DNA of 64,000 nt from Roseomonas sp. KE0001 (lineage in GTDB: Bacteria; Pseudomonadota; Alphaproteobacteria; Acetobacterales; Acetobacteraceae), in contig NZ_RCVQ01000001.1 of NCBI RefSeq assembly GCF_016107285.1, positions 558,001 through 622,000 of the forward strand. The letters run 5' to 3'. Positions 1 through 64,000 of the stretch are shown here, piece by piece; within the stretch, counting starts at the first letter, position 1, and each line of letters starts with the position of its first letter. Under the pieces are notes generated by a model. The model was not told the DNA's origin. It searched no databases and saw nothing but the letters and a program-made list of their open reading frames with translations. The position numbers were made by a program, and so were the translations under genes.

Positions 1-1
1 T

Positions 2-976
2 TACAGCATCCCCGCCCGCAACGGCCCGGTGGGCCCGGAGGAGCTGCGCGAGATCAAGGCCAACTACGCCGCCATCCGGGAGAAGGCCCGCGGCTCCACG
101 AACGGCCATCCCTTCGACATCGCCGAGGATTCCCCGCTCGATCTGGACGAGCCGGCGCGGCTGGCGCGCTACGAGGCGGCGTGGGAGAGGGGCGGGCTGC
201 GCTTCCGGGCCGCCTTCCGCGATCTCCTGACCAACAAGGCGGCCAACGACACGGCCTCCGACTTCATCCGCGCCAAGATCCGCACCATCGTCCGCGATCC
301 GCGCGTGGCGGAGATGCTGACGCCGAAGGACCATCCCTTCGCCACCAAGCGGCCGCCGATCGACACCGAGTACTTCGAGACCTTCAACCGCGACAACGTC
401 ACGCTGGTGGATATCAAGGCGACGCCGATCGAATCGATCACGCCCACCGGCATCCGCACCAGCGAGGCGGAGTATCCGCTCGATATCATCGTCTTCGCCA
501 CGGGGTTCGACGCGATGACGGGGCCGCTGCTGGCCATCGACATCCGCGGGCGGGACGGGCTGTCGCTGCGCGAGGCCTGGTCGGCCGGGCCGCGCACCTA
601 TCTCGGCCTGCAGGTCGCGGGCTTCCCCAACATGTTCACCATCACCGGGCCCGGCAGCCCTTCGGTGCTGACCAACATGCCCGTCGCGATCGAGCAGCAT
701 GTCGACTGGATCACCGCCTGCATCGGGCACATGCGCCGGCAGGGGCTGCAGCGCATCGAGGCGCGGCCGGAGGCGGCGGAACGCTGGGTGGCGCATGTGA
801 ACGAGGCCGCCAACGCCACGCTGCTGCCCCTGGCCAACAGCTCCTGGTATCTCGGCGCCAACGTGCCGGGCAAGCCGCGCGTCTTCATGCCCTACGCGGG
901 CGGCATGGCGAACTACGCGCGCCGCTGCGCCGAGGTGGCGGCCAATGACTATGAGGGCTTCGTGCTGGCGCGCTGA
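2..976 (+). CDS. Baeyer-Villiger (class B flavin) monooxygenase, C-terminal part
   Basis: FAD- and NADPH-dependent enzymes of this family insert one oxygen atom beside a ketone carbonyl, giving an ester or lactone. The frame is open from base 2, so the start codon, the N-terminal FAD Rossmann motif and the FxGxxxHxxxW fingerprint lie upstream of the window. About 324 residues are visible of a family usually near 540. The visible part has the VFATGFD segment (bases 491-511) and the GPGSPSVLTNM segment (bases 647-679), both typical of cyclohexanone-monooxygenase-like enzymes. An esterase gene follows after 74 bp on the same strand, the classic partner that hydrolyses the ester or lactone product. 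The substrate cannot be read from the sequence. Confidence 0.88.
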   Translation, partial: YSIPARNGPVGPEELREIKANYAAIREKARGSTNGHPFDIAEDSPLDLDEPARLARYEAAWERGGLRFRAAFRDLLTNKAANDTASDFIRAKIRTIVRDPRVAEMLTPKDHPFATKRPPIDTEYFETFNRDNVTLVDIKATPIESITPTGIRTSEAEYPLDIIVFATGFDAMTGPLLAIDIRGRDGLSLREAWSAGPRTYLGLQVAGFPNMFTITGPGSPSVLTNMPVAIEQHVDWITACIGHMRRQGLQRIEARPEAAERWVAHVNEAANATLLPLANSSWYLGANVPGKPRVFMPYAGGMANYARRCAEVAANDYEGFVLAR

Positions 977-1050
977 GCCGCCGGCGGCACGAGACCTTGG
1001 CCGGGAGGCGGCGGCGACCGCCCCCGGCCGTCCATGGGAGGAGGAACCCC

Positions 1051-1995
1051 ATGCCAGCCCTTCATCCGGATGTCCTCGCCGTGCTCCGGGCGGCGCGGGA
1101 GGCCGGCAGCAGGCCTTTCGAGACGCAGACGCCGGCGGAAGCGCGCGCCGCCCATCTGCAACGCGCGCGCGTCCTGCAATCGCCGGGCCCATGGCTGCCG
1201 GAGGTGAGGGATCTGGTGGCGCGGAGCGGGGAGGGGCCGCCCGTGCCGCTGCGGCTGTACCGGGGTGGCGCGGCGCCGGAGAGCGGGCTCTCGCCCTGCC
1301 TGCTGTTTCTCCATGGCGGCGGATGGGTGCTGGGCGGGCTGGAGACGCATGATTCGCTCTGCCGCCAGCTCGCGCACCACCTCGGCGCCTGTGTGCTGGC
1401 GGTGGATTACCGGCTGGCGCCGGAGCATCCCTATCCGGCGGCGCTGGAGGATGGTCTGGCGGCGCTGCGCTGGCTGGCGGCGGAGGCCGGGGCCCTCGGC
1501 ATCGACCGCACGCGCATCGCCGTCGGTGGCGACAGCGCGGGGGGCAATCTGGCCGCCGTGCTGGCCCTGATGGCGCGCGATGGCGATGCGCCGGCGGTCG
1601 CCTTCCAGATGCTGCTCTACCCCGCCGTCGACCTCGCCATGACCGGCGAGAGCTACGAGCGCTTCCGCGACGGGCTTCCGCTCACGGCGGCGACGATGCG
1701 CTGGTTCATCGACCACTACCTGCCGCCGCCGCTGGACCGCACCGACTGGCGCGCCTCGCCCGCGCGGGCGGCGAGCCTGCGCGGCGCCGCCCCGGCCCTC
1801 GTGCTCACCTGCGGCCACGATCCGCTCTGCTCGGAAGGGCAGCTCTATGCGGCGCGGCTGGAGCGGGAGGAGGTGCGTGTCACCGCCCTGCATCTCGCCG
1901 ACCAGATGCACGCCGTGCTCAGCATGGATCGTGTCATCGCGCCGGTGGGCGAGGTCATCTCCTTCGCGGCGGGGATCCTGAAACGCGCCTGGTGA
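1051..1995 (+). CDS. HSL-family alpha/beta hydrolase (esterase or lactonase)
   Basis: Carboxylic ester hydrolase of the hormone-sensitive-lipase (family IV) type, 314 residues, probably cytoplasmic. An HGGGW oxyanion motif sits at residues 88-92. The nucleophile Ser162 lies in GDSAGG, the acid is probably Asp257 in GHDPL, and the base is His287 in DQMHA, so the triad looks complete. The start at 1051 has a strong GGGAGGAGG ribosome-binding site at 1036-1044; a longer frame upstream lacks one. It lies between a Baeyer-Villiger monooxygenase and an ABC importer, which suggests hydrolysis of the ester or lactone that the monooxygenase makes. This role is inferred from context. Confidence 0.9.
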   Translation: MPALHPDVLAVLRAAREAGSRPFETQTPAEARAAHLQRARVLQSPGPWLPEVRDLVARSGEGPPVPLRLYRGGAAPESGLSPCLLFLHGGGWVLGGLETHDSLCRQLAHHLGACVLAVDYRLAPEHPYPAALEDGLAALRWLAAEAGALGIDRTRIAVGGDSAGGNLAAVLALMARDGDAPAVAFQMLLYPAVDLAMTGESYERFRDGLPLTAATMRWFIDHYLPPPLDRTDWRASPARAASLRGAAPALVLTCGHDPLCSEGQLYAARLEREEVRVTALHLADQMHAVLSMDRVIAPVGEVISFAAGILKRAW

Positions 1996-2108
1996 GAGCG
2001 GCGCCGAACATGTTGACGCCATGGAACGGCGACAGCCACCATGACGGAAAATCAACGAAGAAACGACCGAGATGGGCGCGAAGCCCGCCGGCAACAGGGA
2101 GAACGGGA

Positions 2109-3368
2109 ATGTTCAAGAGTGCAAAGCAGGTGGGGCGGCGCGCCCTGCTCGCCGGCGCGGCGACCGGTGCGGCCGTGCTGGCCTCGCCGCGCATCGCCGG
2201 CGCCCAGGCCAAGGTGATCCGTGTCGGCATGCCGACGATCCTGTCGGGCCGCGTGGCCATCCTCGGCACGTCCAGCCGCTACGCGGTGCAGTATGCCTTC
2301 GCCCGCATCAACGAAGCGGGCGGCCTGGGCGGACGCACGCTGCAACTGGTGGAGCGGGATTCCAAGGGCCGCCCGGACGAGGCCGCCAAGGTGACGCGCG
2401 ACCTCATCAACAATGACGGCTGCGAGATCATCATCGACGGCGAGGCCTCCTCCGGCGCCTTCGCGGTGCATGAGGTGGTGCGCGAGCTGCCGGTGCTCTG
2501 CATCCACACGAACTCCGAGACCTCCTCGCTGACGGCCGATCCCAAGCTGCGGATCGCCACCGCCTTCCGCTGCGCCCGGCAGGGAATCCACGACGCCGTG
2601 GCGGGCGGCGTCTATGCCTCCGCCATCTCGAAGCAGCGCGGGCTGAAGCGATGGATGACCTGCTCGCCCGACTATGCCTATGGCCGCGACAACACCGCCG
2701 AGTTCCTGGAGTTCGCGCGCATGTACGACCCGTCCATCGAGGTGGTGGACCAGGTCTGGCCGCGCCTCTTCGCGCCGGACTACACGGAGAACATCACGAA
2801 GGCGCTGCAGGTGCGGCCGCAGGCGATGTACTCGGCGCTCTGGGGCGGCGACCTGGTCAGCTTCATTGAGCAGAGCAACCTCTACCGCCTCTTCGCCAAC
2901 ATCGCGCTGTTCTCCTCCTCCCTGGGCGACCCGCCGGTGCTGACCGCCATCAAGCAGCTGCCGCCCGGCCTGCACACCGCCTATCGCTACAACCGCAACT
3001 ATCCGGAGAAGCCCAGCAACACGGCCTTCGCCGACGGCTTCACGGGCGTGGCGAAGCATGAGCCGACCAACTGGGCCTGGCAGAACTACGTCGCCTGCCA
3101 GTTCATCGCCGAGGCGCTGAAGCGCACCGGCGGCAGGACCGAGGGCGCGGCCCTGGCGGCCGAGCTGAAGGGGATGGCGATCCAGTCGCCACTCGCCGTC
3201 GAGGAGGTGCTGACCCTGCGCGATTCCGACCACACGCTGATCGGCTATCCGACGGCCTGGGGGCGCACGGTTCCCAAGGCGCCGTTCGTGGAGGACTTCG
3301 CGACGACCCCCTGGTCCAGGATCCTGGAGATGGAGACCCAGTGGAAGCGGCAGAAGGGCTACGCCTGA
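2109..3368 (+). CDS. ABC transporter substrate-binding protein, branched-chain amino acid type
   Basis: Periplasmic type I binding protein of the LivJ/LivK superfamily, 419 residues. The N-terminus has a twin arginine at residues 10-11 followed by a hydrophobic stretch and an AGA-QA-like cleavage site near residue 32, so export may use the Tat route. The mature part opens with the usual VIRVGMPTILSG strand. The start at 2109 has an AGGGAGAACGGGA ribosome-binding region. It heads a five-gene transporter operon (to 6808). Members of this family bind amino acids but also amides, urea and aromatic acids. The neighbouring ketone-oxidising genes suggest a non-amino-acid ligand here. Confidence 0.9.
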   Translation: MFKSAKQVGRRALLAGAATGAAVLASPRIAGAQAKVIRVGMPTILSGRVAILGTSSRYAVQYAFARINEAGGLGGRTLQLVERDSKGRPDEAAKVTRDLINNDGCEIIIDGEASSGAFAVHEVVRELPVLCIHTNSETSSLTADPKLRIATAFRCARQGIHDAVAGGVYASAISKQRGLKRWMTCSPDYAYGRDNTAEFLEFARMYDPSIEVVDQVWPRLFAPDYTENITKALQVRPQAMYSALWGGDLVSFIEQSNLYRLFANIALFSSSLGDPPVLTAIKQLPPGLHTAYRYNRNYPEKPSNTAFADGFTGVAKHEPTNWAWQNYVACQFIAEALKRTGGRTEGAALAAELKGMAIQSPLAVEEVLTLRDSDHTLIGYPTAWGRTVPKAPFVEDFATTPWSRILEMETQWKRQKGYA

Positions 3369-3392
3369 GGCACCGCAACAGGAGATCCATCC

Positions 3393-4295
3393 ATGAACCT
3401 CGATGTCCTGGCGGGCTGCATGACCACAGCCGCCTGCGCCGTCACCCAGGTCTCCACCGGGCTGATCGTGGGCATGCTGCTCTTCCTCGTCGCTTCGGGA
3501 CTGTCCCTCATCTTCGGTGTTCTCGGCGTGGTCAACTTCGCCCATGGCGTGTTCTACATGCTGGGCGCCTACTTCGCCTTCGTCACCTATGAGCAGACCG
3601 GAAGCTTCCTCCTGGCGCTCCTGGCCGGAGCCTCCGGCGCGGGGCTCGCCGGCATCGTCTTCGAACGGTTCTTCATGAGCCGTGTCTATGGCCAGGACCT
3701 GCTGATGCAGCTCTTGGTCTGCTATGCCGCCATCCTGATCTGCGACGACCTAGTGAAGATCATCTTCGGCGCGGACTACAAGCTGATGGGCATGCCGGAG
3801 AGCTTCGCCACGGCGCCGGTGGAACTCGCTGGCGGCTTCATCCCCGGCTACTACATCTTCATGCTGGCCATGGCGCTGGGCGTCGGCGCCGCGCTCTGGC
3901 TCGGCATCAACCGCACCCGGCTGGGCAAGATCATCCGCGCCCTCGCCATCAATCCGCAGATGGTCGGCGCGCTCGGCATCAACACGCGGCTGCTCTATGC
4001 CGGCGTCTTCGGCCTGGGCTGCCTGCTGGCGGGCCTGGCCGGCGCCCTGGCCGCGCCGGTGCGCACCCTGACGCCGGGCATGGGCCTCTCGGTGCTGATC
4101 GAGAGCTTCATCGTCACCGTGATCGGCGGCATGGGATCGATTCCCGGCGCGCTGATCGCGGCCATCCTGATCGGGCTAACGCGCGCCTTCGGAGCCATCG
4201 GCTTTCCCCTCTTCGTCGACGGGCTGATGTTCGCGCTGATGGGTCTGGTCCTGATCCTGCGGCCCTCGGGCCTGCTGGGCGCGAAGGTCAGCTAG
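3393..4295 (+). CDS. Branched-chain amino acid-type ABC transporter permease (LivH family)
   Basis: Inner-membrane permease of the LivH type, 300 residues with about eight hydrophobic segments. The family hallmarks are seen as GLSLIFGVLGVVNFAHG near residues 32-50 and a C-terminal VTVIGGMGSIPGALIAA segment. An AGGAGAT ribosome-binding site precedes the start by 7 nt. The gene follows the binding-protein gene by 24 bp and is separated from the LivM-type gene by one base, so the set is one transcription unit. It would form the channel together with the next gene product. Confidence 0.93.
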   Translation: MNLDVLAGCMTTAACAVTQVSTGLIVGMLLFLVASGLSLIFGVLGVVNFAHGVFYMLGAYFAFVTYEQTGSFLLALLAGASGAGLAGIVFERFFMSRVYGQDLLMQLLVCYAAILICDDLVKIIFGADYKLMGMPESFATAPVELAGGFIPGYYIFMLAMALGVGAALWLGINRTRLGKIIRALAINPQMVGALGINTRLLYAGVFGLGCLLAGLAGALAAPVRTLTPGMGLSVLIESFIVTVIGGMGSIPGALIAAILIGLTRAFGAIGFPLFVDGLMFALMGLVLILRPSGLLGAKVS

Positions 4296-4296
4296 A

Positions 4297-5325
4297 ATGC
4301 GGCAGGGCCTGATACGCGACCTCACGCTCGGCCTGCTGGGACTGGCGCTCCTGCTGGTCCTGCCGGCGGTCTTTCCGCATCCCTCGCTGCGGGATTTCCT
4401 GATCTATGTCATCGCCTATGGCCTTCTGGCGATGTCGCTGAACCTCCTGGTCGGGTTGACCGGGCTGGTCTCCTTCGGCCACGCCGCCTATTTCGCCACC
4501 GGCGCCTATATCTTCGGCCTGCTGATGCAGTCGGGATCGGTCTCGATCCCGCTTGCCATGCTGGCGGCGCTGGCGGGCACGGCGCTGCTCGCCCTGGTCA
4601 TCGGTGCCATCTGCGTGCGCCTGAAGGAGATCTACTTCTCCTTCATCACCCTGGCGTTCCAGATGTTCATCCACAGCATCATCCTGACCTGGGTCGATCT
4701 CACGGGAGGCGACCAGGGGCTGCGCGGCGGCATTCCACGGCCGCCCTTCCTCGGCATCGACCTCGGCCAGCCGGGCACGCTCTACATCTTCTGCGCGGTG
4801 GTCTTCGTGCTCTGCCTGCTGCTGATGCGCCAGGTCTGGCAATCGCCCTTCGGCTACACGCTGCGCATGATCCGGGATAATCCGACGCGCGCCAGTTTCC
4901 TGGGCGTGAACGTGGTGCGGATGAAGCTCGGCGTCTTCGTGCTGGCGGGCACCATGGCCAGCATGGCCGGCATCATCATGGCGCTGTTCGTCTCCGGCGC
5001 CTTTCCCGAGTTCGGCTTCTGGACCACCTCCGGTGAGGCCATCTTCATGATCATGCTGGGCGGCACGCAGGTCTTCCTCGGCCCGGTCATCGGCGCCTTC
5101 CTGCTGCAGCTTCTGAACCATTACGTCACCATCTACACCCATCACCACGGGCTGGTGCTGGGCATCCTGATTCTCGCCATCGTGCTCGGCCTGCGGCGCG
5201 GCGTGGCGGATTACGTCGCCGACTGGATCTCGGAGCGGAGGCGGGCCGCCGCGCCGCTGGGCCGGGAGGAGGGGGCCGAAACCGCACCGCCGACGCCCCC
5301 CGCCGCGCGCAAGATGGTGGGGTGA
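4297..5325 (+). CDS. Branched-chain amino acid-type ABC transporter permease (LivM family)
   Basis: Second membrane subunit of the importer, 342 residues. It shows the LivM-type segment AMSLNLLVGLTGLVSFGHAAYFATG near the N-terminus, several further hydrophobic helices, and a charged, Arg/Ala/Pro-rich cytoplasmic tail of about 35 residues. The start codon lies one base after the stop of the LivH-type gene, which implies translational coupling. A 4-bp gap leads to the first ATPase gene. The ligand is unknown. Confidence 0.93.
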   Translation: MRQGLIRDLTLGLLGLALLLVLPAVFPHPSLRDFLIYVIAYGLLAMSLNLLVGLTGLVSFGHAAYFATGAYIFGLLMQSGSVSIPLAMLAALAGTALLALVIGAICVRLKEIYFSFITLAFQMFIHSIILTWVDLTGGDQGLRGGIPRPPFLGIDLGQPGTLYIFCAVVFVLCLLLMRQVWQSPFGYTLRMIRDNPTRASFLGVNVVRMKLGVFVLAGTMASMAGIIMALFVSGAFPEFGFWTTSGEAIFMIMLGGTQVFLGPVIGAFLLQLLNHYVTIYTHHHGLVLGILILAIVLGLRRGVADYVADWISERRRAAAPLGREEGAETAPPTPPAARKMVG

Positions 5326-5329
5326 GCCG

Positions 5330-6091
5330 ATGCTGCAGGTCGAACATCTCTGCAAGTCCTTCGGCGGCGTACAGGCCACGCGTGACGTCTCGCTGAACTT
5401 CCCGGCCGGCTCGCTCACCGCCATCATCGGACCGAACGGCGCCGGCAAGACGACCTTCTTCAATCTCATCTCCGGCCAGTTGCGGCCGGATGCCGGCCGT
5501 GTCGTCTTCGACGGCGAGGACATGGTGGGTCTCTCCAGCCTCGACGTCGTCCGCCGCGGCATGGCGCGGGCCTTTCAGGTCGCCGCGCTCTTCCCGAGCC
5601 TGACGGTGCGGGAAGCGCTCACCGCAGCGGTCACGGCGCATCAGCGCCGCTCCTGGTCGCTGCTCTCCCGCTTTCCTCTGGCGCAAAGCCGCGCGCGGGT
5701 CGACGAGATCCTCGACCTCCTGGGGCTCGCGCCGAAGGCGGAGCTGCTGTCGCGGACCCTGTCGCACGGCGACCAGAAGCTGCTCGATATCGGTCTTGCC
5801 CTGGCGATGCGGCCCAAGGTGCTCCTGCTTGACGAGCCGACGGCCGGCATGGGTCCCGATGAGCGGTGGCGGATGATCGAGAAGGTGCATCATCTCTGGC
5901 GCGCGCAGAGCCTGACGGTCATCTTCATCGAGCACGACATGGACATCGTCTTCAAGTTCGCCGAGGCGGTGCATGTGCTGAAGTACGGCGCCGTCCTGGC
6001 GCAGGGCACGCCGGCCGAGATCCGGCGGAACCAGGATGTGATCGACGCCTATCTCGGCACCGATCATCATCTCGCCGTGGCGGAGGGCTGA
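5330..6091 (+). CDS. ABC transporter ATP-binding protein (LivG family)
   Basis: Cytoplasmic ATPase subunit, 253 residues. Walker A is GPNGAGKTT at residues 34-42. The signature is a variant LSHGDQKLL instead of LSGGQ, normal for LivG-type proteins. Walker B is VLLLDEPTAGMG, and the switch His lies in FIEHDMD. The gene sits between the permease genes and a second ATPase gene, as in other five-component importers of this family. It forms a heterodimer with the following LivF-type protein. Confidence 0.93.
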   Translation: MLQVEHLCKSFGGVQATRDVSLNFPAGSLTAIIGPNGAGKTTFFNLISGQLRPDAGRVVFDGEDMVGLSSLDVVRRGMARAFQVAALFPSLTVREALTAAVTAHQRRSWSLLSRFPLAQSRARVDEILDLLGLAPKAELLSRTLSHGDQKLLDIGLALAMRPKVLLLDEPTAGMGPDERWRMIEKVHHLWRAQSLTVIFIEHDMDIVFKFAEAVHVLKYGAVLAQGTPAEIRRNQDVIDAYLGTDHHLAVAEG

Positions 6092-6094
6092 GAC

Positions 6095-6808
6095 ATGGCT
6101 TCCCCCATCCTCGAGGTGCGCGGCACGGACGTCTTCTACGGCGCCAGCCAGATCCTGTTCGGCATCGACCTGTCCGTCGGCCGTGGCCAGACCATGGCGC
6201 TGCTCGGCCGCAACGGGGCGGGCAAGAGCACCACCTTCAAGGCCATCGCCGGGATCGCGCCGCCGCGCCGCGGGCAGGTGATGCTCTCCGGCACCAGCCT
6301 GGCCGGCAAGGCGCCCTACCTCGTGGCGCGAGCCGGCGTCGGCTATGTGCCGGAGGACCGCCAGGTTTTCCCGGAGCACACGGTCGAGGACAATCTGATC
6401 GTCGGCGCCAAGGCCGGCCCGCGCGGCGACCGGCACTGGACCACCGAGCGGATCTACGAGGTCTTTCCCATCCTGGCCGGGATGCGCCGGCGCATGGCGG
6501 GGCGCCTCTCGGGGGGCGAGCAGCAGATGCTCACCATCGCCCGCACCCTGATGGGCAATCCCGACATCCTGCTGCTCGACGAGCCGAGCGAGGGGCTCGC
6601 GCCGCTGATCGTCCAGGCCATCGGAGCCCTCATCCGGCAGCTTCGCGAGATGGGCGTCACCATCCTGATCGCGGAGCAGAACATGCATTTCTGCCTCGGC
6701 GTCGCCACCCATGCGGCGGTGATCGACAAGGGGCAGGTGGTCTACAGCGACACGATCGAGGCGCTGCGCGGCGATGATGCCGTCAGGCAGCGCTATCTGG
6801 CGGTCTAG
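6095..6808 (+). CDS. ABC transporter ATP-binding protein (LivF family)
   Basis: Second ATPase of the importer, 237 residues. Walker A is GRNGAGKST at residues 38-46, the signature is LSGGEQQML, Walker B is ILLLDEPSEGLAP, and the switch region is AEQN. The length and the YVPEDRQVFPEHTVEDNL segment fit LivF. The start is 3 bp after the LivG-type stop. It closes the transporter genes; a short-chain dehydrogenase follows 41 bp later on the same strand and may be co-transcribed. Confidence 0.93.
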   Translation: MASPILEVRGTDVFYGASQILFGIDLSVGRGQTMALLGRNGAGKSTTFKAIAGIAPPRRGQVMLSGTSLAGKAPYLVARAGVGYVPEDRQVFPEHTVEDNLIVGAKAGPRGDRHWTTERIYEVFPILAGMRRRMAGRLSGGEQQMLTIARTLMGNPDILLLDEPSEGLAPLIVQAIGALIRQLREMGVTILIAEQNMHFCLGVATHAAVIDKGQVVYSDTIEALRGDDAVRQRYLAV

Positions 6809-6849
6809 GGCGGGCCCATGGACATGCAACACGGGAGAGGCGTCGCAGG

Positions 6850-7635
6850 ATGACACGGGATGAGGGGCGCGGCCGCGTGGCGCTGGTGACCGGCGCGGGA
6901 AGCGGGATCGGCCTGGCCACGGCCGGCGTGCTGGCGGCGCGCGGCTGGCGCGTGGTCCTGGCCGATCTCAACATCGCGGCGGCCCGCGCGGCGGCGGAGA
7001 CGCTGGGCGCCGAGGCCGTCGCGCTCGATGTCACCGACGCCGCGGCCACCGAGGCCGTCTTCGCCGATGTCGAGGCGCGGCTCGGGCCGCTGGAGGCGCT
7101 GGTGGCCAATGCCGGCCTGATCCAGCCCGGGGATCCGCCGGAGCGGCTGGCGCTGGAGGAGTTCGACCGCGTCATCGCCGTCAATCTGCGCGGCGTCTAT
7201 GTGTCCTGCGTCGCCGCCGGCCGGCGCATGGCGGCGCGGGGACGGGGCGGGATCGTCGTCACCGGCTCGATCACCGCCAGTCGCACCGCGCCGCTGCACG
7301 CCTATGCGCCGTCCAAGGCGGCGGCGGTGCATATGGCGGCCTGCCTGGCCGCAGAATGGGGCCGGTCCGGGGTGCGGGTGAACGCGGTCTCGCCAGGCTA
7401 TGTCGCGACGCCGCCGGTGCAGGCCGCCATCGAGCGCGGCCTGCGCGATCCCGCCCTGCTGGCCGAGGCCTCGGCGCTGGGCCGCATGGTGCGGCCCGAG
7501 GAGATCGGCGCGGCCGTCGCCTTCCTCCTCTCGGAGGACGCGGCGGCGATCACGGGCATCAATCTGCCGGTCGATGCCGGCTGGCTGGCGGGGGCGCACC
7601 TGGCCACCTATGGCGGCCTGCGCCCCGCCCGCTGA
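6850..7635 (+). CDS. SDR family NAD(P)-dependent oxidoreductase
   Basis: Classical short-chain dehydrogenase, 261 residues, interconverting an alcohol and a ketone. It has the TGAGSGIG cofactor motif near residue 15, a VANAG motif, and the Ser...Tyr-x3-Lys active site in TGSITASRTAPLHAYAPSKAA. An acidic residue after the second strand (VLADLN) favours NAD(H). It is the last gene of the block that holds the monooxygenase, esterase and importer, so it could supply the ketone substrate from an alcohol, as cyclohexanol dehydrogenase does in cyclohexanol catabolism. That role is inferred. Confidence 0.88.
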   Translation: MTRDEGRGRVALVTGAGSGIGLATAGVLAARGWRVVLADLNIAAARAAAETLGAEAVALDVTDAAATEAVFADVEARLGPLEALVANAGLIQPGDPPERLALEEFDRVIAVNLRGVYVSCVAAGRRMAARGRGGIVVTGSITASRTAPLHAYAPSKAAAVHMAACLAAEWGRSGVRVNAVSPGYVATPPVQAAIERGLRDPALLAEASALGRMVRPEEIGAAVAFLLSEDAAAITGINLPVDAGWLAGAHLATYGGLRPAR

Positions 7636-7650
7636 GGCGCCCGCGCGCCG

Positions 7651-8394
7651 TCAGCGGTAGTGCAGGGCGCCGTTCACGTCGAGGACGGCGCCGGAGACAT
7701 AGCCGGCGCCCGGGCTGACGAGAAAGGCCGCGGCGGCGGCGATCTCCTCCGGCAGGGCCATGCGCCGCAGCGGGTACTGCTCCGGCCGGTAGTCCCGGCC
7801 GGCCGTCATCGGCGTCTCCACCGGGCCCGGGGCAATGGCGTTGACCAGCACGCCCTGCGGCGTCCCGCGCCGTGCCAGCCAGCGCACGAAGGCATGGAGG
7901 CCGCCCTTGGAGAAGGCGTAGTGCGGCCCGGAGGCGACGCCTCCCATCCAGCCGGCGATGGAGCCGCAGAGCACGATCCGTCCCCGCCCGCGGGCCGCCA
8001 TGCCGGGCAGGACGGCGCGCGTCAGGTTGATCGGGCCGCGGACATTGACATCCAGCACCCTCTGCAGCGCCGCGTCCCAGTCCTCGTCCATCCAGTCGTC
8101 GGCGGGACAGATGGCGGCCATGTCGATCAGCGCGTCGATCTCCCCCGCCTCGCGGGCCAGCCGCTCCACCGCGGCACGATCGCTGACATCCAGGCGGTGG
8201 CAAGAGAACGGCGCGTCCAGGGCGCCGACGTGGCCGGCGATCCGCTCGGACGATTCCCGGTCCGCCAGCACCAGCCGTCCGGCACCCTGCGCGGCGCAGA
8301 GCCGTGCCGTGGCGCCGCCGATGCCACCCGCGGCGCCGGTGATGAGGATGGTCTGGCCATCGAGCGAGAAGGGATGGCTGTCCGGCTTGGTCAT
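7651..8394 (-). CDS. SDR family oxidoreductase (second, convergent)
   Basis: Short-chain dehydrogenase of 247 residues with the cofactor motif TGAAGGIGGATA and an active site in CGSIAGWMGGVASGPHYAFSKGG (Ser, Tyr and Lys all present). The VLADRE segment after strand two again points to NAD(H). I chose the internal ATG at 8394; a frame starting at 8472 adds 26 residues that do not resemble an SDR N-terminus. It converges on the other SDR gene, with 15 bp between the stops. Whether it acts in the same pathway is unknown. Confidence 0.87.
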   Translation of the reverse strand: MTKPDSHPFSLDGQTILITGAAGGIGGATARLCAAQGAGRLVLADRESSERIAGHVGALDAPFSCHRLDVSDRAAVERLAREAGEIDALIDMAAICPADDWMDEDWDAALQRVLDVNVRGPINLTRAVLPGMAARGRGRIVLCGSIAGWMGGVASGPHYAFSKGGLHAFVRWLARRGTPQGVLVNAIAPGPVETPMTAGRDYRPEQYPLRRMALPEEIAAAAAFLVSPGAGYVSGAVLDVNGALHYR

Positions 8395-8581
8395 GGTGAT
8401 CGGCTTCCCCCTGTCGCGGGGTTGGTTCCCCGTCCACCCCGCATGGGACCGCCATGCATCAGGCGCGGCCACGCTAGGGCTTCCGCGCTCGGCCTGACCA
8501 GAGGGAAGTCACGGAGCCATTCCTCCGGTCTGCGGTGGCAGGCCGGGGCGGTTCGCGAGGATAACGTAGCGGAGCGGGAAC

Positions 8582-8672
8582 TGGCGGATGGGGTGGGATT
8601 CGAACCCACGATACCCTTTTGAGGTATACACACTTTCCAGGCGTGCGCCTTCGACCGCTCGGCCACCCATCC
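8582..8672 (-). tRNA. tRNA-Ser (anticodon GGA)
   Basis: The reverse strand reads as a complete serine tRNA: acceptor GGATGGG paired with CCCATCC, the D-arm segment GGCCGAGCGG, an anticodon loop CTGGAAA (GGA, reading UCC and UCU), the long variable arm typical of class II tRNAs, GGTTCGAATCC in the T arm, discriminator G and an encoded CCA. It is read right to left, with a promoter-like sequence about 15 bp upstream. Confidence 0.95.
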
Positions 8673-8686
8673 AGCGCAGGGCCGGG

Positions 8687-8714
8687 GGTATAGCAGCCTT
8701 TGCCCGTCCGACAA
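8687..8714 (-). promoter_or_regulatory. Probable promoter of tRNA-Ser
   Basis: On the minus strand TTGTCG (8714-8709) is followed after 16 bp by TATACC (8692-8687). This sigma-70-like pair ends 14 bp before the tRNA 5' end, a sensible distance for a start site with a very short leader. Sequence match only. Confidence 0.5.
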
Positions 8715-8846
8715 GAGGGAAGAGCGCAGGCTCAGACTCGACGGGAGTTTTTCCGCAACCACCCAGCCCTTACGGGGGGCATTTGCGGACCCTCCCCGGG
8801 GGTGGCGCGAAGAGATACGCGCTGAACGCAGGAAGGACCCGCGATT

Positions 8847-8889
8847 TTTTCGGCCCGAAAACCCCGATTTTTCTTGCGGCCCGGGCCGC
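8847..8889 (+). promoter_or_regulatory. Two inverted repeats in the speD leader
   Basis: The 297 bp between tRNA-Ser and speD hold no supported gene. Within it, TTTTCGG and CCGAAAA (8847-8861, one-base spacer) form a 7-bp inverted repeat. A perfect 14-bp palindrome GCGGCCCGGGCCGC lies at 8876-8889, 80 bp before the speD start. Both contain GGCCCG, so the CGGGCC arm of the second could pair with either copy. They may be part of an untranslated leader structure or a terminator. No known riboswitch class was recognised. Confidence 0.35.
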
Positions 8890-8969
8890 TGTGCCCCATA
8901 TGCGCCGCCGTTGACCTGATCGACCCCGATCGCCCTGGTCATCTTCTGGTGGGAAGGAGCCCTCAAACC

Positions 8970-9428
8970 ATGGACGCTCTCGTTTCTCCGCTGGGGATGG
9001 TTTCGGATAGCAGCCCGAGCGAAGCCCAGTTTGTTGACAGCCCGAACGGCGAGGCGAAGGACTACTTCGTCGAGCGCGACGGCGTGCGCTTTGCCGGCAC
9101 GCACCTGATCGTCGATCTGTGGGGCGCGACCAATCTCGATGATCCCGCGCACATCGATTCCGTGCTGCGCGAGGCCGCGATCGAGACCGGCGCGACCATC
9201 CTGCACGGCCACTTCCACCACTTCTCCCCGAATGGTGGCGTGAGCGGCGTGCTGGTCCTGGCCGAGAGCCACGTCTCGATCCACACTTGGCCCGAGCGGT
9301 CCTATGCCGCGCTCGACATCTTCGTCTGCGGCATCTGCAACCCCTACAAGGCGGTGCCGGTGCTGAAGAAGGGCTTCCTGCCCGAGCGCGTTCAGCTCGC
9401 CGAGCACAAGCGCGGCCTGATCGGCTGA
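8970..9428 (+). CDS. speD: S-adenosylmethionine decarboxylase proenzyme
   Basis: Makes decarboxylated S-adenosylmethionine, the aminopropyl donor for spermidine. The short prokaryotic form has 152 residues and self-cleaves; here the cleavage should fall between Glu99 and Ser100 in AESHVSIHTWPE, with Ser100 becoming the pyruvoyl cofactor. Conserved His residues occur in HGHFHHF (79-84) and the Cys in FVCGICNP is present. The ATG at 8970 is preceded by GGGAAGGAG at 8951-8959, so the longer frame upstream is not used. speE follows 79 bp downstream, after a strong hairpin. Confidence 0.95.
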   Translation: MDALVSPLGMVSDSSPSEAQFVDSPNGEAKDYFVERDGVRFAGTHLIVDLWGATNLDDPAHIDSVLREAAIETGATILHGHFHHFSPNGGVSGVLVLAESHVSIHTWPERSYAALDIFVCGICNPYKAVPVLKKGFLPERVQLAEHKRGLIG

Positions 9429-9455
9429 CGCCAGCCTGTCACGTGACGAGGCCGG

Positions 9456-9479
9456 GGGCGGGATCCTAAGGTCCCGCCC
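9456..9479 (+). terminator. Hairpin between speD and speE
   Basis: GGGCGGGA (9456-9463) pairs with TCCCGCCC (9472-9479), with two further base pairs inside (one a T-G wobble) and a CTAA loop, giving a 10-bp GC-rich stem. It is followed by TCTTC rather than a clean T run. It may be a partial terminator or attenuator that sets the speD to speE ratio, or a processing site. It lies 28 bp before the speE start. Confidence 0.5.
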
Positions 9480-9507
9480 TCTTCGCGTTCCACGAGGATA
9501 CATCCCC

Positions 9508-10377
9508 ATGCCGACCGATTCCTGGGTGAACGAGACCCTCTATCCCGAATGGGGGCAGCGCTTCCAGGTGAAGCGCGAGCTGGCCCGCGTCCAGAGCGAC
9601 TTCCAGGACATCATGATTTTCGAGAGCTACACGCATGGCCGCGTGATGCTGCTCGATGGCGTGGTGCAGATCACCGAGAAGGACGAGTTCGTCTATCAGG
9701 AGATGCTGGCCCATGTGCCGCTGCTGGCGCATGGCGATGCCCGGCGCGTCCTGATCATCGGTGCCGGTGACGGCGGCGTGCTGAAGCGCGTTCTGCAGCA
9801 TCGCAACGTCGAGAAGGCCGTGATGGTCGAGATCGACGGCGAGGTGATCCGGCTGTGCAAGGAGCATCTGCCCGACATCGGTGGCGAGGCCTGGAACGAC
9901 CCGCGGGCCGAGGTGATCGTGGGCGACGGCATCGACTACGTCCGAAAGGCGCCGGCCGGCAGCTTCGACGTGGTGATCGTCGATTCCACCGACCCGATCG
10001 GCGTCGGCGAGGTGCTGTTCACCGACGAGTTCTATGCCAACGCGGCGCGGCTGCTGTCCGATCGCGGCCTGATCGTCAACCAGTGCGGCGTGCCGATCAT
10101 GCAGGCCGAGGAACTGGCCGAGACGTCCGTCCGCCGCGGCAAGGCCTTCCCGGACATCTGGGCCTATGTCGCCGCCGTGCCGACCTATGTCGGCGGTTTC
10201 ATGACCCTGGGCTGGGCGGCGAAGGATGCCACCCTGCGCCAGGTGGACAGCGCCACCCTCCGCGACCGCGCCGAGGCCGCCGGAATTCTGGGCCGGACGG
10301 AGTACTGGACGCCGGAGATCCATGCCGGCGCCTTCAACCTGCCGCCCTATATCAGCCGGCACCTGCCGCAGGGCTGA
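9508..10377 (+). CDS. speE: Spermidine synthase (polyamine aminopropyltransferase)
   Basis: Transfers the aminopropyl group from decarboxylated S-adenosylmethionine to putrescine in the cytoplasm. The 289-residue protein matches the usual length and has the N-terminal beta domain starting WVNETLYPEWGQRF, the cofactor loop IIGAGDGGVLKRVL, and the catalytic segment VDSTDPIGVGEVLF. GAGGAT lies upstream of the ATG. It pairs with speD just upstream. The downstream gene converges with 6 bp between stops. Confidence 0.95.
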   Translation: MPTDSWVNETLYPEWGQRFQVKRELARVQSDFQDIMIFESYTHGRVMLLDGVVQITEKDEFVYQEMLAHVPLLAHGDARRVLIIGAGDGGVLKRVLQHRNVEKAVMVEIDGEVIRLCKEHLPDIGGEAWNDPRAEVIVGDGIDYVRKAPAGSFDVVIVDSTDPIGVGEVLFTDEFYANAARLLSDRGLIVNQCGVPIMQAEELAETSVRRGKAFPDIWAYVAAVPTYVGGFMTLGWAAKDATLRQVDSATLRDRAEAAGILGRTEYWTPEIHAGAFNLPPYISRHLPQG

Positions 10378-10383
10378 ACCCGC

Positions 10384-10620
10384 TCACCGCTCCGCCAGCA
10401 GCCTCTCCAGGCGGCGGCGGAGACCTTCCAGCGGCGAACGAACCTCCCCGCGCGCCCGCGCGGGCAGGGCCAGGGCGGCGAGGCACAGGCCACCGACCTC
10501 GGCCTCGATCCCGCTGAGGTCGACAGCGCGCCGGCCTTGCCGCAGCCCCTCGGCCAGGGCCAGGGTGGCGTCGAGCGCGGCGAGGCCGGCCAGCACGGCG
10601 GGGAGGGCGGGGTCGTTCAT
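10384..10620 (-). CDS. Small hypothetical protein (78 residues)
   Basis: An Ala/Leu/Arg-rich, mostly helical protein with no motif that I recognise and no signal peptide or membrane segment. GAGGAT lies about 9 nt before the ATG. It converges on speE and is divergent from the next small gene, so it has its own promoter somewhere in 10621-10738. Third-position GC is high as in neighbouring genes. It could be an adaptor or a flagellar-chaperone-like helical protein, but nothing in the sequence decides this. Confidence 0.5.
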   Translation of the reverse strand: MNDPALPAVLAGLAALDATLALAEGLRQGRRAVDLSGIEAEVGGLCLAALALPARARGEVRSPLEGLRRRLERLLAER

Positions 10621-10738
10621 GCCGCCATCCTCTAGCGCGATCCCCTAATACTTCGCTGCGACGGCGCGCCGTGCCTCCTTAACCCTTTCCTTGCCTCCTG
10701 CGGCGATCCTGCCACCCGGAAGCCAGGGGGCGGGATGG

Positions 10739-10969
10739 ATGGAACTGACGCGGGCGCTGGAGATCTCGGTCCGCCGACTGCAGTCGGAGCGGCCGCAGTT
10801 GCTGGAACGCGCCCGCCGCGCCGCGCGCGAGCAGGGCGCATGGTCGCGGATCGTGCCGGAGGCGCCGGCGTGCGGGCCGGTTTCCCCGCCCGGGCACGCC
10901 CGGTCCCTGCGGACCAGCCTGTCGCTGGTCACGGAAGCCCTCGCCCTGCTGGCGGAGGATAGGGACTGA
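10739..10969 (+). CDS. Small hypothetical protein (76 residues) upstream of the hybrid kinase
   Basis: The predicted protein begins MELTRALEISVRRLQSERP and is rich in Arg and Leu, with two amphipathic helices separated by a Pro/Gly-rich linker. No family was recognised. The ATG at 10739 has a GGGGGCGGGA purine stretch just upstream; a TTG start at 10691 would add 16 unlikely residues. The kinase gene starts 31 bp downstream on the same strand, so the two may be co-transcribed and functionally linked. Coding status is likely but unproven. Confidence 0.5.
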   Translation: MELTRALEISVRRLQSERPQLLERARRAAREQGAWSRIVPEAPACGPVSPPGHARSLRTSLSLVTEALALLAEDRD

Positions 10970-11000
10970 CATCACCGCTTCGTGAGGATATCATCCGGTC

Positions 11001-12533
11001 ATGAAGCGCCTTGCCGATCTGTGGCTCCTGGGAGAGCAGCGCCAGGGCGCCTTCGAGGCCCTGTTCGAGGCGCTTCCCGAAGCCGCGCTCCTGCTGGAGC
11101 GGTCGGGGCGGGTCCGCGGCGCGAATCCGGCTCTTCGCCGCGCCCTCGGCCCCGCCTATCCGGTGCAGGCCGGCATGGCGCCGGACGCCCTGTTCCAGCC
11201 CGAGTCACGATCCCTGCTGACCCAATGGCTGGCCCGGGGCGGCGCGGCGCCGGCGGAGCTGCGTCTGATCGCGCCCGAGGGCATGCCCGGCCTGCCCGTG
11301 GCGCCGATCCGCCTCGGCCTGCCCGATGGCGGGGCGGTGCTGCTGCTGCAGGATCTGGCGCAGCGGCAGCTGATGGCGGCGAAGGTGGCCGAGGCCGAGA
11401 GGCTGCAGACGCTCGGCACCCTGGCGGGCGGCATCGCGCACGACTTCAACAATATCCTGGCCATCATCCTCGGCGCCGCCGAGGGCGCGGAGCGGCTTTC
11501 GGGCCCCGCGGCGGCGGCGGAGCTGCAGCAGATCCGCGAGGCGGCGGAGCGCGGCGGCGGGCTGGTGCGGCAGTTGCTCGCCTATGCCCGGCAGCAGGTC
11601 CTGGCGCCACGGCTGGTGCCGCTGAACCAGGCGGTCTCCGGGGTGGCCCGGCTCCTGACGCCGCTGCTGGGGCCGGACATCCGGCTGGAGCTGGCGCTGG
11701 AGAAGCCGGAGCGCACGGTGCGGATCGACCCGTCGGAGTTGGACCGGGTTGTCATGAACCTGGCGATGAACGCCCGCCAGGCCATGCCGACGGGTGGCAG
11801 GCTGCGACTGGCCACCGGCCGGCAACTGCTGCTGCAGGCCTTGCCGGCGATGCCGGAACCGGTGCCGGCCGGACGATGGACCGTGCTGGAGGTCAGCGAC
11901 TCCGGTCTGGGCATTCCGCCGGAGATCCTGCCGCGCATCTTCGAACCCTTCTTCACCAGCCGTGCCCAGCAGGGCGGAACCGGCATGGGTCTCGCCACCG
12001 TGCATGGCATCGTCCGCCAGTCGGGCGGCTATCTGACCGTGAGCAGCCGGCCAGGGGAGGGGACCTGCTTCCGCATCCTGCTGCCCCGCGTCGAGGAGGC
12101 CGCGCCTCAGGCCGTTGCCGATGGTGCGGCGGAAGGCCCGGCGCCATCCCCCCTGATGGCGGCGGGCGGAATGGCGGCACCCTTGCTGCTGGTCGAGGAT
12201 GAGGGGCTGCTGCGGCAGCTCGCGGAGCGCAGCCTCCGCCGCGCGGGCTGGGAGGTGGTCGCGGCGGAGGATGCCGAGGCGGCGCTGGACCTGGTGGAAG
12301 CCGGGCTCGCGCCTCGCGCCCTGGTATCCGATGTCATCATGCCCGGCATGGACGGCCTGGCGCTCTGCGGCCGGCTGCGGCATCGCTTCCCGGCCCTGCC
12401 GGTCCTGCTGACCAGTGGCTATGCGCCGTCCATGGTCGAGACGGGCGTGGAGGGCGAGGGTCTTCGCTTCCTGGCCAAACCTTATGCGCCGGCCCAGCTC
12501 GTGGAGGCGGTGAAAGCCCTGCTTCCACGCTGA
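11001..12533 (+). CDS. Soluble hybrid histidine kinase with C-terminal receiver (CckA-like)
   Basis: Signalling protein of 510 residues. Order: a short PAS-like sensor (about 20-125), a HisKA domain with the phosphoacceptor His147 in AGGIAHDFNNIL, an HATPase with N box NLAMNARQAM and G boxes DSGLGIPPE and GTGMGLATVHG, then a receiver (about 395-508) with Asp444 in VSDVIMPGMDG and the conserved Lys in FLAKPY. No membrane segment or signal peptide is visible. Catalytic residues are intact. In Caulobacter the essential kinase CckA is encoded in the same chromosomal region as recA and alaS, and the HisKA type fits CckA, but CckA is longer with two membrane helices and two PAS domains. Orthology is therefore only suggested. 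Confidence 0.85.
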   Translation: MKRLADLWLLGEQRQGAFEALFEALPEAALLLERSGRVRGANPALRRALGPAYPVQAGMAPDALFQPESRSLLTQWLARGGAAPAELRLIAPEGMPGLPVAPIRLGLPDGGAVLLLQDLAQRQLMAAKVAEAERLQTLGTLAGGIAHDFNNILAIILGAAEGAERLSGPAAAAELQQIREAAERGGGLVRQLLAYARQQVLAPRLVPLNQAVSGVARLLTPLLGPDIRLELALEKPERTVRIDPSELDRVVMNLAMNARQAMPTGGRLRLATGRQLLLQALPAMPEPVPAGRWTVLEVSDSGLGIPPEILPRIFEPFFTSRAQQGGTGMGLATVHGIVRQSGGYLTVSSRPGEGTCFRILLPRVEEAAPQAVADGAAEGPAPSPLMAAGGMAAPLLLVEDEGLLRQLAERSLRRAGWEVVAAEDAEAALDLVEAGLAPRALVSDVIMPGMDGLALCGRLRHRFPALPVLLTSGYAPSMVETGVEGEGLRFLAKPYAPAQLVEAVKALLPR

Positions 12534-12558
12534 TCCTCTTGCGGAACGAGGCATAAGC

Positions 12559-12573
12559 GAACATATAGGGAAC
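12559..12573 (+). promoter_or_regulatory. LexA (SOS) box upstream of recA
   Basis: GAACATATAGGGAAC is an exact GAAC-N7-GAAC match, which on the other strand reads GTTC-N7-GTTC, the LexA site of alphaproteobacteria. It overlaps a possible -10 (CATATA, 12562-12567) 17 bp downstream of TTGCGG (12539-12544), so LexA bound here would block the promoter. This would give a recA leader of about 175 nt. The site is direct; the promoter assignment is inference. Confidence 0.85.
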
Positions 12574-12751
12574 TCGAAATCTGGGGCGGCAGAGAATTAA
12601 ACCTGGGATTGAATAGCTCTCTGGGTTCACTGACGTCACAGGAAAATGATATCCTGGCCCTGCCTTATCGAATGCATCGCGCCGGGATAAGCACTGAACC
12701 GGTCAGTGTCTCCGATCCATATAGACAGCCGCTTGGCGAAGGGGTTCCAGA

Positions 12752-13792
<1,041 letters not shown>

Positions 13793-13833
13793 GGCGGAAG
13801 CGGCGCCGCCTCACGCAGTGGCGCGAGTCTGAT

Positions 13834-13855
13834 AAGGGGCCCCGTGGGGCCCCTT
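13834..13855 (+). terminator. Bidirectional hairpin between recA and the AsmA gene
   Basis: AAGGGGCCC (13834-13842) pairs with GGGCCCCTT (13847-13855) around a CGTG loop, a 9-bp GC-rich stem flanked by AA and TT. It lies between convergent genes, about 40 bp after the recA stop and 6 bp after the AsmA-family stop, so it probably ends both transcripts. Confidence 0.7.
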
Positions 13856-13861
13856 GCCATG

Positions 13862-16411
13862 TCAGCGGCCTAGCAGGCCGCGCAGAATGTCGACCGGCCC
13901 GGGGGGGCGCGGGCGGCCGCCTGACGGCGCGGGGGATTCGGCCGGTACCGGGCCGGAATGGCCACCCCGGGCCACGCTCAGCTGCTGCGCGCAATCCGGC
14001 AGGCTTCCGGCGGGCCGGTCCGCCAGTTGCTGCGCCAGCCGCCCCAGGACCGAATCGCCGCTTTCCGCCTGCCGGCTCATCAACTCCCCCAGGATGCCGG
14101 CGGCCGCTTCGGGCACCCGCGCGGAATCGAGGCGGTAGCTGGGCGCCGCGAAACTGCCGCCCACCACCACCGGCGCCGTCAGGCCGAGGCCGCCCAGCCG
14201 GAGCTGCGGCAGCAGTCGCAACGCCAGCCGCTCCTGGCCCAGATCGATCTCGCCGCTGCCCACCACGTCGGCGAGGCCGGTCTCGATCAGCATGGCCTGC
14301 GGCCGGGCGATGCCATCACGCAGCTGCAGGCGGAGCGCCAGGCAGCGCAGCGCCGTTCCCGCCTCCGCCGGGGCGCCCGGCAGCATCAGGCGGCGCAACT
14401 CACCGCCCAGACGTTCCAGCAGGCGGTTCTCGATCTGCCCATTGGCCATGGCCAGTGCCAGATGACCGCTCAGCGTTCCGGCCAGGGACCGGAGATCCTC
14501 GCCCGCGCCCTGCAGATCCGCCTCCAGCTCCAGCAGGCCGCTGCCCTGGGGCGGCAGGCCATAGCCTTGCAGCAGTGGCCGGAGGTCGAGGCCGCCGCCT
14601 TCATGCCGCAGCGCCAGCGAGAGGCGGGGCGGGGCCGCAGCGCCATCGGCGGCCAGGCTGCCGGCCAGACGGCCGCCGGGCAGGCTGAAGGCCAGGGGGG
14701 CGATCCGGAGCTGCCCGCCCTCCAGGGCCAGATGGCCCTGGATCTGGCTGTAGGTCACGCCGCGCAGCCTCAGCTCCGCGATGTCCAGGGGTCCCTCGGC
14801 ATCCAGCCCCCGCAGGCGCGCCAGCGGCAGGGGCAAGGCCGGGATCACACGGCGCGGCCCGGCCTCGGCGGGCAGGGGCGGGCGGGGCGGAACCGCCGGG
14901 GTGCCGCCCGCCGGGTGGGGCGCGGCCGGCTGCGGCGGCGGTGCCGAGAGCAGGGCATCAAGGTCGAGGCGCGGCGCCGAAAGCGCCCATCGCAGGCTCG
15001 GACGCGCCGCGCCCGCCTGCCAGCGCAGCGTGCCGCCAAGGGAGGCTTCCCGCGACGACAATCGCAGATCCTCGAGCGACAGCGCCGTGCCGCCGGACCA
15101 GTCGAAGGCCGTGGCGAGATGGGCCTCGGTCAGGCGCGGCCCGGGCAGGCCCAGGGCGGTGAGGAGCGGCGCCGTGTCCGCCCCACGGCCCTCGAACCGG
15201 CCTTGGGCCTCGAGCGGGGCGGTGCCGCTGAGCGCCCCCTGCAGCCGCGCCTCCAGCCCCGCGGCCCGCAGCGTGGCCTCGAGCGGCCAGGGGCCCGGCG
15301 CCGCCAGGGCGGCCAGAGGGGGAAGGCGGGCCTCGCCCTGCCAGGCCAGGCCGCGCCACTGACCGGACAGGCTGGCCTCACCGGGCCCTTCACCATCGGT
15401 GAAGCGGAGGCTGCCGGCGCCCAGCACCAGATCGGGCGCCAGGGGGGCCATCGCGCCGCCGGCGAGGCTGGCGGAGAGGCCGAGCAGGCGCGGCGGCCGC
15501 CCCGGCCCCGCATCGCTCAGCGAGGCCTGCACGGCGAGACCTTCCAGCGCCGCGGGCCAGGGCTGCGCGGGCGGCAGGAAAGGCGACAGCCGCCCCAGCC
15601 GATCGGCCGAGGCCTCGACCTGCAGGCGCCAGCCCGCCAGGGCCTCCGGCCGGGACAGGCTGCCCTGAACCTGCAGGCGCAGGCCGGGCGATGTCGCGGT
15701 CAGTTCGAGCGGCCAGTCCGCCGGCTCGGCGCTGGCACCCGTGAGGCGCGGCAGGGGGCCGGTCGCGCCTTCCACGGCGATCTCGACGCCCCGCAGCGCC
15801 AGCTGTCCGCGCAGGCCCAGCGGCGATGCCGGCTCCGGCGCGGTCAGGGCGAGGTCGCGGATCCCCAGCGTCTCGTGCCCCCCGCCGCGCGCGTCATGCC
15901 AGGTGAGCCGGCCGCCCTCGATGAGGATCTCCGAGACCGAGAAGGCCAGCGGCCGCGCGGCCCGGCCGTCCTGCGCCGCGGGTGCGGGCCCGGGCGCGTC
16001 GGCGGCGGGGGGAGGCGGTGGCCGGAAGCGCCAGTTGCCCTCGCCCGCAGCATCGACCTCCAGCAGCACATCCGGCTCGACGAGGCGGATGCGCTCGAAG
16101 GCCAGCTGCCGCGAGAGCAGCGGCAGCAGCGCCAGCCGCGCCTCCATGCGCCGGGCGGTCAGCATCTCCGGCCGGCTGCCACCTGGCGCATTGGCCAGCG
16201 AAACGCCTTCCAGCGTCACCGTCGGCAGCAGCGAGAGCTTCACGCCCACCGGCCCGCCGAGGGTCAGCCTCCGCCCGGTCGCCTGCTCCACGGCGGCGAT
16301 GACGCGCGGGCGCAGCACCGAATCCCGCAGCAGCCATTGCGCCGCGCCCCAGACGAGCAGCGGCGCGGCGACGAGGCCGGCGCCCGCGACGATCAGGAGG
16401 CGGCGGGCCAT
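13862..16411 (-). CDS. AsmA family protein
   Basis: Envelope protein of 849 residues with a single N-terminal signal-anchor helix (about residues 4-27) and a large periplasmic part. The AsmA N-terminal domain is recognised by IAAVEQATGRRLTLGGPVGVKLSLLPTVTLEGVSLAN and the later RIRLVEPDVLLEVDAAGEGNW segment. The C-terminal AsmA-like repeat region ends with a Pro/Gly-rich tail. AsmA-superfamily proteins are thought to bridge inner and outer membrane and carry phospholipids. The start is 3 bp after the stop of the pseudouridine synthase gene, so the two are one operon. A second member of the superfamily is encoded at 42392-45616. Confidence 0.88.
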   Translation of the reverse strand: MARRLLIVAGAGLVAAPLLVWGAAQWLLRDSVLRPRVIAAVEQATGRRLTLGGPVGVKLSLLPTVTLEGVSLANAPGGSRPEMLTARRMEARLALLPLLSRQLAFERIRLVEPDVLLEVDAAGEGNWRFRPPPPPAADAPGPAPAAQDGRAARPLAFSVSEILIEGGRLTWHDARGGGHETLGIRDLALTAPEPASPLGLRGQLALRGVEIAVEGATGPLPRLTGASAEPADWPLELTATSPGLRLQVQGSLSRPEALAGWRLQVEASADRLGRLSPFLPPAQPWPAALEGLAVQASLSDAGPGRPPRLLGLSASLAGGAMAPLAPDLVLGAGSLRFTDGEGPGEASLSGQWRGLAWQGEARLPPLAALAAPGPWPLEATLRAAGLEARLQGALSGTAPLEAQGRFEGRGADTAPLLTALGLPGPRLTEAHLATAFDWSGGTALSLEDLRLSSREASLGGTLRWQAGAARPSLRWALSAPRLDLDALLSAPPPQPAAPHPAGGTPAVPPRPPLPAEAGPRRVIPALPLPLARLRGLDAEGPLDIAELRLRGVTYSQIQGHLALEGGQLRIAPLAFSLPGGRLAGSLAADGAAAPPRLSLALRHEGGGLDLRPLLQGYGLPPQGSGLLELEADLQGAGEDLRSLAGTLSGHLALAMANGQIENRLLERLGGELRRLMLPGAPAEAGTALRCLALRLQLRDGIARPQAMLIETGLADVVGSGEIDLGQERLALRLLPQLRLGGLGLTAPVVVGGSFAAPSYRLDSARVPEAAAGILGELMSRQAESGDSVLGRLAQQLADRPAGSLPDCAQQLSVARGGHSGPVPAESPAPSGGRPRPPGPVDILRGLLGR

Positions 16412-16414
16412 GGC

Positions 16415-17392
16415 TCAGCCCTGCCGCCGGGGCGGCGGCGTGCGCGGCTTCTCGAAGCCCAGCGTCTCGAAGCTCTCCAGCATGTGCGGCGGCAGCGGCG
16501 CCGTGACCTCCAGCGTGCCGCCCTCGGGATGCGGCACGCGGATGGCGCGGGCGTGCAGGTGCAGGCTGTGCGAGAGATTGTCCAGATGCGCGGCCTGGCC
16601 GCCATACTTGCCATCGCCCAGGATCGGGCATTCCAGCGCCGCGGCGCAGTGCACGCGGAGCTGGTGGGTGCGACCGGTCAGCGGCCGGAGCTCCAGCCAG
16701 GTGGCATGCCGCCGCGCCACGTCCACCGTGCTGAACTCGGTGATGGCATGCGCGCCCTCCCGGCCCTCCGCCGGGGCGGTGCGCTCGCCGTGCGGGCCGC
16801 CGAGCTTGGCCAGCGGCATGTCGATGCGCCCGGCCTGATATTGCGGCTGCCCGACCACGATCGCCCAGTAGGTCTTCTCCGCGTCCCGCCCCCGGAAGGC
16901 GGCGGCGAGCCGGCCGGCCGCGCGAGGGTCGCGCGCCAGCAGGATGACGCCGGAGGTGTCGCGGTCCAGCCGGTGCACCAGCCGCGGCCGCTCCTCATGG
17001 CCGAAGCGCAGCGCGTCCAGCATTCCGTCCAGGTGCCGCCGGATGTTCGGGCCGCCCTGCACCGGCAGGCCGTGCGGCTTGTTCAGGGCGATGACGCTGT
17101 CGTCGCGGTAGAGAATCATCGTCTCCAGCAGGCGCGCATCCGCCTCGCTGACCCCCCGCTCGCGCGGCGCCGCCTCCGGCGCGGGACCCTCGGGCAGGGG
17201 AGGGATGCGGATCTCCTGTCCGCGCTCAAGACGGGTATTGGCCTCGGCGCGCTTGCCGTCCACGCGGATCTGTCCGGTGCGCAGCAGCTTCTGCAACGCG
17301 CCCTGGGTGAGCTGCGGGAAATGGCGGCGGAACCAGCGGTCCAGCCGGGAATCGGCGTCCGCCGCGTGCACGGTGCGGTGCTGGATGGTCAT
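16415..17392 (-). CDS. RluC/RluD-type 23S rRNA pseudouridine synthase
   Basis: Converts uridines in large-subunit rRNA to pseudouridine. The 325-residue protein has an N-terminal S4 RNA-binding domain (about 14-65: SRLDRWFRRHFP...LLRTGQIRVDGKR) and the catalytic motif HRLDRDTSG with Asp143 as nucleophile. Length, S4 domain and the GLPVQGGPNIRRHLD segment favour RluC. It is first in an operon with the AsmA-family gene. Confidence 0.9.
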   Translation of the reverse strand: MTIQHRTVHAADADSRLDRWFRRHFPQLTQGALQKLLRTGQIRVDGKRAEANTRLERGQEIRIPPLPEGPAPEAAPRERGVSEADARLLETMILYRDDSVIALNKPHGLPVQGGPNIRRHLDGMLDALRFGHEERPRLVHRLDRDTSGVILLARDPRAAGRLAAAFRGRDAEKTYWAIVVGQPQYQAGRIDMPLAKLGGPHGERTAPAEGREGAHAITEFSTVDVARRHATWLELRPLTGRTHQLRVHCAAALECPILGDGKYGGQAAHLDNLSHSLHLHARAIRVPHPEGGTLEVTAPLPPHMLESFETLGFEKPRTPPPRRQG

Positions 17393-17438
17393 GGGCGGGA
17401 AGTAGCCGCCGGCCAGGGCGGCGTCGAGCCAATTCCGC

Positions 17439-17467
17439 TTGACAAAAAGGAATAAATTCCTTATTCC
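17439..17467 (+). promoter_or_regulatory. Promoter with embedded operator palindrome for the AbrB-type gene
   Basis: A perfect -35 TTGACA (17439-17444) is followed after 17 bp by a weak -10 TATTCC (17462-17467). Between them lies AAGGAATAAATTCCTT (17447-17462), a 7-2-7 inverted repeat. A dyad between the promoter elements is a typical repressor site, and AbrB/MazE-fold proteins often control their own promoter. The patch is clearly A+T-rich against its surroundings. Confidence 0.6.
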
Positions 17468-17498
17468 CTTACTTCCTTACCAGCCTTGGGAGCGTCCG

Positions 17499-17690
17499 AT
17501 GCGGATGGCGAAACTGACCAGCAAGAACCAGCTCACCTTGCCCGCATCGGTGGTCGAGGCATTGGGCCGGCCCAGCTACTTCCGCGTGCAGGTTCATGAG
17601 GGCGTGCTCCTCCTCTGGCCCGGCCGGTGGGTAGGCGTGGAACTGCCTGGCGATGGCCATGAGGATAAGGCGGCAGCATCAGCGAAGTAA
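17499..17690 (+). CDS. AbrB/MazE-type DNA-binding protein, no toxin partner seen
   Basis: A 63-residue protein beginning MRMAKLTSKNQLTLPASVVEALG, the swapped-hairpin pattern of the SpoVT/AbrB and MazE antitoxin fold, followed by a short basic, aromatic segment and an acidic/Ala tail. Downstream, 17691-17827 holds no toxin gene and the next gene converges. The ATG at 17499 has a TTGGGAG site 7 nt upstream; the promoter lies right before it. It could be an orphan antitoxin or a stand-alone transcription factor. The upstream palindrome suggests self-repression. Confidence 0.65.
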   Translation: MRMAKLTSKNQLTLPASVVEALGRPSYFRVQVHEGVLLLWPGRWVGVELPGDGHEDKAAASAK

Positions 17691-17827
17691 AGGAAAATAT
17701 ACCCACTGAGGCCCAGGGGATGAAAGCCGCCGCGCTTTCCCGGGTCGTGACGATGCCTCCCCCTCCGCACCGGTCGGAGGAGCGGTGGTCCATGGCGGGC
17801 CGTTCGCCTGCGGCATGGTGAAAAACG

Positions 17828-18232
17828 TCAGCCCGCCAGGGCGCGGCCAAGTGCATGGCCCAGGCCGAAGGTCATGGCGAAGGCCCCGAGGCCGCCCGCC
17901 AGCGTCAGCGCCAGGTAGCCGGCGCCGAGGGCGGGCGAGCGCAGCGCCAGCGTGCCGACATCCAGCGAGAAGGCGGAGAAGGTGGTGAAGCCGCCGAGCA
18001 GGCCGGTGATGACCAGGGCGCGGCTCTCGGGCGAGAGATGGACGCCCGCCAGCATCAACCCGCCGAGCAGGCCGATCACGGCGCTGCCGGCGACGTTCAC
18101 CGCCAGCGTGCCCCAGGGCAAGAAGACCCCGAACCAGCGGGCGAACCAGATGCCGGCGGCATAGCGGAGCAGCGAGCCCGCCGCGCCCCCCAGGGCCACC
18201 AGCGCCAGCAGCGACGGGGCGAAGGGCGTCAC
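17828..18232 (-). CDS. crcB: Fluoride ion channel CrcB/FluC
   Basis: Small inner-membrane protein of 134 residues with four hydrophobic segments that exports fluoride as a dual-topology dimer. The family motif is seen as GLLGGFTTFSAFS, and GSLLRY plus NVAGSAVIGLLGG are also present. The start is GTG at 18232 with no clear ribosome-binding site, and lies 6 bp after the stop of a 35-codon gene, so translation is probably coupled to that gene. No fluoride riboswitch was recognised upstream. Confidence 0.9.
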   Translation of the reverse strand: MTPFAPSLLALVALGGAAGSLLRYAAGIWFARWFGVFLPWGTLAVNVAGSAVIGLLGGLMLAGVHLSPESRALVITGLLGGFTTFSAFSLDVGTLALRSPALGAGYLALTLAGGLGAFAMTFGLGHALGRALAG

Positions 18233-18238
18233 GCGGCG

Positions 18239-18346
18239 TCAGCCCGCGGGCAACGGCGGATGCGGCTTCTCCCGCCCGGAGCCAGGGTCGAGCGCCCCGC
18301 CCGCCGGGCCGGTGTACCAGGTGGCGTCTTCCGGTGCGGCGGACAT
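18239..18346 (-). CDS. 35-residue small protein upstream of crcB
   Basis: A short frame beginning MSAAPEDATWYTGPAGG, proline- and glycine-rich, with no hydrophobic segment. It has a near-perfect ribosome-binding site (AGGAGG, 7 nt before the ATG), the best in this neighbourhood, and its stop is 6 bp from the GTG start of crcB. That makes a real translated gene likely. The function is unknown; it could be a leader peptide or a genuine small protein. It lies between rarA and crcB on the same strand. Confidence 0.55.
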   Translation of the reverse strand: MSAAPEDATWYTGPAGGALDPGSGREKPHPPLPAG

Positions 18347-18429
18347 GCGGGCCCTCCTGCCTTGCGCGCGCGATCCTGCCAGCCCGGCACGGCCGGCGCC
18401 AGCCGCGGAGGACAGCGCCACGCCGGACC

Positions 18430-19773
18430 TCAGTCGGGCGGGCGGCGGCGCGCCTTCAGGCCGGCCCAGTAATCCAGCCGCCGCTTCACGTCGCGCTCGA
18501 AGCCGCGTTCGTTCGGCGCATAGAAGGCGGCCTCTCCGAGCGCCTCCGGCAGGAAGTCCTGGCCGGCATAGGCGTCGGGGTAATCGTGGTCGTAGCGGTA
18601 GCCGGCGTGGCGGCCCATCTCCTTCATCAGCCGGGTCGGGGCGTTCAGGATGCGCATCGGCGGCGCCAGGTGGCCGCTGCGCTTCGCCGCCGCCATGGCG
18701 GACTCCCAGCCCAGGTAGCTGGCGTTCGATTTCGGCGCGGTCGCCACGTAGTTGATCGCCTGGGCCAGGAAGAGCCGCCCTTCCGGCCAGCCGATGCGCT
18801 CGAAGGCCTGCCAGGCGGTGAGGACCTGCACCATGGCCTGGGGATCGGCCATGCCGATATCCTCCGAGGCGGCGCAGGCGAGGCGGCGGAACACCGCCTC
18901 GGGCGCCTCGCCGGCATGCACCATGCGGGCGGCGTAGTAGAGCGCGGCATGGGGGTCGGAGCCACGCAGCGACTTGTGGAAGGCGCTGAGCAGGTCGTAA
19001 TGCCCGTCGCCGGCCTTGTCGTGGCTGGGCATGCGCCGCTGCAGAAGCTGGCCCATATCCTCCACCGTGAGGTTCTCGCCCTCCGCCAGCACGAAGATCT
19101 GCTCGGCCATGTTCAGCATGTAGCGGCCATCGCCGCCGGCCATGTCGATCAGCGCCTGCCGCGCCTCGGGGACTAGGGGCAGGGGGCGGCCGAGATGCGC
19201 CTCCGCCCGCTGCAGCAACAGGCCCAGTGCCTCCGCCCCCAGGGCGTTGAGGATGAAGACGCGGACGCGGGAGAGGATGGCGCCGTTCAGCTCGAAGGAG
19301 GGGTTCTCCGTCGTCGCGCCGACCAGGGTGATGGTGCCGTCCTCGATATAGGGCAGGAAGGCGTCCTGCTGGGCGCGGTTGAAGCGGTGGATCTCGTCCA
19401 CGAAGAGCAGCGTGCCGCGCCCGCCGGCGCGCCGGGCCCGCGCCGCCTCGAAGACCCGGCGGAGGTCGGCGACGCCGCCCTGGATGGCGGAGACCGCCTC
19501 GAAGTGGAGATCGGTCGCGCCGGCCAGCAGGCGCGCGATGGTGGTCTTGCCCGTGCCGGGCGGGCCCCAGAGGACCATCGAGGCGATGGCGCGCGCCGCC
19601 ACCATCCGGGCCAGCGGTCCCTGGGGGCCGAGCAGGTGGTCCTGGCCGGTCACCTCCGTCAGGCTGGCGGGGCGCAGGCGGTCGGCCAGGGGACGATCGA
19701 CCAGGGGGCGGGGAGCCTGGTCGTCGAACAGGCCCGGCGGGGAACCAGGGGAAGGACCGGGGGAGGTGGGCAT
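18430..19773 (-). CDS. rarA: Replication-associated recombination protein A (RarA/MgsA, AAA+ ATPase)
   Basis: AAA+ ATPase of the clamp-loader clade that acts at stalled replication forks. It has the RarA opening RPLADRLRPASLTEVTGQDHLLG, Walker A WGPPGTGKTT, Walker B LLFVDEIHRFNRAQQDAFLP, the sensor segment GATTENPSFELN and a C-terminal tetramerisation region with DIGMADPQA. I use the ATG at 19773 (447 residues) rather than 19782: on the minus strand a perfect TATAAT (19786-19781) overlaps the upstream ATG and lies 7 nt before 19773. This suggests an mRNA that begins at or next to this codon. The divergent alaS gene starts at 19901. Confidence 0.93.
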   Translation of the reverse strand: MPTSPGPSPGSPPGLFDDQAPRPLVDRPLADRLRPASLTEVTGQDHLLGPQGPLARMVAARAIASMVLWGPPGTGKTTIARLLAGATDLHFEAVSAIQGGVADLRRVFEAARARRAGGRGTLLFVDEIHRFNRAQQDAFLPYIEDGTITLVGATTENPSFELNGAILSRVRVFILNALGAEALGLLLQRAEAHLGRPLPLVPEARQALIDMAGGDGRYMLNMAEQIFVLAEGENLTVEDMGQLLQRRMPSHDKAGDGHYDLLSAFHKSLRGSDPHAALYYAARMVHAGEAPEAVFRRLACAASEDIGMADPQAMVQVLTAWQAFERIGWPEGRLFLAQAINYVATAPKSNASYLGWESAMAAAKRSGHLAPPMRILNAPTRLMKEMGRHAGYRYDHDYPDAYAGQDFLPEALGEAAFYAPNERGFERDVKRRLDYWAGLKARRRPPD

Positions 19774-19780
19774 CGTCGGC

Positions 19781-19786
19781 ATTATA
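19781..19786 (-). promoter_or_regulatory. Perfect -10 element at the rarA start
   Basis: Read on the minus strand the sequence is TATAAT followed by GCCGACG and ATG. With normal -10 to start-site spacing, transcription would begin at the first or second base before codon 1, giving a leaderless mRNA. No good -35 was found 16-18 bp upstream, so the promoter assignment is tentative. Confidence 0.4.
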
Positions 19787-19900
19787 TAGGGCGCGGCGCG
19801 CGGGCCTTCCCACCATCCGCCCGCCGCGCTACGTCAGCAGGCATTTTTCCTCCGACCAAACCTCCCCCGGCGGGGCCAAGAGCGGGCGACACAGCGGACG

Positions 19901-22549
<2,649 letters not shown>

Positions 22550-22556
22550 GGGTGCG

Positions 22557-23633
22557 ATGACGGAGCGGTGCCGGGCGCGCGATCTCGGCCTGCGGCCCGG
22601 CATCTTTCCGCCCGGGCCGCTCAACGCCATCTCCGACTGCACCGGTGTGCGCGTCGGACAGGTGACGCGGATCGAGGGCGACGGGCTCCGCAGCGGCGTC
22701 ACCGCCATCCTGCCGCACGGGGGCAATCTCTATCAGGAGCGCGTTCCGGCCGGGCTGTCGGTGATGAATGGCTACGGCAAGCTCGCGGGCGCGACCCAGC
22801 TGCGCGAGCTTGGCGAGCTGGAGACGCCGATCGTGCTGACCAATACTCTCGCGGTCGGGCGCGCCGTGGAGGCCGTGGTGGACTGGACGCTGCGTCAGCC
22901 GGGCAACGAGGCCGTCCTGTCCGTCAACGCCCTGGTGGGCGAGACCAATGACGGGCGGCTGAACGATATCCGGGCCCGGGGCGTCACGGCCGCCGATGTG
23001 TTCGCCGCGCTGGAGTGCGCCGTCGAGGGTCCGGTCGCGGAAGGCAGCGTGGGGGCGGGCACGGGGACCCTGGCCTTCGGCTGGAAGGGTGGCATCGGCA
23101 CCGCCTCGCGCCGGCTGCCCGGGGCGCTGGGCGGCTTCACCCTGGGCGCGCTGGTGCAGAGCAACTACGGCGGCAACCTGACGATGGACGGCGTGCCCGT
23201 CGGGCGCGAACTCGGCCGCTTCTATCTGCGCGACCATGCCGATCGTGGTGACGCCGATGGCTCGGTCATGGTGGTGCTAGCGACCGATGCGCCGCTCTCG
23301 GACCGCAATCTCTCTCGCCTGGCGCTGCGCGCCATGGCCGGGCTGGCGCGCACCGGCGCGGCCTTCTCCGACGGCTCGGGCGACTATGCCATCGCCTTCT
23401 CGACCCATCCGGAGGTGCGGCGCGGTCAGGAGCGGGTGCCGGACTGGCCCAATGCGCGCATGTCGCCCCTCTTCGTGGGCGCGGCCGAGGCGGTGGAGGA
23501 GGCGGTGCTGAATTCCCTGCTGATGGCGACGACCGTGGAGAGCCGCGACCCGCTGAGCGGACGCCGCCGGCGCGGTGAGGCCATCGACCTCACCGCGCTG
23601 CGCGAGGTCCTGGCGCGGCACGGACGCCCCTGA
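22557..23633 (+). CDS. P1 family (DmpA-type) peptidase
   Basis: Ntn-hydrolase-like enzyme of the L-aminopeptidase/D-esterase DmpA and beta-peptidyl aminopeptidase group, 358 residues. It is expected to cleave itself between Gly235 and Ser236 in DGSVMVVLATDAPL, freeing Ser236 as the N-terminal nucleophile. The conserved segments VGAGTGTLAFGWKGGIGTASR and SNYGGNL are present. GAGGGTG precedes the ATG, which lies 7 bp after the alaS stop. No signal peptide is seen. The natural substrate is unknown. Confidence 0.88.
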   Translation: MTERCRARDLGLRPGIFPPGPLNAISDCTGVRVGQVTRIEGDGLRSGVTAILPHGGNLYQERVPAGLSVMNGYGKLAGATQLRELGELETPIVLTNTLAVGRAVEAVVDWTLRQPGNEAVLSVNALVGETNDGRLNDIRARGVTAADVFAALECAVEGPVAEGSVGAGTGTLAFGWKGGIGTASRRLPGALGGFTLGALVQSNYGGNLTMDGVPVGRELGRFYLRDHADRGDADGSVMVVLATDAPLSDRNLSRLALRAMAGLARTGAAFSDGSGDYAIAFSTHPEVRRGQERVPDWPNARMSPLFVGAAEAVEEAVLNSLLMATTVESRDPLSGRRRRGEAIDLTALREVLARHGRP

Positions 23634-23660
23634 CGGCGCGGCCTCCGGCGCCTTCCCCTC

Positions 23661-25889
23661 TCAGGCCTCCGGCTGGGCCGGGGTGTGGCTCTGGCTCTCC
23701 AGATAGGCCAGGCGCGCGGCCAGGTCGTCGGCGCGGCAGATCATGAAGCCGAGCAGGCAGAAGCTGCGGCCGTCCTCGGCCACGGCCTCCGTCTCGAACT
23801 CCACCTCCAGCAGGCCGCCATCGCGGGTCTCCGGCAGGTCCAGCATGACCGTGACCTGCTCCCCGGGACCGGGCTCGATGGTGAAGCGCCGCGTCACGGC
23901 ACCGGTGGCGCAGAGAAGGGCGGGCAGGCCGCATCCCGGGGCCGGCTTCAGCTCGAGATAGAGGCGCAGGGCCGCGTCGGAGCCAGCCGGAGCCAGGGGA
24001 AGGCGCAGGCCCACCGCCGCATTCCCGGCCCAGGCACCCTCCTCCGACAGCGCATGCCAGCCGGCCCCGCTGAGCGTCGCCGCCGCGCTGGCCAGATGCA
24101 GGTCCGGCCGGTCCAGCATGCTGCGGCGGACGGCATAACGCCGCGCCAGCTCGATCGGGGCACGCCGGCCAGCTTCCGGGCCGGGCTGGCGCGCCAGGCC
24201 GCGGGTGGCGTCGAGGACCTGGTCCTTGATGGCGCTCCAGCTGCGCGGGCGCCCCTTCTCGCGCGCCTTCTCCTCCTGCGCGGCGCGGAACTCGGGATCG
24301 AAGATCAGCGCCTCCAGCTTCGACTGGAGGTCCGGCAGGCTCTGCGGCGTGAAGTAGAGAGCGGCCTCGCCGCCGGCCTCGGTCAGGGCGGAATGGCCCG
24401 CGGTAAGCACCGCCTTGCCATGCGCCAGCGCCTCGGTGATGGGCAGTCCCCAACCCTCGTAGTGGCTGTTGTAGACCGAGAAGAGGCAGTGCTCGTAGAG
24501 CGCGTCCAGCTCCAGGTCGGAGATGCGCGACAGGATCACGACGTGCCGCTGAAGCTCCGGCGCGTTGCGCAGCAGGGCGAGCGCCGCCTCCGCGTGCCAT
24601 CCCGCCTTGCCGACGCAGACCAGGCGCGGCACGCGGGCGGGGCCGTACTGCCGCAGAAGGGCCAGCCAGGCGCTGAACACCAGGAGGTGGTTCTTCCGGC
24701 TCTCGATGGTGGCGACGAAGAGAACGTAGGGCTCGCCGGGCCGCAGGACACGCAGCGCCGGCATCGCCGTGTCGCCACGGGCCGGCATGGCCTCGCGCGG
24801 GTCGCCATCCAGCCGGATGACCTGGCCCGGCAGGTCCAGCCCCGGCATCAGCCGCTGCAGCTGGTGCCGCACGTCGCGCAGCGTGTTCTCCGAATTGCAG
24901 AGCAGGCCATGCGCGTGCAGGCCCAGCGCGCTGAACCAGCGGGCATAGTCCTGTACCATGGTGTGCAGGCAATGCTCCGGCACGACGAGGGGCACGCAGT
25001 CGTGCACGAAGGGGACGTAGCGCACGCCATGGCGCCGCTGGATCTCGCGCAGCGCCCGGAAATAGTCCGGAAAGCCCCAGGAATTGCCCAGATTGACCAG
25101 CAGGGTGCCCGCCGGGAAGGCGAGGGCGGGCGCGCGTCCCACGGCCTCGCGCAGCGTGTCCCGCGCCAGGGTCCAGTCCGGGTCCTCGGTGTCGGATCCG
25201 CTGGCCGCCAGTTCGCAGAGCGTGGCGAATCGCGCGGGCTCGACAGCGTGCCAGCAATGCTGCGCTGGATCGTAGGAAACGAGGGCGATCTCCACCCCCT
25301 CGGGGAGCGGCTCGCCAAGGGCACGGCCGAGAATGCTCATCTGGACGCGCTGGATGCCGGTCGGCGTCCGCGCGCCATTGAAGTAGTCGAGCACGTCCGT
25401 GACATCGAAGGCGAGCTGATGGACCTGATCCGACAGGGTCTCGGCCTGTCCGTCGGGCTCCGGCAAGGCGGGGGCGGGCGGCTCCTCGGTCAACCACTCG
25501 GCGCTGGCGGAGGCTTCCTGCCAGGCGTCGGGATTCTCCGGGTCCAGCGAAAGCGCGCGGGCATAGGCCTCGGCGGCCTCGTGCCGGAGGCCGAGCAGCT
25601 TGAGCGCGTGGCCGAGCTGCAGATGGAGATCCGCATCCTCGGGCGCCAGCTCCAGCGCCGCCTTGTAGCGCTCCAGCGCCGCCGCGACGCGCCCCGCCTC
25701 CTTCAGGCAATGCCCTTCCTGAACGATCAGCGACCAGGCATCCGGCCGCAGCGTGACCACGCGGGCGTAGAGCCCCGCGGCTTCCTCCCAGGCGCCGAGG
25801 GCGCGATGGGCGTCGGCGACCGCGAGCAGAGCGTCTGGATCGTCCGATCCGCCAGGGGTGAGCGTCAGCTCGGAGGAAGCATGATCCAT
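23661..25889 (-). CDS. TPR-containing glycosyltransferase (GT4 type)
   Basis: A 742-residue, multidomain cytoplasmic protein. Residues about 15-130 form three or four TPR repeats (VADAHRALGAWEEAAGLYARVVTLRPD and following). A central glycosyltransferase part contains TPTGIQRVQ, a FVATIESRKNH strand, and the GT4 donor-binding motif HYEGWGLPITEALAHGK with the paired Glu residues. The last 170 residues look like a beta-rich accessory domain. I chose the ATG at 25889, which has GAGG 7 nt upstream; a start at 25943 would overlap the neighbouring gene by 10 nt. It probably adds a sugar to a surface glycan or protein; the acceptor is unknown. Confidence 0.8.
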   Translation of the reverse strand: MDHASSELTLTPGGSDDPDALLAVADAHRALGAWEEAAGLYARVVTLRPDAWSLIVQEGHCLKEAGRVAAALERYKAALELAPEDADLHLQLGHALKLLGLRHEAAEAYARALSLDPENPDAWQEASASAEWLTEEPPAPALPEPDGQAETLSDQVHQLAFDVTDVLDYFNGARTPTGIQRVQMSILGRALGEPLPEGVEIALVSYDPAQHCWHAVEPARFATLCELAASGSDTEDPDWTLARDTLREAVGRAPALAFPAGTLLVNLGNSWGFPDYFRALREIQRRHGVRYVPFVHDCVPLVVPEHCLHTMVQDYARWFSALGLHAHGLLCNSENTLRDVRHQLQRLMPGLDLPGQVIRLDGDPREAMPARGDTAMPALRVLRPGEPYVLFVATIESRKNHLLVFSAWLALLRQYGPARVPRLVCVGKAGWHAEAALALLRNAPELQRHVVILSRISDLELDALYEHCLFSVYNSHYEGWGLPITEALAHGKAVLTAGHSALTEAGGEAALYFTPQSLPDLQSKLEALIFDPEFRAAQEEKAREKGRPRSWSAIKDQVLDATRGLARQPGPEAGRRAPIELARRYAVRRSMLDRPDLHLASAAATLSGAGWHALSEEGAWAGNAAVGLRLPLAPAGSDAALRLYLELKPAPGCGLPALLCATGAVTRRFTIEPGPGEQVTVMLDLPETRDGGLLEVEFETEAVAEDGRSFCLLGFMICRADDLAARLAYLESQSHTPAQPEA

Positions 25890-25933
25890 ACAGTCCTCAC
25901 CGCGAGAAAGGACGGGAGCCCCGCGCTCTCCGA

Positions 25934-26677
25934 TCAACTCCAAGTAACTGGTAAGGCATCTCTCAGCAACCGTTCGGCAGCGGGACTCCAGCTGTCACCC
26001 TCATGCAAGGCGATCCCCGGCAGGATCCGGTCCGGTCCCCGGCCGAGCCGTCGGCCCTGGACTAGCGCACGCCGCGCGGCCTGACCGGCGCGGGGCCAGA
26101 GCGGCAGCAAGGCCAGGCTCCCGCACCGCGCGCCCCGCAGGGCCTCCGCCCCGGCGAGAGCCTGCTCGGCGGGCAGGACCAGGGTGAGGCTGCCGTCGCG
26201 GCGGAGCGGCCGTGCCAGCGCCTGGGTCCAGGCGGCGAGGTCCGGCCCCATGGCCTGATGCGTCGCGCCCGCCCGCAAGGCTCCGGGCGGGATCGTGCCG
26301 GCGGGCCAGTAGGGCGGGTTGGCCATGGCGTGATGCACGGGCGGCAGGGCCCGCGTCAGCGCGCGGTCGGCGATGTCGCCGGTCAGCACCGTCAGGCGCT
26401 CCGCGACGCCGTTCAGGGCGGCATTGTCCCGCGCCAGCCCGGCCAGGTCCGGATCGCGCTCGATGGCGTAGACCGTGATGTCCGGTACGCGCGCCATCAG
26501 GCAGAGGGCAACGGCGCCGCTGCCGCAACCGCCCTCGAGCACGATGTCCCCGGGCCGCGCGGGGATGGCGGCGGCCAGCAACACCGCGTCCAGCCCGGCG
26601 CGCAGCCCGCCGCGCGGCTGGCGCAGCCGGACCCGGCCGTCGAGCAGGCCATCCAGCGTCAGGTCGGCGGCATCCAT
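25934..26677 (-). CDS. TrmN6-like tRNA (adenine-N6) methyltransferase
   Basis: S-adenosylmethionine-dependent methyltransferase of 247 residues. It has the cofactor loop VLEGGCGSGAVALCLMAR (with Glu-Gly-Gly in place of the usual Asp-x-Gly), the acidic YAIERD strand end, and the NPPYW motif that marks amino-group methylation of adenine. The opening LDGRVRLRQPRGGLRAGLDAVLLAAA matches TrmN6 proteins that modify position 37 of tRNA-Val. The DUF2007 gene lies 5 bp upstream, a common pairing in alphaproteobacteria. Confidence 0.85.
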   Translation of the reverse strand: MDAADLTLDGLLDGRVRLRQPRGGLRAGLDAVLLAAAIPARPGDIVLEGGCGSGAVALCLMARVPDITVYAIERDPDLAGLARDNAALNGVAERLTVLTGDIADRALTRALPPVHHAMANPPYWPAGTIPPGALRAGATHQAMGPDLAAWTQALARPLRRDGSLTLVLPAEQALAGAEALRGARCGSLALLPLWPRAGQAARRALVQGRRLGRGPDRILPGIALHEGDSWSPAAERLLRDALPVTWS

Positions 26678-26682
26678 GAGCC

Positions 26683-26898
26683 TCAGTCCGCGACCTCTTC
26701 GCCCGCCTCGCGCAGGACCCGACGGGCCCGGCCATAGGCGTCGTCAGCGACAACCAGGCGGCGGGGAAAGGCGCCGATGCCGCCATGCAGCGCGCTGACA
26801 TGGCCATCCAGCACCAAAACCTCGATGCCGGCATCGCGCAGCAGGGCCGCCAGGAAGGACAGGCGAACGGGATCGGGGCTCTCCGCCAGGACCTGCAC
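26683..26898 (-). CDS. DUF2007 domain protein
   Basis: A 71-residue protein of the putative signal-transducing DUF2007 family: an N-terminal MQVLAESPDPVRLSFLAALLRDAGIEVLVLDGHVSA segment of one beta-alpha-beta unit followed by a second strand-helix with RRLVVADDAYGRARRVL. It resembles the PII-like small fold, but its function is unknown. It is first in an operon with the TrmN6-like gene and is divergent from the polyprenyl diphosphate synthase gene, an arrangement seen in other alphaproteobacteria. Confidence 0.8.
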   Translation of the reverse strand: MQVLAESPDPVRLSFLAALLRDAGIEVLVLDGHVSALHGGIGAFPRRLVVADDAYGRARRVLREAGEEVAD

Positions 26899-27034
26899 GG
26901 CGACGGTCTCCCTGTTGCATCCCGCTCCCGCGGCGTGCGCTTCCGGCCGGGGACGAACCGGCGGGGGGCGGTGCCTTGCTGGGCCCCATCCCCGTAGCTA
27001 TGGTGCGCGTCCCAGCGAAGAGGTCAATGGTCGC

Positions 27035-28081
27035 GTGAACTTTCCGGACGCACCGATGCGCAGCCGTACCGAGGCATCCGTCACGCCCGCGACCCGGGAT
27101 GGCGAGGATGCGCTGACCGCGCTAGTCGGGCTTGTGGGCGAGGATCTGCAGGCGTGCAACCGGCTGATCGTCGAGCGCATGCAGAGCCCGGTGCATCTGA
27201 TTCCGCAGCTGGCGGCGCATCTCATCGCCGCGGGGGGCAAGCGGCTGCGTCCGCTGCTGACCCTGGCCGCCGCGCGGCTTTGCGGCTACCGGGGCGAGCG
27301 GCATATCGGCCTCGCCGCCTGCGTCGAGTTCATCCACACCGCCACGCTGCTGCATGACGACGTGGTGGACGAGAGCGAGCTGCGCCGCGGCCAGGCCAGC
27401 GCCAATGCCATCTTCGGCAACAAGGCCAGCGTGCTGGTGGGGGACTTCCTCTTCGCCCGTGCCTTCCAGCTGATGGTGGCCGACGGCTCGCTCGAGATCC
27501 TCGACATCCTGTGCAGCGCGGCCGCCACCATCGCCGAGGGCGAGGTGTTGCAGCTCGTCATCCAGAACGACACGGCCTCGACCGAGGCGCAGTATCTCGA
27601 GGTGATCGAGGGCAAGACCGCCGCGCTCTTCGCCGCCGCGACCAAGGTGGGCGCCGTGGTGGCCGACCGGCCGCGCCACGAGGTGACGGCGCTGGAGAGC
27701 TATGGCCGCAACCTCGGTATCGCCTTCCAGCTGGTGGATGACGCGCTGGACTATTCGGCGCAGCAGGAGCGGCTGGGCAAGACCGTCGGCGACGACTTCC
27801 GCGAGGGCAAGATCACCCTGCCCGTGCTGCTCGCCTTCGCGCGGGGCGATGCCGCGGAGCAGGATTTCTGGCGCCGCGTGCTGGAGCAGCGGGAGCAGGG
27901 CGAGGACGATCTCCGCCACGCCCTGGGCCTGATGCAGCGCCATCGCGCCATCGAGGACACCATCGCGCGGGCGCGCCATTATGGCGATCTGGCGCTCGCC
28001 GGCCTGGAGCCCTTCGCGGAGGGGGCGGAACGGCGCGCACTGGCGGGCATCGTCGAATTCTGCATCGCGCGGGCGCGCTAA
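27035..28081 (+). CDS. ispB: Polyprenyl diphosphate synthase (octaprenyl/decaprenyl type)
   Basis: Builds the long isoprenoid tail of ubiquinone from farnesyl diphosphate and IPP. The first Asp-rich motif DDVVD lies at residues 108-112 and the second is VDDALDY. GGKRLRPLLTLAAARLCGY is also typical. The product length cannot be told from sequence; in alphaproteobacteria it is usually C40-C50. I favour the GTG at 27035 (348 residues), which has GAAGAGG 11 nt upstream, over the ATG at 27056, which has no ribosome-binding site. The downstream gene is preceded by an operator-like palindrome. Confidence 0.92.
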   Translation: MNFPDAPMRSRTEASVTPATRDGEDALTALVGLVGEDLQACNRLIVERMQSPVHLIPQLAAHLIAAGGKRLRPLLTLAAARLCGYRGERHIGLAACVEFIHTATLLHDDVVDESELRRGQASANAIFGNKASVLVGDFLFARAFQLMVADGSLEILDILCSAAATIAEGEVLQLVIQNDTASTEAQYLEVIEGKTAALFAAATKVGAVVADRPRHEVTALESYGRNLGIAFQLVDDALDYSAQQERLGKTVGDDFREGKITLPVLLAFARGDAAEQDFWRRVLEQREQGEDDLRHALGLMQRHRAIEDTIARARHYGDLALAGLEPFAEGAERRALAGIVEFCIARAR

Positions 28082-28122
28082 GAGGTCCACCCGACCCTTG
28101 CGGCCCTCGGCCGCCTTGTGCG

Positions 28123-28148
28123 AATGTCGCTGACATGTCAGCGACATT
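28123..28148. promoter_or_regulatory. Perfect 26-bp palindrome upstream of the GntR gene
   Basis: The half-site AATGTCGCTGACA (28123-28135) is followed immediately by its exact reverse complement (28136-28148), with no spacer and no mismatch. It ends 14 bp before the GntR start codon. A symmetric site at this position is what an autoregulating GntR/FCD dimer would use. It lacks a loop and a T run, so it is not a normal terminator for the upstream ispB gene. Confidence 0.75.
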
Positions 28149-28162
28149 TGGATTGATCCGCG

Positions 28163-28846
28163 ATGAGCGTTCTGCCGCCCCTTGAGCCGCCCGCCTCCCT
28201 GACCGGGCAGGCGGTGGCGGCCTTGCGCCGCGAGATCCTGACCACGCGCCTGCTGCCGGGCGCCAGCCTCAGCGAGGCGAGCGCGGCGCAGATGCTGGGA
28301 CTGGGCAAGGCGCCCGTGCGCGCCGCCCTGGCGCGGCTGGCCGAGGAAGGGCTGGTGCAGGCGGTGCCGCGGCGTGGCTGGATCGTCTCGCTGGTGACCA
28401 TCCGCGATATCCATGAGGTCTTCGGCCTGCGGCTGCTGCTGGAGCCGGAGGCGGCGCGGCGGGCGGCGGGGCGGGTGGACGCGGCGCTGCTGCGCCGCCT
28501 CGATGCGGTCTGTGCCTGTGGCTACCAGCCGGAGGATGAGGACAGCACGCATGCCTTCCTCGACGCCAACAAGGCCTTCCACGTCACCATCGCCGAACTC
28601 TCCGGCAACGGGCGCCTGGCGCGGCAGGTCGACCGGCTGCTGGACGAGAGCACGCGGATGCTGGCCCTCGGCCTGCGGCGGCGCGACCGCACCGGGGAGA
28701 TGGCGCATGAGCACCACCAGCTGATCGAGGCGCTGGCCCTGGGTCATGCGGAGGAGGCGGCGCGCATCATGCGCGGGCAGGTCGAGGCCTCACGCCGGAT
28801 GGTGCTGGATGCGCTGATCGAACCCGATTCCGCCCTGTTCATCTGA
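28163..28846 (+). CDS. GntR family transcriptional regulator (FCD effector domain)
   Basis: DNA-binding regulator of 227 residues. The N-terminal winged helix-turn-helix (about 12-75: TGQAVAALRREILTTRLLPGASLSEASAAQMLG...APVRAALARLAEEGLVQAVPRRGWIVS) is followed by an all-helical FCD domain with FHVTIAELSGNGRL and EHHQLIEALALGHAEEA, whose Asp/His residues usually bind a metal and a carboxylate ligand. No ribosome-binding site is visible before the ATG, and the palindrome occupies that leader. The cupin dioxygenase gene starts 13 bp downstream and is its likely target. Confidence 0.9.
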   Translation: MSVLPPLEPPASLTGQAVAALRREILTTRLLPGASLSEASAAQMLGLGKAPVRAALARLAEEGLVQAVPRRGWIVSLVTIRDIHEVFGLRLLLEPEAARRAAGRVDAALLRRLDAVCACGYQPEDEDSTHAFLDANKAFHVTIAELSGNGRLARQVDRLLDESTRMLALGLRRRDRTGEMAHEHHQLIEALALGHAEEAARIMRGQVEASRRMVLDALIEPDSALFI

Positions 28847-28859
28847 GAGGGAGCCGGAC

Positions 28860-29378
28860 ATGTCCTACATCTCCAAGGGATCCGCGCTGCGCGCCATGCT
28901 GCGCGACATCGCCATCGCCGTCGCGGGCGATCCCGGCGGGCGCCCGCGCCGTGTCGCGGAGGCCCTGCGGCCCTTCCTGAACGATCCGCTGCTGCTGGCC
29001 GGGCTGGACTGCGCCTCGCGCCCGGAAGGCTATACGCGACATCTGCTGCAGGCCGACCCGGACGGGCGATACGCCGTCGTCGCGCTGAGCTGGCGGCCGG
29101 GGCAGATGAGCCCGATCCATGCGCACCGCACATGGTGCAGCTTCGGCGTGCACCGGGGCGTGCTGACGGAGGGATATTATCGCGGCGTGGAGGAGGGGCA
29201 CCCGGCGCAGACGGCGAGCCTGCTGCACCGCCCGGGCGCCATCGTTCATGGCGCGGCGGACCCGGCCGCGGCGCACCGGCTGGCCAATCTGGATGGAGAG
29301 GAGGCCCTCTCCATTCATGTCTACGGCGCGGCCTTCGAGCGCTTCGGCCAGGACGTCAATCTGGTCTACGCCGCCTGA
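28860..29378 (+). CDS. Cysteine dioxygenase-like cupin
   Basis: Mononuclear non-heme iron thiol dioxygenase family, 172 residues. The three metal ligands are probably His87 and His89 in SPIHAHRTW and His153 in SIHVYG; this His triad is the mark of cysteine and 3-mercaptopropionate dioxygenases. The expected reaction is oxidation of a thiol to a sulfinate, with the thiol substrate not determined. The ATG has a GAGAGGGAG site. It follows the GntR gene by 13 bp, so it is probably co-transcribed with and controlled by it. The stop codon lies in a terminator hairpin. Confidence 0.82.
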   Translation: MSYISKGSALRAMLRDIAIAVAGDPGGRPRRVAEALRPFLNDPLLLAGLDCASRPEGYTRHLLQADPDGRYAVVALSWRPGQMSPIHAHRTWCSFGVHRGVLTEGYYRGVEEGHPAQTASLLHRPGAIVHGAADPAAAHRLANLDGEEALSIHVYGAAFERFGQDVNLVYAA

Positions 29379-29390
29379 CGGAGGGCGGCG
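29369..29390 (+). terminator. Hairpin at the end of the cupin gene
   Basis: CGCCGCC (29369-29375) pairs with GGCGGCG (29384-29390) around an 8-base loop that includes the stop codon. It separates the cupin gene from the convergent bfr gene. There is no T run, so confidence is moderate. Confidence 0.5.
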
Positions 29391-29414
29391 CGGCCTGGTC
29401 CGTCCTGTGCCGGG

Positions 29415-29906
29415 TCAGTCCTTGTGCTGGTCGGGCGCCGCGTCGCTGTTGAGCGTGATGTACTTGGGCAGGCCGATCTGCTTGATCAGGTCGAACTGCG
29501 TCTCCAGGAAGTCGGCGTGCTTCTCCTCATCCGCCAGGATGCGCAGCAGCAGATCGCGCGAGACGTAGTCGCGCACGCTCTCGCAATGGGCGATGCCATC
29601 GCGCAGGTCGTTGATCGCCTTCTCCTCGATCTTCTGGTCGCAGCGCAGCACCTCCTCGACATTCTCGCCGATGAGGATCTGGTTCAGGCGCTGCACATTC
29701 GGCAGCCCGCCGAGAAAGAGAATGCGGTTGATGAGGTCATCCGCATGCTTCATCTCCTCGATGGACTCGGCATATTCGTGCTTGCCGAGCTTGGTCACGC
29801 CCCAGTTGTCCAGCATGCGGGCATGCAGGAAATACTGGTTGATGGCCGTCAGCTCGTTGGTGAGCTGAGTATTCAGATACTCGATGACCTTCGGATCGCG
29901 CAGCAT
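29415..29906 (-). CDS. bfr: Bacterioferritin
   Basis: Heme-containing iron-storage protein that forms a 24-mer shell. The 163-residue sequence keeps the ferroxidase ligands Glu18, Glu51 and His54, the later DEEKH pair, and the heme-binding Met52 at the same positions as E. coli Bfr. The C-terminus is slightly extended (SDAAPDQHKD). A possible -35 TTGACT lies on the minus strand at 29969-29964. The ferredoxin gene bfd, which releases iron from Bfr, lies just upstream on the same strand. Confidence 0.97.
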   Translation of the reverse strand: MLRDPKVIEYLNTQLTNELTAINQYFLHARMLDNWGVTKLGKHEYAESIEEMKHADDLINRILFLGGLPNVQRLNQILIGENVEEVLRCDQKIEEKAINDLRDGIAHCESVRDYVSRDLLLRILADEEKHADFLETQFDLIKQIGLPKYITLNSDAAPDQHKD

Positions 29907-30008
29907 GACGGAACTCCGTGCCTGGAACTTTCAGGCGCGGAGGTTTAGCGATCCGCTGAACTCAGTCAAGTTGTTGTTTTTGCTTGTGAATGAGACTGAG
30001 AGACGATC

Positions 30009-30197
30009 TCAGTTGCCACCCAGCGCGGATTGTTCCGCGGGCTGATCGCGGAGGATGGAGAGCATGGTGCCGGTGCAGCAGCCGCACTGCGCGTTGCAAT
30101 TGCAGGCGGCATAGACCTCTTTCGGACGGCGCGCGCCCTCGGCGATGGCGGAGCGGATCCGCGCGTCGGTGAGGCCATTGCAGATGCAGACATACAT
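30009..30197 (-). CDS. bfd: Bacterioferritin-associated ferredoxin
   Basis: Small [2Fe-2S] protein of 62 residues that reduces bacterioferritin to free stored iron. The start at 30197 gives MYVCICNGLTDARIR, and the cluster cysteines fall at 4, 6, 38 and 41, exactly the E. coli Bfd positions; extra cysteines are at 32, 34 and 40. It is followed by bfr about 100 bp downstream, with a 6-bp hairpin at 29996-30012 over its stop. recQ lies 60 bp upstream on the same strand. Confidence 0.93.
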   Translation of the reverse strand: MYVCICNGLTDARIRSAIAEGARRPKEVYAACNCNAQCGCCTGTMLSILRDQPAEQSALGGN

Positions 30198-30257
30198 GAG
30201 GCAGGCACCACGGCTGTCGATTTGCAATTGATAGACGCTCGCAAACCGATCTGCAAG

Positions 30258-32066
30258 TCATTCGCAGTCTCGCAACACCGCCAGAACGGCCTTGCCGTAG
30301 CGCTCCAGCTTGGTGGCGCCGACGCCGGGAATGGTCCCGAGCGCGGCCAGATCGGCCGGGCGGAGCGCCGAGATCTCCGCCAGCGTGCGGTCCTGGAAGA
30401 TGACATAGGCCGGCACGCCCTGGGCCGTCGCAGTCCGGCGGCGCCAGTCGCGCAGCGCGCTGAAGCAGGGATCGGCCGTCATGGCCGGGCCCGCCTGGCT
30501 CTTGGTGGCCAGCCGGCCGGCCGGCGGCAGGACCAGCTCCTCCCGGAGCATGATCGAGGCCTCGCCCTTCAGGACGGGGCGGGCGGCCTCGGTCGGCACC
30601 AGCTCGCCGTGATTCTCCACCGCGACATCGAGCACGCCCTGCGCGACGAGCTGCCGCGCGACGCCCCGCCAGGTGGCTTCCGGCAGGTCCCGCCCGACGC
30701 CGAAGGTGGGCAGCTGGTCGTGCCCGAACTGGGTGACCTTGGCGGTGCTGCGGCCCTGCAGCACATCGACCACATGGCCGAGGCCGAAGCGGCGGCCGGT
30801 GCGCAGCACGGCGGAGAGCAGCTTCTGCGCCGCCACCGTGCCGTCGAACAGCCGTGGCGGGGCCTGGCAGATGTCGCACTGGCCGCAGGCTTCCGGCGCG
30901 GCCTCCCCGAAGCAGCGCAACAGGATCTGCCGGCGGCAGGTGGCGGCCTCGGCGATGCCCACCATGGCGTCGAGGCGCTGCCGCTCCACCCGTTTCTGCT
31001 CGTCGGCGGCGCCGCTTTCGCCGATGCGGTGACGGGCCAGCGCGATGTCGCCCGCGCCGTAGAGGAGGAGGGCCCGGGCCGGCAGCCCGTCGCGTCCGGC
31101 GCGGCCGATCTCCTGGTACCAGCTCTCGGGGCTGCGCGGCAGGTCGGTATGGGCGACGTAGCGCACATCGGGCCGGTCGATGCCCATGCCGAAGGCAATG
31201 GTCGCCGCCATGATGACCGCATCGCCCCGGGCGAAGCGGCGGTGGGCCTCGCGTTTCTCCCGCGGCTCGAGCCCGGCATGGAACACCAGGGCGTCGTGCC
31301 CGTCCTGCCGCAGCCAATCCGCCGTCTGCTCGGCCTTCCGCCGCGTGCCGCAATAGATCAGCCCGGCGCCGCTGCCGTCGCCGGCGGTGGCGATGAAGCG
31401 ACGGAGCTGCGCGCGCTCCTGCTCGCGGGGCTGGGCGGCGATGTGGATGTTCGGCCGGTCGAAGCTGGCACGGAAGAGGGGGCTTTGCTCGAGCCGGAGC
31501 TGGCGCTGGATGTCCAGCACCGTCCGCGGGTCGGCGGTGGCGGTCAGGGCGAGCCGCGGCACTTCGGGGAAGCGTTCGGCGAGCACCGGCAGGGCGCGAT
31601 ACTCGGGGCGGAAGTGGTGCCCCCATTGGCTGACGCAATGGGCCTCGTCGATGGCGAAGAGCGCGATCCGCATCTCGTCCAGCCGCGCCAGCGTGGCCTC
31701 GTTGGTCAGCCGCTCGGGCGAGACGTAGAGCAGCTTCAGCTGGCCACGGTTGAGCTCCCGCCAGACGCCGCGCGCCTCCTCGGGATCGAGCTCGGAATGC
31801 AGCGCGGCGGCGGCGATGTCCTGCTGGCGCAGCGCCGCGACCTGGTCCTCCATCAGCGCGATGAGCGGCGAAACCACGACGCCGAGGCCCGGGCGGCACA
31901 GGGCGGGAACCTGGAAGCAGAGGCTCTTGCCGCCGCCGGTCGGCATCAGCACCAGGCCGGATCCGCCGGCGACGGCGTGGCGCACCACCTCTTCCTGCAT
32001 GCCCCGGAAGCCGCCATGGCCGAAGACCTGATGCAGGACTTCAAGCGGGTCGCGCGGCGGGGTCAT
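30258..32066 (-). CDS. recQ: ATP-dependent DNA helicase RecQ
   Basis: 3'-5' superfamily 2 helicase of recombination and repair, 602 residues. Motif I is MPTGGGKSLCFQVPAL, motif II AIDEAHCVSQWGHHFRPEY, motif VI QEIGRAGRDG. The RecQ-C-terminal zinc cysteines appear in CRRQILLRCFGEAAPEACGQCDIC, and an HRDC domain ends the protein (ALRDWRRRTATAQGVPAYVIFQDRTLAEI...). All domains of the full-length family are present. The 242 bp upstream (32067-32308) hold no supported gene. Confidence 0.96.
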   Translation of the reverse strand: MTPPRDPLEVLHQVFGHGGFRGMQEEVVRHAVAGGSGLVLMPTGGGKSLCFQVPALCRPGLGVVVSPLIALMEDQVAALRQQDIAAAALHSELDPEEARGVWRELNRGQLKLLYVSPERLTNEATLARLDEMRIALFAIDEAHCVSQWGHHFRPEYRALPVLAERFPEVPRLALTATADPRTVLDIQRQLRLEQSPLFRASFDRPNIHIAAQPREQERAQLRRFIATAGDGSGAGLIYCGTRRKAEQTADWLRQDGHDALVFHAGLEPREKREAHRRFARGDAVIMAATIAFGMGIDRPDVRYVAHTDLPRSPESWYQEIGRAGRDGLPARALLLYGAGDIALARHRIGESGAADEQKRVERQRLDAMVGIAEAATCRRQILLRCFGEAAPEACGQCDICQAPPRLFDGTVAAQKLLSAVLRTGRRFGLGHVVDVLQGRSTAKVTQFGHDQLPTFGVGRDLPEATWRGVARQLVAQGVLDVAVENHGELVPTEAARPVLKGEASIMLREELVLPPAGRLATKSQAGPAMTADPCFSALRDWRRRTATAQGVPAYVIFQDRTLAEISALRPADLAALGTIPGVGATKLERYGKAVLAVLRDCE

Positions 32067-32308
32067 GATGCGGCAGGGATCCGTTTGGGCATGAGGCGGC
32101 GACCGTCACGGCGGGCTGCGAGAGACCCGGTCAGCCTTGGGGGAGCGGGGGAAGTAGCGGCTGAGGGGGCCAGGGGGCAAGTCCGCACCACTCCGGAGCG
32201 TGCGGCGGGTCGGGCCGACATGACGCAGAAACGCCCTGTTTTGGGGGTGGTGGGCGGCAAGCGTCAGCATTACTGTCCCGCCCCTTTCAGGGAGCTCGCC
32301 GCGACGTC

Positions 32309-33283
32309 ATGGGCGCCATCACACTGGGTATCGTCGGTTTCGGGGTTATGGGCGAGCGCCTGGCGGGAGCGGCCCTGTCGCATCCCGATATCCGGATCGC
32401 GGGCGGCTGGGACCCCTCGCCGCGGGCGACCGCGCGCTGGAGGGAGGTGACGGGGGCAGCCCCCTTCCTCCCCGATGCCGATGCGGTGATCGAGGCCTGT
32501 GACGTTCTCTATATCGCGACACCGCCGGCCGCGCATATTCCGCTCGCGCGCCGCGCCTTCAAGGCCGGGAAGGCCGTGTTCCTGGAGAAGCCGCTGGCCA
32601 CCGACCTCGACGAGGCCGCGGCCTTCGTCGCCGAGGCCGAGGAAGGCCGGGCCCGGGCGGCCGTCAACTTCCCCATGGCGTCCTCTCCCGCCGTCGAGCA
32701 GGTGAGTCGCTGGCGCCAGGATGGTCATGTCGGCGCGCCCCTGCGGCTCGACATCGTGACGGACTTCGCCCGCTGGCCGCGCCATTGGCAGGCTGCCGCG
32801 GCGCCCTGGCTGGCGCGGCGGCAGGAGGGAGGCTTCACGCGGGAGGTGCTGTCCCACTTCCTGTTTCTTGCACTGCGGCAACTCGGCCCTCTCGCTGTCG
32901 TTTCGGCAGCGGTAGCATACGGAGATGACGATGCCGCGGAGACCGCCATGGCCGCCGAATTGCGGGCCGGGGAGATCCCTCTCTCCGTCTCGGGCACGGT
33001 CGGCCGGATCGCGGAGGACGAGCAGCATTCCTGGACCTTGAGCGGCGAGGCCGGCGCCATCCGCCTTCGGAACTGGTCCCTGGCGGAACGTCTCCAGGAT
33101 AGGAGCTGGCAACCCGCCGCGGAAGCGCTGTCCAACGCGGAAATGCGACCGCTGGTCCTGCAACGGCAACTGAGCAAGCTGCGGGCGCTCGTCGAAGGCA
33201 AGCCGCAGGATCTCGCCACCCTGCGCGAGGCGTTCGAAGTACAGGCGATTGTCGAGCGGATACTGCGAAATGGAGCCATGTGA
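32309..33283 (+). CDS. Gfo/Idh/MocA family oxidoreductase
   Basis: NAD(P)-dependent sugar or polyol dehydrogenase family, 324 residues. The N-terminal Rossmann motif is IVGFGVMGERL, the DVLYIATPPAAH strand follows, and the family lysine lies in FLEKPLATDLDEA. The C-terminal beta-sheet domain has no residue that fixes the substrate. It stands alone, with recQ divergent upstream and a GC-poor gap downstream. Close relatives include inositol, glucose-fructose and dipicolinate-type enzymes, so no specific reaction is assigned. Confidence 0.85.
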   Translation: MGAITLGIVGFGVMGERLAGAALSHPDIRIAGGWDPSPRATARWREVTGAAPFLPDADAVIEACDVLYIATPPAAHIPLARRAFKAGKAVFLEKPLATDLDEAAAFVAEAEEGRARAAVNFPMASSPAVEQVSRWRQDGHVGAPLRLDIVTDFARWPRHWQAAAAPWLARRQEGGFTREVLSHFLFLALRQLGPLAVVSAAVAYGDDDAAETAMAAELRAGEIPLSVSGTVGRIAEDEQHSWTLSGEAGAIRLRNWSLAERLQDRSWQPAAEALSNAEMRPLVLQRQLSKLRALVEGKPQDLATLREAFEVQAIVERILRNGAM

Positions 33284-33765
33284 ACCGGAGCCGGGTAACA
33301 GTCAATATTTACAATCGGAAAGAAGATTCTTCGGGCCGGGACCGACGGCATGGAAAGTAGGACAGCATGCTGCTTCCATGAGGATGACGACAACGCCGCA
33401 TGGAGATCGGCAGACTGCTGTGCTCCACTGGAAGCGAGCGGCGAAGTCCTGATCCGACTCCCTTATCGTAATGATTTCTGAGGGGCGGTTACGTTTCGTC
33501 GCTGGACAGTTTGGTTGCCAATATTATTAGATGGACGCGTCGAATGGGCTTTCGATTCCCGTCCTCCGAGCGAGGCGCCGCGCCGCGACGTCTGGCTCCA
33601 CGAGCAACGGAGAAGAGGCATATCCCGCTGACCGAGACAGGCACCGTTATGGATCTGCCCGGTAGGATTTTTTCACATTCGAGACGACGACACTGCGCGC
33701 GAACCGCCGATTTCACATAAAAGTGATGTGGCGGTCCAGTCAGCCAAAAGAAGGAGAAGTGGAAC
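33284..33765. other. GC-poor 480-bp gap before the MarR gene
   Basis: This stretch is visibly richer in A+T than its surroundings (roughly 55% against 70%). It has scattered AT blocks such as CAATATTTACAATC and CCAATATTATTAG, and a short GAAGATTCTTC dyad. Small open frames on both strands lack ribosome-binding sites and recognisable proteins, so I call none of them genes. It may carry the marR promoter or be a remnant of acquired DNA. Confidence 0.5.
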
Positions 33766-34167
33766 ATGGCAGTTCAGAATGCCCCGGAGCAGCTTTTAGG
33801 CATCCTGCGGGATACTGTCGTGTCTCTGGTGCGCAGGGACGGTCATGACCTGTCCGCCCGCCAGCTTGGCGTTTTCCTGACCGTCTATCTCTCTGACAAT
33901 CCGCATACCGTCCGTGGGCTGGCCGCGACCCTCAACGTGTCGAAACCGGCGATCACCCGCGCCCTCGACCGCCTGGGCGAACTCGATCTCGCGCGCCGCA
34001 AGACCGATCCGCAGGATCGCCGCAGCGTGTTGATCCAGCGCACCGTCAAGGGTGCCGCCTTCCTGCGGGAGTTGCGAGGCATGATGGTCGAGGCCGACTC
34101 CACGGCCCGGACCCTGACCCCCTCCAAGCCGGCCAATTCGGAAGAGCTCGCCCGTAAGGCGGTGTGA
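33766..34167 (+). CDS. MarR family transcriptional regulator
   Basis: Winged-helix repressor, 133 residues. The DNA-binding core is seen as HTVRGLAATLNVSKPAITRALDRLGELDLARRKTDPQDRRSVLIQRTVKGAAFL, with the conserved D-x-R-S wing. The C-terminal dimerisation helix is short, so the protein is slightly smaller than typical MarR. AAGGAGAAG precedes the ATG by about 7 nt. An ATACAA-N7-TTGTAT dyad lies right after the stop, before the molybdenum hydroxylase gene, which is the likely target. Confidence 0.88.
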   Translation: MAVQNAPEQLLGILRDTVVSLVRRDGHDLSARQLGVFLTVYLSDNPHTVRGLAATLNVSKPAITRALDRLGELDLARRKTDPQDRRSVLIQRTVKGAAFLRELRGMMVEADSTARTLTPSKPANSEELARKAV

Positions 34168-34181
34168 TGCCAAAATGAGAT

Positions 34182-34200
34182 ATACAATCCAGGGTTGTAT
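34182..34200. promoter_or_regulatory. MarR-type operator candidate
   Basis: ATACAA (34182-34187) and TTGTAT (34195-34200) form a 6-7-6 dyad in the 185-bp gap between marR and the molybdenum hydroxylase gene. TACAA/TTGTA half-sites are common for MarR and OhrR proteins. An overlapping inverted repeat AATCCAGG (34186-34193) / CCTGGATT (34207-34214) could instead form a hairpin that ends the marR transcript. Confidence 0.5.
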
Positions 34201-34352
34201 TCTGATCCTGGATTATCGCGCCGGGATGGGGATGCCGGGGTCGATCGTCCCGCCCGCACCCCGGCGTGCATTATCCTGCCTTCCGAGGCTCGCGCTGTGG
34301 CCCGGATGCTTTTAGGCTCCCTGGCTCCCCGCCCTGCCACGGAGCACTCTGC

Positions 34353-36701
34353 ATGCCGGATTCCCTTCCGCTTTCCCCTTCCGGAATGAAGTTCGGCGTC
34401 GGACAGGCGGTGCCGCGGAACGAGGACCCGGTCCTGCTGCGGGGCGAAGGCCGGTATACCGACGATCTGCAGCGGCCGGGCCAGCTCTGGTGCGTCATGG
34501 TCCGCAGCCCCTACGCGCACGGCGTGCTGCGTGGGCTGGATGTGGAGGCTGCCCTGGCCACGCCGGGTGTGGTGGCGGTGTATACCGGGCGGGACCTTCA
34601 GGCCGCCGGCTTCGGCACGATGCGCTGCACCCTGCCATTGCCCGGCCTGATCAATGTCGAGCGCCCCGCCCTGGCGCTGGATCGTGTCCGCTTCGTGGGC
34701 GATCCCATCGCCTGCGTGATCGGCGAGACCCGGGACGCGGCGCGGGACGGCGCCGAGGCGGTGCTGCCGGACATCGACACCCTGCCCGCCGTCACCGAGG
34801 CCGCCGCCGCCCCGGAGGCACCGCAGCTCTACGAGCATGTGCCGGGCAACCAGGTTCTCGACTTCCATTTCGGCGACAGGGAAAAGGTGGAGGCGGCCTT
34901 CGCGGGCGCTGCGCATGTCACGCGTCTGCATCTGCGCAACAACCGCATCGTGGTCTGTGCGATGGAGCCGCGCAGCGCCATCGGCGAATACGACGAGGCG
35001 ACCGGCCGGTACACCCTGCATGTCGGCAGCCAAGGCGTCTTCGGCCTGCGCAACCAGATGGCCAACGACCTCCTGAAGGTGCCGACGGAGAAGCTGCGCA
35101 TCCTGACCGGCAATGTCGGCGGCAGCTTCGGCATGAAGGCCTCCGCCTATCCGGAATATGTCTGCCTGCTGCATGCGGCGCGGCAGCTGGGCCGGCCGGT
35201 GAAGTGGACCGATGAGCGCACCGGCAGCTTCCTGTCGGATTGCCACGGCCGGGATCATGAGGTCAGCGCCGAGCTGGCGCTGGATGCCGAGGGCCGCTTC
35301 CAGGCGGTGCGCCTGACCACCTTCGCGAATATGGGCGGCTATCTGAGCACCGTCGGCCCGCTGATGGGCACGATGAACTTCGTGCGCAACATCCAGAGCA
35401 ATTACGCGACGCCGCTGATCGAGGTGGCGACACGCTGCCTGCTGACCAATACCACGCCCGTCTCGGCCTATCGCGGCGCCGGCCGCCCGGAAGGCAACTA
35501 CTTCATGGAGCGGCTGATCGAGACGGCCGCGGCGGAGATGGGCATCGATGCCATCGAGCTGCGCCGCCGCAACCATATCCGGCCCGAGCAACTGCCCTAC
35601 AAGGCGGCCTCCGGCTCCAGCTACGACAGCGGCGAGTATACCGCCGTCCTCGACAAGGCGCTGCGGGAAGCGGACTGGGAAGGTTTCGCGGCGCGCAAGG
35701 CGGCGAGCGCGGCGCGCGGGCTGCTGCGCGGGCGCGGCATCGGCAACTTCCTCGAATGCACGGCGCCGCCGGCCAAGGAGATGGGTGGCATCCGCTTCGA
35801 GGCCGACGGCACCGTCACCATCATCACCGGCACCCTGGACTACGGCCAGGGCCATTGGACGCCCTTCGCCCAGGTGCTGTACCAGGCGCTCGGCATCCCC
35901 TTCGAGCGTATCCGGCTGCTGCAGGGCGATTCGGATGAGCTGATCGCGGGCGGCGGCACCGGCGGCTCGAAATCGCTCATGGCGTCCGGCGCGGCGATCA
36001 TCGAGGCCTCGGCCAAGGTGGTCGAGAAGGCGCGCCGCGCCGCCGCGCATCTGCTCGAGGCGGCCGAGGCCGATATCGAGTTCGAGCCCCATGCCGAGGG
36101 CGGCGCGCGCCTGCTGATCGCCGGCACCGACCGTGGCATCAGCCTCATCGACCTGGCCGCGCGCCTGCGGGAAGGCGTTGCCCTGCCGGAGGATGTGCCC
36201 GGAAGCCTCGATGTGAGGCATGTCTTCGAGGAGGCGCCGATGGCCTATCCGAATGGCTGCCACATCGCCGAGGTGGAGGTGGACCCCGAGACGGGCATGG
36301 TGCGGATCGACCGCTATGTCACCGTCAACGATTTCGGCGTGGTGGTGAATCCGCTGCTGGTCGAGGGGCAGGCGCATGGCGGCATCGCCCAGGGCATCGG
36401 CCAGGCGCTGATGGAACGGACCGCCTATAGCGAGGACGGACAGCTGCTCTCCGGCTCCTACTCGGATTACGCCGTGCCCCGCGCGGGCGATCTGCCGAGC
36501 TTCGCCTTCCACAGCCATGCGGTGCCGGCCAAGACCAACCCGCTGGGCGCCAAGGGCTGTGGCGAGGCCGGCTGTGCCGGTTCGCTGCCGGCGGTGATGA
36601 ATGCGCTGGTGGATGCCTTGTCGGAGCGCGGCGTGCGCCATATCGACATGCCGGCCACGCCCGAGGTGGTGTGGCGCGCGCTCCAGGAAGCGGCGGCCTG
36701 A
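34353..36701 (+). CDS. Xanthine dehydrogenase-family molybdopterin-binding (large) subunit
   Basis: Molybdenum hydroxylase large subunit related to CoxL and aldehyde oxidoreductases, 782 residues. It has the N-terminal hammerhead domain (VGQAVPRNEDPVLLRGEGRYTDD), the cofactor segment NVGGSFGMKAS, AYRGAGRPEG in the substrate region, and the catalytic base Glu738 in GCGEAGCAG. The start at 34353 has GGAG 8 nt upstream; an ATG at 34386 is an alternative. The [2Fe-2S] and FAD subunits that normally accompany this protein are absent from the window. A GlcG/HbpS protein gene follows and a MarR gene precedes. Substrate unknown. Confidence 0.9.
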   Translation: MPDSLPLSPSGMKFGVGQAVPRNEDPVLLRGEGRYTDDLQRPGQLWCVMVRSPYAHGVLRGLDVEAALATPGVVAVYTGRDLQAAGFGTMRCTLPLPGLINVERPALALDRVRFVGDPIACVIGETRDAARDGAEAVLPDIDTLPAVTEAAAAPEAPQLYEHVPGNQVLDFHFGDREKVEAAFAGAAHVTRLHLRNNRIVVCAMEPRSAIGEYDEATGRYTLHVGSQGVFGLRNQMANDLLKVPTEKLRILTGNVGGSFGMKASAYPEYVCLLHAARQLGRPVKWTDERTGSFLSDCHGRDHEVSAELALDAEGRFQAVRLTTFANMGGYLSTVGPLMGTMNFVRNIQSNYATPLIEVATRCLLTNTTPVSAYRGAGRPEGNYFMERLIETAAAEMGIDAIELRRRNHIRPEQLPYKAASGSSYDSGEYTAVLDKALREADWEGFAARKAASAARGLLRGRGIGNFLECTAPPAKEMGGIRFEADGTVTIITGTLDYGQGHWTPFAQVLYQALGIPFERIRLLQGDSDELIAGGGTGGSKSLMASGAAIIEASAKVVEKARRAAAHLLEAAEADIEFEPHAEGGARLLIAGTDRGISLIDLAARLREGVALPEDVPGSLDVRHVFEEAPMAYPNGCHIAEVEVDPETGMVRIDRYVTVNDFGVVVNPLLVEGQAHGGIAQGIGQALMERTAYSEDGQLLSGSYSDYAVPRAGDLPSFAFHSHAVPAKTNPLGAKGCGEAGCAGSLPAVMNALVDALSERGVRHIDMPATPEVVWRALQEAAA

Positions 36702-36733
36702 TACGCCGCCGCGCAACACGTGGAAGGTAGGAC

Positions 36734-37198
36734 ATGCCCAATCCCCCGACCGGCTTCGCGCCCGGCATCGCGCTCGACGTCGCCTCGCGCATCGGCGAGG
36801 CGGCGCTGGCCAAGGGCCGCGCCCTCGGCCTCGCGCCCCTCACGGTGGTGGTGCTGGATCAGGCCGCGCAGCTGAAGCTCCTGCTGCGGGAGGATGGCGC
36901 CAGCCTGCTGCGCCCCGATATCGCCGCGGGCAAGGCCTTCGGTGCCATGGCGCTGGGCTTCGGCGGGCGCGAGCTGGCGCGCCGCTCGGCCAAGATGCCG
37001 GGCTTCATGAACGCCTTCTCCGACCTGTGCGGTGGCCGTGCGGTGCCGGTGCCGGGGGGCGTGCTGGTGCGCGATGCCGGGGGGACGGTCCTCGGCGCGG
37101 TCGGCATTTCCGGCGATGCCTCGGACAAGGACGAGGTCTGCGCCGTGGCGGGCATCGAGGCGGCCGGCCTCATCGCCGACACCGGCGACCCGGAGTAA
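36734..37198 (+). CDS. GlcG/HbpS family heme-binding-like protein
   Basis: A 154-residue protein of the GlcG/HbpS (DUF336) family: ALGLAPLTVVVLDQAAQLKLLLREDGAS, RPDIAAGKAFGAMALGFG, VPVPGGVLVRDAGGTVLGAVGISGDASDKDEVCA. Some members bind heme; others accompany glycolate or aromatic catabolism genes. No signal peptide is visible. It lies 32 bp after the molybdenum hydroxylase gene and is followed by a strong terminator, so it is probably the last gene of that operon. Role unknown. Confidence 0.85.
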   Translation: MPNPPTGFAPGIALDVASRIGEAALAKGRALGLAPLTVVVLDQAAQLKLLLREDGASLLRPDIAAGKAFGAMALGFGGRELARRSAKMPGFMNAFSDLCGGRAVPVPGGVLVRDAGGTVLGAVGISGDASDKDEVCAVAGIEAAGLIADTGDPE

Positions 37199-37205
37199 CG
37201 CGCGC

Positions 37206-37228
37206 CCCGGCCGCCAGAGGCGGCCGGG
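37206..37228. terminator. Strong hairpin terminator between convergent genes
   Basis: CCCGGCCGCC (37206-37215) pairs perfectly with GGCGGCCGGG (37219-37228) around an AGA loop. This 10-bp GC stem lies 8 bp after the GlcG/HbpS stop and 32 bp from the convergent NIPSNAP stop. No T run is present, so it may act in both directions by structure alone. Confidence 0.65.
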
Positions 37229-37259
37229 ACCTCAGCCGCGGCGCGCCAGGCGCCCGGCT

Positions 37260-37595
37260 TCAGGCGCCCTGCCGCAGGGGCGCGGGCGCGAAGGCCACCG
37301 GCGTCATCAGCCGGTTCTCCTGGCTCACCAGATAGCCCGCCTCGGCGCTGAGGCGCAGGTAGTTGATCCAGTCGGGGTCCGCCTGCATGGCCGCGCGCTT
37401 TGCCGCGCGATCGGCGGCGTCGGCATAGGCCCAGATGTGGACATAGGTGTTCACATTGCCCGTCTCCGTCGTCAGATAGGCGACGGGCATGCCGAGATGC
37501 CGGGTCTGCGCGGCCCAGCCGTGCTTCTCATAGATCTCGAGATGCTTCTTCAGCGTGCCGGGCCGGCAGACATAGGTGCGGTGGTCGAGGAGCAT
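37260..37595 (-). CDS. NIPSNAP family protein
   Basis: A 111-residue alpha/beta-barrel-type protein beginning MLLDHRTYVCRPGTLKKHLEIYEKHGW, with the NVNTYVHIWAYADAADRAAKRAAM core typical of NIPSNAP domains. Bacterial members have no settled function. The gene starts 45 bp after the stop of the MFS permease gene on the same strand, so both are probably one transcription unit. Confidence 0.85.
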   Translation of the reverse strand: MLLDHRTYVCRPGTLKKHLEIYEKHGWAAQTRHLGMPVAYLTTETGNVNTYVHIWAYADAADRAAKRAAMQADPDWINYLRLSAEAGYLVSQENRLMTPVAFAPAPLRQGA

Positions 37596-37640
37596 TCTCG
37601 CGGTTCTCCGGAAGCGTAAGTGAAGAGGGGCCTGGCGTCC

Positions 37641-38876
37641 TCAGGCCGGCCGCGCGAGCGGCTGGACGGCATCCCGCACCGGCAGGTGCACCAGCGCGGC
37701 GAAGACGCCGGCCAGGATGCTGATGATCCACATCAGGTCATAGCTGCCCGTCCGGTCGAAGATCACCCCGCCCAGCCATGCGCCGGTGAAGCCGCCCAGC
37801 TGGTGGCCGAGGAAGACGAGGCCGAAGATCGTGGCCAGCCAGCGCGTGCCGAAGTTGCGGGCGCAGAGGGCGACGGTGGGCGGCACGGTGGACAGCCAGA
37901 GCAGGCCCATGAGGGCGGAGAAGACCAGGATGGTGCCGGTGGTCTTGGGGGCCATGAAGAACACCACCATCAGCGCGGCGCGCGCGCCGTAGATGCCCAC
38001 CAGCAACTCCCGCCGCCGCCATCTCTGTGTCAGCTCGCCCGAGATCAGGGAGCCGGCGATGTTGAACAGCCCGATCAGGCTCAGCGCGCCGGCGCCGACA
38101 TAGAGCGGCAGGTGGCAGCTGGCCACGAAGCCCGGCAGATGCACGGTGAGGAAGCTGACGTGCAGCCCGCAGACGAAGAAGCCGCTGAACAGGCACCAGA
38201 AGGAGGTGCTGGCGAAGGCGCGGCGCAGGGCGCGGCCGGCGCCTTCCTCCTCGGCGGCCAGGGCGGCCTGCGGCCTCGCCTGCGGGCTGTCCCGCAGCGG
38301 CAGGGCCAGCGGCACCATCGCCAGCGAGACGGCGGCCATGACCAGCAGCGCCGTCTGCCAGCCCAGGCTGGCGATGCCGACACCCGCCAGCGGCACCACC
38401 AGGAACTGGCCGAAGGAGGAGCCGGCGGTGCCGAGGCCGGTGGCGCGGCCGCGGTGCTGCTCGGGCAGCAGCCGGGTGAGGCTGGCCATGATGACCGGCA
38501 TCCCCGCGGCCGAGACGGCGATGCCCATGATCAGGCCGGCGAAGACGGTGAAGAGCGGCATGCCGTCCGAGAGCGCCATGCCGAGGAGGCCGATCGTGTA
38601 GAGCAGCGCGCCGCCCATCACCACCACACGGCCGCCGAAACGGTCGGCCAGCTGGCCGCAGAGCGGCTGCGACAGGCCGTTGACCAGCACCTGGACCGCG
38701 ATGGCCAAGGCGAAGCCGCTGGCGGTCCAGCCATGCGCCGCCGTCATCGGCGCGAGGAAGAGCCCGAAGGATTGCCGCAGCCCCATGGCCAGGGCGGCGG
38801 CCAGCACGGCGCAGAAGATCAGCGCGGGGACGGGGGAGGGGCGGAGGTCCTGGCCGGGCCCCGGCTGTGTCGGCAT
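37641..38876 (-). CDS. MFS transporter
   Basis: Major facilitator permease, 411 residues, with about 12 hydrophobic segments. The inter-helix motif between TM2 and TM3 reads GQLADRFGGRVVVMGG, and TM4-5 has RLLPEQHRGRATGLGTAGSSFGQ. It resembles the oxalate/formate and monocarboxylate-type group, but the substrate cannot be assigned. I chose the ATG at 38876 with GGAGG 9 nt upstream; a frame from 39002 adds 42 unlikely residues. Upstream lies bcp on the same strand. Confidence 0.9.
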   Translation of the reverse strand: MPTQPGPGQDLRPSPVPALIFCAVLAAALAMGLRQSFGLFLAPMTAAHGWTASGFALAIAVQVLVNGLSQPLCGQLADRFGGRVVVMGGALLYTIGLLGMALSDGMPLFTVFAGLIMGIAVSAAGMPVIMASLTRLLPEQHRGRATGLGTAGSSFGQFLVVPLAGVGIASLGWQTALLVMAAVSLAMVPLALPLRDSPQARPQAALAAEEEGAGRALRRAFASTSFWCLFSGFFVCGLHVSFLTVHLPGFVASCHLPLYVGAGALSLIGLFNIAGSLISGELTQRWRRRELLVGIYGARAALMVVFFMAPKTTGTILVFSALMGLLWLSTVPPTVALCARNFGTRWLATIFGLVFLGHQLGGFTGAWLGGVIFDRTGSYDLMWIISILAGVFAALVHLPVRDAVQPLARPA

Positions 38877-38955
38877 GGTTGTCCTTCCTCCCTCGCGGGC
38901 CAGCATGAACGGGGCGCCGCGCGGCGACAAGAGGCACGTCCGGCGGCGCCGGGCA

Positions 38956-39429
38956 TCAGGGGCGTGGCAGGGCGGCGGCCGCCTCCAGCACCGCCCGGGC
39001 ATGGCCCGGCACCTTCACCTTGCGCCAGATCCGCGCGATCCGCCCCCCGGCGTCGATGAGGAAGGTGGCGCGATCCATTCCCATGTACCTGCGGCCGTAC
39101 ATGGACTTCTCGATCCAGGTTCCATAGGCGACGGCCGCCTGCTTCTCCGCATCCGAGGCGAGAGGGAAGCTCAGCCCGTACTTCTGGGCGAATTTCTCGA
39201 TGGGCGGCATGGGATCGGGCGAGACGCCGATCACCTCGAGCCCGCCGCGCTCCAGCGCCGGCAGGGCCTCCTGGAAATCGCAGGCCTGGCGCGTGCAGCC
39301 CGAGGTGTCGGCCTTGGGATAGAAGTAGAGCACGAAGGGCCTGCCCCGCATGGCGGCCAGGGAAACGGTCCGTCCGCCACTCGCCGGCAGGGTGAAATCC
39401 GGCGCCGGCAGACCTTCCTCGACACTCAT
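38956..39429 (-). CDS. bcp: Thioredoxin-dependent thiol peroxidase (Bcp/PrxQ)
   Basis: Reduces hydrogen peroxide and organic hydroperoxides. The 157-residue protein has the peroxidatic Cys45 and resolving Cys50 in ADTSGCTRQACDF, the positions used in E. coli Bcp, and FPLASDAEKQAAVAYGTW downstream. Its ATG overlaps the glnE stop as ATGA, so it is translationally coupled to glnE. Confidence 0.95.
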   Translation of the reverse strand: MSVEEGLPAPDFTLPASGGRTVSLAAMRGRPFVLYFYPKADTSGCTRQACDFQEALPALERGGLEVIGVSPDPMPPIEKFAQKYGLSFPLASDAEKQAAVAYGTWIEKSMYGRRYMGMDRATFLIDAGGRIARIWRKVKVPGHARAVLEAAAALPRP

Positions 39430-42374
39430 CCCGATTCTCCGGTGAGCCGGCCCAGGCGGCGCTCGAAGATGGCCCGCACCTGCCCGGCGTGATCCTGCAT
39501 CATGTGGCGTAACGCCGGCAGGTCAATCGCGCCCCTGCCGAGCAGCGGCGTGGTGGCGTGCAGCAGGGCCGCGGCCGTCGGCGTCGGCAGTTCCGCCTGG
39601 CGCCAGCGCCCGACGGTGAGGCGGAGCAGACCCAGGATGGTGCGCCACAGGCGATCCGCGGCGATCAGCCGCTCCGCCTCCTCCGCCGGCAGCAGGCGGG
39701 CCCGGGCGAGGCGGGACAGCGCCTCGACGGTGGTGGGGGAGAGGATGCGCGGATGCTGCGCGGCATGCGCCAGTTGCAGCGCCTGGGCGATGAACTCGAC
39801 CTCGATCAGGCCGCCGGCCATGGCCTTGACGTCCCAGGGCCCATCGGCGGGCAGATCGCGCAGCATGCGGCGGCGCATGGCCACCGCGTCGGCGATGGCG
39901 GCATCCCCCGCATGGGCCAGCACCGCCTGCCGGATCGCCCCGCCGATGCGCCGCCGCAGCGCCACGGGCCCGGCGACGCAACGTGCCCGGGTGAGCGCCA
40001 TGCGCTCCCAGGTCCAGGCGCTCTCGTCGTGGTAGCGGCGGAAGCTCGACAGCGAGGTGGCGACCGGCCCCTTGTTGCCCGAGGGCCGCAGCCGCATGTC
40101 CACCTCATAGAGCTTGCCCTCCGCGCCGGGCGCGGTGACGGCCGCGATGACCTGCTGCGCCAGCCGGCTGAAATAGGTGCTGGCCGGCAGGGAACGGGCG
40201 GCGCCGGTGCTGCCCTCGGCCTTTTCCGGATGATCGTAGATCAGCAGCAGGTCGAGGTCGGAGGCCGGCAGCATTTCCCGCCCGCCCAGCTTGCCGAGGG
40301 CGACCACCGCCAGGGAACCGCCGCGGACGCGGCCGAAGCGCGCCGAGAAATCCGCCACGACATGCGGCAGCAGGGAGGAGATGGCGGCCTCCGCCAGATC
40401 GCTGCGGGCGCGCCCGGCGTCGTCCGCGCCGATGGCGCCTTCCAGGGCGGCGGCGTCGATCTCGAACTTGCCTTCCGTCACCAGGCGCCGGGCGCCGTCC
40501 AGCGCCTCCTCGACGTGCCGCGCCCCGCCCACCAGCCCCGGCAGCATCGCCGCCGCGCCGCCCGGCCCGCCGCCGCCCAGCAGGCCCTCCAGGGAGGAGG
40601 GCGTATAGGCCAGGTGGTCCCCGAGGGCGGGGGCCGCGCCGAGGATGCCGGCGATGCGCTCCAGGAGCGCCGGGTTGCGCTGGAACAGCGACAGCATGTG
40701 CACCCCGGCCGTCATGCGCGAGAGCACCATGTCGAAGCGCGAGAGCACCGCGTCGGGCTCGCGCTGCGCCGCGACGGCGTTCACCAGGCCCGGCAGCATG
40801 CTCGTCAGCAGTTCCCGCGCGCGCTCGCTGCGGGTCGCGCGCGGGCGTCCGAGATGCCAGGCCCGCAGGGTCGCCGCCGCCTTGGCGGGGTCGGAGAAAC
40901 CGAGTTCCTCCAGGGCATGCAGGGTTTGCGCATCCTCCGGGCCGGCGGTGAAGTCCGGGCCCGCCGCCGCCTCGGCCCGTGGCAGGCTCGGCCGCCGGTC
41001 CTCGAACATCTCGGCATAGACATGTTCGACGCCGCGCAGGTGATCGATCAGCGCGGCGCGGAAGGCGTCGGCATCGGGGAAGCCCATGAAGCTGGCGATG
41101 CGCGCCAGATTCTCCTCATCCTCCGGCAGCCGCTGGGTCTGCCGGTCGGCCACCATCTGCAGCCGGTGCTCGACATTGCGCAGGAAGACATAGGCATCGG
41201 CCAGGCGGGAGGCCGCCCGCCGGTCGATCTTGCCGGCCATCGTCAGGGCGGCGAGGGCACCGAGCGTCGTCGGATCGCGCAGGCCGGGATCGCGGCCGGC
41301 CCAGATCAGCTGCAGAACCTGGGCGATGAACTCGATCTCGCGGATGCCGCCGCGGCCCAGCTTCACGTCATGCCCGGCGACCTGCACCTCGGCATGCGCG
41401 CCGCGCCCCGCATGGGCGGCGTGGATCTGGCGCTTGATGCCGTGGATATCGGCGATCATCGCGAAATCGAGGTGGCGGCGCCAGACGAAGGGGCGGATCT
41501 CGGCCAGGAAGGCCTCGCCCAGCGCGCGATCCCCGCCGACGGGCCGGGCCTTGATCATCGCCGCCCGTTCCCAGTTCTGGCCCATCGATTCGTAGTAGGT
41601 GATGGCGGTCGGGATGCTGACCGCGAGCGGCGTGGCCGCCGGGTCGGGGCGCAGGCGAAGGTCGGTGCGGAACACATAGCCTCCCGCCGTCCGCTCCTCC
41701 ATCAGCGTCACGAGATCACGCGCGATGCGCACGTATAGGGCGCCGGCGCGTTCCTCGTGATAGGCTGCGGCCGTCGGCTCGTAGAGCACCATCAGGTCGA
41801 TATCGGAGGAATAGTTGAGTTCACGCCCCCCCAGCTTGCCCATGCCGAGGATGACGAGGCCTGAACCGCGCGCGACCTCCCTCGGCTCGTGGCGGCGGGC
41901 GCGGGGCAGGCGCAGTTCCTGGCGGGCGGCGGCCTCGCGCAGCAGATGGGCGCAGGCGTAATCGATGGCCGCCTCGGCCAGGTCGGAGAGCGCGCCCGTC
42001 ACCTTGTCGAGCGGCCAGAAGCCCGTGAGGTCGGCCGCCGCGATGACCAGCGCGGCCTGGCGCTTGGCCTGTCGCAGCTGCGCCGAAACGGTGGCCCGCG
42101 TCGCGGACGGATCGGCGCGGCGCAGGGGCAGGAGAGCGTGGGCCAGGGCGTTGTCCGGCCCGTCGCGGCCGAATCTGAGCAGGATATCGCTCTCGCGCTC
42201 CGCGAGGTCGGCGAGATAGGGGCTGTGGCCTCCCAGCGCCGCCAGCAGGGCGCGGCCGGAGCCGGAGCCGGCGTAGTCACTCTCCGCGGCGCCACGCGCG
42301 GCGAAGGCCTCGGTCAGTGCCTCCGCGGCTGGCTTGTCGAAGGCGGGCGGCAGCAGGCTGGATGTCTGGGACAT
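39426..42374 (-). CDS. glnE: Bifunctional glutamine synthetase adenylyltransferase/adenylyl-removing enzyme
   Basis: Adds and removes AMP on glutamine synthetase in response to PII. The 982-residue protein has two nucleotidyltransferase domains: GMGKLGGRELNYSSDIDLMVLY in the N-terminal half (de-adenylylation) and ALGKLGGREMLPASDLDLLLIY in the C-terminal half (adenylylation), each with the paired Asp residues, and helical regulatory parts between. I chose the ATG at 42374; a frame from 42581 adds a Pro/Ala-rich, non-homologous leader and would overlap the divergent gene. bcp follows with a 4-nt overlap. Confidence 0.96.
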   Translation of the reverse strand: MSQTSSLLPPAFDKPAAEALTEAFAARGAAESDYAGSGSGRALLAALGGHSPYLADLAERESDILLRFGRDGPDNALAHALLPLRRADPSATRATVSAQLRQAKRQAALVIAAADLTGFWPLDKVTGALSDLAEAAIDYACAHLLREAAARQELRLPRARRHEPREVARGSGLVILGMGKLGGRELNYSSDIDLMVLYEPTAAAYHEERAGALYVRIARDLVTLMEERTAGGYVFRTDLRLRPDPAATPLAVSIPTAITYYESMGQNWERAAMIKARPVGGDRALGEAFLAEIRPFVWRRHLDFAMIADIHGIKRQIHAAHAGRGAHAEVQVAGHDVKLGRGGIREIEFIAQVLQLIWAGRDPGLRDPTTLGALAALTMAGKIDRRAASRLADAYVFLRNVEHRLQMVADRQTQRLPEDEENLARIASFMGFPDADAFRAALIDHLRGVEHVYAEMFEDRRPSLPRAEAAAGPDFTAGPEDAQTLHALEELGFSDPAKAAATLRAWHLGRPRATRSERARELLTSMLPGLVNAVAAQREPDAVLSRFDMVLSRMTAGVHMLSLFQRNPALLERIAGILGAAPALGDHLAYTPSSLEGLLGGGGPGGAAAMLPGLVGGARHVEEALDGARRLVTEGKFEIDAAALEGAIGADDAGRARSDLAEAAISSLLPHVVADFSARFGRVRGGSLAVVALGKLGGREMLPASDLDLLLIYDHPEKAEGSTGAARSLPASTYFSRLAQQVIAAVTAPGAEGKLYEVDMRLRPSGNKGPVATSLSSFRRYHDESAWTWERMALTRARCVAGPVALRRRIGGAIRQAVLAHAGDAAIADAVAMRRRMLRDLPADGPWDVKAMAGGLIEVEFIAQALQLAHAAQHPRILSPTTVEALSRLARARLLPAEEAERLIAADRLWRTILGLLRLTVGRWRQAELPTPTAAALLHATTPLLGRGAIDLPALRHMMQDHAGQVRAIFERRLGRLTGESG

Positions 42375-42391
42375 GATGCGGAAGCCAATCC

Positions 42392-45300
42392 ATGCGCCCG
42401 CTGACCGGTCAAGTGCTGCGTTGCGGCGGCCTCCTCCTGCGCCTGCTGATGGCTGTCGCGCTGCTCGCCGGGCTGGGGACGGCGGCGCTGGGATGGCGCC
42501 TTTCACAGGGGCCGCTGCACCTGCCGGCCCTGGCGCGGGCGCTGGAGCGCGCCGTGCCGCCGCCGGCCGAGGGGCAGACACTGAGCATCGGCGACGCGGC
42601 CATCGCCTGGCACGGCTTCCGCGAGGACCGGCAGGCGCCGCTGCAGCTGCGGCTCACGTCGGTCCAGCTGCGCGATGCCGCGGGCTCGGTGCGGCAGGAA
42701 CTGCCGGATGCGACGGTGAGCCTGGCCCTGGGCGAACTCCTGCGCGGCCGGCTGTCGCTGTTCCGCATCGCCATCCAGGCGCCCAGCATCGTGCTGGAGC
42801 GCGACGAGACGGGCGGTATCGCCCTCGCCATGGGACGGCTGCGGCAGGAGGATCCTCAGCCCGCGGAAGCCACGCCGCCGGCAGCGGCGGATGCCTCCGG
42901 GGGCGGCCTGCTCGGCGATCTTCTCGATTCCCCGCGGCACGGAGAGCGGGAGACCTGGCTCGGCGCGCTCAGGGAAGTCGATATCCAGGAGGGGCGCCTG
43001 ACCATCCTGGACCGTCAGCTCGGCCTCGTCTGGCGGCTGGAACAGGTGGACCTGGCGCTGCGGCGCGGGGCCGCCGGGCGCATGACCCTCGGTGGTACGG
43101 CCGCCCTGCGCCTGCCGGGCCAGGGGCAGGGCATGGAGGTCCAGCTGAATGGCGCGGTGGAGGGGGCGGAGCCGACGCTCTCCGGCGAGATCCTGATCCC
43201 GAGGCTGGAACCGGCCCGACTGGCCGGGCTGATCCCAGCCCTGGCGCCGCTGGCGCTCTTCGATGCGCCCCTCGCCGTCAGCCTGTCCGGCCGTTTCGAT
43301 GGCGGCGCGCGCGGCGCCGAGCCGCAGCTGCGTCTCCAGGTCGACAGTGAGGGCGGGCGCTTCACCGCGCAGAAGCTCCGCGTTGGCTTCGCCAGCCTGC
43401 ATCTGGAGGCGACCGGGTCGCCGACGGCGCTTCGGCTGGAGAAGCTGCGCCTGGTCCCCGCCGCGGCGGACCCCGGCGCCGCCCGCGCCAGGGGGCGGCC
43501 GCCGGTGCTCGAGGCCAGCGGTGAGGCCCGTCTGCAGGACGCGGCCTGGATTGGCTCGCTGATCTTCGGCCTCGACGCGGTGCCGGCGGCGGATCTGGGC
43601 GACTACTGGCCCGCGGGGCTGGCCGACGGCGCGCGCAAATGGCTGGTGGAGAATCTCACCGGGGGCGAGCTGCGCGACGGACGCTTCACCCTGCGGGCCG
43701 AGGCGGGCGCCGACCTGTCCGGCCTGCGCGTCACCCGGCTCGATGGCACGATGCAGTTGCAGCGCGGCAGGGTCCACTGGCTGCGGCCCATTCCGCCGCT
43801 GGAGGAGGTGGAGGCGCGCGCCGAGTTCGGCCTCGACGAGATCCGCATCCAGCTGGCGGGCGCTCGACAATCCGGCACCGCCCTGAGCAGCCCGGGCGCC
43901 ACCATTCGCCTGCTCAATCTGGACGCCGGCCAGGAACAGGCCGAGATCGAGGCGCAGCTGCGGGGCCCCGTGCCGGATATCGTCGCGCTGATTCGCCATC
44001 CCCGCCTCAAGCTGTTCGAGAACCGGCCGCTGGACCTGAAGCAGCCCGGCGGTCAGGTGGAGGGCATGCTGCGACTCGGCCTGCCTCTCCTGGCGGACAT
44101 TCCGAACGAGGCATTGCGCGTGCAGGCGCAGATGCGCATCACCCAGATGCGGCTGTCGGACGTGCTCATGGGCAAGCGGCTGGAGCGCGGTACGGCCGAG
44201 CTGACCGTCGACACGTCGCGGCTGAAGGCCAGCGGAGAGGCGCAGCTCGCCGGCATCCCGACACAGCTGAGCCTCGAGATGGACTTCCGGCCCGGCAATG
44301 CCGCGCAGGTGGTCGAGCGCTACCGCGCGGAGGCCCGGCCGGATGCCAGCCGCATCGCCGAGTTCGGACTGGACCTCGAGGGCTTCGTCAGCGGCCCGGT
44401 GGGCATCCGCGCCCTGGTGGAGCGCCGGCGCAGCGGCGAGAGCCGCGTCAGTATCGATGCCAATCTGCGCGACAGTCGCATGACCCTGTCGCCCTTCGCC
44501 TGGCAGAAGGCGCCGGGCACGCCGGCGGCGGCGCAGGCCGAGCTGGTGGTGGATCACGAGAACCTGCGGGCGGTGGACCGGTTCCAGGTCGAGGCACCGC
44601 AGCTTCGGGCCAGGGGCAAAGTCGGCTTCTCCGCCGGCAACCGGCTGGAGCGGGTCGATATCGCCGAGGCCCGGGTGCAGGACAGCCGCTTCACGGCCGA
44701 GGCGAGGCCGCCGGCGCAGGCGGGCGCGCCCTGGCGCTTCCGCGCCTCCGGCCCGGTGCTCGACCTCGGCGCCGCCCTGGCCGCCAATGCCGCGGCGGAT
44801 GGCGGCGCGTCCGACACGCCCGCGACCGGACCCTCGGTCTCCGTGGAGGCGCAGTTCGACCGGGTGCTGCTGGGCGGCGGCCGCAGCCTGGCCGGCATTC
44901 AGGGCCGGGTGACGGCCGATCCGCGCGGCGTGCTGCGCGAGGCCCGCATCGCCGGCCAGGCCGGGCCGGGGGGGGCCTTCGATGTCACCGTGCTCCCCCA
45001 GGGCGGCGGCCGGAGCCTGCTGCTCAACGCCGCCGACGCGGGCGCATTGCTGCGGGCTTTCGACATCCTCGATCAGGTCGAGGGTGGCCGGCTCGCCGTG
45101 AACGCCCGATGGGACGGCAACAGGCCGGGCGCCACCCTGACCGGCACCGCCGAAATGGCGGATTTCTCGGTGCGCGAGGCCGAGGGGGTCGGCAAGCTGC
45201 TGCAGGCGCTGACGGTCTACGGCATGTTCGACGCGGTGCGCGGGCCGGGCCTGAGCTTCTCCCGCCTGGAAGCGCCCTTCCGCCTGACGCCGCGCAGCCT

Positions 45301-45616
45301 GATGGTGGATGAGGCGCGCGCCTTCTCGGCCTCCCTGGGTGTCACCGCGCGCGGCACCATTCCGCGCCAGGGCGGCGCGATCGACCTGGAGGGCACCATC
45401 GTGCCCGCCTATGTGCTGAACTCGCTGCTGGGGCAGATCCCGCTGCTGGGGCGGCTGTTCAGCCCGGAGCGCGGCGGCGGCCTGCTGGCCGCGACGTGGC
45501 AGATGCAGGGGCCGGTGCAGGACCCCTCGGTTTCGGTCAACCCGCTCGCGGCGCTGACGCCCGGCTTCCTGCGGGGCATCTTCGGCGGCGGCACGGCGGG
45601 CAACGCGCAGCGCTGA
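42392..45616 (+). CDS. YhdP-like AsmA-superfamily envelope protein (DUF3971/AsmA-like C-terminal)
   Basis: A 1074-residue protein with a basic start, one signal-anchor helix (about residues 13-35, LLLRLLMAVALLAGLGTAALGW) and a long periplasmic beta-rich region. The end of the protein (GTIVPAYVLNSLLGQIPLLGRLFSPERGGGLLAATWQMQGPVQDPSVSVNPLAALTPGFLRGIF) is the typical YhdP/COG3164 C-terminus. Such proteins are proposed to carry phospholipids to the outer membrane. The start codon is only 17 bp from the divergent glnE start, with no ribosome-binding site. A hairpin follows the stop. Confidence 0.88.
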   Translation: MRPLTGQVLRCGGLLLRLLMAVALLAGLGTAALGWRLSQGPLHLPALARALERAVPPPAEGQTLSIGDAAIAWHGFREDRQAPLQLRLTSVQLRDAAGSVRQELPDATVSLALGELLRGRLSLFRIAIQAPSIVLERDETGGIALAMGRLRQEDPQPAEATPPAAADASGGGLLGDLLDSPRHGERETWLGALREVDIQEGRLTILDRQLGLVWRLEQVDLALRRGAAGRMTLGGTAALRLPGQGQGMEVQLNGAVEGAEPTLSGEILIPRLEPARLAGLIPALAPLALFDAPLAVSLSGRFDGGARGAEPQLRLQVDSEGGRFTAQKLRVGFASLHLEATGSPTALRLEKLRLVPAAADPGAARARGRPPVLEASGEARLQDAAWIGSLIFGLDAVPAADLGDYWPAGLADGARKWLVENLTGGELRDGRFTLRAEAGADLSGLRVTRLDGTMQLQRGRVHWLRPIPPLEEVEARAEFGLDEIRIQLAGARQSGTALSSPGATIRLLNLDAGQEQAEIEAQLRGPVPDIVALIRHPRLKLFENRPLDLKQPGGQVEGMLRLGLPLLADIPNEALRVQAQMRITQMRLSDVLMGKRLERGTAELTVDTSRLKASGEAQLAGIPTQLSLEMDFRPGNAAQVVERYRAEARPDASRIAEFGLDLEGFVSGPVGIRALVERRRSGESRVSIDANLRDSRMTLSPFAWQKAPGTPAAAQAELVVDHENLRAVDRFQVEAPQLRARGKVGFSAGNRLERVDIAEARVQDSRFTAEARPPAQAGAPWRFRASGPVLDLGAALAANAAADGGASDTPATGPSVSVEAQFDRVLLGGGRSLAGIQGRVTADPRGVLREARIAGQAGPGGAFDVTVLPQGGGRSLLLNAADAGALLRAFDILDQVEGGRLAVNARWDGNRPGATLTGTAEMADFSVREAEGVGKLLQALTVYGMFDAVRGPGLSFSRLEAPFRLTPRSLMVDEARAFSASLGVTARGTIPRQGGAIDLEGTIVPAYVLNSLLGQIPLLGRLFSPERGGGLLAATWQMQGPVQDPSVSVNPLAALTPGFLRGIFGGGTAGNAQR

Positions 45617-45622
45617 CCGGCC

Positions 45623-45650
45623 GCGCGCCGGGCCGCTCAGCCCGGCGCGC
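45623..45650. terminator. Bidirectional hairpin between the YhdP-like gene and tyrS
   Basis: GCGCGCCGGGC (45623-45633) pairs perfectly with GCCCGGCGCGC (45640-45650) around a 6-base loop that holds the tyrS stop codon. This 11-bp GC stem lies 6 bp after the YhdP-like stop and can end both convergent transcripts. Confidence 0.7.
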
Positions 45651-46863
45651 GCACCAGGACGTGCCGCTTGCGGCCGGCGGACAGCTTGGCCGCGCCGTCC
45701 CGCAGATCCGCCTCCGTCACCACCAGGGCCTCGTCGGAAACCGGCGCGTCGTTCAGGCGCAGGCCATTCTGCCGGACGAGGCGGCGCGCTTCGCCCTTGC
45801 TCGCGGCCAGGCCCGCCTGCACCGCGAGGTCGATCAGGGCGGCCGGCAGGCTGGCGGTGATGCCGGGCAGGGTCGCGGCGGCCTCGCCCTCCTCGAAGGC
45901 GCGGCGCGCGGTCTCGGCCGCGGCCTCGGCGGCGGGGCGGCCGTGCAGCAGGGCCGTGGCCTCGGTGGCCAGGATCTTCTTGCCCTCATTGATCTCCGCC
46001 CCGCCCAGCGCGCCGAGGCGCCGGACCTCCGGCATCGGCAGCTCCGTAAACAGGCCGAGGAAGCGCCCGACATCCGCGTCCTCCGTGTTGCGCCAGAACT
46101 GCCAGTAGTCATAGGCCGGCAGGCGGTCGGGATTGAGCCAGACGGCGCCGCCCGCGGTCTTGCCCATCTTGGTGCCGGAGGCGGTGGTCAGCAGCGGGGT
46201 GGTCAGGCCGAAGACCTCGGCGGCGTCGATGCGCCGGTTCAGCTCGACGCCCATGACGATGTTGCCCCACTGGTCGGAGCCGCCCATCTGCAGCGCCACG
46301 CCATGGCGCCGGCGCAGCTCCAGGAAGTCGTAGGACTGCAGCAGCATGTAGTTGAATTCGAGGAAGGAGAGCGGCTGCTCGCGCTCCAGCCGCAGGCGGA
46401 CGCTGTCCATGGTCAGCATGCGGTTGACGCTGAAGTGGCGGCCGACGTCGCGCAGGAACGGGATGTAGAGCAGGCTGTCGAGCCAGCGCGCATTGTCCAG
46501 CATGATGGCGTCGGACGGCCCCTCGCCGAAGCGGAGAAAGGCGTCGAAGGTCTTGCGGATGCCGGCCTTGTTGGTCTCGATCTGCGCGTCCGACAGCAGG
46601 GGGCGCGCATCGTCGCGGAAGGAAGGATCGCCGATGCGGGTGGTGCCGCCGCCGAGCAGCGCCACGGGACGGTGGCCCATCCGCTGCAGCAGGCGCAGCA
46701 TCATGATGGACAGCAGATGGCCGACATGCAGGCTGTCCGCGGTGCAGTCGAAGCCGACATAGGCGGAGAGGGGCCCCTGCTGCATGCGCGCGGCGAGCGC
46801 CGCCTCGTCCGTCACCTGGTGGATGTAGCCGCGCTCGCGCGCGGCCTGCAGGAACTCGTCCAT
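45637..46863 (-). CDS. tyrS: Tyrosyl-tRNA synthetase
   Basis: Class I synthetase of the TyrRS1 type, 408 residues. The HIGH motif appears as SLHVGHLL and the KMSKS motif as GTKMGKT. The Tyr-binding GGSDQWGNI segment is present, and a C-terminal S4 domain ([19 protein letters not shown]...) completes the protein. It is divergent from anmK with 68 bp between starts, an arrangement common in alphaproteobacteria. Confidence 0.97.
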
Positions 46864-46931
46864 CGTCGCTCTTGTCCGTTCTGACCGCCCGGGGGCTTCC
46901 GCCCGGGCCCCGGCCCTAGCACAGTGCGGCC

Positions 46932-48023
46932 ATGCTGCGAACCATCGGGCTGATGAGCGGCACCTCGCTGGATGGCGTGGATGCGGCGTGGATCGAGACG
47001 GACGGGGAGAGGATCGGGCGATTCGGGCCGAGCCTGACCCTGCCCTATGCGCCGGAACTGCGGCGGGATCTGCGCCGCCTGCTGGACCTGGCGGGGAGTA
47101 TCGCGGCGGACGACCCCTTCCTCGCCGCCTGCGTCCGGCGCCTGACGGAGCGCCATGCCGAGGCGGTCCGGCGGCTCGGGACGGGGGCGGAGCTGATCGG
47201 GTTTCATGGCCAGACCATCCTGCACCGGCCGGTGGCGGGACGGCCGGGGGAGGGGCGCACCTGGCAGATCGGCGATGCCGCCCTGCTGGCCCGGCTGACG
47301 GGAACGCGGGTCGCGCATGACTTCCGCTCCGCCGATGTGGCGGCGGGCGGGCAGGGCGCGCCGCTGGTGCCGGTGGTGCATGCCGCCCTCGCGGCGGAAC
47401 TGCCGAAGCCGGTGGCCATCCTGAACCTGGGCGGCGTCGGCAACGTGACCTGGATCGGCCGCGATGGCCGGCTGATCGCCTTCGACACCGGGCCGGCCAA
47501 TGCGCCGCTAGATGACTGGATGCGGCAGAGGGCCGGGGTGGATTTCGACCGGGATGGAGCGCTGGCTCTCTCGGGACGGCCCGAGGCGCGGGTTCTGGCG
47601 GAGCTGATGGCGCACCCCTACTTCGCGGCGCCGCCGCCCAAGTCGCTCGACCGCCTCGACTTCCATCACGCCCTGGAACGGGCGGGGCTGGCCGGGCTGG
47701 CGCCGGCGGAGGGTGCCGCGACCCTGGTGGAATTCGTCGCCCTGTCGGTGGCGGCCGCGGCGGCCCACTGTCCCGAGGCGCCGCACCGGTGGCTGGTGAC
47801 GGGCGGCGGCCGTCGCAACGGCGCCATCATGCAGGCGCTCGCGCGTGTTCTGGCCGCGCCGGTGCAGGCGGTGGAGACGGTCGGTTGGGATGGCGATGCC
47901 CTGGAGGCACAGGCCTTCGGCGTCCTCGCCGCGCGGGTCCTGCGGGGCCTGCCGCTGACCTTCCCGGGCACCACCGGAGCGTCCGCGCCCCTCCGCGGCG
48001 GCCGGCTGACCGCCCCGCCATAG
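46932..48023 (+). CDS. anmK: Anhydro-N-acetylmuramic acid kinase
   Basis: Cell-wall recycling enzyme that phosphorylates and hydrolyses 1,6-anhydro-MurNAc to MurNAc-6-phosphate. The 363-residue protein opens with the family signature [22 protein letters not shown] and has [40 protein letters not shown] and the C-terminal LVTGGGRRN segment. Length is normal. A terminator hairpin begins immediately after the stop codon. Confidence 0.96.
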
Positions 48024-48058
48024 GAAAGGGGCCTGAGGACAGTCCCCAGGCCCCTTTC
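48024..48058. terminator. Terminator after anmK
   Basis: GAAAGGGGCCTG (48024-48035) pairs perfectly with CAGGCCCCTTTC (48047-48058), a 12-bp stem flanked by A and T runs so that it can work in both directions. It starts one base after the anmK stop and lies 25 bp from the convergent hydrolase stop. Confidence 0.8.
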
Positions 48059-48083
48059 GCGGCCATCCGATGGAGGCCGGCGG

Positions 48084-48752
48084 TCAGTCCGCGGCCATCG
48101 CCATGCGGGCCCGGTTGAGCATGGTCCGCACATGATCCTCGGCGGCATCGGCGACACGCGCCGTCTGGTCGGCGGTGAAGACGTGGCCGGCGCCTTCCTG
48201 GACGCGGTAGTCGATCTGGATGCCGCGCTGCGTGTTGAGCTTGTCGACCAGCTTGCGGACGGAATTCTCCGGCACCAGCTCGTCCTCGGCGCCATGCAGG
48301 ATGAGCCCGGAGCATGGACAAGGGGCGAGGAAGCCGAAATCGTAGTGGCTGGCCGGCGCGGCAATGGAGACGAAGCCGCCGATCTCCGGACGACGCATCA
48401 GCAGCTGCATGCCGACATAGGAGCCGAAGGAATAGCCGGCGACCCAGAGCATGGAGGCATTGGGATTGACCGCCTGCAGGAAGTCCAGCGCGGCCGCGGC
48501 ATCGGAAATCTCGCCGATGCCGCCATCGTAGCGGCCCTGGCTGCGGCCGACGCCCCGGAAATTAAAGCGGAGAGTGGAAAACCCCATGTCCTGGAAGCGT
48601 GTGTACAGCGCGTGGACCACCCGGTTGTTCATCGTCCCGCCATGCAGCGGGTGGGGATGAAGCACCAATGCCACGGGGGCATTGGGCTGTTTCGCGTGGT
48701 GGTAACGACCCTCAAGCCGGCCATCCGGCCCGGCGAACATGACCTCGGGCAT
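48084..48752 (-). CDS. Alpha/beta hydrolase (COG2945 type)
   Basis: A 222-residue alpha/beta hydrolase beginning MPEVMFAGPDGRLEGRYH. It has LVLHPHPLHGGTMNNRVVHALYTRFQDMG, the FNFRGVGRSQG strand-turn and a nucleophile elbow GYSFGSY; the acid is probably Asp in HGAEDELVP and the base is His in GAGHVFT. The ATG at 48752 has AAGGGGA upstream; a frame from 48959 adds residues unlike the family. Relatives are often found beside iscR and Fe-S genes in alphaproteobacteria, as here. The substrate is unknown. Confidence 0.88.
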   Translation of the reverse strand: MPEVMFAGPDGRLEGRYHHAKQPNAPVALVLHPHPLHGGTMNNRVVHALYTRFQDMGFSTLRFNFRGVGRSQGRYDGGIGEISDAAAALDFLQAVNPNASMLWVAGYSFGSYVGMQLLMRRPEIGGFVSIAAPASHYDFGFLAPCPCSGLILHGAEDELVPENSVRKLVDKLNTQRGIQIDYRVQEGAGHVFTADQTARVADAAEDHVRTMLNRARMAMAAD

Positions 48753-49135
48753 CGTCCCCTTGCATCCAGTACGGTGGGCGCGGCAGCGCCCGGTTGGGAA
48801 ACCATGGCCGCTCCGGCGGACTTCCATCCGCCCGAACGCACGAAGACATTCATCGGGGTCCGATGCGGCAACGGCTTCGCCATGCGGCGCGATTGACGCG
48901 CCAGCCCATGGCCAATAGCCTTCCGCACCCGCAGCGAGACGAGGCGCCGGCTCCCCCAACTTATGGCGTCGTCATCGCGGGGCAGGCTTCCGCTCCCCGC
49001 GACACGGACAATATTATACGCAGCCGCTCCGGGGTTTCACAACGGAAACAGGCATGGCCCCTTTGCCGCAATCTTTTGTCATGGGCGAAAGAGGCTGGGC
49101 ACGCCCGCTGGCCGGGACAGGGAGAGAAGTGAATT
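48753..49135. other. 383-bp divergent control region between the hydrolase gene and iscR
   Basis: No gene is supported here. An AT-rich patch ACAATATTATACG (49008-49020), about 115 bp before iscR, contains a -10-like TATTAT. A TTTTGTCATGGG stretch lies nearer the gene at 49074-49085. I could not define an IscR or iron-regulator site with confidence. The iscR start is preceded by GGGAGAGAAG (49120-49129). Confidence 0.4.
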
Positions 49136-49636
49136 ATGCGCCTGTCTACAAGGGGACGTTACGCGGTGATGGCGATGGCGGAGCTCGCCATTCGTATGCG
49201 AGACCGTGAATTGTCCAAGGTCAGCCATGCGGTGACGACGGGGGAGGAAGAGGCCTGCCTGACGGAGCCGCCGGTCAGTCTCTCCGATATCGCCCAGGCG
49301 CAGCAACTTTCCGTTGCATATCTGGAACAGCTCTTCGCCCGGATGCGGCGCGCCGGTCTGGTGGCCTCGGCGCGGGGGGCCGGCGGAGGCTATCGCCTGT
49401 CCCGCCCGGCGGCGCGGATTTCCATCGGCGCCATCATCGCCGCCGTCGAGGAGCCCATCAGCGCCACCCGGTGTGAAGTGGGTGGAACGGGCTGCGTCGC
49501 CGGCCGGAAGTGCCTGACGCATGACCTCTGGCACGAGCTGGGCGAGCAGATCCGCCTCTTCCTGACCGAGACCAGCCTCGCCGATGTCATCGAGGGCCGC
49601 GTCCGCGGCCGCGCCGCGCCGCCCCTGGCGTTGTAG
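49136..49636 (+). CDS. iscR: Rrf2 family Fe-S cluster regulator IscR
   Basis: Fe-S-sensing repressor, 166 residues. It starts MRLSTRGRYAVMAMAELA and has the winged-helix segment VSLSDIAQAQQLSVAYLEQLFARMRRAGLVASARGAGGGYRLSRPA. The three cluster cysteines are Cys113, Cys120 and Cys126 (C-x6-C-x5-C), followed by the LTHDLWHELG helix. An acidic insert of roughly 15 residues follows the first helix. The NifS-like gene starts 7 bp later, so IscR probably controls the downstream operon. Confidence 0.92.
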   Translation: MRLSTRGRYAVMAMAELAIRMRDRELSKVSHAVTTGEEEACLTEPPVSLSDIAQAQQLSVAYLEQLFARMRRAGLVASARGAGGGYRLSRPAARISIGAIIAAVEEPISATRCEVGGTGCVAGRKCLTHDLWHELGEQIRLFLTETSLADVIEGRVRGRAAPPLAL

Positions 49637-49642
49637 CCCGCC

Positions 49643-50728
49643 ATGCCGGTCTATCTCGATGCGAATGCGACGGAGCCGCTGCGCCCCCAGGCGCGCGATG
49701 CCATGATCGCCGCCCTGGAGCTTCCCGGAAACCCGTCCTCCATCCATGCCGACGGCCGTGCCGCCCGGCGCCTGCTGGAGGAGGGGCGGCGCCGCGTGGC
49801 CGAGCGGCTCGACGCGCGGCCCCAGGACCTTGTCTTCACCTCCGGCGCGACCGAGGCCAATGCCCTGGCCATCCTGGGTCTGGGCCGGGGGCGTCGCATT
49901 CTCGCAGGCGGCACGGAGCATCCCTCCGTGCTGCGGGCCGCGCCCGGCATCGGGATCCTGCCCGTGCAGGGAGATGGCCGCATCGCCCTCGATGCTCTCG
50001 AGCGCGCCTTGCGGGAGGGCGGGGCCGCCCTGGTCTGCCTGATGGCCGCGAACAACGAGACGGGCGTGCTGCACCCGATCGACGCCGCGCTGCGGCTCTG
50101 CCGCCAGCATGGCGCGCTGCTGCATGTCGATGCGGTCCAGGCCGTCGGGCGGATCGCGCTGACCGTGGCGGAGATGGGCGCCGATTCCCTGGCGATCTCC
50201 GCCCACAAGCTGGGCGGTCCCAAGGGCGCCGGGGCACTTCTGCTGCGGCCTGGCCTCGACCTCGCCGCCATGCTGCCCGGAGGGGGGCAGGAGCGGGGGC
50301 GCCGTGGTGGTACCGAGGCGGTTCCGGCCATCGCCGGCTTCGCCGCCGCCATGGCGGCCTTCGACCTTTCCGCCGCCGCCCGCCTGCGGGCGTTGCGGGA
50401 CCGGATCGAGCGGGAATGCGGGACCGATGTCATCGGTGCCGACGCGCCACGCCTGCCGAACACCACCTGCCTCCTGCTGCGCGGCGTGCCCGCCGAGACC
50501 CAGGTGATCGCGCTCGACCTCGCCGGCTTCCGGGTCTCGGCCGGCTCCGCCTGCTCCTCTGGCAAGGTGGGGCCCAGCCCGGTGCTGCTGGCCATGGGAC
50601 TGGGCGCCGACGCCGCCTGCGCCATCCGGGTCTCCCTGCCCTGGAATGCCAGTGACGAGGATGTGGACCGCTTCATCCCCGCCTACCGCGCGATGCGCGA
50701 CCGGCTGCGGGCCTCCCGCTCCGCCTGA
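49643..50728 (+). CDS. Cysteine desulfurase family protein (NifS-like)
   Basis: PLP enzyme that removes sulfur from cysteine, 361 residues. The cofactor Lys lies in SAHKLGGPKGAG, the PLP-stacking His in GTEHPSV, and the persulfide-forming Cys304 in SAGSACSSGKVGPS. It is shorter and more divergent than the IscS encoded at 52294. It follows iscR by 7 bp. It may be the general sulfur donor for Fe-S assembly or a specialised paralogue; the sequence does not decide. Confidence 0.88.
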   Translation: MPVYLDANATEPLRPQARDAMIAALELPGNPSSIHADGRAARRLLEEGRRRVAERLDARPQDLVFTSGATEANALAILGLGRGRRILAGGTEHPSVLRAAPGIGILPVQGDGRIALDALERALREGGAALVCLMAANNETGVLHPIDAALRLCRQHGALLHVDAVQAVGRIALTVAEMGADSLAISAHKLGGPKGAGALLLRPGLDLAAMLPGGGQERGRRGGTEAVPAIAGFAAAMAAFDLSAAARLRALRDRIERECGTDVIGADAPRLPNTTCLLLRGVPAETQVIALDLAGFRVSAGSACSSGKVGPSPVLLAMGLGADAACAIRVSLPWNASDEDVDRFIPAYRAMRDRLRASRSA

Positions 50729-50909
50729 GGTTCCGGTATCCGGCAGTATCGCGATGCGCGCGGGCCGCGTGGTTCACCCGCCCCGGCCGCCGGGCGAACG
50801 GCTTGCGGTGCAGGCGCTTCCGCCTCCGGCATGGTGGCCATCGCCGGCGGCACTAGCCTGCACTTCGGAAACCGCCGCATCCTCGCCATCCGCGATCGGA
50901 GAACCCTTC

Positions 50910-52196
50910 ATGACCAGCGCCACCCTGCTCGACCGCCTGAGAAAGGCCGTGGACGACCGTTTCGAGGAGGAGGTCGGCTTCCTGTCCGATCTCGTCCGCT
51001 TCCCCAGCCTGCGCGGGCGCGAGGCGCCGCTGCAGGACTGGATGGCGCGCCAGATGGCGGCGCGGGGCTATGCGGTGGACCGCTTCACCATCGCGGAGAC
51101 GCCCCTGGCGAGCCATGAGAAGGCGAGCCCGATGATCGAGGTGGATCCGGCGGGTTCGGTGCAGGTGGTCGCCGCCTGCCGGGCGGAGAATCCCACCGGC
51201 CGCAGCCTGATCCTGCAGGGTCATATCGATGTCGTGCCCGAGGGCCCGCTCGAGATGTGGACGCATCCTCCCTATGCCGGTGTGGTGCAGGATGGCTGGC
51301 TCTACGGGCGCGGCGCCAATGACATGAAGGCCGGCGTGGCGGCGATGATCTTCGCCATGGACGCCCTGCGCGCAGCGGGCCTGAAGCCGGCGGCCGATGT
51401 CTACCTGCAGACGGTCACCGAGGAGGAAAGCACCGGCAACGGCGCCCTGGCGACACTGGCGCGCGGCTATCGCGCCGATGCCGTGCTGATTCCCGAGCCG
51501 ACCGGACACAGCATCACGCGCGCCCATACCGGCACGCTGTGGTTCCGCCTCCGGGTGCGCGGCGTGCCGGTGCATGTCGCGGTGGCGCAGGATGGCAGCA
51601 ACGCCATCCTCTCCGCCATGAAGCTGATCCAGGCGCTGCAGGAACACACCAGGCTGCAGAACGTGGCGGCGCGGGAGGACCGCTGGTACGCCGGCACGCC
51701 CGATCCGATCAAGTTCAACCCCGGCATCATCCGCGGCGGCGACTGGGCCAGCTCGACGCCCTCCTGGTGCGAGGTGGACTGCCGCATCGGCCTGCTGCCC
51801 GGCACGGACGTGAAGCAGGCCATGGCGGCGGTGGAGCGCTGCGTCAGCGAGGCGCGGGCGGGCGACAACTTCCTGGCCAACAATCCGCCCGAGGTCATCT
51901 GGCACGGCTTCCAGGCGGACGGCTTCGTGCTGGAGCCCGGTTCGGAGGCCGAGAAGGTCCTGGCGGAGGCGCACCGCCAGGTGCATGGCGAGGAGATGCC
52001 GGCGCGCATCACCACCGCCGTCAACGACACCCGGTTCTACGGCCTCTACTACGACATTCCGGCGCTCTGCTACGGCCCCTCGGGCGAGGGCAACCACGGC
52101 TTCGACGAGCGCACCAACCTGGAGAGCCTGCGCCAGACCACGCTCTCCATCGCCACCTTCATCGCCAGCTGGTGCGGCGTTCGCGAGGCGGACTGA
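50910..52196 (+). CDS. M20 family amidohydrolase (ArgE/DapE-type deacylase)
   Basis: Di-zinc hydrolase of 428 residues. Metal and catalytic motifs are LILQGHIDVVPEG (His and Asp), GRGANDMKAG (bridging Asp) and TVTEEESTGNG (catalytic Glu pair), with the dimerisation domain in the middle. ACY1/ArgE/DapE relatives remove acyl groups from amino acids. The ATG at 50910 starts MTSATLLDRLRKAVDD; 181 bp separate it from the NifS-like gene, so it may have its own promoter. It interrupts the two desulfurase genes, and its link to sulfur metabolism is unclear. Confidence 0.85.
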   Translation: MTSATLLDRLRKAVDDRFEEEVGFLSDLVRFPSLRGREAPLQDWMARQMAARGYAVDRFTIAETPLASHEKASPMIEVDPAGSVQVVAACRAENPTGRSLILQGHIDVVPEGPLEMWTHPPYAGVVQDGWLYGRGANDMKAGVAAMIFAMDALRAAGLKPAADVYLQTVTEEESTGNGALATLARGYRADAVLIPEPTGHSITRAHTGTLWFRLRVRGVPVHVAVAQDGSNAILSAMKLIQALQEHTRLQNVAAREDRWYAGTPDPIKFNPGIIRGGDWASSTPSWCEVDCRIGLLPGTDVKQAMAAVERCVSEARAGDNFLANNPPEVIWHGFQADGFVLEPGSEAEKVLAEAHRQVHGEEMPARITTAVNDTRFYGLYYDIPALCYGPSGEGNHGFDERTNLESLRQTTLSIATFIASWCGVREAD

Positions 52197-52293
52197 CCGG
52201 TCCCGCGGCCATGGCCCGACCTGGGCTCATGGCCGCCATTCCCGGGGCAGCGAAAGCTTCCGATCCGGCGGGGTCGGCCCCATACTTTTGGCC

Positions 52294-53481
52294 ATGCTGG
52301 CCGAGACCCCGCCGATCTATCTCGACAATCACGCGACGACGCCCGTGGACCCGCGGGTGCTCGCCGCCATGCGCCCCTGGTGGGAGGAGAACTTCGCCAA
52401 TCCCGCCAGCGTCGAACACGCCCCGGGGCGGGCCGCCGAGGCGGCGGTCGAGGCGGCGCGGACCGAGGTCGCGGCGCTGATCGGTGCCGAGGCCCGCGAG
52501 ATCGTCTTCACCTCCGGCGCGACCGAGGCGAACAACCTCGCCATCAAGGGCGCGGCCCGCTTCGCCCGGCGGCAGGGAAGCGGGCGGCGCCGGGTGATCA
52601 CCCTGGCGACCGAGCACAAATGCGTCCTGGAAAGCGTGCGCGACCTGGCGGAGGAGGGCTTCGAGCCGGTGATCCTGCCGGTCGGCCACGACGGCCTGCT
52701 GGACCCGGCGCTGCTGGTCGAGGCGCTGCGCGTGCCGACGCTCCTGGTCTCCGTCATGGCGGTGAACAACGAGATCGGCGTCATCCAGGACCTCGCCGCC
52801 CTGGCGGCGCCGGTCAAGGCCGCCGGCGCGCTGCTGCACAGCGACGCGGCCCAGGCCGCGGGCCGCGTTCCCCTCGACCTCGGTGCCCTGCCGGTCGATC
52901 TGCTGTCCCTCTCGGGACACAAGATCTATGGCCCCAAGGGGGTGGGCGCCCTCTATGTCCGCCGCCGTCCCCGTGTCCGGCTGGAGCCGCTCTTCTCCGG
53001 CGGCGGGCAGGAGCGCGGGCTGCGCTCGGGAACCCTGCCGGCGCCCTTGCTGGTCGGCCTTGGCGAGGCGGCGCGGCTGGCGGGGGCCGATCGGGAGGCG
53101 GATGCGGAGAGGATCCGGACATGCCGCGACCGTCTGCTGGCCGCGCTCCGCGCCACGATCCCCGGGCTGCGGCTGAATGGTGACGCGGCGCGTCGCGTTC
53201 CCAGCAACCTCAGCCTGACCTTTCCCGGCGGCGCCTCCGCCCAGGCCATGCTGGCACGGCTTCAAGGGCTCTGCGTCTCCACCGGCTCCGCCTGCTCCTC
53301 GGCCGAGGTCGAGCCGTCCTATGTCCTGCGCGCCCTCGGACTGCCGGAGGCGGAAGCGCGCGCGACCTTGCGGATCGGCATTGGCCGCTTTACTTCGCCT
53401 GCCGATATGGACCGCGCGGCCGCCCTGCTGGCCGAGGCCTGGCGCGAAGCCCTTTCCGAAACACGAGACGCGGCGGAGTAG
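52294..53481 (+). CDS. iscS: Cysteine desulfurase IscS
   Basis: PLP-dependent cysteine desulfurase of 395 residues, close in length to E. coli IscS. It opens [19 protein letters not shown], has the stacking His in TEHKCV, the cofactor Lys in [12 protein letters not shown] and the active Cys334 in [14 protein letters not shown]. It supplies sulfur to Fe-S scaffolds and to thiolation enzymes such as MnmA, which is encoded downstream. The ferredoxin gene starts 10 bp after the stop. Confidence 0.92.
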
Positions 53482-53491
53482 ACAGACGGCG

Positions 53492-53818
53492 ATGCCGAAA
53501 ATGACCTTCATCGAGCGCGACGGGACGCGCCGCGAAGTCGAGGCCCCGCTCGGCCTGTCCGTCCTCGAGATCGCGCACCGGAACGACATCGACATCGAGG
53601 GCGCCTGCGAGGGCAGCCTGGCCTGTTCCACCTGCCATGTCATCGTCGATGCCGGCTGGTTCGAGAAGCTGGAGTCCCCCTCCGAGGACGAGGAGGACAT
53701 GCTGGACCTCGCCTTCGACCTGCAGGAGACCTCCCGCCTGGGCTGCCAGCTGATCATGAGCGACGAGCTGGACGGGCTCGTGGTCAAGCTTCCGGCCGGC
53801 ACGCGAAACGCCGGTTGA
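53492..53818 (+). CDS. fdx: ISC-type [2Fe-2S] ferredoxin
   Basis: Adrenodoxin-like ferredoxin, 108 residues. Cluster cysteines are at 39, 45, 48 and 85 ([12 protein letters not shown] and GCQLI), the C-x5-C-x2-C pattern of isc-operon ferredoxins, with the acidic [13 protein letters not shown] loop that binds redox partners. It follows iscS by 10 bp and is probably its electron donor in cluster assembly. IscU, IscA and HscAB genes are not in the window. Confidence 0.94.
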
Positions 53819-53826
53819 GTTCCGCC

Positions 53827-54513
53827 ATGAAACCCAGTCTCGGACAGCCCGGCGGTCTCTATCGGCGCCTGCGCGGCGCGGCGGAGGCGCAGTGGAGCGC
53901 CTATTGCTGGCATCCCTTCGTGCAGGGGCTGGCCGAGGGCACGCTGCCGAAGGCCGCCTTTCAGCGCTATCTGGTGCAGGACTGGCTGTTCCTGGTGCAG
54001 TTCGCGCGCGCCAAGGCGCTGGCGGCCTTCAAGGCGGAGAGCCTCGACGCGCTGCGCAGCAAGGCCTCCGCCCTCAACGCCCTGCTCTCCGAGATGCAGA
54101 TGCATTTCGCCTATTGCAGCGAATGGGGCCTGTCGGAGGCCGATGTGCTGGCCACGCCGGAGGCGGCCGAGACCGTCGCCTACACGCGCTGGGTGCTCGA
54201 CCGCGGCATGGCAGGCGACATCCTCGACCTGGAGGTCGCGCTGGCACCCTGCACCATCGGCTATGGCGAGATCGCTCAGCGCATCCGGGCGCATCCCGGC
54301 CGGCTGCGCCAGGGCAATCCCTACGAAAGCTGGATCGAGACCTATTCCTCGCCGGGCTATCAGGCGCTGGCCAGCGACGCCGCCCTGCGCCTGGACAGGC
54401 TGGGCGTGAGCCATGGCGGCGAGGTCCGCTTCGCGACCCTCTCGGCCACCTTCACAGAGGCGGCGCGGCTGGAGGCGGCCTTCTGGCAGATGGGGCTGAA
54501 CGCCGCGGCATGA
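53827..54513 (+). CDS. TenA/thiaminase II-like protein
   Basis: All-helical TenA-family protein of 228 residues. Family members hydrolyse thiamine breakdown products (aminopyrimidine salvage). Likely active-site residues are Asp52 in LVQDWLF, Cys142 in LAPCTIGY, the Tyr residues in [13 protein letters not shown], and the C-terminal Glu in [13 protein letters not shown]. The gene overlaps mnmA by 4 nt (ATGA) and lies 8 bp after the ferredoxin gene, so it is tightly embedded in the sulfur operon. Why a thiamine-salvage protein sits here is unclear. Confidence 0.82.
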
Positions 54514-55616
54514 GGATTCTCGTCGCCATGTCGGGGGGTGTGGATTCCTCCGTGGTCGCCGGCCTCCTGAAGGAACGGGGCCATGAGGTGATCGGCGCCA
54601 CGCTGCAGCTTTACGACCATGGCGCCGCCGTCCAGAAGAAGGGCGCCTGCTGCGCCGGCCAGGACATCCACGACGCGCGCGACGTGGCGGACCGCCTCGG
54701 CATTCCGCATTATGTGCTGGACCGGGAGCAGCGCTTCAGGGACGCGGTGATCGAGGATTTCGCGGCCTCCTATGCCCGCGGCGAAACCCCCATCCCCTGC
54801 GTGCGCTGCAACCAGACGGTGAAGTTCCAGGACCTGCTCGTCCTGGCCCGTGACCTGGGCGCGGAGGCCCTGGCGACCGGCCATTACGTCCGCAGGGTGG
54901 AGGGGCCGGACGGCCCCGAGCTGCGCCGCGCCGCCGACGCCGCCCGCGACCAGTCCTACTTCCTCTTCGCCACGACACCGGAGCAGCTGGCCTTCAGCCG
55001 CTTCCCGCTCGGCGACTATGCCTCCAAGGCGGAGGTCCGGGCCGAGGCTCAGCGGCTCGGACTCGCGGTGGCGGAGAAGCCGGACAGCCAGGACATTTGC
55101 TTCGTGCCGCAGGGCCGTTACCATGAGCTGGTCGGCCGCCTGCGGCCGGAGGCCGGCGAGGCCGGGCGCATCGAGCACATCGATGGCCGCGTGCTGGGCA
55201 GCCACCAGGGTATCGGGCGCTATACCGTCGGGCAGGGGCGGGGGCTGGGCCAGGCCTCGCGGGATGGCGAGGAGCCGCTCTATGTCGCCGCCCTGGACGC
55301 GCCGCGCCGCCGGATCGTCGTCGCGCCGCGAGGCGAGCTGAGCACGCATGAGGTGACACTCGGGCAGGTGAACTGGCTGATTCCGCCACCCGAGGCACCG
55401 CTCGCCTGCCAGGTCAAGCTGCGCGCCCGCGAGATGCCGCAGCCGGCGGTGGCGAGCTGGGACGCGCGGGCCGGGTGCCTTCGCCTGCGGCTGGAGCAGC
55501 CGGCCATCGCCGCGCCGGGCCAGGGTGGCGTGCTCTATGCGGGGGAGCGGGTGCTCGGCGGCGGCTTCATCCTGCCCCGTCCCGAGGCGGTTGACAGCGC
55601 CGGCCGGGCCGCTTAA
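54510..55616 (+). CDS. mnmA: tRNA-specific 2-thiouridylase MnmA
   Basis: Makes 2-thiouridine at position 34 of tRNA-Lys, -Glu and -Gln using sulfur from IscS. The 368-residue protein has the PP-loop [10 protein letters not shown] (residues 6-15), the catalytic cysteines Cys100 (VRCNQTVKF) and Cys197 (SQDICFVP), and the C-terminal beta-barrel domain. Its ATG overlaps the TenA-like stop. Co-location with iscS fits the sulfur relay. A tRNA-Met gene follows. Confidence 0.96.
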
Positions 55617-55637
55617 ACGGCGCCTCCCAGACGGTGT

Positions 55638-55714
55638 GGCGGTGTAGCTCAGCTGGTTAGAGCACGGCACTCATAATGCCGGGGTCGGCGGTTCAAGTCC
55701 GCCCGCCGCTACCA
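55638..55714 (+). tRNA. tRNA-Met (elongator, anticodon CAU)
   Basis: A complete 77-nt tRNA: acceptor GGCGGTG paired with CGCCGCT, D arm GCTCAGCTGGTTAGAGC, anticodon loop CTCATAA (CAU), T arm with GGTTCAAGTCC, and encoded ACCA. The D-arm and the anticodon stem resemble elongator Met rather than initiator tRNA; the tRNA-Ile(CAU) alternative is less likely. Its last 22 bases overlap the 3' end of a gene predicted on the opposite strand. Confidence 0.93.
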
Positions 55715-56079
55715 TCATCCCCGCCGGCATCCCCGCCGGTCAATCCCTTCATCATCGCGCCATAGCGCAGGATGCTGGCACCGGCGGCATGATGCGGCAA
55801 GGGCCGGCCATGCCGCGCCCGGTAGGCGGCATCGAAGGCCGCGCCTTCCAGGGTCTCGCAGTGATCCAGATGGCGCAGCAGCACGCGTTCGGCCCGCCGG
55901 GACGAGGCATGCCGGCGGCGCAGATAGCGCCAGAGCAGCAGCGCGTTCACGCTCCAGGCATCATAGGCATGCTCGCGCAGGCGCTGGCGTATGGCGGGCG
56001 GCAGGGCGTCGAAGGCCTCCCAGTCCGGGCCGGGATGGCGGAACCACATCTGGTCCCGCAGCGTGCGGTCATTGCTCAT
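55693..56079 (-). CDS. Small hypothetical protein (possibly DUF6525-like)
   Basis: A 128-residue frame beginning MSNDRTLRDQMWFRHPGPDWEAFDALPPAIRQRLREHAYDAWSVNALLLWR, Arg- and Leu-rich and helical, with no membrane segment. It resembles short uncharacterised alphaproteobacterial proteins; the family name is a guess. The Gly/Asp-rich last residues and the stop are read from inside the 3' end of tRNA-Met on the other strand. No ribosome-binding site precedes the ATG, but an AT-rich TATGTTATATCG promoter-like stretch does. Confidence 0.55.
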   Translation of the reverse strand: MSNDRTLRDQMWFRHPGPDWEAFDALPPAIRQRLREHAYDAWSVNALLLWRYLRRRHASSRRAERVLLRHLDHCETLEGAAFDAAYRARHGRPLPHHAAGASILRYGAMMKGLTGGDAGGDDGSGGRT

Positions 56080-56148
56080 TTTGCTACGATATAACATAGC
56101 ACAATGATGGCCAATAAAGACGGGAGGGCCCGCGCCCTCCCGCCTGCT

Positions 56149-57393
56149 TCAGAGCGCGCGGTTAGCGCGGGCCACCACGGCCTCGAACAGCACCTGGCAA
56201 CCGGCCGCGGCCTCTTCCGGCAGGATGCTTTCCGCCTCGTTGTGCGAAAGCCCGTCCTTGCAGGGCGTGAAGATCATCGCCGTCGGCACGCTGCGGGCGA
56301 CATAGACCGCGTCATGCCCCGCACCGGAGACGATCTCCCGCGTCGAATAGCCGAGCTTGGCCGCGCCCTGGCGCACCAGATCGACGCAGGACGGATCGAA
56401 GGGCTGGGCGGGGATGCGGAACAGCTCCGTCAGCTCCAGGGCGCAGCCATTCTCCTCCACCAGCCTGCGTGCCTCGGCGGGGAAGCTCTCCGCCAGGCCG
56501 TCGATCTCCGCGTCCACGGGGTGGCGGAACTCGACCGAGAAGCGCACCTCGCCGGGGACCACGTTGCGGCTGTTCGGCGACACCTGGAGGAAGCCCACCG
56601 TGCCACGGCCGTCCTCGCCGCGCGCGCGCATCAGCGCGTCGACCTTCTCGATGACGCGCGCCGCGGCGACCAGCGCGTCGCGCCGGGCGGAGGGGGGCGT
56701 GGTGCCGGCATGGGAATCCTGGCCGGTGATCGTGGCGTCGTACCAGACCTGCGCCTGGGCGCCGGTGACGACGCCGATCTGCCGGCCCTCCTTCTCCAGG
56801 ATCGGGCCCTGCTCGATATGCAGCTCGAAATAGGCGTCGGCGGGGAAGGGGCGGGCGGGATGCTCGCCCTTGTAGCCGATGGCCTCCAGCGCCTCGCCGA
56901 CCTTGACGCCTTCCACATCCTCCAGCGCATAGACCTTGTCGAGCGTATAGATGCCGGCCCAGACGCCGCTGCCCATCAGCGAATGGCCGAACCGGCTGCC
57001 CTCCTCATCGGTCCAGTTGACCAGCTCGATCGGCGCCTCGGTGACGATGTTGAGGTCCTTCAGGCTGCGCATCACCTCCAGCCCGGCGATGACGCCGAGC
57101 GCGCCGTCGAACTTGCCGCCCGAGGGCTGGCTGTCGAGATGGCTGCCCATGAGCACGGGCAGGCGGCTGCTGTCGCGCCCCTCGCGCCGGGCGAACATGT
57201 TGCCGATCGCGTCCACCCGGACCGTCAGGCCCAGCGCCTCGCACCATTCGGTGAAGCGCTGCCGGCCGGCCTTGTCCACCTCCGTCAGCGTCAGGCGCCG
57301 GACGCCGCCCTTCGCCGTGGCGCCGATGGTCGCCATGTCCATGAGGGTGTCCCAGAGACGCTTGGCGTCGATCCGCTGATTGGTGCCTGACAT
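56149..57393 (-). CDS. Zn-dependent amidase/hydantoinase-carbamoylase family (allantoate amidohydrolase-like)
   Basis: M20-superfamily enzyme of the N-carbamoyl-amino-acid hydrolase, beta-ureidopropionase and allantoate amidohydrolase group, 414 residues. Motifs are MGSHLDSQPSGGKFDGALGV (zinc His and Asp), VNWTDEEGSRF (catalytic Glu), AYFELHIEQGPILE, and GQDSHAGTTPPSARRDAL in the dimerisation domain. GAGAGGT precedes the ATG at 57393. The EamA transporter gene is divergent. Which N-carbamoyl or ureido compound it uses cannot be told. Confidence 0.9.
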   Translation of the reverse strand: MSGTNQRIDAKRLWDTLMDMATIGATAKGGVRRLTLTEVDKAGRQRFTEWCEALGLTVRVDAIGNMFARREGRDSSRLPVLMGSHLDSQPSGGKFDGALGVIAGLEVMRSLKDLNIVTEAPIELVNWTDEEGSRFGHSLMGSGVWAGIYTLDKVYALEDVEGVKVGEALEAIGYKGEHPARPFPADAYFELHIEQGPILEKEGRQIGVVTGAQAQVWYDATITGQDSHAGTTPPSARRDALVAAARVIEKVDALMRARGEDGRGTVGFLQVSPNSRNVVPGEVRFSVEFRHPVDAEIDGLAESFPAEARRLVEENGCALELTELFRIPAQPFDPSCVDLVRQGAAKLGYSTREIVSGAGHDAVYVARSVPTAMIFTPCKDGLSHNEAESILPEEAAAGCQVLFEAVVARANRAL

Positions 57394-57463
57394 CGTGACC
57401 TCTCGCTGGTGCAGGGGGCTCATCTTGCCGGCTCGGCACACCTCTGCAAGCCTGCCCGGGCCA

Positions 57464-58417
57464 ATGGTCCGGAGTCGCCGCCCGGAGACACCGCGCCGGG
57501 AGGACGGTCAGGGAGTTTCCGACATCTCCAGCCTCGCCGCAGCGCCATCCTCCGATCGGCGGACGGGCTTCGCCCTCCTCCTGGTCACCGCGACCGGATG
57601 GGGCTTCACCTGGCCGGTCCTGAAGACGGTGCTGCAGGACCTTCCGCCGCTGGCCGCACGCGGCAGTGCCGCGCTCCTGGCGGCGGCCGGCCTCGCCATC
57701 GCCGCGATGCTGATGCGCCTGCCGCTGCGGGTGCCGCGCGGCGAATGGTCCAGCCTGGCCCTGGCCGCCCTGCTCAACTTCAGCGCCTGGATGGGCCTCT
57801 CCACCCTCGGCCTGACCTGGCTCTCCTCGGGAGAGGGCGCCATCGTCTCGGCCACGCTGCCGGTCTGGACGACGCTCCTGGCCTGGCTGATGCTGGGGGA
57901 GAAGCCCGGCGCCGCGCAGACCCTGGCGCTGCCGCTCGGCCTGCTGGGAGTCGTGGTGCTGGTCGGCGGCCAGCCGCTGGGCCTGGGGCTCGGCAAGCTG
58001 CCCGGCGTGGCGCTGATCCTGGCCGCGGCGCTCTGCTTCGGGACCGGCGCCGTGATGAGCAAGCGCCGGCCGCTGCGGCTGCCGCCGCTGACCCAGGTCG
58101 TCTGGCAGGTCGGGCTGGGCTGTCTGCCGATCCTCGGCGCATCCTGGCTGGTGGAGAGGCCGGAATGGGGCCGGGTGTCCGTCCTGGGCTGGGCCGGCGT
58201 GATCTACATGGCCGTGCTGCCGCTTTCCGTCTGCTACATCACCTGGTTCGCCGCGCTGCGGCGCCTGCCGGCCGGCATCGCCGCCATGGGCACGCTGCTG
58301 GTGCCGGTGCTGGCGGTGCTGGCCGGGGTGCTGCTGCTGGGCGAGCCGCTCGGCTGGCAGCATGCCGTGGCGCTGGCGCTGATCCTGACCAGCATCCTGC
58401 TGGCCTCCCGCCGCTGA
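57464..58417 (+). CDS. DMT superfamily (EamA) permease
   Basis: Inner-membrane transporter, 317 residues, with ten hydrophobic segments in two EamA repeats; the first begins TGFALLLVTATGWGFTWPVLKTVLQDLPPLAARG and the second repeat starts near PGVALILAAALCFGTGAVMSK. Relatives export amino acids or metabolites. The start is uncertain; I use the ATG at 57464, which leaves a 30-residue basic N-terminus before the first helix. It is divergent from the amidohydrolase gene. Confidence 0.85.
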   Translation: MVRSRRPETPRREDGQGVSDISSLAAAPSSDRRTGFALLLVTATGWGFTWPVLKTVLQDLPPLAARGSAALLAAAGLAIAAMLMRLPLRVPRGEWSSLALAALLNFSAWMGLSTLGLTWLSSGEGAIVSATLPVWTTLLAWLMLGEKPGAAQTLALPLGLLGVVVLVGGQPLGLGLGKLPGVALILAAALCFGTGAVMSKRRPLRLPPLTQVVWQVGLGCLPILGASWLVERPEWGRVSVLGWAGVIYMAVLPLSVCYITWFAALRRLPAGIAAMGTLLVPVLAVLAGVLLLGEPLGWQHAVALALILTSILLASRR

Positions 58418-58442
58418 GTGGCGGCCCCGGCGCCGCCGGGCT

Positions 58443-59675
58443 ATGAGCCGCGGCATGGATCTCCCCCAGGCCGCCCCCCTCGACCGCCCACAAGACCGCC
58501 CGGTGTTGCGGGTGCTTCCCGGACGCGACCGGCGTGTCAGGGCCGGCCACCCCTGGGCCTTCTCCAACGAGATCGCCATGGGGCCGGCGGCGCGCGGCCT
58601 GGCGCCCGGCCTGCCGGTGCGGCTGGTGGGCGATGACGGGCGGCCCTACGGCACATGGCTGTTCAATCCCCACAGCCTGATAGCCGCCCGCTTCCTCTCG
58701 GAGGACCCAGGGGTCGAGCTGGACCTCGACTTCTTCACCGCACGCCTGGCGGAGTGCCTCGCGCTCCGGAGCGCCCTCTACCCGGACCCCTACTATCGCC
58801 TCGTGCATGCCGAGGCCGATGGCCTCCCCGGCCTGGTCATCGACCGCTATGGCGACGTCCTGGCGATACAGGCCAATACGGCGGGCATGGACCGGGCCTT
58901 GCCGCTGCTGGTGGAGGCTCTGTCCCGGCTGATCGCCCCGCGCGCCATCGTGGCCCGCAACGACGCGCCGGCCCGCAAGCTGGAGGGCCTGCCGGACAGC
59001 AGCGGCCTGCTGCTGGGCGAGGAGGCCACGGCGCACGTCCGCGAGGGGCGGCTGGATTTCTCCATCGACCTGCTGTCCGGTCAGAAGACCGGCTGGTTCT
59101 TCGACCAGCGCGACAACCGGGCCCGTGTTGCCTCCCTGGCCCGGGATCGCAGCGTGCTGGATGCCTTCTGCCATACCGGAGGATTCGGGCTGGCGGCGGC
59201 GGCGCAGGGCGCGCGGAGCATCGAGTTGCTCGACCGCAGCGAACCCGCCCTGGCCCTGGCGATGGACACGGCGGCCCGCCACGGCTTCGGCGAGATCGTC
59301 TCGGCCCGGCGTGGGGACGCGATGGTGGTGCTGGAGGAGATGCTGGGCGCGGGCCGGCGCTATGGCCTGGTGGTGGCCGACCCGCCGGCCTTCGCCAAGC
59401 TGCGCAAGGATCACGCCGTGGCGCTGCGGGGCTATGCGCGCCTGGCCAGGCTGGCGGCGGGGCTTGTCGAGCCCGGAGGCTTTCTCTTCATCGCCTCCTG
59501 CTCGCACCACGTCTCGACCGGCGAATTCACCGACGCCATCGCCTATGGTCTCGGCCGTGCCCGCCGGCCGGCGCGGCTGCTGGCCACCACGGGCGCGGGG
59601 CTGGACCATCCGGTGCATCCGATGCTGCCTGAAAGCGCCTATCTCAAAGGTTTATTGCTGCATCTTCCCGCATGA
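58443..59675 (+). CDS. Class I SAM-dependent rRNA methyltransferase (RlmI-like)
   Basis: A 410-residue protein with an N-terminal PUA-like RNA-binding domain (LRVLPGRDRRVRAGHPWAFSNEI), a central SGQKTGWFFDQRDNR segment typical of RlmI/YccW, the cofactor strand VLDAFCHTGGFGLAAAAQGA, and VVADPPAFAKLRK in the catalytic part. RlmI methylates C5 of a cytosine in 23S rRNA. The downstream DUF3293 gene overlaps it by 4 nt (ATGA). Confidence 0.9.
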   Translation: MSRGMDLPQAAPLDRPQDRPVLRVLPGRDRRVRAGHPWAFSNEIAMGPAARGLAPGLPVRLVGDDGRPYGTWLFNPHSLIAARFLSEDPGVELDLDFFTARLAECLALRSALYPDPYYRLVHAEADGLPGLVIDRYGDVLAIQANTAGMDRALPLLVEALSRLIAPRAIVARNDAPARKLEGLPDSSGLLLGEEATAHVREGRLDFSIDLLSGQKTGWFFDQRDNRARVASLARDRSVLDAFCHTGGFGLAAAAQGARSIELLDRSEPALALAMDTAARHGFGEIVSARRGDAMVVLEEMLGAGRRYGLVVADPPAFAKLRKDHAVALRGYARLARLAAGLVEPGGFLFIASCSHHVSTGEFTDAIAYGLGRARRPARLLATTGAGLDHPVHPMLPESAYLKGLLLHLPA

Positions 59676-60061
59676 TATCAGAACGACTGGTGCGCAGTTT
59701 CCACCAGACGCGCTACGAGGCCGGCGGCGCGACCGCGCGGATCGGCCGACGCAGCCCCTCGATGCGGGCCCTTCTCCAAGCGCAGGGCCAGCGTCAGGGC
59801 GCTATCATAACGGCCTGGAATCCGCTGGCCCGCCGCCATCCCGAGGGTTGGAACCGCCGTGCTCAGATGCGCCTGGAGGCCCTTGCCCGGCGTGTTCCGC
59901 TGATCAGAGGCGCGGGATACGGGCGGGGATGGCGCGAGGAGCATTGCCTCATCGGATGCAGTACGCGCAAAGCCCTCAAACTGGCGCGGCGATTTCGCCA
60001 ACTGGCCATTGTGGTGATCCGTCGGGATGGCCTGGCCCAGCTGAAGTGGCTGCGGCACTGA
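59672..60061 (+). CDS. DUF3293 domain protein
   Basis: A 129-residue protein with the DUF3293 pattern: a YEAGG...RIGR start, IITAWNPLARRHPEGWNRRAQMRLEALARR in the middle, and WREEHCLIGCSTRKALKLARRFRQLAIVVIRRDGLAQL at the end. The function is unknown. The start codon overlaps the stop of the RlmI-like gene, so it is translationally coupled to it. Confidence 0.85.
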   Translation: MISERLVRSFHQTRYEAGGATARIGRRSPSMRALLQAQGQRQGAIITAWNPLARRHPEGWNRRAQMRLEALARRVPLIRGAGYGRGWREEHCLIGCSTRKALKLARRFRQLAIVVIRRDGLAQLKWLRH

Positions 60062-60066
60062 ATATG

Positions 60067-60083
60067 GAATATTGTTTATATTC
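60067..60083. promoter_or_regulatory. AT-rich inverted repeat after the DUF3293 gene
   Basis: GAATAT (60067-60072) and ATATTC (60078-60083) form a 6-5-6 dyad in a markedly AT-rich stretch 6 bp after the stop. The 151-bp gap lies between convergent genes, so the dyad may help termination rather than control a promoter. A GGGCTGAAGCCC hairpin is also present at about 60158-60169. Confidence 0.35.
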
Positions 60084-60212
60084 AGGTACTTAAAAGGCTT
60101 TTGTTCAATCCTTGTGTGAAATTCAGGCTTTGGCACTGTCCTGGAGGGCTCGGGAGGGCTGAAGCCCATCCCGAATCTCGATAGAGTTCTTTAATACCTT
60201 GATTCTGAAGTA

Positions 60213-61007
60213 TTATGCGGCCGACCATCCGCCGTCGATGGACAGTGCGGCGCCATTGATGCTGCTGCTTTCCGGACCGCAGAGGAACAGCGCCATCCGC
60301 GCCACCTCCTCCACCTCGACCCAGCGCTTGCTCGGCTGCTTGACGAGGAGGAAATCCTTCAGCGCCGCCTCGGGCGTGATGCCGTGCTTCTCGGCGAGCG
60401 CCGTCACCTGCTTCTCCGCCAGGGGCGTGCGGACGAAGCCCGGGCAGACGGCGTTGCAGGTCACGCCACTTTCCGCGATCTCCAGCGCCACGGTCCGTGT
60501 CAGGCCGACGACGCCGTGCTTGGCGGCGACATAGGCGACCTTCTCCGGCGAAGCGACCAGGCCATGGATCGAGGCCACGTTGACAATGCGGCCCCAGCCC
60601 CGCGCCTTCATGCCGGGCAGCAACGCCTTGATTGCGTGGAAGTTCGAGGAGAGGTTCAGGGCGAGAATGGCGTCCCACTTCTCGTCCGGGAAATCCTCGA
60701 CCGGGCTGGTGAACTGGATGCCCGCATTGTTGACCAGGATATCGACCTGGCCGAGGACCGCCTCCGCCTCCTGGCACAGGGCGCGAATCTCCTCGGCTTT
60801 CGAGAGATCGGCCGCGGAATGGGCGGGCTCCGCACTGTTGCCGGCCTTGGCCACCTCCCGCCGCGCCTCGGCGATCTGCTCCGGCGAGCCGAAGCCGTTC
60901 AGCATCACCTTGGCGCCCGCCCTGGCGAGTGCCTTGGCGATGCCGAGGCCGATCCCACTCGTGGAGCCGGTGATCAGGGCGCCACGGCCCTCGAGGGTCT
61001 TTTCCAT
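60213..61007 (-). CDS. bdhA: 3-hydroxybutyrate dehydrogenase (SDR)
   Basis: NAD-dependent oxidation of D-3-hydroxybutyrate to acetoacetate in PHB turnover. The 264-residue protein matches the family throughout: GALITGSTSGIGLGIAKALARAGA, VMLNGFG, ILVNNAGIQF, the active site NVASIHGLVASPEKVAYVAAKHGVVGL, and CNAVCPGFVRTPL. AAGGAGA precedes the ATG at 61007. It lies 31 bp downstream of the flavoprotein gene on the same strand, so the two are probably co-transcribed. Confidence 0.93.
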   Translation of the reverse strand: MEKTLEGRGALITGSTSGIGLGIAKALARAGAKVMLNGFGSPEQIAEARREVAKAGNSAEPAHSAADLSKAEEIRALCQEAEAVLGQVDILVNNAGIQFTSPVEDFPDEKWDAILALNLSSNFHAIKALLPGMKARGWGRIVNVASIHGLVASPEKVAYVAAKHGVVGLTRTVALEIAESGVTCNAVCPGFVRTPLAEKQVTALAEKHGITPEAALKDFLLVKQPSKRWVEVEEVARMALFLCGPESSSINGAALSIDGGWSAA

Positions 61008-61038
61008 ACGATTCTCCTTATTGTATCGCGGGCGATGG

Positions 61039-62502
61039 TCAGGGGAGCCGGCCCAGCCAGGAGGCGAGTTGCCGCAGAATGGGCGAAAACCGCTGGCCGG
61101 CGTAGGGTTTATCGGCCGCCAGCCGGACCGCTTCCGCGAGGCTCGGCCAGGGCAGATCGAGCGTGGCCAGTTCATGGAGCCGCACGCCGCGCTCGAGCGC
61201 CAGGGTGAAGAGGGCGCCGAGTTCGCCCACGCCATCCCCCACGGCGGCGGCGCCCAGAAGCGTCCTGCCCGGGCCGAGCACCAGTTGAACCTCGCCTGTC
61301 ACCGTCCCCCCGGCCAGCGTCGCATCAAGGCCGGAGAAGTCCTGCCGCAGGACCTCGACCTCCCGGTGGCGCTCGCGGGCCTGTTGCGCCGTCAGCCCGA
61401 CACGGACCAGTTGCGGCGTGGTGTCCAGCCGCAAGGGCAGGCGGGCATAGTCCAGCACGGCCCGCCGCCGGAACAGCATGGAGCGGGCGATGACCTCGGC
61501 ATGGCGTGCCGCCAATCGTGTGAAGCGGCGCGGCCCGAGCCCCTCGGGATCGGCGACATTGCCCGCTGCCCAGACCCGGCGGTTGCTGCGGCTCCGCAGG
61601 TCCCGCCCGGTGGCGATGCCGCGCTCGCTGGCGGCGATGCCGCCGGCCGCCAGGTCGAGGGGCGCCAGCCGTGGCGTCTCGCCCAGCGCGATCAGCAGGT
61701 GGCTGCCCTCGATCCGCGCCCCCTCCGCGGTGAGCAGCGCGATGCCGGCTCCGGTCCGTTCCGCGGCCAGGACGCGCGTGTTCTCATGCAACTCCACGCC
61801 ATCCCGCCGCAGCGCCTCCCGCAGCGGCAGCCGCAGCTCCGCATCCTCCTGCGCCAGGAGGTTGGGCGACGCCTCGATCAGGCTGACGCGGCTGCCAAGC
61901 CGCGCGAAGGCCTGCGCCGCCTCCAGCCCCATGGGCGTGCCGCCAAGAACCAGCAGGTGCATGGGGAGGGCGGGCAGCTCCGCCAGTCCGTCCGGCGTGC
62001 ACCAGGGCGCGTTCACCAGGCCGGGCAGATCCGGAAGAAGGGGTTCACAGCCCGCCGCGATCACGGCACGGCGAAAGCGGTAGCTCCTGTCGCCCGCCTG
62101 GATGCGATCCGGTCCCGTGAAGAAGGCGCGCGCGCCGATCACCTCGATCCCGTGGCCCGCCTCCTGGCCCTCCCCGTGGCCCTCCCCGTGGCCCGCCAGC
62201 TCCTGCAGCGCCGAGCGGCCGGCCGAGCCCGCCGCCGTGGCCGCGAGGTGGTGGCGAAGCCGGGGCCAGTTCACCGTCACGCCCTCGGCCACGATGCCGA
62301 GGTCGCGGCCCTGGCGGAGGCCCTGCATCCGATGCGCGGCGGCGAGCAGGGCCTTGACCATGATGGCGGCATCGGCCGGGCGGCGGTGGTCGGCCGGGGC
62401 GCGCTCGAACACCGTGACCTTGCGGCCGAGCCCGGCGGCCATGGCGGCAACGGAGAGTCCGGCGGCACCGGCACCGATGATCGCCACGTCCAGGTCACGC
62501 AT
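61039..62502 (-). CDS. FAD-dependent disulfide-reductase homologue lacking the catalytic cysteines
   Basis: Flavoprotein of the lipoamide dehydrogenase/mercuric reductase fold, 487 residues, with FAD motif VAIIGAGAAGLS (residues 7-18), a second Rossmann motif LLVLGGTPMGLEAAQAFARLGS, and a complete dimerisation domain. The redox motif G-x-C-x4-C-x-PSKALL is replaced by HRRPADAAIMVKALL near residues 39-53, so both cysteines are gone. The C-terminal HPTxxE is WPSLAE (452-457), with Trp in place of the active His. A 12-bp repeat makes a GHGEGHGEG insert. It is upstream of bdhA. It probably binds FAD and NAD(P)H but cannot use the usual disulfide chemistry. Confidence 0.82.
   Translation of the reverse strand: MRDLDVAIIGAGAAGLSVAAMAAGLGRKVTVFERAPADHRRPADAAIMVKALLAAAHRMQGLRQGRDLGIVAEGVTVNWPRLRHHLAATAAGSAGRSALQELAGHGEGHGEGQEAGHGIEVIGARAFFTGPDRIQAGDRSYRFRRAVIAAGCEPLLPDLPGLVNAPWCTPDGLAELPALPMHLLVLGGTPMGLEAAQAFARLGSRVSLIEASPNLLAQEDAELRLPLREALRRDGVELHENTRVLAAERTGAGIALLTAEGARIEGSHLLIALGETPRLAPLDLAAGGIAASERGIATGRDLRSRSNRRVWAAGNVADPEGLGPRRFTRLAARHAEVIARSMLFRRRAVLDYARLPLRLDTTPQLVRVGLTAQQARERHREVEVLRQDFSGLDATLAGGTVTGEVQLVLGPGRTLLGAAAVGDGVGELGALFTLALERGVRLHELATLDLPWPSLAEAVRLAADKPYAGQRFSPILRQLASWLGRLP
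62166..62194. repeat. 12-bp tandem repeat inside the flavoprotein gene
   Basis: GGCCCTCCCCGT occurs twice in tandem (62166-62177 and 62178-62189), followed by a partial copy GGCCC. On the coding (minus) strand it adds Gly-His-Gly-Glu units in frame. Such a repeat can change copy number without a frameshift. Confidence 0.8.
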
Positions 62503-62674
62503 CTTCGCTCGTCTCCTCCCCCAACCTCGCGGCGGATGGCCGCCGCCGAGTCCCATGCGGCGCGGCAGGATGCCGGCCGGGCGCGCCGGCACAAGTGGCG
62601 GCGGCGAAAGGGGTTGCGCAAGGGGGGAGGGTGGCGTGCCGGAGCCTCACCGGCCGCCGCCGGGGCCTCCATGG

Positions 62675-62704
62675 TTGACGGCGCGTGATGCGCCTCACTA
62701 TACG
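62675..62704 (+). promoter_or_regulatory. Promoter of the rpmH-rnpA-yidD-yidC operon
   Basis: TTGACG (62675-62680) and TATACG (62699-62704) are 18 bp apart, a good sigma-70-type promoter 108 bp before rpmH. The leader holds an inverted repeat AACCGGG (62757-62763) / CCCGGTT (62781-62787). The rest of the 310-bp gap after the flavoprotein gene shows no gene and no DnaA boxes. Confidence 0.6.
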
Positions 62705-62812
62705 TCCCCACCTTCGCCGGCTGCCCTCGCGGGATGGCCGGCCTGTGCCGTGACATAACCGGGCGTTCCGGGTAGGGCGGCCCGGTTGGACCTTATTTCG
62801 GAGTAGCGCGTC

Positions 62813-62947
62813 GTGAAGCGTACCTATCAGCCCTCCAAGCTCGTCCGGAAGCGCCGGCACGGTTTCCGCTCGCGGATGGCGACCGTCGGTGGCCGCAATG
62901 TTCTGGCCAACCGCCGCGCCAAGGGCCGCAAGAAGCTCTCGGCCTGA
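62813..62947 (+). CDS. rpmH: 50S ribosomal protein L34
   Basis: A 44-residue, very basic ribosomal protein. The sequence [18 protein letters not shown] followed by [23 protein letters not shown] is the invariant L34 pattern. Translation starts with GTG at 62813; CGGAG (62799-62803) serves as ribosome-binding site. It is the first gene of the conserved operon with rnpA, 29 bp downstream. Confidence 0.97.
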
Positions 62948-62976
62948 GCCTTCGGGCCTGCATCGCGGAGGCGCTC

Positions 62977-63321
62977 ATGGCGGCCTCGCCGCCCCGGCTC
63001 AAACGGCGGCGCGAATTCCTTCGCGTCGCCGGCAAGGGCAGCCGCGCCGCGCGGCCGACCCTGTTGCTGCAGGCCCTGCCCGGCACCGGTGCCCCGCTGC
63101 GCGTCGGCTTCACAGCCACGAAGAAGCTGGGCAATGCCGTGGTCCGCAACAGGACCAAGCGTCGCCTGCGTGAGGCGGCGCGCCTGACTCTCGGTGCCGG
63201 GGCGCCGGCCGGCTGGGACCTGGTCCTGGTGGGGCGCGAGGGAACCCGGAAGCGACGCTTCGATCAGCTGCTGGCGGATCTGCGCGGAGCCTTGCGTCAG
63301 GCCGGCGTCCTGCAGCCATGA
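62977..63321 (+). CDS. rnpA: Ribonuclease P protein component
   Basis: Protein subunit of the tRNA 5'-processing ribozyme, 114 residues. It opens [25 protein letters not shown] and contains the RNR motif [26 protein letters not shown]. The length and basic charge are typical. It overlaps yidD by 4 nt (ATGA), which suggests coupling. Confidence 0.96.
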
Positions 63322-63647
63322 ACCGCCTGCGGCCGGGAGGACCCGGCCCGGCGGCCACGGTCCTGAAGGGCGCGGTCCGTGCCTATCAGCTGACCCTGCG
63401 AGGCGTGATCGGCAGTCATTGCCGCTTCCATCCGCATTGCAGCGCCTATGCGATCGAGGCCCTGGATCGGCACGGCGCGCTCCGGGGCAGCTGGCTGACC
63501 GCCCGGCGCATCCTGCGTTGCCATCCGTGGCATCCGGGTGGATATGACCCCGTGCCGGCGGTGACGGAGCCGGAGACGACATCCGCGGCGCCCGCTGAGG
63601 CGCCTTCCTCCCCTTCGCCGCCCTCGGTGGCGCACAAGAAGGCCTGA
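63318..63647 (+). CDS. yidD: Membrane protein insertion efficiency factor YidD
   Basis: Small amphipathic protein that aids YidC-dependent membrane insertion. It has the family core [62 protein letters not shown] with the conserved cysteines. The C-terminal tail of about 30 residues is Pro/Ser/Ala-rich and longer than in E. coli; 109 residues in all. It lies between rnpA and yidC as in most bacteria. Confidence 0.95.
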
Positions 63648-63660
63648 CGGCACGGATCCG

Positions 63661-64000
63661 ATGGACCAGAAGCGACTCTTCGCCGCGATCGCGATTTCGA
63701 TCGGCATTCTCCTGGCTTTCGACCTCTGGAAGCGGGAGACCACGCCGGCGCCCGAAACCTCGCCCGCGGCCATCAGCCAGCAGGCCCCGGCTTCCGGCTC
63801 CGCCCCCGCCTCGGGAACGCCCCAGGCCGTCGCACCGGCCAATCCGGGCTCGGCGGACGCCACGGCCGCGGCCGCGGCCAATCTGCCGCCGCCCGAACGG
63901 CTCAAGATCGACAGTCCGCGCCTGGCCGGCAGCGTGCTGCTGCGCGGCGCCAAGCTGGATGACCTGGTGCTCCGCGACTATCGCGAGACCACGGCGCCGA
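63661..64000 (+). CDS. yidC: Membrane protein insertase YidC, N-terminal part
   Basis: Inner-membrane insertase. Only the first 113 residues are in the window: MDQKRLFAAIAISIGILLAFDLWKR gives the first membrane helix, followed by an Ala/Pro/Ser-rich linker and the start of the large periplasmic domain (RLKIDSPRLAGSVLLRGAKLDDLVLRDYRETT). The gene continues past the end of the window. Position after yidD and the N-terminal pattern of the Gram-negative long form support the call. Confidence 0.95.
   Translation, partial: MDQKRLFAAIAISIGILLAFDLWKRETTPAPETSPAAISQQAPASGSAPASGTPQAVAPANPGSADATAAAAANLPPPERLKIDSPRLAGSVLLRGAKLDDLVLRDYRETTAP

Follow-up and report, generated by a model that had tools for sequence, protein, structure and literature searches.

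The cyclohexanol pathway specified by chnABC comprises a short-chain dehydrogenase (SDR), a Baeyer-Villiger monooxygenase (BVMO) and a hydrolase, and its regulator, ChnR, is of the AraC/XylS type. Phenylacetone monooxygenase (PAMO) and its kin are heavily used in biocatalysis, and to our knowledge the native substrate of PAMO is not known. For BVMOs at large, one account describes the physiological substrates as widely unknown (PMC4498894). A BVMO and then an esterase are reported to act on an anionic aryl ketone in Comamonas testosteroni KF-1 (PMC3746432), and Liv-family (family 4) ABC importers are reported beside aromatic catabolic genes in Cupriavidus necator JMP134 (PMC2842291). Within the literature searched, whose reach excluded most subscription journals and supplements, we found no description of an operon that joins a BVMO to an importer of the Liv type.

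Gene content of the Roseomonas locus

The window analysed here is a stretch of 64,000 nucleotides from Roseomonas sp. KE0001, a relative of Pseudoroseomonas. Between its positions 2 and 7635 lie eight reading frames, all on the + strand, and the single-strand run proposed by the initial annotation (BVMO, HSL-type esterase, five-gene importer, SDR) was borne out in all its frames and families; the intergenic gaps measure, in order, 74, 113, 24, 1, 4, 3 and 41 bases. The first frame (2..976), open at the window edge, holds the C-terminal 324 of the 548 codons of a BVMO gene that starts at C1:557330 on the same contig, equivalent to window position -670. By sequence criteria the product is a Type I BVMO, a single 548-aa chain in which the fingerprint FxGxxxHxxxWP (FSGQWYHTGRWP at 171) is flanked by the Rossmann GxGxxG motifs GAGFAG at 26 and GTGSTG at 197. 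A Pfam scan of the 324-residue piece gave no match; the whole protein matched PAMO at E 3.8e-195, and the gene is the sole BVMO match in its own genome at E 1e-10. Its closest solved relative is not a cyclohexanone monooxygenase, as PAMO (653 bits) and steroid monooxygenase (STMO, 636 bits) score higher than cyclohexanone monooxygenases (547 bits for that of T. municipale, 495 and 466 bits).

The second gene (1051..1995, with an in-frame TTG at 997 as an alternative start) encodes a 314-aa protein assigned by its sequence features to the HSL-family esterases, with intact motifs HGGG at 88 and GDSAGG at 160 and an Abhydrolase_3 domain (Pfam, E 3.3e-72); against the NCBIfam model LipP1 it scores 321 bits, under the cut-off of 350. 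There follow the genes for a periplasmic substrate-binding protein with a twin-arginine-like leader (Peripla_BP_6; 2109..3368), two Liv/Urt-type permeases (BPD_transp_2; 3393..4295 and 4297..5325) and two ABC ATPases (ABC_tran), LivG/UrtD-like (5330..6091) and LivF/UrtE-like (6095..6808), with intact Walker A and signature motifs. The run closes with SDR1 (6850..7635), a classical short-chain dehydrogenase (adh_short_C2) with intact TGxxxGIG and YxxxK motifs. A second short-chain dehydrogenase gene, SDR2, is convergent with it (7651..8394, - strand; the start at 8394 is our choice, the frame being open to a GTG at 8472); in Methylobacterium currus and in six of the named loci it shares the strand of the operon. 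SDR1 is related to an SDR encoded elsewhere between permease and ATPase genes, and we do not call the two orthologues because they do not form one clade in a quick tree.

The 113-base gap before the binding-protein gene, where 208-329 bases separate the matches in five congeners, could hold a second promoter. Scans of window positions 1-8700 were uninformative, with 0 sigma-70 promoter-like sites vs 0.6 expected and 3 terminator-like sites vs 1.7 expected.

Upstream of the window, a LysR gene (domains HTH_1 and LysR_substrate) is divergent from the BVMO gene, and the palindrome TGTGA-N7-TCACA lies between them at C1:557170-557186. These two features, outside the window, and SDR2, on the opposite strand, are absent from the initial annotation.

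Conservation of the palindrome and the gene order

The copy between the LysR and BVMO genes is the one exact copy of the palindrome in the 4.46-Mb genome. Besides it, an exact copy is present in 16 of 26 intergenic regions between LysR and BVMO genes (12 of 22 without duplicate genomes). Across 2.53 Mb of loci, with duplicates counted, there are 19 exact sites, 16 of them in these regions. The palindrome is inexact in 10 of the 26 loci, and in L110, L118 and L122 the best site is elsewhere in the region. It is a likely LysR operator.

As read from tblastn with our own identity and coverage limits, 18 of the 80 named loci, from several families, keep the collinear order of a LysR gene divergent from BVMO, (esterase) and importer genes. 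The order is also kept on plasmids of M. currus, Pararhizobium qamdonense and Roseomonas marmotae, the last of which coincides with G374 of the family set. Loss of this order in related genomes had been named beforehand as grounds for giving up the proposed link; the order is kept, and reaches beyond the genus. Six otherwise collinear operons (L104, L107, L109, L115, L119 and L121) lack the esterase.

Of 45 genomes of the family that carry the importer, 14 have a BVMO no more than 10 kb from it, in at least six arrangements, vs 0.66 expected by odds that ignore relatedness, five of the 14 being congeners. The proposed tie between importer and ketone enzymes is supported. In the binding-protein tree, 22 of the 27 rows of the clade holding the window are BVMO-linked, and Liv-family importers beside catabolic genes are on record in Cupriavidus (PMC2842291), so that the joining of importer and BVMO can hardly be called unusual, as it had been.

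Predicted function and competing readings

All five importer subunits match the broad Pfam families of Liv-type importers, and none reached the NCBIfam cut-off for LivH (66 of 379 bits), LivM (76 of 366), LivG (190 of 362), LivF (182 of 441) or the Liv binding protein (59 of 477). Urea-transporter models score best for four subunits, likewise below cut-off (UrtB 156 of 250 bits, UrtC 110 of 296, UrtD 226 of 304, UrtE 234 of 286), and UrtA gives the binding protein 52 of 493 bits. The structures nearest to the binding-protein model are 3i45 (Z 43.9) and 3i09 (42.8), with no ligand in either title, followed in rows 3-7 by R. palustris binding proteins (4eyg, 4ey3, 4evq, 4f06 and 4evs; Z 41.5-40.0), four of them titled as vanillate or hydroxybenzoate complexes; a urea binder (8tg1, 39.8), an amino-acid-annotated binder (39.7) and LivJ (4gnr, 38.7) rank lower, leucine-type binders scoring 36-39, and the differences are small for a fold common to the whole class. 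Because all Liv cut-offs were missed and the predicted structure is nearest to 3i45, 3i09 and aromatic-acid binders, the ligand is probably other than leucine or valine, as the initial annotation had expected.

We consider it likely that the locus is a LysR-controlled import-and-catabolism operon, a reading based on the gene content, the intact motifs, the conservation and linkage of the parts, and the palindrome kept at the divergent promoter region. The LysR protein from the divergent gene would bind TGTGA-N7-TCACA and govern a single transcript for the BVMO, esterase, binding protein, two permeases, two ATPases and SDR1. The binding protein may capture a small organic acid, or an alcohol or ketone with an acid group, which the ABC importer would take into the cell. 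An NAD-dependent SDR would then oxidise a secondary alcohol, the PAMO/STMO-type BVMO would insert oxygen beside the carbonyl of the ketone so formed, and the esterase, or presumably a host esterase where the operon has none, would cleave the resulting ester, while SDR2 may act on a second hydroxyl or on the released alcohol. This predicted course, from import through alcohol, ketone and ester to products, fits the genomic context.

A narrower version of this operon reading takes the imported compound to be a plant-derived phenylpropanoid-type acid or hydroxyketone, with the side chain trimmed by BVMO and esterase as in 4-sulfoacetophenone breakdown. It draws on the rank of the R. palustris binders above the leucine-type ones, on the PAMO/STMO clade of the BVMO and on a gene for a BenE benzoate transporter that lies, together with a GntR gene, ~5-7 kb upstream. 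However, the urea and amino-acid-annotated binders tie with the lower aromatic rows within the small Z differences of a shared fold, and no ring-cleavage family occurs among the ten flanking genes scanned; we regard this version as possible but rather doubtful.

An unlikely alternative, less probable than the aryl version, is that an amino-acid or urea-type importer shares the stretch by chance with an unrelated ketone-detoxification set. Congener G361 carries LysR-BVMO-esterase-SDR1 with convergent SDR2 and the exact palindrome, and no importer; in G202, G269 and G330, LysR-BVMO-esterase either converges on the importer or is separate from it; the permeases and ATPases score best, if below cut-off, with urea-transporter models; and 31 of the 45 family loci (six with a thiamine-dependent E1 module and 25 with no module, several being cut by contig ends) have no nearby BVMO. 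Against mere coincidence stand the excess of linkage over expectation, in several arrangements and lineages, the importer's other partner genes, whose products likewise work on alcohols or ketones or form acyl-CoA, and a binding-protein model somewhat nearer to aromatic-acid than to leucine binders.

Cyclohexanol-type ring cleavage, proposed earlier from three matching enzyme classes in one gene run (the SDR as cyclohexanol dehydrogenase, the BVMO as cyclohexanone monooxygenase, the esterase as lactonase), is very improbable: the analogy is weak because the BVMO is nearest to phenylacetone and steroid monooxygenases, the regulator is LysR-type rather than AraC/XylS-type and the binding-protein model is near aromatic-acid binders, and in addition nothing points to a ring substrate, the esterase is missing from six otherwise collinear operons, no aldehyde dehydrogenase family occurs among the ten flanking genes scanned, and high-affinity ABC uptake would hardly be required for a small, uncharged alcohol.

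Partner modules and comparison with known systems

The importer of the proposed import-and-catabolism operon has other partners elsewhere: a thiamine-dependent E1-alpha/E1-beta/E2 module with crotonase and acyl-CoA dehydrogenase, and, in Bradyrhizobium loci, a long, N-terminally extended BVMO with an acyl-CoA ligase. The binding-protein homologue of Oceanibaculum pacificum (L125) is among the E1-linked ones. The presumed cleft segments of the binding proteins are mostly similar across these partners, which suggests that ketone-cleaving modules are interchangeable beside one importer. Tentatively, a core of importer and alcohol dehydrogenase might feed the same imported compound to swappable carbonyl-cleaving modules (PAMO-type BVMO with or without esterase, E1/E2, or long BVMO), oxygen-inserting and thiamine-dependent routes replacing each other. 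The E1 module occurs in 0 of 15 genomes with a linked BVMO vs 6 of 31, a difference that is not significant (Fisher p 0.16). Identification of this module as an acetoin or branched-chain dehydrogenase was considered but not adopted; E1-beta is nearest to a 2-oxo acid dehydrogenase from T. thermophilus (305 bits), with 287 bits and less for pyruvate dehydrogenases, and the E1-alpha plasmid matches, among the 25 rows listed, are mostly generic TPP-dependent E1, with some acoA at 47%.

The window BVMO is a member of the PAMO clade whose gene is accompanied by those of an importer and a regulator and by a likely operator, so that screening a single binding protein for ligands could lead to its substrate. 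The partner modules offer a second handle, namely a compound that also suits the thiamine-dependent E1/E2 complex.

The best solved relatives of this BVMO, PAMO (1w4x) and STMO (4aos/4ap1/4ap3), align over residues 19-546 and 10-546, respectively. As counted on the alignment, K336 and R337 of PAMO correspond to K340 and R341, whereas the loop after GPGSPS differs, with A442 and S444 of PAMO replaced by V446 and T448. Like chnABC, the locus unites an SDR, a BVMO and a hydrolase in one cluster, but it differs in the BVMO clade, the LysR regulator, the ABC importer, the second SDR and the absence of the esterase from some relatives. In C. necator JMP134 the same importer class adjoins degradation genes, and no such importer is tied to a BVMO in what that account relates (PMC2842291). 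The genes for the 4-sulfoacetophenone BVMO and 4-sulfophenyl acetate esterase of C. testosteroni KF-1 are framed by IS1071 elements, and the account, as far as it describes them, mentions no operon with LysR and a Liv importer (PMC3746432); as in the window, however, the carboxylester hydrolase gene comes directly after the BVMO gene.

Gene order and encoded enzymes

The window begins inside the Baeyer-Villiger monooxygenase (BVMO) gene (C1:557330-558976 of the 4.46-Mb, 46-contig Roseomonas sp. KE0001 genome, the window being C1:558001-622000; 548 codons), which is divergent from a LysR gene (C1:556266-557162) and followed by genes for an esterase, a binding protein (2109-3368), two permeases and two ATPases of a Liv/Urt-type ABC importer, and a short-chain dehydrogenase, SDR1 (6850-7635, +). 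Intergenic gaps from the BVMO through SDR1 are 74, 113, 24, 1, 4, 3 and 41 bases. SDR2, on the opposite strand (7651-8394, -), is convergent, its end lying 15 bases past SDR1; we count it to the locus because it is on the operon strand in six named loci (L104, L109, L115, L119, L121 and L122), as it is in Methylobacterium currus. A Pfam scan of ten flanking genes yielded SDR, BenE benzoate transporter, GntR regulator, PhoX and TelA families plus two genes without a family upstream, and S-adenosylmethionine decarboxylase, spermidine synthase and a hybrid histidine kinase downstream. The BenE-family gene, divergent from the GntR/FCD regulator gene ~5-7 kb upstream of the BVMO (L009:8149-10121; window positions -7851 to -5879), points faintly, with that regulator, to aromatic acids; the remaining flanking genes look unrelated to the operon. 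The two tRNA genes called by ARAGORN in the window are tRNA-Ser(gga) (8582-8672, -) and tRNA-Met(cat) (55638-55714, +).

The initial annotation likened the SDR, BVMO and esterase to a cyclohexanol-type pathway (chnABC), a label that has to be dropped: among solved structures, the BVMO scores highest with phenylacetone monooxygenase (PAMO; 653 bits) and steroid monooxygenase (636), not with cyclohexanone monooxygenases (at most 547). It is the sole match in its own genome at E 1e-10, its fingerprint motif is intact, and its K340/R341 align with K336/R337 of PAMO. The esterase belongs to the HSL family and is close to the LipP1 model, scoring under the model cut-off. Both SDRs possess the cofactor and catalytic motifs, and in both the second strand is followed by an aspartate (LAD). 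In SDRs, aspartate at this position favours NAD, which for SDR1 and SDR2 would mean oxidation.

Linkage and a shared palindrome

Among 397 Acetobacteraceae genomes, the binding protein was detected at E 1e-60 in at least 46, own genome included, the best few candidates per genome having been scored, so that misses are possible. A BVMO (E 1e-60) is encoded anywhere in the genome in 42 of the 45 other importer genomes, and within 10 kb of the binding protein in 14, five of them congeners with one arrangement; chance placement would give 0.66, and none of 20,000 simulations went above five (kinship ignored). The arrangements comprise LysR divergent from BVMO-esterase-importer-SDR1 (L040-L044), importer then BVMO (L063, L068, L073, L075), importer convergent with BVMO-esterase (L074) or with a 57% BVMO (L056), esterase and BVMO flanking the importer, one on each side (L077), BVMO divergent from the importer (L045), and BVMO ahead of an importer whose other genes are inverted (L082). 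The proposed gene block itself proved real and conserved: in public species genomes, from which the best 80 of 295 confirmed places were retained, 18 of these 80 loci show LysR divergent from a collinear BVMO-(esterase)-importer series, in Pseudoroseomonas, Roseomonas, Methylobacterium, Enterovirga, Afipia, Tardiphaga, a Bradyrhizobiaceae MAG, Rhizobium and a Herminiimonas MAG. The esterase is absent from L104, L107, L109, L115, L119 and L121. Plasmid-labelled records with the operon come from Roseomonas marmotae (the L044 place), M. currus and Pararhizobium qamdonense; on the M. currus plasmid, another Liv-type importer, accompanied by an SDR (L182, 1-5235), adjoins the operon, with GntR and glutathione S-transferase genes between.

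Ten of the 397 family genomes encode a LysR orthologue (E 1e-70), nine of them together with the binding protein (hypergeometric p 1.6e-8, kinship ignored). The tenth, congener G361, carries LysR divergent from BVMO-esterase-SDR1 with a convergent SDR2 (L186, that is G361:C592:6000-25000, at 1584-6711); this locus holds no importer genes, and 17 bases separate the esterase match from that of SDR1. SDR1, BVMO, esterase and SDR2 are therefore able to form their own unit, to which the importer was added, or from which it was lost in G361.

The palindrome TGTGA-N7-TCACA is exact in 16 of 26 LysR-BVMO intergenic regions (12 of 22 without four duplicated genomes) and in the own genome, where the single copy lies 7 bases from the assumed LysR start. 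It is one mismatch off in four regions (same place in L074 and L114, elsewhere in L118 and L122) and two off in six (about the same place in L106, L109, L111, L116 and L117, elsewhere in L110). M. currus and G361 also have it exact, P. qamdonense with one mismatch. The 2.53 Mb of loci (duplicates included) hold 19 exact copies, 16 of them in LysR-BVMO intergenic regions; the other three, in Reyranella and tree neighbours (L129 3683, L130 4534, L134 3635), lie 5-6 kb from the importer, read TGTGATCACA[G/T]ATCACA and are perhaps sites of another regulator. The intergenic alignment contains more conserved columns besides the palindrome, which we infer to be a candidate operator bound by LysR. A second LysR copy (89%) in another family genome (L187, G162:C63, 1567-2471) has an exact palindrome upstream, close to the edge of a short contig on which no target genes are seen.

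Importer ligand and alternative partners

The importer subunits match broad Liv families in Pfam and fall under the NCBIfam cut-offs for both Liv and Urt, Urt models scoring higher for the four membrane/ATPase subunits. The binding protein has 15 matches in its own genome at E 0.001, self included, and an RR-type leader, both arginines being invariant across the 25 rows of its alignment. The top structural matches of its AlphaFold2 model (mean pLDDT 86.8) are 3i45 (Z 43.9) and 3i09 (42.8), which carry no ligand in their titles; five R. palustris binding proteins come next (Z 41.5-40.0), and the titles of four describe vanillate or hydroxybenzoate complexes. The lower R. palustris scores are matched by a urea binder (39.8) and by a protein annotated for amino acids (39.7); among leucine-type binders, LivJ 4gnr reaches 38.7 and others 36-38. 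The modelled fold thus leans towards an organic acid, perhaps aromatic, as ligand.

The importer also has other partners. In six family genomes it adjoins E1-alpha, E1-beta, crotonase, E2 and acyl-CoA dehydrogenase genes (the crotonase match standing apart in L071), with an SDR between the permease and ATPase genes in five of the six. Seven of the 397 family genomes have such an E1-beta (E 1e-125), six being importer genomes with physical linkage in every case (hypergeometric p 1.1e-5); the seventh, G127, has the module and a ligase, the importer being found neither in the 18 kb fetched nor at E 1e-60. The E1 module is likewise linked to the importer in Oceanibaculum, Bosea, Shinella and others. 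Bradyrhizobium loci have a divergent ligase-TetR-(SDR)-long BVMO set opposite the importer (fingerprint in L143, the one examined: FKGEMLHSALWT, one residue off the motif), and in Variovorax, downstream of a 44% relative, come genes with choline dehydrogenase and aldehyde dehydrogenase annotations. Among the best 80 of 295 places, 24 have a PAMO-type BVMO, 28 a long BVMO, one both, nine the E1 module and 18 none, several of the latter ending at contig edges.

Possible module exchange and relation to known systems

These partners might be interchangeable carbonyl-cleaving modules acting on one and the same compound, supplied by a common core of importer and alcohol dehydrogenase. On a binding-protein tree of 96 rows, built by a quick method after thinning Bradyrhizobium, module states change at least seven times, module-less rows left out; the window's 27-row clade contains 22 BVMO-linked rows, two E1-linked and three without a module. 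In two pairs chosen across module switches, identity is 87.5% in presumed cleft segments and 70.6% elsewhere (window and L125), and 97.2% and 94.8% (L074 and L076). Same- and cross-module pairs have similar cleft values in most bins (68.8 vs 72.6 at 40-50%, 79.3 vs 78.0 at 50-60%, 87.4 vs 88.6 at 60-70%, 92.9 vs 91.1 at 70-80%), but the cross-module value is lower in the 80-90% bin (89.6, n = 18, vs 96.5, n = 36), which counts against exchange on a constant compound; on this mixed record we entertain the exchange tentatively, with doubt outweighing belief.

Most likely, the locus is a coherent operon that couples import to Baeyer-Villiger chemistry, as a variant of catabolic operons already known. 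No paper on a BVMO operon with a Liv-type importer was among those that our literature search listed. PMC4498894 describes the physiological substrates of BVMOs as widely unknown and includes Afipia and Bradyrhizobium sequences in one clade with T. fusca. A BVMO-esterase pair is known for 4-sulfoacetophenone (PMC3746432), and family 4 importers were noted beside aromatic genes in C. necator (PMC2842291).
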